Of a stretch of DNA of 28,433 nucleotides, positions 1 to 28,433 are shown one piece after another. The stretch lies in IMG/VR virus record IMGVR_UViG_3300047557_000833, positions 1 to 28,433 of that record; one strand, 5' to 3'. The DNA comes from a virus. The position numbers and the translations under genes were made by a program. Position 1 is the stretch's first letter. The number at the start of each line of letters is the position of its first letter. The notes under the pieces are model-generated. The model saw only the letters and a list, made by a program, of their open reading frames with translations, did not search any database and was not told where the DNA came from.

Positions 1-39
1 CCACGCTCTCGCGCGACACGCACACTACCAGACACACCC

Positions 40-68
40 TTGACAACGCACCCCGACACGCCCATACT
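40..68 (+). promoter_or_regulatory. Sigma70-type promoter of the replication operon
   Basis: A perfect -35 box TTGACA (40-45) and a -10 box CATACT (63-68) are separated by exactly 17 bp. Transcription would start about 6-7 bases after the -10, at or next to the ATG at 75, so the first gene would be leaderless. No Shine-Dalgarno sequence precedes that ATG. Three other promoters in the window share the same -35 box and spacer length. Confidence 0.75.
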
Positions 69-74
69 CCCGGC

Positions 75-260
75 ATGGAAGAAAACAACGAACCGTACAT
101 TTCGTACAGTCAACTCACCACCTGGCTCCAGTGTGGGGAAAAGTACCGCTTGACCCGTATCCTGAAACTGGAAGAAGACCCAGCCTGGTACTTCGCTGGT
201 GGTACGGCAGTGCATTCTGCTGCTGACGCCATTGACCATGCACTGTTGGAGGGCAAGTGA
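75..260 (+). CDS. Cas4/RecB-like PD-(D/E)XK exonuclease, N-terminal part
   Basis: This 61-residue product matches the start of Cas4/RecB-type PD-(D/E)XK nucleases seen in many actinobacteriophages: SYSQLTTWLQC near residues 10-20, then GGTAVH at 42-48, whose His belongs to the first active-site motif. Cys20 corresponds to the N-terminal ligand of the iron-sulfur cluster in this family. The metal-binding Asp, the catalytic Asp-x-Lys and the other three cysteines are absent here and lie in the next frame, which starts at a GTGA overlap. On its own this piece should not be an active nuclease. Either two polypeptides assemble, ribosomes shift -1 near the overlap, or a base is missing from the sequence. 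The ATG at 75 fits a leaderless transcript from the promoter just upstream. Confidence 0.75.
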   Translation: MEENNEPYISYSQLTTWLQCGEKYRLTRILKLEEDPAWYFAGGTAVHSAADAIDHALLEGK

Positions 261-931
261 GTGACGTAGCCTACGAGGCTGGCATGGAAGCATTCCGTGC
301 CTCACTCGCCAAAGCGAAAGCCGACAACGAAGGCAAGAAGTGGCGTGCCGGTGGACGGGCAAGCAAGAAGTACCCGTACAAGGAAGACGAATCGTGGTGG
401 ATGGCTGAAGGTCCAAGCATGGTTCACGCCTGGTACAACTGGCGCAAGACCAACCCGAACCTGGAGATCTGGCACACCGAACAAGGCGTACCAGCCATCG
501 AGATCGGGGTCACTGTCCGGTTGCCTGGTGACGTGCTGATGAAGTCCGTCATCGACCGTGTGTTCGTGGACAAAGTTTCCGGTCGCACCATGATCGTGGA
601 CTTGAAGACCGGGCAGCCACCTAAGTCTGGTCTGCAACTGGCCGTGTACAGGACAGCGTTGCTGGAGCAGTTCGGTGAGGCACCCACGTACGGTGCCTAC
701 TGGATGGCACGCAGTGGGACATTGGACACTGTGCATGACCTGCGCGAGTACCCCGAGAAGATGATTGAGCGTTGGCTACGGGACGTGAAACGTGCCATTG
801 ATGCACGGATCTTTGTTCCGAACATGTCGAACTTGTGTGCTACGTGTGGGGTGCTGCAGCACTGCTATGCTTACGGTAACGAAAAGTACCGTCCCGATTT
901 TGAGGATGATCTAGTGGAAGGAACGAACTGA
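257..931 (+). CDS. Cas4/RecB-like PD-(D/E)XK exonuclease, C-terminal part
   Basis: This 224-residue product carries the catalytic half of the nuclease begun at 75. It has Asp100 (SVIDRV), Asp115-x-Lys117 (IVDLKTG) and a Q-x3-Y motif at 127-131, the usual order in Cas4/RecB-type enzymes. Cys194, Cys197 and Cys203 form the C-x2-C-x5-C end of a probable 4Fe-4S site, whose fourth ligand would be Cys20 of the preceding product. The GTG start overlaps the upstream stop (GTGA), a common coupled arrangement in this operon. Such enzymes degrade or trim DNA ends during phage recombination and replication. The fold is clear; whether the active form is a two-chain complex, a frameshift fusion or the result of a sequencing error is not. 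Confidence 0.8.
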   Translation: MSDVAYEAGMEAFRASLAKAKADNEGKKWRAGGRASKKYPYKEDESWWMAEGPSMVHAWYNWRKTNPNLEIWHTEQGVPAIEIGVTVRLPGDVLMKSVIDRVFVDKVSGRTMIVDLKTGQPPKSGLQLAVYRTALLEQFGEAPTYGAYWMARSGTLDTVHDLREYPEKMIERWLRDVKRAIDARIFVPNMSNLCATCGVLQHCYAYGNEKYRPDFEDDLVEGTN

Positions 932-1341
932 TGGCAGCATCACCTGAAGGTACGAAGGTCCAAGCCAATTTCAAGATTGGTAATGACCTGTTTAACGTGT
1001 ACGCGAACTCGATGGTTGAGTTCGTTGACCTCCTCGCTGAGTTGGAGGAGAGCGGGATTACCGCTATTCACAGTGTCCAGTCGAAGTTGGGTGCTTCTCA
1101 CACCGTGGCTACTGCACGGGCTACCGCTACTCCTGTGCCGCAGAATGATGCGCCCCCCGCTTCGTTCACGTCGGCAGCGGTCAAGCAGTGCGTGCATGGT
1201 GACATGGTTCCCCGTAGCGGCAGTAACGCTAAGGGTCCATGGAAGGGTTGGATGTGTCCGACTCCGAAGGGGACACCGGACCAGTGCAGCCCAGAGTTCC
1301 TGCGCCGTGGCACAGCGGAATGGAACAACTTTCCCGTTTAG
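931..1341 (+). CDS. Conserved phage protein with possible C-terminal zinc site
   Basis: A 136-residue protein whose ATG overlaps the nuclease stop by one base. Residues about 8-55 look like a small folded domain (FNVYANSMVEFVDLLAEL), followed by an Ala/Thr/Pro-rich linker. The C-terminal part contains C-V-H-G-D-M, then KGPWKGWMC and a further Cys before a terminal RGTAEWNNFPV-like tail. The C-x-H...C...C spacing suggests metal binding. Proteins with this tail occur next to Cas4-like nucleases in other actinobacteriophages as I recall, but no function is known to me. It sits between the nuclease and the ATPase, so a role with DNA, perhaps single-strand binding, is an inference from position only. 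Confidence 0.75.
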   Translation: MAASPEGTKVQANFKIGNDLFNVYANSMVEFVDLLAELEESGITAIHSVQSKLGASHTVATARATATPVPQNDAPPASFTSAAVKQCVHGDMVPRSGSNAKGPWKGWMCPTPKGTPDQCSPEFLRRGTAEWNNFPV

Positions 1342-1351
1342 GGGGTGAAGT

Positions 1352-1507
1352 ATGGAAGAGGACGAGATCTACATCAGCAAGGTGACCATCGTGTCCAGTG
1401 AGCGGATTGATATCAAGAAACTCGCTGACAAGGTTTCCGCTTTCGGGACAGTCACCTCTGTTTCGTCGGAACTGAACGAAGAAGACGAAGAGGAAGAAGA
1501 GGACTAA
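1352..1507 (+). CDS. Small acidic hypothetical protein
   Basis: A 51-residue frame between the preceding protein and the ATPase. The ATG at 1352 follows a G-rich GGGGGTGAAG stretch that can pair with 16S rRNA, although the spacing is short. The N-terminal 40 residues alternate hydrophobic and polar residues (IYISKVTIV, LADKVSAFGTVTSV) like a small beta-alpha-beta unit, and the end is a run of Glu and Asp. The stop abuts the GTG of the next gene (TAAGTG). The composition resembles the N-terminal segment of the 931 product, suggesting a possible paralogue without its metal-binding end. Function unknown. Confidence 0.65.
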   Translation: MEEDEIYISKVTIVSSERIDIKKLADKVSAFGTVTSVSSELNEEDEEEEED

Positions 1508-2287
1508 GTGAGGTCACTTGACCGGGCCGTAAGGTCCATCGACAAGAAGGCAATGGTCATCCCAATGCCATTCAAGTCTTGGAGTGACGCCAACATTTCC
1601 GTGCGCCGGGGTGAGGTCAGCATGATCGCTGGCCCACCCGGTGCCGGGAAGTCCACCGCTGCGTTAGCGATAGCGGTCAGGTCACAGGTACCCACCTTGT
1701 ATGCCAGTGCCGACTCTCACGAGTCCACTATGGCTATCCGCTCCCTGGCTATGGTGTTGAACCTGCCCCAGGCTGAGGCGGAGGAGAAGATGGCGAACGA
1801 CCCACAGTGGGCTAGTTTGATTTTAAAAGACAACATTGGCCACATTCGTTGGATGTTTGATGCGTCCCCCACGTTGGCTGATTTGGAGGACGAGATCAAC
1901 GTGTACCGTGAGGTGATGGGTGCCAACCCTGAACTCGTGGTCGTTGATAACGCGGTGGATGTGACGCACGAGTCGGGTGACGAGTTCTCTTCACTGCGGT
2001 CGCTGATGCGTGAGGTGAAGTGGTGGGCTCGTGACACGTCCGCCGCGTTCCTGATCCTGCACCACACGAGCGAAGGCTACGAGGGCTACCCTTGTCCTCC
2101 GCGTGCAGCGTTGCACGGAAAGATCGCCCAAGTGCCTAGCCTGATTGTGACTCTCTCGTCTGACCAGCCTGGGTTGATGGCTGCCGCCGCTGTGAAGAAC
2201 CGTTACGGTCCCGCTGACGCTACCGGTAAGACTGCCGTGTGGATGGATTACTTCCCGACGACGATGACCCTGAAGGACATGGACTGA
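1508..2287 (+). CDS. RecA/DnaB-like ATPase, probable replicative helicase
   Basis: A 259-residue P-loop ATPase. Walker A is GPPGAGKST at residues 42-50, Walker B is LVVVDN at 143-148, a polar H-motif (LILHHTSEG) lies at 182-190, and KNRYG at 230-234 resembles the Lys/Arg finger region of DnaB/RecA-family motors. The length fits a helicase core without the DnaB N-terminal domain, as in many actinobacteriophages. It would unwind DNA in the replisome together with the primase encoded 1 kb downstream; a RecA-like recombination ATPase is the alternative. The GTG start follows the upstream TAA directly, and the stop overlaps the next ATG. Confidence 0.8.
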   Translation: MRSLDRAVRSIDKKAMVIPMPFKSWSDANISVRRGEVSMIAGPPGAGKSTAALAIAVRSQVPTLYASADSHESTMAIRSLAMVLNLPQAEAEEKMANDPQWASLILKDNIGHIRWMFDASPTLADLEDEINVYREVMGANPELVVVDNAVDVTHESGDEFSSLRSLMREVKWWARDTSAAFLILHHTSEGYEGYPCPPRAALHGKIAQVPSLIVTLSSDQPGLMAAAAVKNRYGPADATGKTAVWMDYFPTTMTLKDMD

Positions 2288-2649
2288 TGTCGTCAGCGAA
2301 CAAACGCAAAGGGTCACGTTGGGAGATAGACCTAGAGGACTACTACAACGACAACGGCCTGAAAGCACGACGACTTCCACGGGCAGGGACGAAAGACATC
2401 GGTGACGTTGCCATCGAACTACGCAACAACCATGTGATCGTGGTCGAGGCGAAGAACGTGCGAGCAAACAAGGTGCCTGAGTGGCTGGCTGAAGCGGACG
2501 TGGAGGCAGACAACTACCAGGAGAAGTACGACACGCCATGCTACGGTGTCGTGGTTCGCAAGTCACCTGGTAAGAATGCTTCCGGTGGTGTGGTGATGAT
2601 GACGCAAGAAACCCTACTGAACCTGCTACGCTGGAATGGACTGGCATGA
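2287..2649 (+). CDS. Holliday junction resolvase-like PD-(D/E)XK endonuclease
   Basis: A 120-residue protein with the layout of archaeal/phage Hjc-type resolvases: a basic N-terminus (NKRKGSRWE) with Glu13, then LPRAGTKDIGDV with Asp40, then the catalytic Glu54-x-Lys56 in VIVVEAKN. It would cut branched recombination or replication intermediates before packaging. The ATG at 2287 overlaps the ATPase stop (TGATG); a longer reading from 2239 would run back into the ATPase gene and is not preferred. The next gene overlaps by ATGA. All nine arginines use CGN codons, in contrast to the downstream neighbour. Confidence 0.8.
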   Translation: MSSANKRKGSRWEIDLEDYYNDNGLKARRLPRAGTKDIGDVAIELRNNHVIVVEAKNVRANKVPEWLAEADVEADNYQEKYDTPCYGVVVRKSPGKNASGGVVMMTQETLLNLLRWNGLA

Positions 2650-3119
2650 TCATAGACCTAGAACCCTGGGAATATGAGCATGTCAATGTTGTTGGAATCG
2701 GTAGGTACGTCGCAAACTGGGAAAAGCAAGACGCCGACCACTACGACAAGAGCAGAATGCAGGATGATAGAACGGCACAAGTCGCTGCCGCTGCCTGCGA
2801 ACTGGCCGTAGCAAAGTACACGAACCAGTATTGGTCTGGTCATGTTTGGCCGAAAGAAAGCCACGACAAGTATAAAAAAGTTTCTGACGTTGGACTTAAC
2901 ATTGAGGTTAGAAGGGTAAGGACTAGGAACAGTGTCGCTGTTCGTGAACGTGATCTTGGCCGTAACCTTGTGCTGTGGGCGGCAAGAGCCATCGAGCCGG
3001 AGTTACGGTCCGTTGAACTTTTAGGATACTTACCCCATGATGAGGCTTGGAATGCTGGCGAGGTAAGCCAGTTTCAGGGAACAAGATACGTGTCCTTAGA
3101 AAGGTTGATTAAACCATGA
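2646..3119 (+). CDS. Putative PD-(D/E)XK-like protein of atypical codon use
   Basis: A 157-residue protein of unproven function. The order Glu52 (AACELAVAKY), Asp81 (SDVG) and Glu87-x-Arg89 (NIEVRR), followed by a strand-rich segment and a LLGYLP turn, resembles the PD-(D/E)XK nuclease fold with Arg in place of the catalytic Lys. This is a pattern judgement, not a confirmed hit. Ten of its 14 arginines are AGA or AGG, while the adjacent resolvase uses none, and A/T-ending codons are frequent, which suggests recent acquisition or different selection. It overlaps both neighbours by ATGA junctions, so it is fully built into the operon. Confidence 0.65.
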   Translation: MIIDLEPWEYEHVNVVGIGRYVANWEKQDADHYDKSRMQDDRTAQVAAAACELAVAKYTNQYWSGHVWPKESHDKYKKVSDVGLNIEVRRVRTRNSVAVRERDLGRNLVLWAARAIEPELRSVELLGYLPHDEAWNAGEVSQFQGTRYVSLERLIKP

Positions 3120-3271
3120 TCGCTTTCAGGTGGCTACAGTTCCGGCACTGGCTCGCATCCACAATCATCGGGTACCACATCCACGACGCCATTGATGAAG
3201 CCTACGACCAGGGCACACGGTGGGGTCAAATGCAGACGTTGAAGAACATGCGAAATGCCCCCACGATTTGA
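3116..3271 (+). CDS. Small hypothetical protein
   Basis: A 51-residue frame that starts in the ATGA overlap with the gene before and ends 17 bases inside the primase zinc-finger gene. The N-terminus is aromatic and basic (FRWLQFRHWLAS) with a short hydrophobic stretch; the middle is acidic and helical (IHDAIDEAYDQG). It may be a small amphipathic or membrane-edge protein. No family recognised. Tight coupling on both sides is the main argument that it is translated. Confidence 0.6.
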   Translation: MIAFRWLQFRHWLASTIIGYHIHDAIDEAYDQGTRWGQMQTLKNMRNAPTI

Positions 3272-3632
3272 CATCTGGCCCGTGCTAGAACACTACGGCT
3301 GGAACCTACCGTCACCCCGTGGTGTGTGGCAGTCAGTCAAATGCCACGTTCACGAAGACCACCACGCATCCTGCCGTGTCAGCGAGGACGCTGGCATGGT
3401 GAAGTGTCTCGCGTGCGACTTTAAAGGTGACGCCATATACGTAGTTCGGCACTATGAAGGGATAGGTTACAAGGATGCTGTCGGCAGATGCGAGGAGATT
3501 ACTGGGGGAAGCGGAGCGGGCGTACTACAGTCAAGTAGGGGATATCGCAGAGTATCTGCTGGGTCGCGGAATCGACGGGGAAGCCGCACGTATACACCAC
3601 CTCGGCTACGTAAAAGAACCGATGATCGGTGA
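3255..3632 (+). CDS. DnaG-type primase, CHC2 zinc-finger part
   Basis: Residues 1-84 form a DnaG-like zinc-binding domain: Cys30, His33, Cys51 and Cys54 in VKCHVHED...VKCLACDFKGDA, followed by a helix ending in RCEEITG. This domain helps recognise the template and start primer synthesis. After about residue 84 the frame continues as a basic, low-complexity tail that does not look like a primase, while the neighbouring +1 frame becomes a good TOPRIM domain from the same point. The switch coincides with five Gs at 3504-3508. Removing one G joins the two frames into a primase of about 278 residues. The tail is therefore either an artefact or the unshifted product of a frameshifting gene. Confidence 0.75.
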   Translation: MPPRFDIWPVLEHYGWNLPSPRGVWQSVKCHVHEDHHASCRVSEDAGMVKCLACDFKGDAIYVVRHYEGIGYKDAVGRCEEITGGSGAGVLQSSRGYRRVSAGSRNRRGSRTYTPPRLRKRTDDR

Positions 3633-4092
3633 TGACGAAATGCGGGGACGCTTGGCTATCCCCTATCTCACCCCTACGGGTCCAGTCGATATACGTTTTC
3701 GATCCATCCACCCCGACGACTCCCCCAAGTATTTGTCCCGCGCCGGGTCACAGCAACACATCTACAATGTGCTTGCCTTCCAAGAAGACTCAGATATCAT
3801 GTGTGTTTGTGAAGGTGAGATTGACACGATCATCGTTAACACAATGGTTGGCATACCTGCCGTGGGTATGCCTGGTGCGAACGGTTGGAAGAACTGGTAT
3901 GCCCGTGCGTTCGCGGACTACCGGAAAGTATTCGTCCTAACAGACGGCGACCAGGCGGGAAGGGACATGGGTAAGAAGATCATGCAGGCAATCGACGTGG
4001 CTGTCGTGGTGCCCATGCCTGACGGTATGGACGCTAACGAAGTGTATCTGGCTGAGGGGCCAGACGGTATCAGGAAGAGGTTAGGGTTGTGA
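3475..4092 (+). CDS. DnaG-type primase, TOPRIM part
   Basis: This frame holds the TOPRIM catalytic domain of a DnaG-like primase: EGEID at residues 113-117 and TDGDQAG at 156-162 provide the acidic metal ligands, after a YLLGRGIDGEAA segment typical of the preceding domain. It synthesises RNA primers with the zinc finger encoded just upstream. The open frame can begin at ATG 3475, 158 bases inside the zinc-finger gene, but the only ribosome-site-like sequence (AAGG) touches that ATG, which is a poor start. A fusion with the upstream frame through the G5 run at 3504-3508 gives a more natural protein. The stop overlaps the next GTG. Confidence 0.78.
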   Translation: MLSADARRLLGEAERAYYSQVGDIAEYLLGRGIDGEAARIHHLGYVKEPMIGDDEMRGRLAIPYLTPTGPVDIRFRSIHPDDSPKYLSRAGSQQHIYNVLAFQEDSDIMCVCEGEIDTIIVNTMVGIPAVGMPGANGWKNWYARAFADYRKVFVLTDGDQAGRDMGKKIMQAIDVAVVVPMPDGMDANEVYLAEGPDGIRKRLGL

Positions 4093-4256
4093 GCGAAGAG
4101 GTGGCAGCGTTCGGTGTCCTCATCCTGGGGTCGATGATTGCGGGATGGGTTCTGGCCGGGGTGGTCATGTATGTGACCGCGCAGATTGACGAACGTAAGT
4201 GGCGTCGCCGCATGGCCGACAAGGCTAACGACATTCTGGGGGCTGGTCGTGGATGA
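4089..4256 (+). CDS. Small single-pass membrane protein
   Basis: A 55-residue protein starting at a GTGA overlap with the primase. Residues about 6-31 form one hydrophobic helix rich in Val, Leu, Gly and Ala, followed by a basic segment (ERKWRRR) and a short polar tail. By the positive-inside rule the C-terminus should be cytoplasmic. No family recognised. A small membrane protein in a replication operon could anchor replication at the membrane or act on the host, but nothing in the sequence decides. Confidence 0.65.
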   Translation: MSEEVAAFGVLILGSMIAGWVLAGVVMYVTAQIDERKWRRRMADKANDILGAGRG

Positions 4257-4629
4257 TTCCACCGCAGGACTGGGAGAGGCTTTTGCAAACTCTGAGAGAC
4301 ATTGGCTTGGTTATCGAGAGCCACAACAGGACGACCGGGAAGATAACCCTGTCCGTATACCCATTGCCCCGCCAAAACATCCAGGGTACGGTGTAACCAC
4401 AGAGGAACTGGCTGAGGCGCAGCGCAGGTTCACAAACTATGCACGGTTGCGCATCATGGGTACCGGGAACCGTGAGTATTCCCGTGGGTCTAAGCAGACG
4501 TTCGAGGACATGAGCCTGCACCGCCTGATTGAAGAACTCAGGGATGAGATCGCTGACTCCGTGAACTATCTGACGTTCATGGATATTCAACTGTCACGCT
4601 GGAAGCGGACACTGGAGGAAAAAATATGA
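4249..4629 (+). CDS. MazG-like / all-alpha NTP pyrophosphohydrolase-like protein
   Basis: From GTG 4249 the product has 126 residues. The last 75 are helical, with GNREYSRGSKQTFED and then IEELRDEIADSVNYL (94-108), an arrangement of acidic residues like the EExxE...ExxD metal sites of MazG-type nucleotide pyrophosphohydrolases found in many actinobacteriophages. It would hydrolyse NTPs or dNTPs during infection. The first 48 residues are not typical and coincide with another open frame (4253-4396). The start is uncertain: GTG 4249 is one option, a fusion with the 4253 frame the other. The stop overlaps the next ATG. Confidence 0.65.
   Translation: MDDSTAGLGEAFANSERHWLGYREPQQDDREDNPVRIPIAPPKHPGYGVTTEELAEAQRRFTNYARLRIMGTGNREYSRGSKQTFEDMSLHRLIEELRDEIADSVNYLTFMDIQLSRWKRTLEEKI
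4253..4396 (+). CDS. Small hypothetical protein overlapping the MazG-like frame
   Basis: A 47-residue frame starting with an ATGA overlap on the membrane-protein gene, the junction type used throughout this operon. Its sequence looks protein-like (DWERLLQTLRDIG, then TTGKITLSVYPLP), with a helix and a beta hairpin. It lies almost wholly inside the 5' part of the next frame, whose own N-terminus looks less natural. Adding one C to the CCCC run at 4368-4371 would join the two into a single protein continuing PPKHPGYGV. It may therefore be the true N-terminus of the MazG-like gene. Confidence 0.5.
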   Translation: MIPPQDWERLLQTLRDIGLVIESHNRTTGKITLSVYPLPRQNIQGTV

Positions 4630-5366
4630 AACGAGTATGGGTAGTTTCAGACTTACAGGTGCCGTTCCATGACCGCCGTGCTGTTGACGCCTTGGCCCAG
4701 TGCATTGAGGACACAAAGGGCAAGGACGATATTGTGTTGACTATCGGTGACGAGATGGACTTCCAAACCATCTCCCGCTGGTCACAAGGGACACCTTTAG
4801 AATACGAGCGTTCTATCGGCAAGGACCGTGACGCCACCGTGCAAGTGTTGAAGGACCTGCAGGTGCAGCACATGATCCGATCCAACCACACGGATAGGTT
4901 GTACAACCAGGTGATGCGACGCCTACCCGGCTTGCTTGGTTTGCCTGAGGTGGAGTTGCCTAACTTCCTGCGGCTACCCGAACTGGGCATCACGTTCCAT
5001 GAGGAAGCATTCCCTGTTGCACCCGGCTGGGTGGCTATGCACGGTGACGAAGCCGGTGTCAGTCAGATCGCCGGTCAGACCGCTGCCGGTCTAGTGAAGA
5101 AGGTTGGGTTGTCGGTGGTGTGTGGTCACACCCACCGTCTAGGATTGCAGCCATTCACCACGTCCGTCAACGGCCAAGTGACCCGCACCCTGTGGGGGTT
5201 CGAAGTTGGCAACCTGATGGACATGCGTCGTGCCAAGTATGCGAAGACACACAACTGGCAAATGGGTTTCGGTATTCTGTACATCGACGGGAACAAGGTG
5301 CACCCGCAGCCGGTGCCCGTTGAGAAGAAGTCCTTCGTCGTGGAAGGGACTGTGTACTCGTGGTAG
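4626..5366 (+). CDS. Calcineurin-like metallophosphoesterase
   Basis: A 246-residue protein with the five motifs of the calcineurin-like fold: Asp9-x-Gln11 (SDLQVP, Gln in place of the usual His), GDEMD at 41-45, SNHTD at 86-90, HGDE at 139-142 and GHTHR at 167-171. These bind a two-metal centre that hydrolyses phosphoesters. Homologues are common near phage replication genes; substrates can be nucleotides, nucleic acid ends or protein phosphates, and the sequence does not show which. It starts at an ATGA overlap with the MazG-like gene, which suggests a shared role in nucleotide metabolism. The next gene's GTG overlaps its last codons. Confidence 0.85.
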   Translation: MKRVWVVSDLQVPFHDRRAVDALAQCIEDTKGKDDIVLTIGDEMDFQTISRWSQGTPLEYERSIGKDRDATVQVLKDLQVQHMIRSNHTDRLYNQVMRRLPGLLGLPEVELPNFLRLPELGITFHEEAFPVAPGWVAMHGDEAGVSQIAGQTAAGLVKKVGLSVVCGHTHRLGLQPFTTSVNGQVTRTLWGFEVGNLMDMRRAKYAKTHNWQMGFGILYIDGNKVHPQPVPVEKKSFVVEGTVYSW

Positions 5367-5980
5367 ACGAAGGCGACAGCATCACCGCCAACGACCTGAA
5401 GATCGCCAAGCAGGGTGCCATGTCAGCGAACAGGTCAGGGCGAGGGTTGGTTGCACCCGAAGATCTCATTGCTGAGGCGAACATGTGGCTCGTGCAGAAC
5501 GTGGACAAGGTTGTGCTGTGGCACGGGCAAGGCAGGCACGGGCAGAACAAACTACGCAACGCCTGCAGGCAACGCTGCCTCACAATCATCGCCAAGGAGC
5601 GACGCAAGCGGTCAGGGCTACAGCCGGGTGACGTGTTCTACTACACCCCGCAGATGATTCGCGAACTACTGCCCGACATTTTCGATGAGGACGACTGGAC
5701 TGGTGGATCGAACTCTCCGTCGTCAGAGTTGCGTGGACCGTCACGTCCCGCTGAAGGTAACAACAGGCTGGCGATGATCGCTGACATCCGATCAGCGTAC
5801 TTCTACCTGCCGAAACGTGACCAGCATTTCCTGTCCGACATGTACAAGGATGGTGGCCTGCCTGTGGATGTGATGAGTGTGCAGTGGGAGGTCACTGAGC
5901 GGACGATCCGTAGACGTGACGACAGAATCATGGAGAAAATGGTTGAGCGTCTAGGTGGCGAACCGCCGTGGTCACGCTAG
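5360..5980 (+). CDS. Sigma-factor-like helix-turn-helix protein
   Basis: A 206-residue protein. Residues about 33-85 are helical with an aromatic, basic end (LRNACRQRCLTIIAKERRKR) like sigma region 2, and residues about 140-195 contain an acidic helix and then WEVTERTIRRRDDRIMEKM, a helix-turn-helix of the sigma region 4 type. It probably binds DNA and may direct RNA polymerase to phage promoters. A plain HTH regulator is the alternative, since region 2 is weakly matched. The late operon lacks an early-type promoter, which would suit a phage sigma. The GTG start overlaps the phosphoesterase stop by 7 bases. Confidence 0.6.
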   Translation: MVDEGDSITANDLKIAKQGAMSANRSGRGLVAPEDLIAEANMWLVQNVDKVVLWHGQGRHGQNKLRNACRQRCLTIIAKERRKRSGLQPGDVFYYTPQMIRELLPDIFDEDDWTGGSNSPSSELRGPSRPAEGNNRLAMIADIRSAYFYLPKRDQHFLSDMYKDGGLPVDVMSVQWEVTERTIRRRDDRIMEKMVERLGGEPPWSR

Positions 5981-6558
5981 ACACAACATGGGTCGTGGTT
6001 CCCGTGGGCGAGCGGGAACAGTACTTGCCACGCCTACTGATGGGGCTCGTGGACTTCTACGACAGGACAGTATTCGTCAACAACCACCGTGGATATGGAA
6101 CATATCCTGGTGTGCATCACGTCGAGGACTTCGGACCCAGGAACATTTACCGCTGGTGGAATGTGGGCATCAACTATGCGCAGCGTCACGGTGCAGAGTA
6201 CGTGGCCGTGTTGAACGACGACCTAGAGTTCGATAACGATTTCATTCGAGCATTCCACACCTACCTGGTAGGGAATAACCTGGCTATCGCTGACATGCAC
6301 AACAGTGGCAACGGTGGCGGGGCAGCGTGGATCATGGACCTGCAGTACGGGCTCAGGTTGGACGAGCGGTACCGCTGGTACTACGGTGACACGGAACTAT
6401 TCAACCGCGCCATCGAGATGGGTAAGTTTGGGAAGTTTGTGTACGACAACTTCCGGCACTTGAACCCGAACGGTCACCTACTGTCGGACCCCGAACTGGG
6501 TGCCCTGGTTGCTGAAGACGAGAAACTGTACGGGAGCAGGCATGTTCAAGAAGGTTGA
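5968..6558 (+). CDS. GT-A-type glycosyltransferase
   Basis: A 196-residue protein with a compact GT-A layout. The N-terminal strand (WVVVPVG), a NNHRGYGTYPG turn and then VAVLNDDLEFD (residues 79-89) give the Asp-rich metal and nucleotide-sugar site. GDTELFNRA at 140-148 matches the acceptor-side acidic motif of family-2-like enzymes, and His residues follow near 164 and 170. It should transfer a sugar to an unidentified acceptor, either a virion protein, phage DNA or host surface. It is the first of three consecutive glycosyltransferase genes on this strand. The GTG start overlaps the preceding stop by 13 bases. Confidence 0.72.
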   Translation: MVTLDTTWVVVPVGEREQYLPRLLMGLVDFYDRTVFVNNHRGYGTYPGVHHVEDFGPRNIYRWWNVGINYAQRHGAEYVAVLNDDLEFDNDFIRAFHTYLVGNNLAIADMHNSGNGGGAAWIMDLQYGLRLDERYRWYYGDTELFNRAIEMGKFGKFVYDNFRHLNPNGHLLSDPELGALVAEDEKLYGSRHVQEG

Positions 6559-7252
6559 CTATGACAGGAAGTTTGTCATCGGCACCCCGCTGGTGGGGTG
6601 GAAGTGCGACAAGCATGAGGACATGTCGTGGCTGGAGCAGTCACATCGGGTGCGTGAACGGTTCCCGAACGCCATGTTTATGGCGGCGTTCGAGGTGGAT
6701 CGCATGTTCAACTTGGAGAAGTTCGACCGTGTGATCCGTGGACTTCACGAAATCGGCGGCACGTACTGGACGTACATGATCAACGACGGGGAGAAGCAAG
6801 TCAACGCAGGCAACAGGCTCATCCGCATAGAGACAGGACGCAACCTGGTCCGTGAGTATGCGCAGCGGCAAGAAGGCGTGGACGCTGTACTGTACGTGGA
6901 CTCCGACATCCTCCTCACCCCAGAGATCATTGAAGCGATGATGGAAGTGGACCGTGCCCTGGTCGGTGTGCATGTTCCGCAGTACAACTTGAACGGCAAG
7001 TTCGTGAACGGTGACCCCCGCCTGCAGGAACACTGGACCACGGCTGGGATGCTGTGGGTGAATGCACCCGCATGTTGGGACATACCGTGGGGTCACATCA
7101 ACGTGCGTGGCATGAGTGACGACCCAGCATTCCAGTACCTTGCGGAACAGTTACCGTACGGCATGACGTGGGTGCGTAAGGACGTGCAGGCACACCACAA
7201 GGGTCACCTGATAGCGGTGGAGCAGCGGGGAATACCGGAACGTAATGTCTAG
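6542..7252 (+). CDS. GT-A-type glycosyltransferase
   Basis: A 236-residue protein with a GT-A core: a central ETGRNLVREYA helix, then VLYVDSDILLTPE (residues 116-128), whose DSD binds metal and nucleotide sugar, a GVHVPQYN strand, a TTAGMLWVNA strand and a late DDPAFQYL plus HHKGHL segment. The ATG at 6542 has GGGAG at good distance, so it is preferred over an upstream in-frame ATG at 6500 that lies deep in the previous gene. It overlaps the previous gene by 17 bases and the next by 8, so the three sugar-transfer genes are co-translated. Acceptor unknown. Confidence 0.75.
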   Translation: MFKKVDYDRKFVIGTPLVGWKCDKHEDMSWLEQSHRVRERFPNAMFMAAFEVDRMFNLEKFDRVIRGLHEIGGTYWTYMINDGEKQVNAGNRLIRIETGRNLVREYAQRQEGVDAVLYVDSDILLTPEIIEAMMEVDRALVGVHVPQYNLNGKFVNGDPRLQEHWTTAGMLWVNAPACWDIPWGHINVRGMSDDPAFQYLAEQLPYGMTWVRKDVQAHHKGHLIAVEQRGIPERNV

Positions 7253-7979
7253 GTTCGAGATATGGATAAACAACTACTACCACATGCATGGTGGTAACCG
7301 TGCCCTGCATGTGTTGCGTGACGAACTGCTGGTGCGTGACGTGGAAGCGTGGATGGCGTACGAGCGGCACGACCCTGACGCTGTGGCCGTGTACCCTGAG
7401 ATCACGGGCAACAACCCAGGCAACCACGACAAGGTGACACGGTGGCTGTTGAACACACCAAGCCAGCCGCTACCCAGGGATCCGACGTGGGCGTGGGAGA
7501 AGAACATGGGTGAGGACAAACTTCTCACCGTGAACATTATTGAACTTGACCTGTTCCGTCCGTCCAGTAAAAGCAGGAGCGGAACCGCCTACTGGGTGGG
7601 CAAAGGTGTCCTTGATCCTAGCGTGTTGCCCACTGGCAGTGTCGAGATCAACCGTGGCAACTACACGACCAGGGCTGAGGTTGCGGAACTCCTGTCCACC
7701 GTGCAGTACCTCATCTCGTTCGACCCGTTCACTGCCATGAACCTGGAGGCTACGCTGTGTGGAACACCCGTCCTGATACAGGGTCAGCATCCGGTTATGA
7801 CGAGGCAGCAGATCATTGAACACAACTGGATACCGTTCGGTGTGGCGTGGGACATGGAAGAACTAGACGAGGCTAGGCGTGAAGTGCACCTCGCGTGGGA
7901 CCATTATCGCAGCCTGCTGCCCGTGTTCTCCCGCAGGGTGGACGAGTTTGTTGAGAAAACCACGAGACTGTACGGCTAG
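7245..7979 (+). CDS. GT-B-type glycosyltransferase
   Basis: A 244-residue protein resembling family-4 glycosyltransferases. The N-terminus has the glycine turn (HMHGGNRALHVLRDEL), and residues 157-178 (LISFDPFTAMNLEATLCGTP) match the donor-binding motif in which an acidic residue is followed by a second about eight residues later, ahead of the CGTPV turn. It is shorter than full GT-B enzymes (about 350-400), so part of the N-terminal Rossmann domain is reduced. Its TAG stop shares bases with the stop of the convergent minus-strand glycosyltransferase, leaving no room for a conventional terminator. Confidence 0.72.
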   Translation: MSRFEIWINNYYHMHGGNRALHVLRDELLVRDVEAWMAYERHDPDAVAVYPEITGNNPGNHDKVTRWLLNTPSQPLPRDPTWAWEKNMGEDKLLTVNIIELDLFRPSSKSRSGTAYWVGKGVLDPSVLPTGSVEINRGNYTTRAEVAELLSTVQYLISFDPFTAMNLEATLCGTPVLIQGQHPVMTRQQIIEHNWIPFGVAWDMEELDEARREVHLAWDHYRSLLPVFSRRVDEFVEKTTRLYG

Positions 7980-9079
7980 AGCGACTTGTATATTCCCGTG
8001 ATCGTGCGGGTGTGTGACCTGTGACTGGCGAACTGTCCGAAGAAGTCAGCCCACTCGTGGGCACGGGCGTTGATGCTGTGTTCCTTGACCACAAGGTTAC
8101 GTTGTATTGCCGCTTCACGTTTCCGTGTCTTGTAGTCAAGCAGTTCAGTCAAGTGGCGAACCCAGTCGTCTGCGGTACGTGCCACACGACCGACGCCCTG
8201 CTCCGCTAACAACTCGTACTCGGGTAGTGCTTGTGCCACGAACGGGATGTTCGACGCGGCATACTCCAGCCCCTTGATGGTGGACTTGGCACGGTTGAAG
8301 TCAATCTCCGACAGGAACACGCAGCCAATATCAAACGTCAGCATCTCGTGGTAGCGGTGCAGTGGCATCATGCGTGACTTGATCATGCGACCTTCAGGCA
8401 CACCTACCTCCTTCTGGAACTCTGGAGCGTCAGGCATATGGCCTGCGTGGTAGAACATTAGGTCATGCTCGGTGAGGAAGTCGGGAAGCCACTCGTTTAG
8501 CCCATCTAAATCGTTCGACCGCCACTTCAACGCACCCGCCCACCCAAGCACGGGCTTACGGTTCTTCACCTCATGCTTCACGAACTGCTCGGGGTTGATG
8601 CCGTTACGTATCATCACCACGTTGTCACGGAACTGCGAATAGTATTCCTGCAGGAACGGTGTCGTCACTGTCACCCAGTCGGCAGCCATGATGACAGCCT
8701 GGTAGTGGTCACGGTTGGCGACCTTGTTCTTCTCAGGGTCAGTGATCTCGTACGCGAGGTTCGCCTGGTGCAGTCCAGGGTAGTAGTCGTCTACGTCCAC
8801 GACCACGATCTGCCCTAGGTCTTGCGCCTGCTTGATCTGTGCCGGTACCCACCTGTGCATCAGCATCTTCATCACGATCACGTCGAACCCGAACCTGGCC
8901 TGCTGCCTGTTCAAGCGGACACCGAAGCCGTGTTCTGTGGCGAAGGCTGGTGGCCCGAAGGCTGTGTCTACGTTGCGTAGCGTGTTGCGTGGCAGTAGGC
9001 AACGGTAGTAGGAGCAGCCACTGGGTCGGAGTATGCCTTGGTCTAGCAGCATGTCTTCTGCTACGAAGCCGACTCTCAT
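7976..9079 (-). CDS. Family-4-like GT-B glycosyltransferase
   Basis: A 367-residue protein of normal GT-B length. Visible features are the N-terminal MRVGFVAED strand, IVVVDVDDYY at 91-100, the inter-domain IRNGI at 157-161, GWAGALKWR at 179-187, and the donor-site segment FNRAKSTIKGLEYAA at 261-275 followed by IPFVAQ. These are typical of Glycos_transf_1 enzymes. It is the last gene of the minus-strand operon and meets the plus-strand glycosyltransferase tail to tail. With four glycosyltransferases within 3.1 kb, a combined role in building one glycan is likely. The ATG overlaps the upstream gene's stop by ATGA. Confidence 0.8.
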   Translation of the reverse strand: MRVGFVAEDMLLDQGILRPSGCSYYRCLLPRNTLRNVDTAFGPPAFATEHGFGVRLNRQQARFGFDVIVMKMLMHRWVPAQIKQAQDLGQIVVVDVDDYYPGLHQANLAYEITDPEKNKVANRDHYQAVIMAADWVTVTTPFLQEYYSQFRDNVVMIRNGINPEQFVKHEVKNRKPVLGWAGALKWRSNDLDGLNEWLPDFLTEHDLMFYHAGHMPDAPEFQKEVGVPEGRMIKSRMMPLHRYHEMLTFDIGCVFLSEIDFNRAKSTIKGLEYAASNIPFVAQALPEYELLAEQGVGRVARTADDWVRHLTELLDYKTRKREAAIQRNLVVKEHSINARAHEWADFFGQFASHRSHTRTITGIYKSL

Positions 9080-9261
9080 TGTTCACCTCGCAGTGCGTCA
9101 ATAGCGGCGAGAACCTGCATTCTCATGGCGTAGGAGGTGTCATTGCGGACACTGGCGGCTTCGACCGCTTTCCGTGCGGCGTCCAGCGCCTCGTTCCATC
9201 CTCGCCTACGACCTTCAGCCTCCGCTTGTGCCGCGACGTATGCGTAGTCGTCGTCGTTCAT
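9076..9261 (-). CDS. Small helical hypothetical protein
   Basis: A 61-residue protein joined to both neighbours by ATGA overlaps. It is predicted to be nearly all helix, rich in Ala, Arg and acidic residues (AAQAEAEGRRRGWNEALDAARKAVEAA), and could form a coiled-coil dimer. Short Ala/Arg helical proteins of this kind, with a RRGWNEALDAA-like core, are common in actinobacteriophage accessory operons without known function. Confidence 0.7.
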   Translation of the reverse strand: MNDDDYAYVAAQAEAEGRRRGWNEALDAARKAVEAASVRNDTSYAMRMQVLAAIDALRGEQ

Positions 9262-9341
9262 AGCATCAGCAGGATCAGTATGGACAGGATCGATGCAGCC
9301 ACACCGATCCCGGCAAGCATCACGATAGGGTCAATCCTCAC
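9258..9341 (-). CDS. 27-residue membrane microprotein
   Basis: A 27-codon frame starting with GTG and ending in an ATGA overlap with the next gene. After MRIDP the rest is one hydrophobic helix (residues 6-27, rich in Ile, Leu, Ala and Gly), enough to span a membrane. It overlaps the 31-residue frame upstream by 11 bases. The coupled junctions on both sides argue for translation, but no homologue is recognised. Confidence 0.5.
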   Translation of the reverse strand: MRIDPIVMLAGIGVAASILSILILLML

Positions 9342-9426
9342 GCTTCTTCACCTTCCGCTTCTTCCACTTCCACACCCAGGCGTTACGCTTCTTAGAGAAC
9401 TTCCACTTGCCATAGAACTGCTTCAC
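9331..9426 (-). CDS. 31-residue Lys/Trp-rich microprotein
   Basis: A 31-codon frame starting with GTG in a GTGA overlap with the gene upstream. The product has Lys or Arg at about half its positions together with four Trp, in patterns such as GKWKF and WVWKWKKRKVKK. It has the composition of nucleic-acid-binding or membrane-active peptides. It is encoded directly before a membrane microprotein. Function unknown; translation is inferred from the overlaps. Confidence 0.5.
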   Translation of the reverse strand: MKQFYGKWKFSKKRNAWVWKWKKRKVKKRED

Positions 9427-9797
9427 TCCGGCCTGCCAGGGTCGTTGTACCTGTCACGAGTAACCCAATCAAACTGTGGAATATCAACTGGCAGCGCGTC
9501 CTCCAACGCTTCCTCCAACGCTTCCTCATAGTTCGCCGGGTAATCATTAGCGTGCTTGTGCGTGTTCATCACCACGTCAAACGCCTTGTTCGGTGGGATG
9601 TGGTCACCGCACTCAATGAACTTTGCAGTGTCACCGTCGGTCGTGTCCTGCAGCGACACGTACATCACTTCACCGGCCTCCACCTCACGGTGGTCAGACA
9701 CGTCGTGTTTGTCCAGCCATCGAACAAACTCACGCAGGTCACCCAACGTGCGCACATCCGCTGTTGCCATAGCGAAACCAGTAATACGGATCTTCAC
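9423..9797 (-). CDS. Hypothetical protein with repeated acidic helix
   Basis: A 124-residue protein read from the GTG at 9797, which overlaps the upstream TGA as GTGA; an upstream in-frame start at 9830 is less likely. It begins with a beta strand (KIRITGF), then a helix with DLREFVRWLDKH, and a strand-rich middle. Near the C-terminus a 12-bp DNA repeat (CTTCCTCCAACG on the plus strand) encodes EEALEEALEDALP, so the acidic helix probably arose by slippage. No family recognised. Confidence 0.65.
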   Translation of the reverse strand: MKIRITGFAMATADVRTLGDLREFVRWLDKHDVSDHREVEAGEVMYVSLQDTTDGDTAKFIECGDHIPPNKAFDVVMNTHKHANDYPANYEEALEEALEDALPVDIPQFDWVTRDRYNDPGRPE

Positions 9798-9964
9798 TTC
9801 CCATCCCCAATCTTGTGACCACAGTCGCACTTACCAAGGCACTCCTCGTGCATGAACTCTGCCTGCGTGAACGCTGTCTGTGCGGAACGCATCTCGTTCT
9901 TCTCGACGTGTGCCATGCCACGCTCGTTGATCAGGTTCGCTGTCTTACATGAGCGACAGATCAT
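9794..9964 (-). CDS. Small zinc-ribbon protein
   Basis: A 56-residue protein with C-x2-C near the start (ICRSC) and C-x3-C-x-C-x2-H near the end (CLGKCDCGH), separated by a helix, which should fold around one zinc ion. The ATG at 9964 has GGAGG at good distance. It overlaps the upstream gene by 20 bases and the downstream gene by GTGA. One of several cysteine-rich small proteins in this operon; a nucleic-acid or protein adapter role is an inference. Confidence 0.65.
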   Translation of the reverse strand: MICRSCKTANLINERGMAHVEKNEMRSAQTAFTQAEFMHEECLGKCDCGHKIGDGK

Positions 9965-10253
9965 CGTTCACCTCCAGAGGGTCATCACCATCCGCAGGGC
10001 ACGGGACGGTGACGAGTGCACCGCACGATGCGCACACACCATCCAGCAGGTACCACGCTGGCATCTGTGTCTCATCGAACCTGGTGGCGATGAGGAACAT
10101 GTCGTACCCGCAGGGGCACACGTACGTGGGGACACCACGGTAGTCTGCACGGTTATCTACAGCGGCTAGGTGCTGCATCCACGGTAGCGGGTGCGTCGAA
10201 AAACCGTTGAAAAATAAGGACTTTTTGGTCCTCCATCTTTTCAGCATGACCAT
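9945..10253 (-). CDS. Zinc-ribbon-containing hypothetical protein
   Basis: Up to 102 residues. The middle and C-terminal part carries C-P-C-G and, 30 residues on, C-A-S-C-G, forming a two-knuckle zinc ribbon around MPAWYLLDG. A strong GGAGGGAG lies just before the ATG codons at 10253 and 10247, which supports this long form; the next ATG at 10178 (MQHLAAVDN) has no ribosome site. The N-terminal 25 residues are basic and aromatic (KRWRTKKSLFFNGF). It is coupled to the lysozyme-like gene upstream by a 13-base overlap. Function unknown. Confidence 0.6.
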   Translation of the reverse strand: MVMLKRWRTKKSLFFNGFSTHPLPWMQHLAAVDNRADYRGVPTYVCPCGYDMFLIATRFDETQMPAWYLLDGVCASCGALVTVPCPADGDDPLEVNDDLSLM

Positions 10254-10621
10254 CTCCCTCCACGAAAATGATCCTTACCATACCACCGAATGTCCTTATC
10301 GTGACCATCTAACACGGCAATAAACGCAGCCGTCTGCACTTGGCGGGGCCACTTGTTCATGGGCGTGTCACGCAGTGCGGCAGCGTACTCCCTCGGCCTA
10401 CTGTGCCATGTGCCCAGCCAGTCCAGGATGTGGTAGGTGGTGCCGTCAGCCAGTGCGTCATCGAACTGGTACATGCCACGGTACTTACCGCTGGGTGACA
10501 CCGCTTCTGGCCTGCTGTTTGATTCACGTTCGGCCACGCAACGCTCATACTCACGGTACACGGCAGGAACCTTGTACTCCGGTATGTCGTTGGCTGGGAC
10601 CATGAATAGTGCCTCGATCAT
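10241..10621 (-). CDS. Rpf/transglycosylase-like muralytic protein
   Basis: A 126-residue protein whose core YERCVAERESNSRPEA (24-40) and SGKYRGMYQF (44-53) matches the actinobacterial resuscitation-promoting-factor/lysozyme-like fold, with the catalytic Glu in the RES motif (Glu33). Such enzymes cleave glycan strands of peptidoglycan. No signal peptide is visible, so it needs a holin or cell lysis for access, or is carried in the virion. Its place among regulatory genes rather than in a lysis cassette is unusual. The ATG at 10621 has AGGAG six bases upstream and overlaps the preceding stop. Confidence 0.65.
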   Translation of the reverse strand: MIEALFMVPANDIPEYKVPAVYREYERCVAERESNSRPEAVSPSGKYRGMYQFDDALADGTTYHILDWLGTWHSRPREYAAALRDTPMNKWPRQVQTAAFIAVLDGHDKDIRWYGKDHFRGGRWSC

Positions 10622-10899
10622 GCTGCTCTCCTAATCCGTCGGACAAGACCACGGGCAGGGTCAGGGCCAGGGGATACGATCTCTGTGCCTATCGCCTTTC
10701 GTGCCTTGTTCTCTGTTTCGTACGGGCCGAACACGAACATGCCCAGCCTATCATCCTGCATGATCACGACCCACTGGTCACGTTCCCCAGCCATGTCGAA
10801 TGCTTCGGACAGTACGGTCTTTGCTAGTTCGTCTACGTCGCTCCACTGTCTGTCTAGTAGTGCTGTTATCTTTCTGATTTCTGACACTTTAGGCCGCAC
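10618..10899 (-). CDS. Small hypothetical protein with GPYETENKARKA motif
   Basis: A 93-residue protein from GTG 10899, chosen because AGGAGG stands five bases upstream; longer readings run back through the WhiB gene. The N-terminal half is helical, the middle a hairpin (WVVIMQDDRLGMFVFGPY) followed by a helix TENKARKAI, resembling a small alpha/beta domain seen in many actinobacteriophage accessory proteins. The C-terminus is Arg-rich. Function unknown. It overlaps WhiB by 11 bases. Confidence 0.7.
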   Translation of the reverse strand: MRPKVSEIRKITALLDRQWSDVDELAKTVLSEAFDMAGERDQWVVIMQDDRLGMFVFGPYETENKARKAIGTEIVSPGPDPARGLVRRIRRAA

Positions 10900-11125
10900 G
10901 TTTCCTCCTACCCACCCGTATCTCGCGCCTTGTGATCTCAGCCATGTTCGCCCAATACCCGTAAGCCTCATGCTCAATAGCGTACGATGCGCAATCGTTA
11001 CGAATAGGGCAACCCTGGCAAATGCGGACAACAGTGTGCATCGGCAGTCCATTCACCGGGTAGAACGCCTCCGTGTCAGTGCCCCGACACGCAGCATCCT
11101 CCCAATTCACGTCCTCGTACCTCAT
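10889..11125 (-). CDS. whiB: WhiB-family iron-sulfur transcriptional regulator
   Basis: A 78-residue protein with the four cysteines of WhiB proteins: Cys13 in AACRGTD, and Cys36, Cys39 and Cys45 in ICQGCPIRNDC, spaced C-x2-C-x5-C. They hold an O2/NO-sensitive 4Fe-4S cluster. The usual GVWGG turn is replaced by YGYWANM (55-61), and a basic tail (RREIRVGRRKR) that would contact DNA follows. WhiB proteins bind the primary sigma factor and are confined to actinobacteria and their phages. Phage versions, such as WhiBTM4, can repress host whiB genes. It lies inside the minus-strand operon, coupled by ATGA to the gene before. Confidence 0.9.
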   Translation of the reverse strand: MRYEDVNWEDAACRGTDTEAFYPVNGLPMHTVVRICQGCPIRNDCASYAIEHEAYGYWANMAEITRREIRVGRRKRAA

Positions 11126-11262
11126 ACCGCCACCACCCCGACACTAATCTCACGGATACGGCCACCCGTGTTAGCGACCAACCACGTAATAGCCTCACCA
11201 TCAGTATCGAAATGGTAATACTCAGGCTGTGAGCCCTCACCATGCACACGTATCTGTATCAC
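11122..11262 (-). CDS. Small hypothetical protein
   Basis: A 46-residue frame that starts with GTG in a GTGA overlap and ends in an ATGA overlap with WhiB. The sequence reads as strand (IQIRVHG), polar turn, helix (GEAITWLVAN) and strand (IREISVGVVAV), a small beta-alpha-beta unit. No family recognised. Tight coupling to WhiB is the main support for translation. Confidence 0.65.
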   Translation of the reverse strand: MIQIRVHGEGSQPEYYHFDTDGEAITWLVANTGGRIREISVGVVAV

Positions 11263-11474
11263 AGCGTGTCACCAGCCTCCACTAGGTCATCCTCTAGGTC
11301 CTTGATCGAACTAGGCTCATACCCAAGGTAGCGCACCGCTATGCGTGCGTAGTCTTGCGAACCAGGGTCAGAGTACGGCCACGGTCTAGGCTTGTGCCCG
11401 TTGTGTGCACACCATGCGCGGTGCATTGTGCGTGCCAATAGTTGTGTCACGTATGTTTCCTCTGCCCTACTCAC
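11259..11474 (-). CDS. Small hypothetical protein
   Basis: A 71-residue protein from GTG 11474, with GGAG six bases upstream. An N-terminal helix is followed by a His/Pro/Trp-rich segment (AHNGHKPRPWPYSDPGS) and a C-terminal acidic helix (SSIKDLEDDLVEAGD). No family recognised. It shares one base with the upstream stop and GTGA with the downstream start. Confidence 0.65.
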   Translation of the reverse strand: MSRAEETYVTQLLARTMHRAWCAHNGHKPRPWPYSDPGSQDYARIAVRYLGYEPSSIKDLEDDLVEAGDTL

Positions 11475-11692
11475 TATCGTCTCCTAGCCTTAGTTATCTG
11501 TCCACCAGCGCGAGTGACACCCTCAACGGCACCAGCCACGCGGGCATAGAACCTGCCACCATCACTATCCTCAACTTCCGCACGGTATTCGACACCGTTG
11601 ATGACGTACGTTATCTCATATTCGTACGTCACCAGGCCACACTCAGGGCACAACGTGTCATCTATCCAGCACACATGATCTGTCGTTTCCAT
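11474..11692 (-). CDS. Small cysteine-containing hypothetical protein
   Basis: A 72-residue protein with one CPEC knuckle (residues 15-18), strands around VTYEYEITYVING and a basic end (TKARRR). An additional Cys8 could join the CPEC pair, but a fourth metal ligand is not obvious. A purine-rich AGAGAGGAT precedes the ATG. A 19-base gap separates it from the gene upstream, one of the few true gaps in this operon. Confidence 0.6.
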   Translation of the reverse strand: METTDHVCWIDDTLCPECGLVTYEYEITYVINGVEYRAEVEDSDGGRFYARVAGAVEGVTRAGGQITKARRR

Positions 11693-11711
11693 CTATCTAA
11701 TCCTCTCTCTG

Positions 11712-11813
11712 TTAGTTCGGGTAAGTCCCGACACTCTCAACATAGCACACACCAATAAACACAAGCAACACAAACACAGTCACCACAAACTTGCCACGGT
11801 CAGTCAACCTCAT
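11712..11813 (-). CDS. 33-residue membrane protein
   Basis: Read from ATG 11813, which follows GGATGGTGGCTAACA. Residues 9-24 form one hydrophobic helix rich in Val, Phe and Leu after a basic start (MRLTDRGK), giving a small single-pass membrane protein. A longer in-frame reading from 11933 would cover the zinc-ribbon gene in another frame and is rejected. The first 14 bases overlap the upstream gene. Function unknown. Confidence 0.55.
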   Translation of the reverse strand: MRLTDRGKFVVTVFVLLVFIGVCYVESVGTYPN

Positions 11814-11943
11814 TGTTAGCCACCATCCTTTCCAATATCGCACACGTAACACACAAATCATCACGCGGATCATCCAACACACCCTCACATTCGATACATG
11901 CGGGTAACGGTAAGTCCCACGCGCTCGGGGCATTGTTATTCAT
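11800..11943 (-). CDS. Small zinc-ribbon protein
   Basis: A 47-residue protein with C-x2-C at residues 16-19 (CIEC) and again at 31-34 (CVTC), enough for a single zinc ribbon, and an amphipathic C-terminal helix. It overlaps the next zinc-ribbon gene upstream by 8 bases and the membrane protein downstream by 14. No known function; coupling and the paired knuckles support the call. Confidence 0.62.
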   Translation of the reverse strand: MNNNAPSAWDLPLPACIECEGVLDDPRDDLCVTCAILERMVANNEVD

Positions 11944-12103
11944 AGTATTCCTCCATTCTGTCTGGCATGAACCATTCTGCTTGTGGCACTAGCGTACCGC
12001 ATTCCTCGCACACGGTAGCGTCACGCGCCAGCGTTTCGCCGCATTCGTGGCACGGTATCTGTTGGCGCGTCATGTGATCCCAATCATCGGCCCACGTACC
12101 CAT
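11936..12103 (-). CDS. Small double-knuckle zinc-ribbon protein
   Basis: A 55-residue protein from ATG 12103, preceded by the AAAGGATAGA leader that recurs in this operon. IPCHECGETLARDA and TVCEECGTLVP form two C-x2-C-G knuckles about 14 residues apart, the standard zinc-ribbon layout of small DNA- or protein-binding modules. The C-terminus is acidic and aromatic (MEEYYE). A longer in-frame start at 12139 overlaps the gene upstream and lacks a ribosome site. Function unknown. Confidence 0.68.
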   Translation of the reverse strand: MGTWADDWDHMTRQQIPCHECGETLARDATVCEECGTLVPQAEWFMPDRMEEYYE

Positions 12104-12116
12104 CTTTCTATCCTTT

Positions 12117-12659
12117 CTAGTTAGCCTTACCACGGACACGAATCCAAATCAAAGCCTGCATAGTGCGAGGCGATACACCATGCCTACGTGCCAGCACAGT
12201 CACCGCATCACTAATCCGGCGATACTGCACCGGACTAGGCGCGTCACGGTCAAGCAACCCTGCCGCCTTCATCATCCACGAATCCACCACCACCGCATCC
12301 TCATCACCAGCAATAGCACGAGCGAAAGCGTTAGTCTTCGGACCCTTCAGTGCATCGAAGCCTTGCACCATGGAACGTTCAGCCATGCGCCTACTATTCG
12401 ACAGTCCAGGCGTAGCCTTACCGTCAGCGAAAGCAAGAGCCAGCACAATATTACGCGACCACGGCACCCTAGGTGAAAACGCGCTCACAATAGACGCACC
12501 TATTTCTAGTGTAACTTTGCACCTAGCGGCCACGTCATATGCCACAACTTGCGCGTCGTTGTACCACTGTGCCGCTTGCTCCCATTCGTACGGTGCCGCA
12601 CCATCGACATACTTAGACATGCGTCGAACGTACGTCCGTGCCGTCGTCCTAGTATTCAT
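12117..12659 (-). CDS. Conserved helical protein with SPRVPW motif
   Basis: A 180-residue, all-helical protein of a family I recognise from actinobacterial phages and plasmids but cannot name securely. Markers are SAFSPRVPWSRNI (59-71), GPKTNAFARAIAG (106-118), VVVDSWMMK (123-131) and a closing QALIWIRVRG (168-177). The KTNAFARAI...VDSWM order is reminiscent of helix-hairpin-helix DNA glycosylases, with the Asp in VDSW in the position of a catalytic Asp, but this is a loose analogy. It overlaps the gene upstream by 11 bases; the ribosome site is weak, so translational coupling is likely. Confidence 0.7.
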   Translation of the reverse strand: MNTRTTARTYVRRMSKYVDGAAPYEWEQAAQWYNDAQVVAYDVAARCKVTLEIGASIVSAFSPRVPWSRNIVLALAFADGKATPGLSNSRRMAERSMVQGFDALKGPKTNAFARAIAGDEDAVVVDSWMMKAAGLLDRDAPSPVQYRRISDAVTVLARRHGVSPRTMQALIWIRVRGKAN

Positions 12660-12837
12660 ATGGCATCAACCTATCCGCAACTACCCACGTCTCACCAATT
12701 CCACCAACAGGCTTCACTAGCACGTCAACCCTGCCGAATTGCTTACGCGCATCATCAACCATCACAACGATAGTCAAACCCTGCACGTCCATTAGGTATT
12801 CCTGACCAATCATGCTTGCCATTTCTTTCACGTTCAT
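12649..12837 (-). CDS. Small hypothetical protein
   Basis: A 62-residue protein from ATG 12837, which overlaps the ArdC stop by one base (TAATG) and has GGGAG eight bases upstream. An N-terminal helix (NVKEMASMIGQEY) precedes a strand-rich core (GLTIVVMVDDARKQFG, VDVLVKPVGG), like a small SH3- or KOW-like barrel. Possibly a partner of the antirestriction protein, by position only. Confidence 0.65.
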   Translation of the reverse strand: MNVKEMASMIGQEYLMDVQGLTIVVMVDDARKQFGRVDVLVKPVGGIGETWVVADRLMPYEY

Positions 12838-13706
12838 TACTTTGTCTCCCATTCTGTTCCGATGATTCTGTCGAATGCTTTCTGTGCCTGTTGTGCCGCG
12901 CCGATGATTAGGTTACGGTCATCCTTTAATGCCCGCAACCATCCACCAATATACGCTGCACTATTCTGTGCATCCACGGCGATACCACCATGCGACAGTA
13001 GCATCACCGCACCTAATTCTGCCACCAATTCTTCCTTAGCATAGTCCGGTGAACCGAACGCTGCAGTCTTCACATTCTCTGCCAGTCTTCCTAGCCTAGA
13101 CTTATGTCCAGTGCTATGCGTCATCTCATGGAATAGAGTCTCCGCGTAGGCTGCACCATCATGGAACGATTCCACCAGTGGCATCGTGATGGTGTCAGTG
13201 CTAGGCGTGTAATATGCCCGGTCACCAGGAACATGGTGCAACGTGGGACCATCCTTATAGCCTTGCCAGATATCCCGCACCACGTCATCGACCACCACCG
13301 TACGCTCCTCAGGCTTGCCACGGTAGGCATCCAGTCCATCGCACTGGTCAAGGTTAAACACACTAAAGTGCCGCAGCATGGGCACTTTCTTCACCTCACC
13401 AGTGGCCTTATCTTTCACGTCTAGTATCTTCCAATACACCACTGTCGTGGCTTTCTCGCCCTTTCGGACGTTGCCACCACGCTCACTAGCCTGCTTATAG
13501 GTAGTCCATAGGTTACTTTCGTAGCCTTGCGACTGGCATACCATGGCTAGAATGAACGTGTTGATACCACGGTACGGCTTGCCAGTCGACAGACTGACAG
13601 GAACGTACGCGCTACCATTCCACGGCTTGCGCCACGGCACTATGCCCTTTTCTAGTTCCGTGACCATCATGTCGGTCACGTACTGTGCTAGGTCAGTGCG
13701 ATTCAC
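12837..13706 (-). CDS. ardC: ArdC-type antirestriction protein (ssDNA-binding domain plus zincin peptidase domain)
   Basis: A 289-residue protein with the two-part structure of ArdC. Residues about 3-120 match the N-terminal ssDNA-binding domain (GIVPWRKPW at 21-29, GKPYRGIN at 42-49, RKGEKATTVVYWK at 81-93). Residues about 140-289 form a zincin-like metallopeptidase with HEMTHSTGH at 193-201 and downstream Glu226/Glu230 in KEELVAELG. ArdC proteins protect incoming DNA from host restriction, and the zincin half is typical of polyvalent proteins carried into the cell. It is the first gene after a consensus promoter (13761-13789), with a leader containing a hairpin and AAAGGATGGTGG before its GTG start. 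Confidence 0.88.
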   Translation of the reverse strand: MNRTDLAQYVTDMMVTELEKGIVPWRKPWNGSAYVPVSLSTGKPYRGINTFILAMVCQSQGYESNLWTTYKQASERGGNVRKGEKATTVVYWKILDVKDKATGEVKKVPMLRHFSVFNLDQCDGLDAYRGKPEERTVVVDDVVRDIWQGYKDGPTLHHVPGDRAYYTPSTDTITMPLVESFHDGAAYAETLFHEMTHSTGHKSRLGRLAENVKTAAFGSPDYAKEELVAELGAVMLLSHGGIAVDAQNSAAYIGGWLRALKDDRNLIIGAAQQAQKAFDRIIGTEWETK

Positions 13707-13734
13707 TGCCCACCATCCTTTCTATTCTATCTTT

Positions 13735-13751
13735 GCCACTATCCTAGTGGC
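13735..13751 (-). repeat. Perfect 7-bp hairpin at the 5' end of the ArdC transcript
   Basis: On the plus strand GCCACTA and TAGTGGC are separated by TCC. Transcription from the promoter at 13761-13789 would begin near 13754, so the RNA would start within a few bases of this stem-loop. It precedes the AAAGGATGG ribosome-site region. A 5' stem-loop can protect an mRNA from decay. Confidence 0.65.
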
Positions 13752-13753
13752 AT

Positions 13754-13787
13754 GACAGTCACAGTAGCACGTACCACTGTCACTGTC
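13754..13787. promoter_or_regulatory. Inverted repeat over the minus-strand promoter (operator candidate)
   Basis: GACAGTCACAGT (13754-13765) and ACTGTCACTGTC (13776-13787) are inverted repeats with 11 of 12 positions matching and a 10-bp centre. The arms cover the -10 box and overlap most of the -35 box. Bound protein would block the promoter. The repressor is not identified. Confidence 0.6.
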
Positions 13788-13789
13788 AA
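13761..13789 (-). promoter_or_regulatory. Promoter of the minus-strand ArdC-to-glycosyltransferase operon
   Basis: Read on the minus strand, TTGACA (13784-13789) and TACTGT (13761-13766) are separated by 17 bp. Most genes from 13706 down to 7976 overlap or nearly touch, so this promoter could drive the whole 5.7-kb operon. Confidence 0.78.
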
Positions 13790-13793
13790 GCAC

Positions 13794-13925
13794 CTAGGCT
13801 AGATTCTTACTAATTTCCAGCCTTGCCTTACGTGCTGCAGCAGTATATTCCAGATACTTTTCTGCCACCAGTCGCTTAGTGTCATCACCAAGCGCATCCC
13901 AATTATCCACCAGGTACGTATCCAT
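13794..13925 (-). CDS. Small hypothetical protein
   Basis: A 43-residue protein from ATG 13925, chosen for its AAAGGATAGACGGA leader; a longer reading from 14015 would run through strong hairpins and a tryptophan/glycine-rich stretch and is not preferred. The product is helical with a Lys/Arg C-terminal half (NWDALGDDTKRLVAEKY, AARKARLEI). No family recognised. A hairpin at 13946-13962 lies just upstream of its ribosome site. Confidence 0.6.
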   Translation of the reverse strand: MDTYLVDNWDALGDDTKRLVAEKYLEYTAAARKARLEISKNLA

Positions 13926-13945
13926 TCCGTCTATCCTTTCTGCCA

Positions 13946-13962
13946 GTGGCAAGGCTTGCCAC
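13946..13962 (-). repeat. Hairpin upstream of a small gene
   Basis: GTGGCAA and TTGCCAC are separated by GGC on the plus strand. On the minus strand the hairpin is followed within about 10 bases by GAAAGGATAGA and the ATG at 13925, the same order of hairpin and AAAGGAT as in the ArdC leader. Confidence 0.6.
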
Positions 13963-13976
13963 CATGCGCCACCTAT

Positions 13977-14053
13977 GGGGGACTTGCACCCCCTAGTGCA
14001 TGGTGCACTAGCCACTGTGCTAGGCGGTCCATTGGCCTAGGGTGCTACCCTAG
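13977..14053. repeat. Cluster of three adjoining inverted repeats
   Basis: Three stems follow in 77 bp: GGGGG/CCCCC with a 7-nt centre (13977-13993), CTAGTGCA/TGCACTAG with centre TGG (13993-14011), and CTAGGGT/ACCCTAG with centre GCT (14037-14053). They fill the 152-bp gap between two minus-strand genes, with no open frame. No T-run follows, so simple intrinsic terminators are unlikely; operators or RNA-processing sites are possible. Confidence 0.6.
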
Positions 14054-14077
14054 CGTCCTCCGGCAGTCTGTAACAGT

Positions 14078-14305
14078 CTAGGCATCATTCAGTGCCCTTA
14101 TGGCAGCCGCTACTCCACCGATATGGCACGGTATCGTGCCACCACGTCGCTTATACTCATCCAAGGCGCCAACCGTGAACGACCATGAACTAGTGTCGAA
14201 GCCTGCTGGCACCTCAGCCGCCAACGCTCGGACGATAGGGTCCAGCATTAGTGCCGATTCCGTGCCGTCGTAGTGCTCTGCCTGTACTACTGTCACCAAT
14301 TCCAT
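14078..14305 (-). CDS. Small hypothetical protein
   Basis: A 75-residue protein whose ATG follows AGGATGGGGGA and overlaps the upstream gene by 13 bases. It reads as a compact alpha/beta protein (LVTVVQAEHYDG, DPIVRALAAEV, SSWSFTVGALDEYKRRGG, GGVAAAIRALND). No family recognised. Confidence 0.68.
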   Translation of the reverse strand: MELVTVVQAEHYDGTESALMLDPIVRALAAEVPAGFDTSSWSFTVGALDEYKRRGGTIPCHIGGVAAAIRALNDA

Positions 14306-14595
14306 TCCCCCATCCTAATAGGCTTGACAGTGCCGTCACCAAGCCTAGGCGTCACCACGCGAGGTGGCACGTAGTCCTCATCGACAGTAGCCACAGGGGC
14401 CACCAAGTTAGTGCTAGGGTCGATCCTCTCGCGCACCGTACGGCGACGTGGCCTAGCACCGTATGCCGGATAGTAGCCGGATATGGTGGACTGAGACCGG
14501 AGACCATACGCACGAGGCGGACGGTTCCAATTCAGTCTAGCCAAGTCAGTGGGAGTGCCACTGCCGTACAGTGACGCGCTACTGACGCGCGCCAT
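14293..14595 (-). CDS. Basic, Pro/Arg/Tyr-rich hypothetical protein
   Basis: A 100-residue protein of low predicted order, rich in Arg, Pro, Ser and Tyr (RPPRAYGLRSQS, GYYPAYGARPRRRTVRERI), with a PIRMGEWNW end. AAGGGG lies upstream of ATG 14595. It is the first gene after two consensus minus-strand promoters, so it should be strongly and early expressed. It could bind nucleic acid through its arginines. No family recognised. Confidence 0.6.
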   Translation of the reverse strand: MARVSSASLYGSGTPTDLARLNWNRPPRAYGLRSQSTISGYYPAYGARPRRRTVRERIDPSTNLVAPVATVDEDYVPPRVVTPRLGDGTVKPIRMGEWNW

Positions 14596-14643
14596 GATGC
14601 TATCCCCTTCCTGTCTAGTCTGTCTTCCTGTCTGCCTTGCCTG

Positions 14644-14754
14644 TCAAGCGTACCACACTGTGCAAGTATTGTCAAGTCTAGTCGGGACGATTCCTAGGGA
14701 TACGACAGGCGTCCTGTCTTCGATGTATCGCAGTAGGTCACGATCCCTATTCAC
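14644..14754 (-). CDS. Possible 36-residue leader protein
   Basis: A 36-codon GTG frame with AAGGG seven bases upstream, beginning about 15 bases after the start predicted for the promoter at 14776-14804. The product (NRDRDLLRYIEDRTPVV, then LGIVPTRLDNTC) looks protein-like. Its stop lies within the -10 region of the next promoter. It spans a hairpin at 14704-14718. It may be a real small gene or a leader peptide; evidence is limited to signals. Confidence 0.4.
   Translation of the reverse strand: MNRDRDLLRYIEDRTPVVSLGIVPTRLDNTCTVWYA
14647..14675 (-). promoter_or_regulatory. Second minus-strand promoter
   Basis: Minus-strand TTGACA (14670-14675) and TACGCT (14647-14652) with a 17-bp spacer. 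The RNA would start near 14640 and give a leader of about 45 bases before ATG 14595. Confidence 0.72.
14695..14749. repeat. Nested inverted repeats between the two promoters
   Basis: Outer arms TAGGGAT (14695-14701) and ATCCCTA (14743-14749) enclose an inner perfect hairpin GACAGG/CCTGTC with centre CGT (14704-14718) and a short CGAT/ATCG pair (14721-14730). Whether this is RNA structure or an operator is not decided by the sequence. Confidence 0.5.
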
Positions 14755-14775
14755 TTGTCTACCCTTACGTCAACT

Positions 14776-14804
14776 AGAGTAGCACGCACCGGCCATCATG
14801 TCAA
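14776..14804 (-). promoter_or_regulatory. First minus-strand promoter
   Basis: Minus-strand TTGACA (14799-14804) and TACTCT (14776-14781) with a 17-bp spacer. It would drive the 36-residue leader frame and the genes beyond it. Confidence 0.75.
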
Positions 14805-14843
14805 CAGACAAAACGGACACTTTCATAACGATTAGGTGAACAA

Positions 14844-14875
14844 CAATCCACAGGATATCCACAGCCTGTGGATAA
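14844..14875. other. DnaA-box cluster, putative replication origin
   Basis: Three matches to TTATCCACA lie within 32 bp: CAATCCACA (14844-14852, two mismatches), ATATCCACA (14855-14863, one mismatch) and the exact reverse complement TGTGGATAA (14867-14875). The last two form a palindrome with 8-bp arms and a GCC centre (14856-14874). AT-rich tracts lie 170-350 bp to the right. The site sits between divergent gene blocks, a common origin position. Confidence 0.55.
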
Positions 14876-14876
14876 C

Positions 14877-14905
14877 TTGGCTAGTCTGCCGACGCCTTAT
14901 ATCCT
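14877..14905 (+). promoter_or_regulatory. Weak plus-strand promoter candidate
   Basis: TTGGCT (14877-14882) and TATCCT (14900-14905) are 17 bp apart. The -35 box is only a partial match and the nearest plus-strand gene begins more than 550 bases downstream, so this is a tentative call. Confidence 0.25.
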
Positions 14906-14925
14906 GTATTTCCTACTAGAATTGT

Positions 14926-15000
14926 GGGGAATGGGAGATACCCTGGGGGGTATGGGGTCCTGTATTGTCTATATTCCCTAGTAGTTGGGTAGGGTATGGG
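14926..15000 (+). repeat. Run of seven G-tracts
   Basis: G-tracts of 3-6 bases lie at 14926, 14933, 14945, 14954, 14987, 14992 and 14998, all on the plus strand, with GGGTATGGG occurring twice (14948-14956 and 14992-15000). The spacing allows G-quadruplex formation, directly right of the DnaA-box cluster. No gene is seen. Confidence 0.5.
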
Positions 15001-15001
15001 A

Positions 15002-15019
15002 TAGTTGACGGCTCAACTA
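15002..15019. repeat. Perfect inverted repeat in the origin region
   Basis: TAGTTGA and TCAACTA flank CGGC; with flanking G and C bases the stem can extend after one unpaired A. A T-run (15039-15043) lies 20 bases to the right after CCCGGGG, so a weak rightward terminator is possible. Confidence 0.45.
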
Positions 15020-15045
15020 CCCTAACGATGACCCGGGGTTTTTGG

Positions 15046-15060
15046 TATATATATAAGGGG
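15046..15060 (+). promoter_or_regulatory. TATATATA(A)GGGG motif, copy 1
   Basis: An alternating TA tract ending in AAGGGG. A close second copy lies at 15204-15220. No -35 box resembling TTGACA precedes either. They may be late promoters used by an altered RNA polymerase or easily melted origin DNA. Confidence 0.35.
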
Positions 15061-15203
15061 CTTTTGATGATGCGTGATATTGTCATTGTGTGCCTGTAGT
15101 TGTGGTTGAGGTTTGTCCTATTTTGCCCTAGTTTGGTATATTTCTTTTATAACGATTTGGTTAATTCTTGATTTTTGGTGTCCGAAAAGTCAAGAAAAAC
15201 GAG

Positions 15204-15220
15204 GATATATATATAGGGGG
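15204..15220 (+). promoter_or_regulatory. TATATATA(A)GGGG motif, copy 2
   Basis: A TA tract followed by five Gs, matching copy 1 at 15046-15060. It is the closest promoter-like sequence to the terminase gene, about 240 bases upstream of its start. Confidence 0.35.
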
Positions 15221-15283
15221 TTCTTCGGGCGCTACGAACCCCCGCCCCAAGAGCGCCCCGTACCTCTAGGGGAGGGGCGCGGC

Positions 15284-15352
15284 GGTGGATGTCCACTAAG
15301 GTTCCCATCCACCTTGCGCCACGGTAGCCACTATCCTAGCCGCCGTGGCTAC
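15284..15352. repeat. Two 8-bp inverted repeats upstream of the terminase
   Basis: GGTGGATG/CATCCACC (15284-15291 and 15306-15313) and GTAGCCAC/GTGGCTAC (15324-15331 and 15345-15352) have centres of 14 and 13 bases. The surrounding GC-rich stretch 15225-15460 shows no convincing gene. Being directly before the terminase, it is a candidate packaging or cohesive-end region, without direct proof. Confidence 0.45.
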
Positions 15353-15460
15353 TATGGGGGGTCGTCGGGACTCCCCTCAAAGGTCCGTCCCTCCTCCCCC
15401 ACTATTACCTGCCAAGGCTCTTCCAGACCCTGCCTTGGCTATAGCGGAAGGTTTTCTGAT

Positions 15461-17338
15461 TTGACTCGCCGTGCTGGCCGTAAGGTCGGCCAGACTGTTG
15501 AGGCCGCCAAGAACGAGTTCCTGAGGAACTTTCAACGTGGACTTAACGTTGAGCAGTCGATTCAGGCTTGTGGCAGGAACCGCTCCACCTACGAGAGGTG
15601 GCGTAGGGACGATAAGGAGTTCCTGACCGCTGTGGAGCGGATCAGGTCCCTGGAGAAACTGTCTGGGCCCAAAGAGCGCACTTGGATGCCGTTCCCTGAG
15701 TTCAGTGAGAAGTACCTGGACGCCAAGGTGTTTCCTCACATGGGGAATGTGGTGGATCTGATTGAGGGCCGTGAGCCTTCTTGGGTGCACCCGTCGATGG
15801 TGTTTGAGCCTGGCGAGCGTGACCTGGTGATGGTGAACATGCCACCGGAACACGCCAAGACGACTTCTATCACTATCAACTATGTGGTGTACCGGATTTG
15901 CATGGACCCGAACATTCGGGTGATCGTGGTGTCTAAGACGGCTGAGATGGCGAAGAAGATGCTGTACGCCATCAAGACCCGCCTGACGCATCCTCGCTAT
16001 GATGAGATGATTGCGGACTATGGCCCGTCTGGTGGGTTCGATAAGAACTCTGAGGCGTGGAACCAGTCGATGATCTACGTGTCGGATGACGCCCGTGATT
16101 CGGGTGAGAAGGACCCCACGGTTCAGGCCCTGGGTATCCGTGGTCACATTTATGGTGCCCGTGCCGACTTGATCATCCTTGATGACACGGTTGATTTGAC
16201 GAATGCCCACGAGTACGATAAGCAGATTGACTGGCTGCAGGCTGAGGTTATTTCCCGCGTAAGCGCCCAGGGGTCTATGCTGATCGTGGGGACGAGGCTC
16301 GCGTCGAAGGATTTGTATAGCGAACTGCGTGACCCGCACCGCTACCCCGACGAGTCCTCACCGTGGTCGTACCTGTCTATGCCTGCCGTGCTGGATTTCG
16401 CGGACCAGCCGGAGAACTGGGTCACTTTGTGGCCTAGGTCGAATCAGCCGGAGCCGGGTACTCGCGGTGTCGAGCCGGATGCTGATGGTTTGTTTCCGAA
16501 GTGGGATGGGCCTCGCCTGTCACAGAAGCGTAGGCGTGTGAGCCCTCGCGCGTGGGCGATGGTGTACCAGCAGCAGCAAGTCGCTGACGACTCCGTGTTC
16601 AACCCTGAGGCTGTGCGTACCGCCATTAACGGCAACCGCATGACTGGGCCGATACCTAAGGGTATGGTGAATCAGCGAGAGAACGGCATGGACGGCCTCA
16701 TCATCGTGGCTGGTCTTGACCCGGCAACGTCTGGTCACACTGCCGCCGTGGTGATCGGTTTGGACATCCAGACCCAACGCAGGTATGTGTTGGACGTGTA
16801 CAACAAGCCTGGTATCACGCCTGAGGCTATGCGTGAGATGATCCGTTCGTGGACGGAACGCTACAAGATTATCGAGTGGCGTATCGAACGTAACGGCTTC
16901 CAGGGCTTCCTGGTGCATGACCGGGAGATTAATGACTTTTGTGCCGCACGCGGCACCGTGATCAAACCCCACTTCACGGGGCAGAACAAGCATGACGCCG
17001 ACTTCGGTGTCGCCTCCATGACCACCCTGTTCACTGGGTGGGAGGACAAGAGGCAGTTGATCGAGTTGCCGTCGACACACGGTAACGAGGCGGCGAAGTC
17101 TCTGGTGGAGCAACTGGTGACGTGGCACCCTGACGCGCCGAAGAACCAGAAGACAGACATCGTGATGGCCCTGTGGTTCGCTGAACTCGCCTGCAGGGAC
17201 CGGGTGATGTTGGCGTCGAACTACACGCGGACACATGTGAATAACCCGTTCTTGACTAAGTGGGACAGGGACCAGCAGCGCACAGTGAGCCTGCTAGAGG
17301 CTGAGGCCGCTGGCGCGTGGAATCCAATCGGAGCGTAG
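15461..17338 (+). CDS. terL: Terminase large subunit with N-terminal helix-turn-helix
   Basis: A 625-residue protein from TTG 15461, with GGAAGG upstream. Residues about 15-60 form a helix-turn-helix domain (FQRGLNVEQSIQACGRNRST, then YERWRRDDKEF). The ATPase follows with a terminase-type Walker A PPEHAKTTS (128-136), an IVVSKT strand (155-160), Walker B LIILDD (237-242) and the coupling motif IVGTRL (275-280). The nuclease domain begins at GLDPATSGH (418-426) and ends with DIVMALWFAE. It powers DNA packaging and cuts genome ends. No small terminase is seen; the fused helix-turn-helix may replace it. The frame is open back to 15113, but that stretch has no terminase character. Confidence 0.92.
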   Translation: MTRRAGRKVGQTVEAAKNEFLRNFQRGLNVEQSIQACGRNRSTYERWRRDDKEFLTAVERIRSLEKLSGPKERTWMPFPEFSEKYLDAKVFPHMGNVVDLIEGREPSWVHPSMVFEPGERDLVMVNMPPEHAKTTSITINYVVYRICMDPNIRVIVVSKTAEMAKKMLYAIKTRLTHPRYDEMIADYGPSGGFDKNSEAWNQSMIYVSDDARDSGEKDPTVQALGIRGHIYGARADLIILDDTVDLTNAHEYDKQIDWLQAEVISRVSAQGSMLIVGTRLASKDLYSELRDPHRYPDESSPWSYLSMPAVLDFADQPENWVTLWPRSNQPEPGTRGVEPDADGLFPKWDGPRLSQKRRRVSPRAWAMVYQQQQVADDSVFNPEAVRTAINGNRMTGPIPKGMVNQRENGMDGLIIVAGLDPATSGHTAAVVIGLDIQTQRRYVLDVYNKPGITPEAMREMIRSWTERYKIIEWRIERNGFQGFLVHDREINDFCAARGTVIKPHFTGQNKHDADFGVASMTTLFTGWEDKRQLIELPSTHGNEAAKSLVEQLVTWHPDAPKNQKTDIVMALWFAELACRDRVMLASNYTRTHVNNPFLTKWDRDQQRTVSLLEAEAAGAWNPIGA

Positions 17339-17347
17339 GAGAAACGT

Positions 17348-19222
17348 TTGAGTATCAGTTACGGTGACGTGAGCGCCATCGGTGAGGGTGGTGGACCCAG
17401 GCTCCGGCAGGTAAGCGACCACTACAAGCGTATCCGTGCACAGTTCGCGGAACGCGACGGGCGAATGAACCAGGTTCTCGCTGTGCGCCAGGGGCGCATG
17501 AGGGACGTGTACCCTGACCTGTTCCCTGACGGCCCGTTCGATCAGGGCATCGTGGCGAACATGGTCGATGTCGCTGCCCGTGACCTCGCTGAGGTTCTGG
17601 CACCGCTGCCTGCGTTCAACTGCGCCAGCGCGAAGATGATCACGGATTCTGGCCGCAGGTTCGCTGAGAAGCGCACCAGGATCGTGAACGGCTACATCGA
17701 CTTCTCCGACCTGCAGCGGCAAATGTACACCGCAACGGACCGCTACTTCACGTACGGTTTCGTACCGGCGATGATCGAGATTGACGGCGATGGGCGCATG
17801 CCGCGCATCACGTTCATGGACTCCATCGGCGCATACCCCGTGTTTGACCGTTGGGGGAACTGCAAGGCCGGGTTCTTCTCGTTCTACAAGAACCGTGACG
17901 AACTCGTCGCCATGTACCCGCACGCAGAGTCAATCATCAAAGCCTCATCTACCGGCCTAGAGTTGATTGAGGTCGTCAGGTATCACGACCGTGACGTGGA
18001 CATGCTGTTCCTGCCTACCCGTAACAGCATCGTCCTAGAGTCTGTCAAGAACCCCATCGGTGAATGCCTGATCGAGTGGACCCAGCGGCCCGGTGTTGAC
18101 ACTGAGTCTCACGGGCAGTTCGATGATGTTCTCGCGGTGCAGGTTGCTAAGGCACGTTTCGCCCTCCTGTCCCTGGAGGCAGCCACTAAGTCGGTGCAGG
18201 CACCCATCGTGCTACCGCCCGACGCTCAGGAACTTTCCCTGGGACCGGACAGTGTTATACGTACCGCTAATGGTGAGCGTGTCCGTCGCGTGCCGATTGA
18301 GGTTCCGCAGGCGGCGTTCGCCCAGCAGGGTATTCTCGACCAGGAGTTGCGTCAGGGGTCACGCTACCCGAACGCCCGCACTGGCGAGGTTGAGGGCAGT
18401 ATTGTTACGGGCCGTGGCGTACAGTCCCTCATGTCAGGGTTCGATACCCAGATCCGCACGGGTCAAGCGATGTTCGCTAAGACCCTCCAGAACTTGGTCC
18501 GTAAGGCTTTCCTTGTTGACGAGGCGCTTTTCGGTACCGAAACAAAGACGTTGCGTGGAAACGCCGACGGCACACCGTACGAGATCCGTTACCGCCCAGA
18601 TACTGATATCAAGGGCGACCACACGGTTGATGTCCAGTATGGCCTCATGGCTGGTTTGGACCCGAACCGTGCACTGGTGTTTGGTTTGCAGGCTCGCGGT
18701 GACCGCCTGATTTCACGCGACTTTCTCAGGCGACAAATGCCATTCGCCTTGAACGCATCCGAGGAGGAGCAGCGCGTCGATATCGAAGAGATGCGGGACG
18801 CGCTAAAGCAGGCAGTAGCGGGGTACGCTCAGGCGATCCCGGTTCTTGCACAAGCGGGTCAAGATCCCGGCGAGATTCTGTCACGCCTGTCCGCAATTAT
18901 CCTTGGCCGTCAAAAGGGCAAACCTATTGAAGAGGTTGTGTCTGAGGCGTTTATGCCTGAGGAGATGCCTGTACCGCCGGGGGTTGAGTCCCCAGGTGAG
19001 GAAGCCGCAGGGATGGTCGGTGCCCCTGGTGAGGCTCCCCCCGGTGGTCCAGGTGAAAACCTAGAGGGATTGTCGTCTAGTGGTTTGATGCGTGGGGTGG
19101 CTGCTGGTCAGGCTGGTATGGCTGCTGGTGGGCGTCCTGATTTGCAGATGCTTATGGCTTCGCTTGGTGCTGGTGGTCAACCTCAATTGTCGGCGGGTAT
19201 TTCTCGTCGCCTACCCATTTAA
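17348..19222 (+). CDS. Portal protein
   Basis: A 624-residue protein starting at TTG 17348 with GGAG six bases upstream. Position directly after the terminase, length, and a layout of N-terminal helices (LRQVSDHYKRIRAQ), a strand-rich wing (YFTYGFVPAMIEID, ITFMDSIGAYPVF) and a long C-terminal helical stem fit a tailed-phage portal. The last 80 residues are rich in Gly, Pro and Met and probably flexible. The portal forms the dodecameric ring through which DNA enters. A family name cannot be fixed by eye. Confidence 0.82.
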   Translation: MSISYGDVSAIGEGGGPRLRQVSDHYKRIRAQFAERDGRMNQVLAVRQGRMRDVYPDLFPDGPFDQGIVANMVDVAARDLAEVLAPLPAFNCASAKMITDSGRRFAEKRTRIVNGYIDFSDLQRQMYTATDRYFTYGFVPAMIEIDGDGRMPRITFMDSIGAYPVFDRWGNCKAGFFSFYKNRDELVAMYPHAESIIKASSTGLELIEVVRYHDRDVDMLFLPTRNSIVLESVKNPIGECLIEWTQRPGVDTESHGQFDDVLAVQVAKARFALLSLEAATKSVQAPIVLPPDAQELSLGPDSVIRTANGERVRRVPIEVPQAAFAQQGILDQELRQGSRYPNARTGEVEGSIVTGRGVQSLMSGFDTQIRTGQAMFAKTLQNLVRKAFLVDEALFGTETKTLRGNADGTPYEIRYRPDTDIKGDHTVDVQYGLMAGLDPNRALVFGLQARGDRLISRDFLRRQMPFALNASEEEQRVDIEEMRDALKQAVAGYAQAIPVLAQAGQDPGEILSRLSAIILGRQKGKPIEEVVSEAFMPEEMPVPPGVESPGEEAAGMVGAPGEAPPGGPGENLEGLSSSGLMRGVAAGQAGMAAGGRPDLQMLMASLGAGGQPQLSAGISRRLPI

Positions 19223-19231
19223 GGAAATATT

Positions 19232-19369
19232 ATGTGCATGAGTTGCGGTTGCTGGATGGACCCGTCCGGCAAGATGGGTGGCGATGGTGTGCACCCTGAG
19301 GATTCTACGAAGATGCCGAACGTGAAGACTGACGTGTCTCCGCTCGCCAAGCCGTCGAAGGGACAGTAA
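19232..19369 (+). CDS. Small cysteine-rich protein
   Basis: A 45-residue protein following AAGGAAATATT. Its N-terminus MCMSCGCW places three cysteines in C-x2-C-x-C spacing, which could bind metal or form disulfides; the rest is polar with Lys, Pro and Ser. It overlaps the next gene by TAATG. Small proteins of this type are common behind portals in marine and freshwater phages, but no function is known. Confidence 0.65.
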   Translation: MCMSCGCWMDPSGKMGGDGVHPEDSTKMPNVKTDVSPLAKPSKGQ

Positions 19370-19761
19370 TGGCTAAAAAGAATCCCCCCAAGATCGGTGA
19401 AGTCCGCATTGGCCGCGCCGGTAACAAGTACAACAAGTGGGATGGTAAGCGTTGGGTTCCGGTTGCCGCTGCCCGTACTGCTGGTGCTAATGGACGCAAG
19501 GCGAGTGTAGTGAGTAAGCCCATGGAATCAAAGCCGAAGCCAACGGCGGCTAAGACCTCTTCTCCCAGGCTTGAAGGACCGAAGGCTAGCCAAAAGGTTA
19601 CTCGTGTTGGTTCAACTGTAAAAATGGGTGCGTCTAAGTTTGTAAAGCCGGAGCAGAAAACCCCGAACAGGCCAAAGCGTGGTGAACCTGCACAGATTGC
19701 TACGGATAAGTCTGGTAAGCAGCGTTGGGTTAAGTATGTTAAGCCGAAGGGTAAGAAGTAA
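19369..19761 (+). CDS. Lys-rich basic hypothetical protein
   Basis: A 130-residue, strongly basic protein. The N-terminus has GEVRIGRAGNKYNKWDGKRW, a short strand-turn unit, with a related RWVKYVKPKGKK at the C-terminus; the middle is a disordered Lys/Pro/Ser/Ala linker. The charge suits binding to packaged DNA. It begins the series of basic proteins that continues to about 20845 and overlaps both neighbours by TAATG. Confidence 0.72.
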   Translation: MAKKNPPKIGEVRIGRAGNKYNKWDGKRWVPVAAARTAGANGRKASVVSKPMESKPKPTAAKTSSPRLEGPKASQKVTRVGSTVKMGASKFVKPEQKTPNRPKRGEPAQIATDKSGKQRWVKYVKPKGKK

Positions 19762-19928
19762 TGCCGGGTAAAATGTCAAACGGTAAGCCGAAGCCCGGTA
19801 ACAAGAACGATAAGCCGTTTATGAGTACCAAGGATTACGAGAAGCATCTTGCCAAGATCATGGGAAGCGGCGCTTCCGGTAAAGGCAAGGGCAACGGTAA
19901 GGGTAAGGGTAAGGCTCGTGGCCGCTAA
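19761..19928 (+). CDS. Lys/Gly-rich small protein
   Basis: A 55-residue protein with a central STKDYEKHLAKIMG helix and a C-terminal GKGKGNGKGKGKARGR tail of simple repeats. Very basic, probably nucleic-acid binding. It starts at TAATG and ends with an 11-base overlap on the next gene. Confidence 0.65.
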   Translation: MPGKMSNGKPKPGNKNDKPFMSTKDYEKHLAKIMGSGASGKGKGNGKGKGKARGR

Positions 19929-20088
19929 GAAGCAGGCAAAGGTGCGCAAGGTTATGCGCGAGTTCAAAGAGGGCACCTTGCATTCCGGCAAGAAGGGCCC
20001 CGTGGTGAAGTCCCGCAAGCAGGCTGTCGCTATCGCCATGTCTGAGGCCGGTATGGCTAAGAAGAAGGGCAAGAAGCGTGGCAAGTAA
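19918..20088 (+). CDS. DUF6496-like basic protein
   Basis: A 56-residue protein from GTG 19918. KVMREFKEGTLHSGKKGPVV and KSRKQAVAIAMSEAG match a small family of unknown function that I recall as DUF6496, found in bacteria and phages; the number should be confirmed. About a third of residues are Lys or Arg, with three acidic ones. It overlaps the genes before and after by exactly 11 bases. Confidence 0.72.
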   Translation: MAAKKQAKVRKVMREFKEGTLHSGKKGPVVKSRKQAVAIAMSEAGMAKKKGKKRGK

Positions 20089-20236
20089 GAAGCCCGTGTG
20101 GGAGAAGCCGAACCCGAAGAAGAAGTCTACCCCGTTGTCTTCGGCCCAGAAGGCTAAGGCGAAGGCTGCAGCGAAGAAGGCTGGACGCAAGTACCCGAAT
20201 CTTGTGGATAACATGAGGGCGGCTCGTGGCAAGTAA
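20078..20236 (+). CDS. Basic Lys/Ala-rich small protein
   Basis: A 52-residue protein from GTG 20078. A Lys/Pro start (KKPVWEKPNPKKK) is followed by a helix of the histone-H1-tail type (SSAQKAKAKAAAKKAG) and YPNLVDNMRAARGK. Likely binds nucleic acid through charge. It overlaps by 11 bases at both ends through the same GTGGCAAGTAA sequence. Confidence 0.65.
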   Translation: MASKKPVWEKPNPKKKSTPLSSAQKAKAKAAAKKAGRKYPNLVDNMRAARGK

Positions 20237-20417
20237 GAAAATCACCGGTGTGAAGCACACGTTCAAGAAGAACAAGTCCGGTGATTATGTTGTTGAGCAT
20301 CCTAAGGGTAAGGGTGGTCGGATTAATCTGACCAAGCAGGCCGGGGTGAAGACGAAGAAGGCCGCTGTTAAGGCTAGCGAGAAGTACCACAAGAAGAGGC
20401 CGCACAATGGCAAGTAA
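20226..20417 (+). CDS. Basic small protein
   Basis: A 63-residue protein from GTG 20226 with 19 Lys/Arg and three acidic residues. The N-terminal half looks like a beta hairpin (TGVKHTFKKNKSGDYVVEH), the C-terminal half like a Lys-rich helix (TKKAAVKASEKYHKK). It overlaps both neighbours by 11 bases. Function unknown; DNA association in the virion is an inference. Confidence 0.65.
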   Translation: MASKKITGVKHTFKKNKSGDYVVEHPKGKGGRINLTKQAGVKTKKAAVKASEKYHKKRPHNGK

Positions 20418-20697
20418 GCCTGACCCGCGTTTGAAGCGTGCCGGTGTGTCCGGTTACAACAAGCCGAAGCGCACCCCAAACCATCCAACAAAGTGGGGAA
20501 TAGTCGTTGCCAAAGAAGGCGACAAGATTAAAACCATTAGGTTCGGTCAGCAAGGCGCTAAGACTGCCGGTAAGCCAAAGGCTGACGAAACGAACGAAAT
20601 GAAGCAGAAGCGCAAGAATTTTAAATCACGGCACGGTAAGAATATCGCTGAAGGTAAAATGTCGGCAGCCTATTGGGCTGACCGCGAACGATGGTAG
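20407..20697 (+). CDS. Conserved basic phage protein (NIAEGKMSAAYWAD type)
   Basis: A 96-residue protein of a recognisable, widespread viral family: KRTPNHPTKWGIVVAKEGDK, then IRFGQQGAKTAGKP, then KRKNFKSRHGKNIAEGKMSA followed by AYWADRERW. Similar proteins occur in marine phages and in several virus groups without known function; I do not assign a DUF number. The KSRHGKNI segment is basic. The ATG overlaps the previous stop by 11 bases, the last of four identical junctions. Confidence 0.78.
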   Translation: MASKPDPRLKRAGVSGYNKPKRTPNHPTKWGIVVAKEGDKIKTIRFGQQGAKTAGKPKADETNEMKQKRKNFKSRHGKNIAEGKMSAAYWADRERW

Positions 20698-20707
20698 AGG
20701 AGCAGTA

Positions 20708-20845
20708 ATGGCGCAGCCCAATAAGGGATCGCACGGTAAGCCGCACGTTTCCGCCCCAATTAAGGGTGCGGCAGGCAGCAAGTCGTCCAACGCGGACATG
20801 ATCAAGCAGGGTGTTCACACCAAGGGAACCAAGGGCAGCAAGTAG
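20708..20845 (+). CDS. Small basic hypothetical protein
   Basis: A 45-residue protein with AGGAG five bases upstream of ATG 20708. It is rich in Lys, Gly, Ser and His (NKGSHGKPHVSAPIKGAAGS, KQGVHTKGTKGSK) and probably disordered. It continues the basic series but with a 10-base gap instead of an overlap. Confidence 0.6.
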   Translation: MAQPNKGSHGKPHVSAPIKGAAGSKSSNADMIKQGVHTKGTKGSK

Positions 20846-20863
20846 TTTAGGGACAGGGGCAGC

Positions 20864-21136
20864 ATGATGAAGATTCCAGCGAGGGATATGAGTGTGCATG
20901 TTGCCTACCTTGACCTGCATTTGGCTATCGTGGCACAGGGCGTATCTTGGTCGCCTGATGTTGCGGACGACATGATCACGCGCATGAGTAAACTGTTGGA
21001 TCAGTCGATGATGACTCTCTCGCAGTATGGCGTGTTTGGCGACGACGAAGAAGATGAGGACGAGTTCGGTCCGGTTCCCGAGAAGGAACTTGTGGACCCA
21101 CGTATCGTCTATGTGGAGGATGAGGATAATGGCTAA
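20864..21136 (+). CDS. Hypothetical protein with acidic C-terminus
   Basis: A 90-residue protein; two tandem ATG codons (20864, 20867) follow GGGGCAGC. The first 60 residues are helical (AYLDLHLAIVAQGV, DDMITRMSKLLDQSMMTL) and the end is strongly acidic (GDDEEDEDEFG). The contrast with the basic proteins before it suggests a binding partner for them, an inference. The stop overlaps the next gene. Confidence 0.7.
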   Translation: MMKIPARDMSVHVAYLDLHLAIVAQGVSWSPDVADDMITRMSKLLDQSMMTLSQYGVFGDDEEDEDEFGPVPEKELVDPRIVYVEDEDNG

Positions 21137-21599
21137 CGGTCAGGGTGGTATGCGTACGCCCCGTAACCCGGCTCCTGTTTCTGGTCCTGGTCGTTTGTCG
21201 CGTCGCACGGATGGTGGCCCTCAGCAGACTCAGGCAACCATGACTGGTATGCCGTATGGTGAGAATGCGGAGTTTAACACGCTGCAAGGTCAAGCACCGA
21301 TGTCGGCTGCTGGTCAGACGACTGCCCGTGCACCGCGCCCGAAGCCGGGTCGTGGTGATGGCGGCGCTGTTCCGCTGTTCTCGCCAACACAGCGACCGGA
21401 TGAGCCGGTTACTTCCGGTGCACCGTTTGGTCCAGGCGATGGACCACCAACTAACCCAACCATGGCTTCGCTTCGCGCAACTGACGCACAAATGCTATCA
21501 AAATACTTACCGGACATGATGGTCATGGCTGAGGGCCCTGACGCACCGGATGGGTTTAAGCGTTTCGTGCGGCATTTGCGGAACATGCAAGGAGCGTAA
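21129..21599 (+). CDS. Gly/Pro/Gln-rich virion-region protein
   Basis: A 156-residue protein from ATG 21129. It is largely disordered: NPAPVSGPGRLSRRTDGGPQ, then MPYGENAEFNTLQGQAPMSA, then a Pro/Gly linker, ending in a helix (PDGFKRFVRHLRNMQGA). Proteins with the SGPGxxSxRTDGG start and YGE...F...LQ..APM middle occur after portals in other actinobacteriophages as I recall. A scaffold or head-assembly role is possible. An upstream start at 21027 lies inside the previous gene and is not used. Confidence 0.7.
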   Translation: MANGQGGMRTPRNPAPVSGPGRLSRRTDGGPQQTQATMTGMPYGENAEFNTLQGQAPMSAAGQTTARAPRPKPGRGDGGAVPLFSPTQRPDEPVTSGAPFGPGDGPPTNPTMASLRATDAQMLSKYLPDMMVMAEGPDAPDGFKRFVRHLRNMQGA

Positions 21600-21754
21600 T
21601 GCCTCGCTTTGTGGACAATGTGGACGCTATTGTCAACAAAATTGGCACGGTTAACGTCGGACTCGTTTGGGGTTTGGCGAATGTTAACTGGGCTAACGAC
21701 GCGGAACGCGACGACTTTGTTGACATGCTGATCATGCCAAGAGAAGGAATGTAG
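21599..21754 (+). CDS. Small hypothetical protein
   Basis: A 51-residue protein starting at TAATG, with GGAG upstream of the junction. It is amphipathic, with paired motifs NVDAIVNKIGTVNVGLVWGL and NVNWANDAERDDFVDML. It shares one base with the GTG of the giant gene that follows. No family recognised. Confidence 0.68.
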   Translation: MPRFVDNVDAIVNKIGTVNVGLVWGLANVNWANDAERDDFVDMLIMPREGM

Positions 21755-24700
21755 TGGCTCCTAAGGATAAGAAGCCACCGAAGTCTTGGAATAATACTAG
21801 ACCGCTCGACTGGGGCGGTGTAGCGACACCAGCACTTGCGGTACCGCCAGAGGAGGTTAATCCTTTAGCGGAGCCGGAAAACTTTGATGTTACCGCGCCC
21901 GTAACTGGCCGTCCCGATGTTCCCGAGTTAGAGGAGCAGATCCCGCAGAACGTTCGGGATAACTCTATCATCGGCGAATTCATGAATATCATGGACAACA
22001 TTACGCCAGATGACATGGGCGGAATGATCCGTGGCACGTCGGGCTGGCTTGGCGAAGTTCCCTTGTACGAGGAGACCGTCGGTAAGATCCTGGGTGTCCC
22101 GCTGTCTGCAGCGGAGAGTGTGCTTAACGCTGTGAACTGGGGCAGCGAGCAGATGAACCACTTGGGTGCAGCACTGTTTTCCGCGTTCCCCGGTGGCATT
22201 GATACTTTGACTTGGGATCAGTCACAGGACATTAGTCTTGGTCAGGTTGCTACTGCGAATGCGGCGATTAACAATAGTCGCGGTATTGGTGGCTGGCTGA
22301 TTAACGCCGCAACTTTGCAACTTCCATTTTCTGTCGCCACGGCGGTAGGCAAGAGCCAAGACCCAGACAACATTCTGTATTCCACACAGTTTGATATTCT
22401 TGACGAGGAAGATCGTGCTAAGGCTTTCGAATCTGGCGGGATGGGCCAGGTCACTTCCGGTTTTGCTGACGCCATTTGGCTTGTTGCGGCAGACCCAACG
22501 ATCATTGGCGGCAAGGCCACAAATATTATTCGACTTGGAACCAAGGCTGGTGAGTTTGGTGGAGTCACCAATCAGGCTCTCCGAACAACTAATCAAGTCC
22601 AGCGTTGGAGTAACGAGGTTCGTCAACAGGGCGAACTGATTCAGGAACTTGGCGTCGAGGGTGCACGTAACAGTGGGCGTTTGACCTCGCAGGGCGAGTA
22701 TCTGATTGCCGCTATGGAGGGCAAGGCAGACGATCTTGTAGAACATACGTGGGTGAAATCGTCCGCTAACCAGCGCGAGACTCGCGCACTTCTTGGAGAA
22801 ACAACTGTCGATGACCCGGTTGGTGCGGCACTTGTTGCTGGCGCCATGGGTGGTTCTAGCGAGGCGTGGGCTGCCCTTAGGCAGCACGATCCAGACATGT
22901 ATGTGCGTACTGCTGAGGCTTTTGGTGTTAACGTGTTTGCCCCTGTTGGCGACAGGACGCGCAGGGCGCTTGGAGCATCAGAACTTACCGATGATCAAAT
23001 TCGTATTCAAGACGATATTAACATTCAGCGTCTTGCCGAAAGACCGGATCTACTGCCGGAGTTTAGAGACATAAAGGACATCGATCCGTCAGAGATTGCT
23101 GCGGGTCAAATGATTTCTCGTGGCGGTTCAAGGTTCGGACCTCGCACTGTTCGCGCCAAGAACGCCTGGAAGACAGGCAAAGCACGCACACAGTTTGAGA
23201 ACAACGCATTCAAAAAGTCATCTTCCACGGTATCAACTGCGGAAGAGGGCCACTATGTTTATGATTTTATTTCTGGCGTTTCTGGCTCGATGCCGTTACG
23301 TGTTGTTCGTTGGCTTGGTCAAGGCACGCCGACTGGTGTGATCCAGATTAAGAACGGCACCAACGCGAACATGGTGCTTCGTGACTACACTTCTTGGCTT
23401 CGCAAGTCACCCATTGACTCGGCTCAGGCATCTAATTATCTTAATCGCTTTGCTGCCGCACGTACACCCGACCAGCGTAGTGCGATCCTAAGGGAGTCTG
23501 AGGCTGAGGCTGCTCGCCTTATTGCAGCAAAACATGGGGTATCGGAGGCTGCGGCACAAAGCGCTTATAACAGTTACGCGGCAAAGCGTGCAGCCCTGAT
23601 GGATACTGTCAAGAAAAGCGAAACTAAATTTGCCAAAGATCCAGAAACCGGAGAACCGGTAAAGGTCCCAGGTTTCTACGCGGAAATTGATCCAGCGTAT
23701 GCGATGCTTGATACGAAGGTTTTTAATCGCGTCATTGGCGGTAATGCTAGTTGGTTGAAGACGTGGGAAGATGCCACCACTATTGGTGACGAACTGAACA
23801 AGTACTGGAAACTTTCTGTCCTTCTTCGCCTTGGCTACACTCAGCGTAATATTGTTGAAGGTGCGCTTCGCTCGTTTGCCGTGCTTGGCCTAATCGCAGC
23901 AAATCCGGCTGCCTTCGGTCGCGTGCCAGGAAATGCTTATAACTATATTGGCGCTAGGCGTGCGCTGAAAAAGTCCAAGATTCAAGAGCGTGCGCTGATG
24001 ACATCGTACGAGAATCTTATGGATGCTCGTAGAACCCTTGATGAGGCTTTGCAAGTTTCTCGTTACGACGAAATGATGCAACTTAGACGCCAAGCGGATG
24101 AACTTTACAAAGAGGCGCAAAAGATTCGCGGACGCGCCGCTGGTGGGGCTCAGGTTCCAGCAAAACCGTTGACAAAAGATCAGCAAAAAAAGATAGCGGA
24201 TCTTAATAAAAAGCGTCAAAGACTTATTCAAAAGTCAATTCAGATTCGTAATAATTTTTACGAACCCATGCTGAATGAGTTAAATGAAATTCGTGGAACC
24301 ATTCGTGGTATCCAGAATGAAATTGACGACATCGGCGGTAAACTTGAATCTTTAACTTCTGTCGCGCGAGAGAAGAATGCTCGCCGTAAGCGTGGTGGTT
24401 ACTCCGAAAATATTGTCGGTGGGCAGCGTTTGCAGGGAGCATTCCAGGGTAGCGAAGGAGCGATGGCTGCCGTTAACTCTTCGGCTGATCGCACAACCTA
24501 CATGTCGATTGATCTTGCGTTCAATAGCAGAATCAATGCTTACGGCAACTCGCCTGATTTTGTTGAGATTGACCCAAGAAAAATTAGCCGAAAGCAAATG
24601 CCTCGCTACTTTGATGAGGCGGCTCTTAGATTTAACAACAGGTACCGGGATGATCCTACAGGTCGAATGGTACTTGAAGGCCAGTCCAACGGATACATTG

Positions 24701-26778
24701 CGCAGTGGCTAGATTCAGATGCCGGAAAATCCTACAGGCAAGCCATGTCCTTGAAGGGTCGTCCCCTTAACACGAGAGAAGAAATCAACGCTTACGTTGA
24801 TGAACTTAGGACACGTCTTGATTACGAGATGCCAGCGGACACAAACATCCGAGCAATGGCACTTGATCACGAATTAACGCCGGGAGAAGTTGCTGCCGCG
24901 TTTCGCGGCAAGGAACTACCAATAATCTATGGCCGTATTAGTGACGACGCGCCAACAAACCTTGTCGTTCGTGGTAAGCGTGGACTTGATACTTTAAGTG
25001 ACAAGATTATGCGTGGTATCGGCTCATTCCCCGAAACCAAACTGTTGCGTCACCCGTTCTACAATCGCGTGTACATGGACCGTCAGGCACAACTGTGGCG
25101 TCTTGCTGCAGAACAAGGCGCAGACATGTCTAGCAACATTGTCAAAAACAGAATCAATCGCAGTTCGCATGACTTTGCGTTGAAGGCTACAACGCAGACA
25201 ATGTACACAATTGAGGAACTGTCTAACGCCGCTGTCATGCTGCGCTACATTTCACCGTTCTTCCCGGCTTTTGAGAACAGTCTCCGAACCTGGGGCCGTA
25301 TCGCATGGAACAACCCGGCAGTTATCGGTGAAGGCAACCTGCTGTGGAATATTCCCAATAACCTTGGTTGGGTTGTTGACGAGGATGGCAACAAGGTTGA
25401 CCGTTCAAACTTCCTCATTGACGAGAACCATTTCATTCAGTGGCCGGAGCCTGTAGCAAACGCTTTGTTGAAAAAGTTCGGGCCGTTCACTGCTGGCGAG
25501 AGTTTGCGTTCACGTCAACATGGTTTGAACATTATCTTCCAGGGCGGTCAGTGGTGGTTCCCCGGTGCTGGTCCTGCGATTAGTTTGCCCCTCGCGTATG
25601 TTCTTCGTGGCAAGCCGGAGGATGCTGAGATTCTTCGCAACACCGTTGGCGAAGAGGTCTTCATGCAACTGGTTCCTAGCGGTAACCCTAACGCTGATCT
25701 TGTGGATGCGATCCTGCCAACGTGGGGTCGCCGCTTGAAGCAAATGTGGTCTGGCGATTCTAGCGACCAGGCGTTCTTGTACAATTGGAATCAGATCATT
25801 GAGGACGAGTACATTAACGCACAGATCGAGGGTCGTCCGTTTACCGAGAAGGACGCGGAACGTGTCAAGCAGAAGGCTGATGCCTTTTGGCGCTGGCAGT
25901 TGGTGTCCGCTGTGGTCATGCCGTTCCAGTCCAGTATTGCGTCCAAGTTCCAGGTTCAACGCGACAAATGGAACCAGTTGATTGACAACCAGGCATTGTC
26001 GTATCAAGACAAGATCAAGGCATTCAACGAAGAGTTTCCTGAGTTTGGTGATGCACTCATGGCTATCACTAGGAGCGGGTCATACACGGAAACTAAGTTG
26101 CAGCCTAACCTTATGACGTGGCAGCGTATCTACAAGAACAAGGATCTGGTTAACAACCTGTACGCTATTGATCCTGAACTTGTTGGCATGTTCGGCAACA
26201 TGGGTTCGTTTGAAGATCCGTTCTCTCGCGCTGTGTATGGCGAGTTCGGCAGTATGACCATCGGGCCGAATGATGCTCGTGTGCGTCGCATGATGAAACC
26301 CGACGAGATTATCCGCAATAATCAGATCAAGGATGGTTGGACTGAGTTCTGGCGGGTGAAGGATTACGCCGAGGACAAGGCTGAGCAGTTGGGTTACAGT
26401 AGCCTGCAGGTCAAAGAGGCGGAAGATTTGCGCAAGGCTATTGATGAAGCGGCCATGAAACTGGAGGAACGCTACCCAGCCTGGGGCGAGGAGCGCCGCC
26501 TGTACATGGACAAACTCCCAGCATTCATCCAAGGTGCTAGGTTGATTGTGCAAAACGCCGAACTTGTTGACGAGGATACCACTGTCGCGGCTTTGTCTGA
26601 TTACTTGGTTGTTCGTGAACGTGTCGCTGACGCACTGGCTAACGCAGAGAACGATGAAGAGCGGGAGCAGATTCGCCTTATCGGGTACGAGGCCGCTTGG
26701 AAGTTGAGGAAACAGGATATCGGTTTTGCTGATTTCTATGACCAGTATCTTTACCGTGACGACTTTAGGAAGATTTGA
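21754..26778 (+). CDS. 1674-residue polyvalent/internal-virion-like protein
   Basis: The largest gene of the window. The N-terminal 60 residues are disordered and Pro-rich. Residues about 690-725 are hydrophobic and aromatic (KLSVLLRLGYTQRNIVEGAL). Residues about 740-873 form a long Lys/Glu/Gln-rich coiled coil. Residues about 1163-1193 (MLRYISPFFPAFENSLRTWG) and about 1267-1287 (WWFPGAGPAISLPLAYVLRG) look membrane-active. The C-terminal 350 residues are helical and charged. No protease, lysozyme or polymerase motif was found. The organisation resembles large polyvalent or ejection proteins that travel in the head and enter the host with DNA. GTG 21754 overlaps the preceding stop by one base. 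Confidence 0.75.
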   Translation: MAPKDKKPPKSWNNTRPLDWGGVATPALAVPPEEVNPLAEPENFDVTAPVTGRPDVPELEEQIPQNVRDNSIIGEFMNIMDNITPDDMGGMIRGTSGWLGEVPLYEETVGKILGVPLSAAESVLNAVNWGSEQMNHLGAALFSAFPGGIDTLTWDQSQDISLGQVATANAAINNSRGIGGWLINAATLQLPFSVATAVGKSQDPDNILYSTQFDILDEEDRAKAFESGGMGQVTSGFADAIWLVAADPTIIGGKATNIIRLGTKAGEFGGVTNQALRTTNQVQRWSNEVRQQGELIQELGVEGARNSGRLTSQGEYLIAAMEGKADDLVEHTWVKSSANQRETRALLGETTVDDPVGAALVAGAMGGSSEAWAALRQHDPDMYVRTAEAFGVNVFAPVGDRTRRALGASELTDDQIRIQDDINIQRLAERPDLLPEFRDIKDIDPSEIAAGQMISRGGSRFGPRTVRAKNAWKTGKARTQFENNAFKKSSSTVSTAEEGHYVYDFISGVSGSMPLRVVRWLGQGTPTGVIQIKNGTNANMVLRDYTSWLRKSPIDSAQASNYLNRFAAARTPDQRSAILRESEAEAARLIAAKHGVSEAAAQSAYNSYAAKRAALMDTVKKSETKFAKDPETGEPVKVPGFYAEIDPAYAMLDTKVFNRVIGGNASWLKTWEDATTIGDELNKYWKLSVLLRLGYTQRNIVEGALRSFAVLGLIAANPAAFGRVPGNAYNYIGARRALKKSKIQERALMTSYENLMDARRTLDEALQVSRYDEMMQLRRQADELYKEAQKIRGRAAGGAQVPAKPLTKDQQKKIADLNKKRQRLIQKSIQIRNNFYEPMLNELNEIRGTIRGIQNEIDDIGGKLESLTSVAREKNARRKRGGYSENIVGGQRLQGAFQGSEGAMAAVNSSADRTTYMSIDLAFNSRINAYGNSPDFVEIDPRKISRKQMPRYFDEAALRFNNRYRDDPTGRMVLEGQSNGYIAQWLDSDAGKSYRQAMSLKGRPLNTREEINAYVDELRTRLDYEMPADTNIRAMALDHELTPGEVAAAFRGKELPIIYGRISDDAPTNLVVRGKRGLDTLSDKIMRGIGSFPETKLLRHPFYNRVYMDRQAQLWRLAAEQGADMSSNIVKNRINRSSHDFALKATTQTMYTIEELSNAAVMLRYISPFFPAFENSLRTWGRIAWNNPAVIGEGNLLWNIPNNLGWVVDEDGNKVDRSNFLIDENHFIQWPEPVANALLKKFGPFTAGESLRSRQHGLNIIFQGGQWWFPGAGPAISLPLAYVLRGKPEDAEILRNTVGEEVFMQLVPSGNPNADLVDAILPTWGRRLKQMWSGDSSDQAFLYNWNQIIEDEYINAQIEGRPFTEKDAERVKQKADAFWRWQLVSAVVMPFQSSIASKFQVQRDKWNQLIDNQALSYQDKIKAFNEEFPEFGDALMAITRSGSYTETKLQPNLMTWQRIYKNKDLVNNLYAIDPELVGMFGNMGSFEDPFSRAVYGEFGSMTIGPNDARVRRMMKPDEIIRNNQIKDGWTEFWRVKDYAEDKAEQLGYSSLQVKEAEDLRKAIDEAAMKLEERYPAWGEERRLYMDKLPAFIQGARLIVQNAELVDEDTTVAALSDYLVVRERVADALANAENDEEREQIRLIGYEAAWKLRKQDIGFADFYDQYLYRDDFRKI

Positions 26779-27539
26779 TGCCTGGGCCTAGTGATATTGT
26801 TAATGGCGCTTTTACGCAGATCGACCAAGTTTCAAAGAACAAGGTTGATAGCGAGAATCCCGTGGTCTGGGTTGGTGGATCTAAAGGATACCTTGGTAGT
26901 CAACTTGCTGACAGTAGGCAGTATTTGACCCTTGACCAAATGAAAAACAAGGTAATGTCATGGGGTGGGGCACGCAACCCACAGTATGATGACTACGTTG
27001 GAAAACTTATCTCCGGTGGATTTATGGATAAATCCTACGCGGACCAGCCAGTTACTGCCGCCAACGCACTTGGTTATGCCGTAAAGGTTTATCAAGCCTA
27101 CTCAGCCGAGGGCGGCAATCTTGGTTTTGATGACTGGTTTGACTGGTACTCTTCAACAGCAAAACCACAAGGTGACGGTGGCGCTTACCGTGGACCGGTG
27201 ACAACAGTCACCACCACAATAACAGACCCAACAACCGCTGAGGCGATCCTTGACAAGTTTGCCCGTGAGACTCTTGGGCGTGCACTTACCAAGAAGGAAA
27301 CAGAACGTTACCTGAGTGAGTACCGCCAGATTGAGGAAGAGAATCCTCAGGTCACCACAACTACCCCTGTCGGTAAGGCTAGGCGCGAGACTGTTACCGA
27401 GACTCAGCCCAGCAAGGAAGAGATGCTTCGCCAGGTTCTTGCCCAGAACCCCGACTACCAGAAGTTCCAGATCGACACGACGATTATGGATCTTTTGCTA
27501 GAGGACATTAAGGCTGGTCAGGAGGTAATCCGTGGCTAA
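26778..27539 (+). CDS. Probable virion protein
   Basis: A 253-residue protein. ATG 26778 shares a base with the preceding stop and has AGGA seven bases upstream; a TTG one codon earlier is possible. The N-terminal half contains YLTLDQMKNKVMSWG and FDDWFDWYSS; the middle is a Thr/Val-rich linker (TTVTTTITDPTT), and the C-terminal half is helical, with FARETLGRALTKKETERYL and IDTTIMDLLLEDI. This ETLGR...LT..E...Y plus Thr linker arrangement occurs in virion-associated proteins of other phages. It likely works with the giant protein. Confidence 0.72.
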   Translation: MPGPSDIVNGAFTQIDQVSKNKVDSENPVVWVGGSKGYLGSQLADSRQYLTLDQMKNKVMSWGGARNPQYDDYVGKLISGGFMDKSYADQPVTAANALGYAVKVYQAYSAEGGNLGFDDWFDWYSSTAKPQGDGGAYRGPVTTVTTTITDPTTAEAILDKFARETLGRALTKKETERYLSEYRQIEEENPQVTTTTPVGKARRETVTETQPSKEEMLRQVLAQNPDYQKFQIDTTIMDLLLEDIKAGQEVIRG

Positions 27540-28433
27540 GGGTGACAAGAAGGGTGGCAAGAAGAAGGAAGAAACCACTCTCACTCCCGAAGAGTACATG
27601 TTTGAACTTGGCTTTGCCATGGATCTTATCAACTCTGATCCTTCGCTGCAGGAGTGGATTCGCCGGGTCCGCCAGTACATGGACAAGAATAAGGGTCGCA
27701 CCCCGACTGCTTACGAAATGGCGGACATCAAGCAGGGTATCGAATGGTTTGAGCGGTTTAATTCTGATCAAGAACTTGCTCGAATGCAGCAGGCCGATCC
27801 CCGTTTGCGTGAGGATTTTAACCGTAGCCTGGAGTTGAAGAGGAACTACGTCAAGAACCTTGGCTTGCAGTACGGCATAACCCTGTCCGATCAGGCCATT
27901 AGCGACATTGCTTTAGCCGCGCGTCTTGACCAATTGGGTGAGGATGAGATTCAGGCACGGATAACACCGTACCTGGAGCAGGCAATTGCCGCCAGCGAGA
28001 ACCTTGTCGGTAGGGCTGCCGAGGCGGAGCGGGACATTGTTCAATGGTCACGCGCAAACGGCTTGACCCTTACTGGTCAGTCGATTGCCAGGTATGTTTC
28101 GTCTATTGCTCGTGGCGAGCAGACCGTGGATAATGTTAAAGAGGATCTTCGCCGCATGTATCTTGCTGGTGCGTACCCGGCTTGGGCTGACCGGATTGAT
28201 TCAGGTTACGACATTTCGGATATCGCCGCACCGTACAAGGAGAAGATGGCTGCTTTGCTGGAGATTGATGACGGCAGCATTGACATGAATGATTCTCTTT
28301 TGCAGATGGGTTTGCAGGGTGTCGGTCCTGATGGTCGCCCGAGTGTGGTTCCGTTGTATGAGTTTGAGCGTATGGTGAGGAATGATCCTCGCTGGCAGAA
28401 GACGGATAACGCCTACAAGGCATACTCCGAGGT
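27532..28433 (+). CDS. Probable virion protein, cut by the window edge
   Basis: The first 300 residues are present. GTG 27532 has GGAGG six bases upstream and overlaps the previous gene by 8 bases. After a Lys-rich start (MAKGDKKGGKKKE) the protein is almost all helix (YMFELGFAMDLINSDPS, YEMADIKQGIEWFERFN, YLEQAIAASENLVGRAAEAE). Toward the edge comes VPLYEFERMVRNDPRW. The helical build and position suggest an internal or ejected virion protein. The gene continues beyond 28433. Confidence 0.72.
   Translation, partial: MAKGDKKGGKKKEETTLTPEEYMFELGFAMDLINSDPSLQEWIRRVRQYMDKNKGRTPTAYEMADIKQGIEWFERFNSDQELARMQQADPRLREDFNRSLELKRNYVKNLGLQYGITLSDQAISDIALAARLDQLGEDEIQARITPYLEQAIAASENLVGRAAEAERDIVQWSRANGLTLTGQSIARYVSSIARGEQTVDNVKEDLRRMYLAGAYPAWADRIDSGYDISDIAAPYKEKMAALLEIDDGSIDMNDSLLQMGLQGVGPDGRPSVVPLYEFERMVRNDPRWQKTDNAYKAYSE

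What the first reader, a model, noticed from the sequence alone, without database searches (positions are those of the whole stretch)
3255..4092. Primase split across two frames at a G5 run
The CHC2 zinc finger lies in one frame and the TOPRIM domain in the +1 frame. The upstream frame loses primase character and the downstream frame gains it at GGGGG (3504-3508). Skipping one G gives a smooth join, ITG followed by EAERAYYSQ, and a protein of about 278 residues. The separate ATG at 3475 has a poorly placed ribosome site. This could be programmed frameshifting, a genuine two-gene primase, or a homopolymer error.
Basis: partly seen in the sequence, partly recalled or inferred. Interest (0 to 1): 0.6.

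Follow-up and report, generated by a model that had tools for sequence, protein, structure and literature searches.

The report
Two overlapping genes encode phage primase
This phage makes its DNA-copying starter enzyme (primase) as two separate proteins from two overlapping genes read in different frames, an arrangement shared by over a thousand phages of actinobacteria, and it is neither a sequencing error nor, most likely, a ribosomal frameshift.

Summary
The split is real: a CHC2 zinc-finger ORF (3255-3632) and a TOPRIM ORF (3475-4092), the second in the +1 frame, overlapping by 158 nt. It is not an error: all 140 overlapping relatives examined have the same +1 relation, and 1453 phage records hold the TOPRIM half, mostly annotated as two 'DNA primase' CDSs. 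The G5 run is not the mechanism: it is broken (GGC GGA) in relatives 95-98% identical, and a run of 5 or more G occurs in only 5 of 134 relatives. Three findings favour two proteins. ORF1 synonymous variation collapses at the ORF2 start codon, about 10 codons before the G5. ORF2 synonymous variation stays low until the ORF1 stop, so the ORF1 tail is itself selected. Four relatives carry the halves as non-overlapping genes and keep both the ORF1 tail and the ORF2 N-terminus. The predicted ORF2 structure starts with a helix that a frameshift join would cut. Best reading: a two-subunit DnaG-type primase, with the zinc-binding subunit acting in trans on the polymerase subunit (inferred). The arrangement is known from annotation; the dual-coding evidence appears new. 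A minor frameshift product cannot be excluded.

The parts
3255..3632 (+). ORF1: zinc-binding (CHC2) primase subunit, 125 aa; ligands C30, H33, C51, C54 (3342-3344, 3351-3353, 3405-3407, 3414-3416)
   Evidence: Pfam Zn_ribbon_DnaG E 1.3e-8; phrog_360 E 1.5e-24 over residues 5-122; fold match to B. stearothermophilus DnaG zinc domain 1d0q and Aquifex DnaG 2au3; C30, C51, C54 invariant in the 36 sequences of A5 and H33 in at least 90%
3510..3629 (+). ORF1 basic tail (SGAGVLQSSRGYRRVSAGSRNRRGSRTYTPPRLRKRTDDR), translated in frame 0 over ORF2
   Evidence: ORF2 synonymous variation reduced up to the ORF1 stop; stays open longer than recoded ORF2 (P 0.026 for the window); mostly low-confidence, disordered in the model; similar tail kept where genes do not overlap
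3456..3467 (+). Purine-rich stretch with GAAGGG (3456-3461) and AGGT (3464-3467), probable weak Shine-Dalgarno region of ORF2
   Evidence: duplex energy -7.1 kcal/mol vs mean -5.0 for recoded ORF1, P 0.067
3475..4092 (+). ORF2: RNA-polymerase (TOPRIM) primase subunit, 205 aa, own ATG at 3475; acidic residues E113, D157, D159
   Evidence: Pfam Toprim_3 E 6.4e-9; model pLDDT 95; fold match to DnaG catalytic cores, E 1e-11 to 1e-8, and T7 gp4
3475..3508 (+). First 11 codons of ORF2, coding in both frames
   Evidence: ORF1 synonymous differences 0.118 here vs 0.379 upstream; helix 4-18 of ORF2 starts here
3504..3508 (+). GGGGG run proposed as shift site; not conserved
   Evidence: no downstream RNA structure beyond chance (z 0.05)
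1508..2287 (+). DnaB-like helicase, RecA domain only, likely primosome partner (no DnaB N-terminal domain)
   Evidence: phrog_243 E 2e-65; aligns to 329-581 of the 621-position DnaB profile phrog_19

Best explanation
This is a two-subunit DnaG-type primase encoded by two genes that overlap by 158 nt in different frames. ORF1 is translated in frame 0 to its own stop and gives a CHC2 zinc-binding subunit with a basic, mostly disordered tail. ORF2 starts independently at ATG 3475 and gives the TOPRIM RNA-polymerase subunit. Shown here by sequence: both frames are under protein-coding selection through the overlap, from the ORF2 start to the ORF1 stop. Inferred: the zinc-binding subunit acts in trans on the polymerase subunit, helping to choose and hold the template, and its tail docks on ORF2, on DNA or on the DnaB-like helicase, which lacks the usual DnaB N-terminal domain.
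For: 1) ORF1 synonymous differences fall from 0.379 to 0.118 at the ORF2 start (P 5e-31; window clade 0.295 to 0.109, P 0.003), so ORF2 codes from its start codon and not from the G5. 2) ORF2 synonymous differences are 0.270 in the overlap and 0.383 after it (P 6e-20; window clade 0.130 vs 0.291, P 1e-6). They jump at the ORF1 stop: last 10 codons 0.22, next 10 codons 0.405. 3) Four relatives (L038, L039, L142, L111) have non-overlapping genes and keep both the ORF1 tail (GYVPAWKRK*, SYVPPRLRRRQA*) and the ORF2 N-terminus. 4) An ATG, GTG or TTG lies between the last in-frame stop and the ORF2 start in 131 of 134 relatives, and the Shine-Dalgarno pairing there exceeds recoded controls (23 of 80 at P<=0.1, binomial 2e-6). 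5) The ORF1 tail stays open longer than recoded ORF2 predicts (126 vs 60 nt; 32 of 87 at P<=0.1, binomial 2e-11). 6) ORF2 folds on its own with high confidence, with a first helix (4-18) that spans the proposed join.
Against: Cluster A mycophages show no overall constraint on the ORF1 tail (0.353 vs 0.331), only on its last 10 codons. Three of 134 relatives (L033, L037, L131) lack ATG/GTG/TTG at the ORF2 start; in A1-type mycophages an ATC sits at the Shine-Dalgarno-spaced position. The Shine-Dalgarno region in the window itself is weak. One genome note calls a cluster A primase a programmed frameshift (PMC5824014), without data shown. No protein-level data were available.
Confidence: 0.85

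Rival explanations
1. Programmed +1 ribosomal frameshift joins the two ORFs into one primase of about 278 aa, with the shift at or near the G5 run.
For: The +1 relation is invariant in 140 of 140 overlapping relatives; a join gives a plausible domain order; a few relatives have no canonical ORF2 start; cluster A annotators have proposed it.
Against: No conserved slippery site: window ACT GGG GGA; L002-L006 ACT GGC GGA; L007 TCT GGA CGA; L012-L017 ACT GAA GGA; cluster A TCT CCG GGA and others. ORF2 frame constraint starts about 10 codons upstream of the G5, and the last in-frame stop is a median of 5 codons upstream of the ORF2 start, leaving almost no room for an earlier shift. Frame 0 remains selected after the supposed shift. 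No RNA structure downstream (z 0.05). The join would cut helix 4-18 of ORF2 and leave 50 residues between zinc finger and RG motif, against 59-80 in the four fused primases where I could place both motifs.
Confidence: 0.07
2. Both: two separate proteins are the main products, and a small, functional frameshift fusion is also made.
For: Long overlaps allow it; nothing in sequence excludes rare slippage at GGG GGA in the window.
Against: No conserved site or stimulator; the separate-gene relatives L038, L039 and L142 could not make such a fusion in the same way and still keep both genes.
Confidence: 0.06
3. Homopolymer sequencing or assembly error in a normal single-gene primase.
For: The junction sits beside a G5 run.
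Against: Independent contigs and more than a thousand isolate genomes have the same split without the run.
Confidence: 0.01

Closest known systems
Two-ORF 'DNA primase' pairs of actinobacteriophages (phrog_360 N-terminal half with the C-terminal half; D29 gp58/gp57, Alma gp60/gp59, Streptomyces phage Izzy gp39/gp40, Cutibacterium phage gp31/gp30)
   Same: Same two domains, order, +1 frame relation, overlap length (118-187 nt past the ORF2 start in most) and replication-module setting.
   Different: About 43% identity or less to the isolate phages. The window belongs to an uncultivated IMG/VR clade. Tail constraint is stronger here than in cluster A.
Streptomyces phages Amethyst and Issmi (Arquatrovirinae) primase pair
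   Same: Homologous ORF1 with tail and homologous ORF2 N-terminus.
   Different: Genes do not overlap; stop TAA, then GGAGGAG, then a TTG start.
Bacterial DnaG and phage T7 gp4 primase region
   Same: CHC2 zinc domain and TOPRIM polymerase core with matching folds.
   Different: On two polypeptides here, and no C-terminal helicase-binding domain.

Membership tests
DnaG-type primase | CHC2 zinc-binding domain with Cys-His-Cys-Cys ligands | tested here: met
DnaG-type primase | TOPRIM catalytic core with conserved Glu and DxD acidic residues | tested here: met
   E113, D157 and D159 invariant in A4; Pfam Toprim_3; fold match to DnaG cores
DnaG-type primase | Both domains on one polypeptide | tested here: not met
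   Two ORFs in different frames, both under coding selection
DnaG-type primase | C-terminal helicase-binding domain | tested here: not met
   ORF2 ends with the TOPRIM-core helix at residue 205
DnaG-type primase | Template-dependent RNA primer synthesis | not testable with these tools
   needs biochemistry
Two-ORF actinophage primase pairs | CHC2 ORF followed by an overlapping TOPRIM ORF in the +1 frame, replication module | tested here: met
   140 of 140 overlapping relatives; phrog_360 full-length match
Programmed +1 frameshift genes | Conserved slippery sequence at the switch | tested here: not met
Programmed +1 frameshift genes | Downstream frame lacks its own translation start | tested here: not met
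   131 of 134 have a start codon; Shine-Dalgarno pairing above recoded controls
Programmed +1 frameshift genes | Zero-frame sequence beyond the shift site free of selection | tested here: not met
   overall and in the window clade; in cluster A only the last 10 codons are constrained
Programmed +1 frameshift genes | Stimulatory RNA structure downstream | tested here: not met
   window 3504-3584, z 0.05; single sequence only
Programmed +1 frameshift genes | Fusion protein detected | not testable with these tools
   needs proteomics

The most novel reading that the evidence does not exclude
The primase of these actinobacterial phages is an obligate two-subunit enzyme whose zinc-binding subunit works only in trans. 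Its C-terminal tail was created by overprinting of the polymerase gene, became functional (docking on the polymerase, helicase or DNA), and was kept even when some lineages later separated the two genes.
Probability: 0.45. Interest if true: 0.6.

Novelty: new member of a known kind. Interest (0 to 1): 0.42.

Why it matters
It settles, at sequence level, how a primase annotated as two overlapping pieces in over a thousand phages is probably made, and it corrects the notion of a frameshift at the junction. It also provides natural primases in which the zinc domain and the catalytic core are separate proteins. That makes the question of zinc-domain action in trans, raised for DnaG (Corn et al. 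2005, known to me and seen here only in reference lists), directly testable in laboratory phages.

Tried and rejected
Homopolymer error: rejected, since relatives without the run have the same split. G5 as slippery site: rejected, not conserved. RNA stimulator downstream: none. A fused close relative: only L144 reads through in one frame, but its CHC2 region carries an in-frame TAA and it looks like a decayed prophage, so it was not used. ORF1 tail basicity as proof of function: weak, because most of it follows from the ORF2 frame (recoded mean +5.8 vs observed +7.4; Stouffer z 6.6). Tail motif [YF]xPx(1-4)R alone: only 37 of 134, and in overlapping genes partly a by-product of ORF2 'LGxV'; only the non-overlapping relatives make it telling. 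The synonymous-rate control in the separate-gene trio L038/L039/L142 has few sites and gives mixed results (3/38, 9/32 and 8/33 in the homologous region against 21/146, 25/140 and 23/138 after it).

Full report
Observation. ORF1 (3255-3632) carries the CHC2 zinc finger and ORF2 (3475-4092) the TOPRIM domain. The window is a 28.4 kb virus record, and the pair lies in a replication module with a PD-(D/E)XK exonuclease, a RecA-domain DnaB-like helicase and a RusA-like resolvase.

Not an artefact. A protein search with ORF2 finds 1453 phage records (Mycobacterium, Streptomyces, Propionibacterium/Cutibacterium, Rhodococcus, Gordonia), most of those listed being annotated as two DNA primase CDSs (and records). 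I fetched further relatives from IMG/VR and from prokaryote genomes and located the CHC2 ORF beside each TOPRIM ORF with profiles. In all 140 overlapping cases ORF2 is in the +1 frame, and the ORF1 stop lies 118-187 nt past the ORF2 start in all but two (283 nt in L033 and L037). Four relatives have non-overlapping genes. The fused hits are distant DnaG-like proteins or a decayed prophage (L144).

The G5 is incidental. Codons at the junction are ACT GGG GGA in the window, ACT GGC GGA in L002-L006, TCT GGA CGA in L007-L011, ACT GAA GGA in L012-L017, and TCT CCG GGA, TCT GTG GGA, TCT TCG GGA or TCT CCT TCA in cluster A. A run of five or more G occurs in 5 of 134 relatives. There is no RNA structure beyond chance downstream of it.

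Both frames are coding. I compared synonymous differences in nearest-neighbour pairs (61 pairs from 134 sequences; greedy matching, so pairs share no sequence). For ORF1, the wobble position is the second codon position of ORF2. ORF1 synonymous differences are 0.379 upstream and drop to 0.118 from the ORF2 start onward, before the G5 is reached (P 5e-31; window clade 0.295 to 0.109, P 0.003). If ORF2 were entered only by a shift at the G5, these ten codons should vary like the rest of ORF1. For ORF2, the wobble position is the first codon position of ORF1. ORF2 synonymous differences are 0.270 in the overlap and 0.383 beyond it (P 6e-20; window clade 0.130 vs 0.291, P 1e-6). The change comes at the ORF1 stop codon: 0.22 in the last ten codons, 0.405 in the next ten. 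So the ORF1 tail is translated and selected to its end. Cluster A is an exception for most of the tail (0.353 vs 0.331), though its last ten codons are constrained.

Independent initiation. In 131 of 134 relatives an ATG, GTG or TTG lies between the last in-frame stop and the start of conserved ORF2 sequence, and that stop is a median of 5 codons upstream. The upstream Shine-Dalgarno pairing is stronger than in versions of ORF1 recoded with synonymous codons (mean -10.3 vs -8.3 kcal/mol; 23 of 80 at P<=0.1, binomial 2e-6), with GAGGAGGTGAG-type sites a few bases before the start in many mycophages. In the window it is weak to moderate (-7.1 kcal/mol, P 0.067). The ORF1 tail also stays open longer than recoded ORF2 would allow (126 vs 60 nt; 32 of 87 at P<=0.1, binomial 2e-11; window P 0.026).

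Separate genes in relatives. Streptomyces phages Amethyst and Issmi and a Streptomyces prophage (L142) have ORF1 ending in ...GYVPAWKRK-TAA, then a GGAGG-type site, then TTG starting ORF2 as LAEH(E/D)PLTPLSTSQKEMLEEA. In overlapping Izzy the ends lie over the other gene: ORF1 ends GGGYQPRWRRD and ORF2 runs VEHEPLVPLSTSQREALEEA. IMG/VR locus L111 has ORF1 ending SYVPPRLRRRQA at a GTGA junction with ORF2. The tails and the ORF2 N-termini therefore exist as protein sequence where no overlap forces them.

Structure. The ORF2 model (mean pLDDT 95, pTM 0.91) is a DnaG/T7-type polymerase core, with best PDB matches to DnaG catalytic domains at E 1e-11 and T7 gp4 at E 2.5e-8. Its first helix spans residues 4-18, so a join at residue 12 would cut it. 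The ORF1 model gives a CHC2 domain matching DnaG zinc domains, ending in helix 72-86, then a mostly disordered tail.

Mechanism. Best supported is a two-subunit primase made from two overlapping genes by independent initiation. The zinc subunit acting in trans is inferred. DnaG zinc domains have been reported to act in trans between subunits (Corn et al. 2005, prior knowledge, seen here as a citation only). The primase lacks the DnaG helicase-binding domain and the phage helicase lacks the DnaB N-terminal domain, so the basic ORF1 tail may be the tether; this is a guess that the proposed assays can test. The tail probably arose by overprinting, because its residues follow partly from the ORF2 'LGxV' codons, and was retained when the genes were later separated in some lineages (inference).

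Known or new. Two-piece primases are routine in actinophage annotation, and one genome note calls the cluster A primase a programmed frameshift (PMC5824014). I found no experiment. The window is a new member of that kind; the dual-coding evidence is the added knowledge.

Noticed in passing
75-260 and 257-931 (+): The PD-(D/E)XK/Cas4-like exonuclease is also split into two genes (61-aa N-piece and 224-aa C-piece, GTGA overlap). All 32 relatives with both pieces in view have the same split, and in L181, L187-L189, L192-L195 and L200 extra DNA of about 150-575 nt separates the pieces.
   Followed up: partly
L033, L037, L213, L214 (A1-type mycophages MetalQZJ, Aeneas, Lesedi, Trouble): No ATG/GTG/TTG at the expected start of the TOPRIM ORF (L033, L037); all four have an ATC a few bases after GAGGAGG. 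Annotators start the gene well inside the domain. ATC initiation or another mechanism is possible.
   Followed up: partly
3116-3272 (+): Small ORF of 51 aa that starts at the stop of the 2646-3119 gene (ATGA) and overlaps the ORF1 start, suggesting a translationally coupled operon.
   Followed up: no
12837-13706 (-): Protein with ArdC N-terminal domain and zincin-like metallopeptidase domain, an anti-restriction type protein.
   Followed up: no
1508-2287 (+): DnaB-like helicase consists of the RecA domain alone, without the DnaB N-terminal domain.
   Followed up: partly
L144 1300-2094: Streptomyces prophage copy in which CHC2 and TOPRIM parts read in one frame, but the CHC2 region has an in-frame TAA; looks decayed.
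   Followed up: yes
21754-26778 (+): 1674-aa ORF in the structural region with no Pfam match.
   Followed up: no
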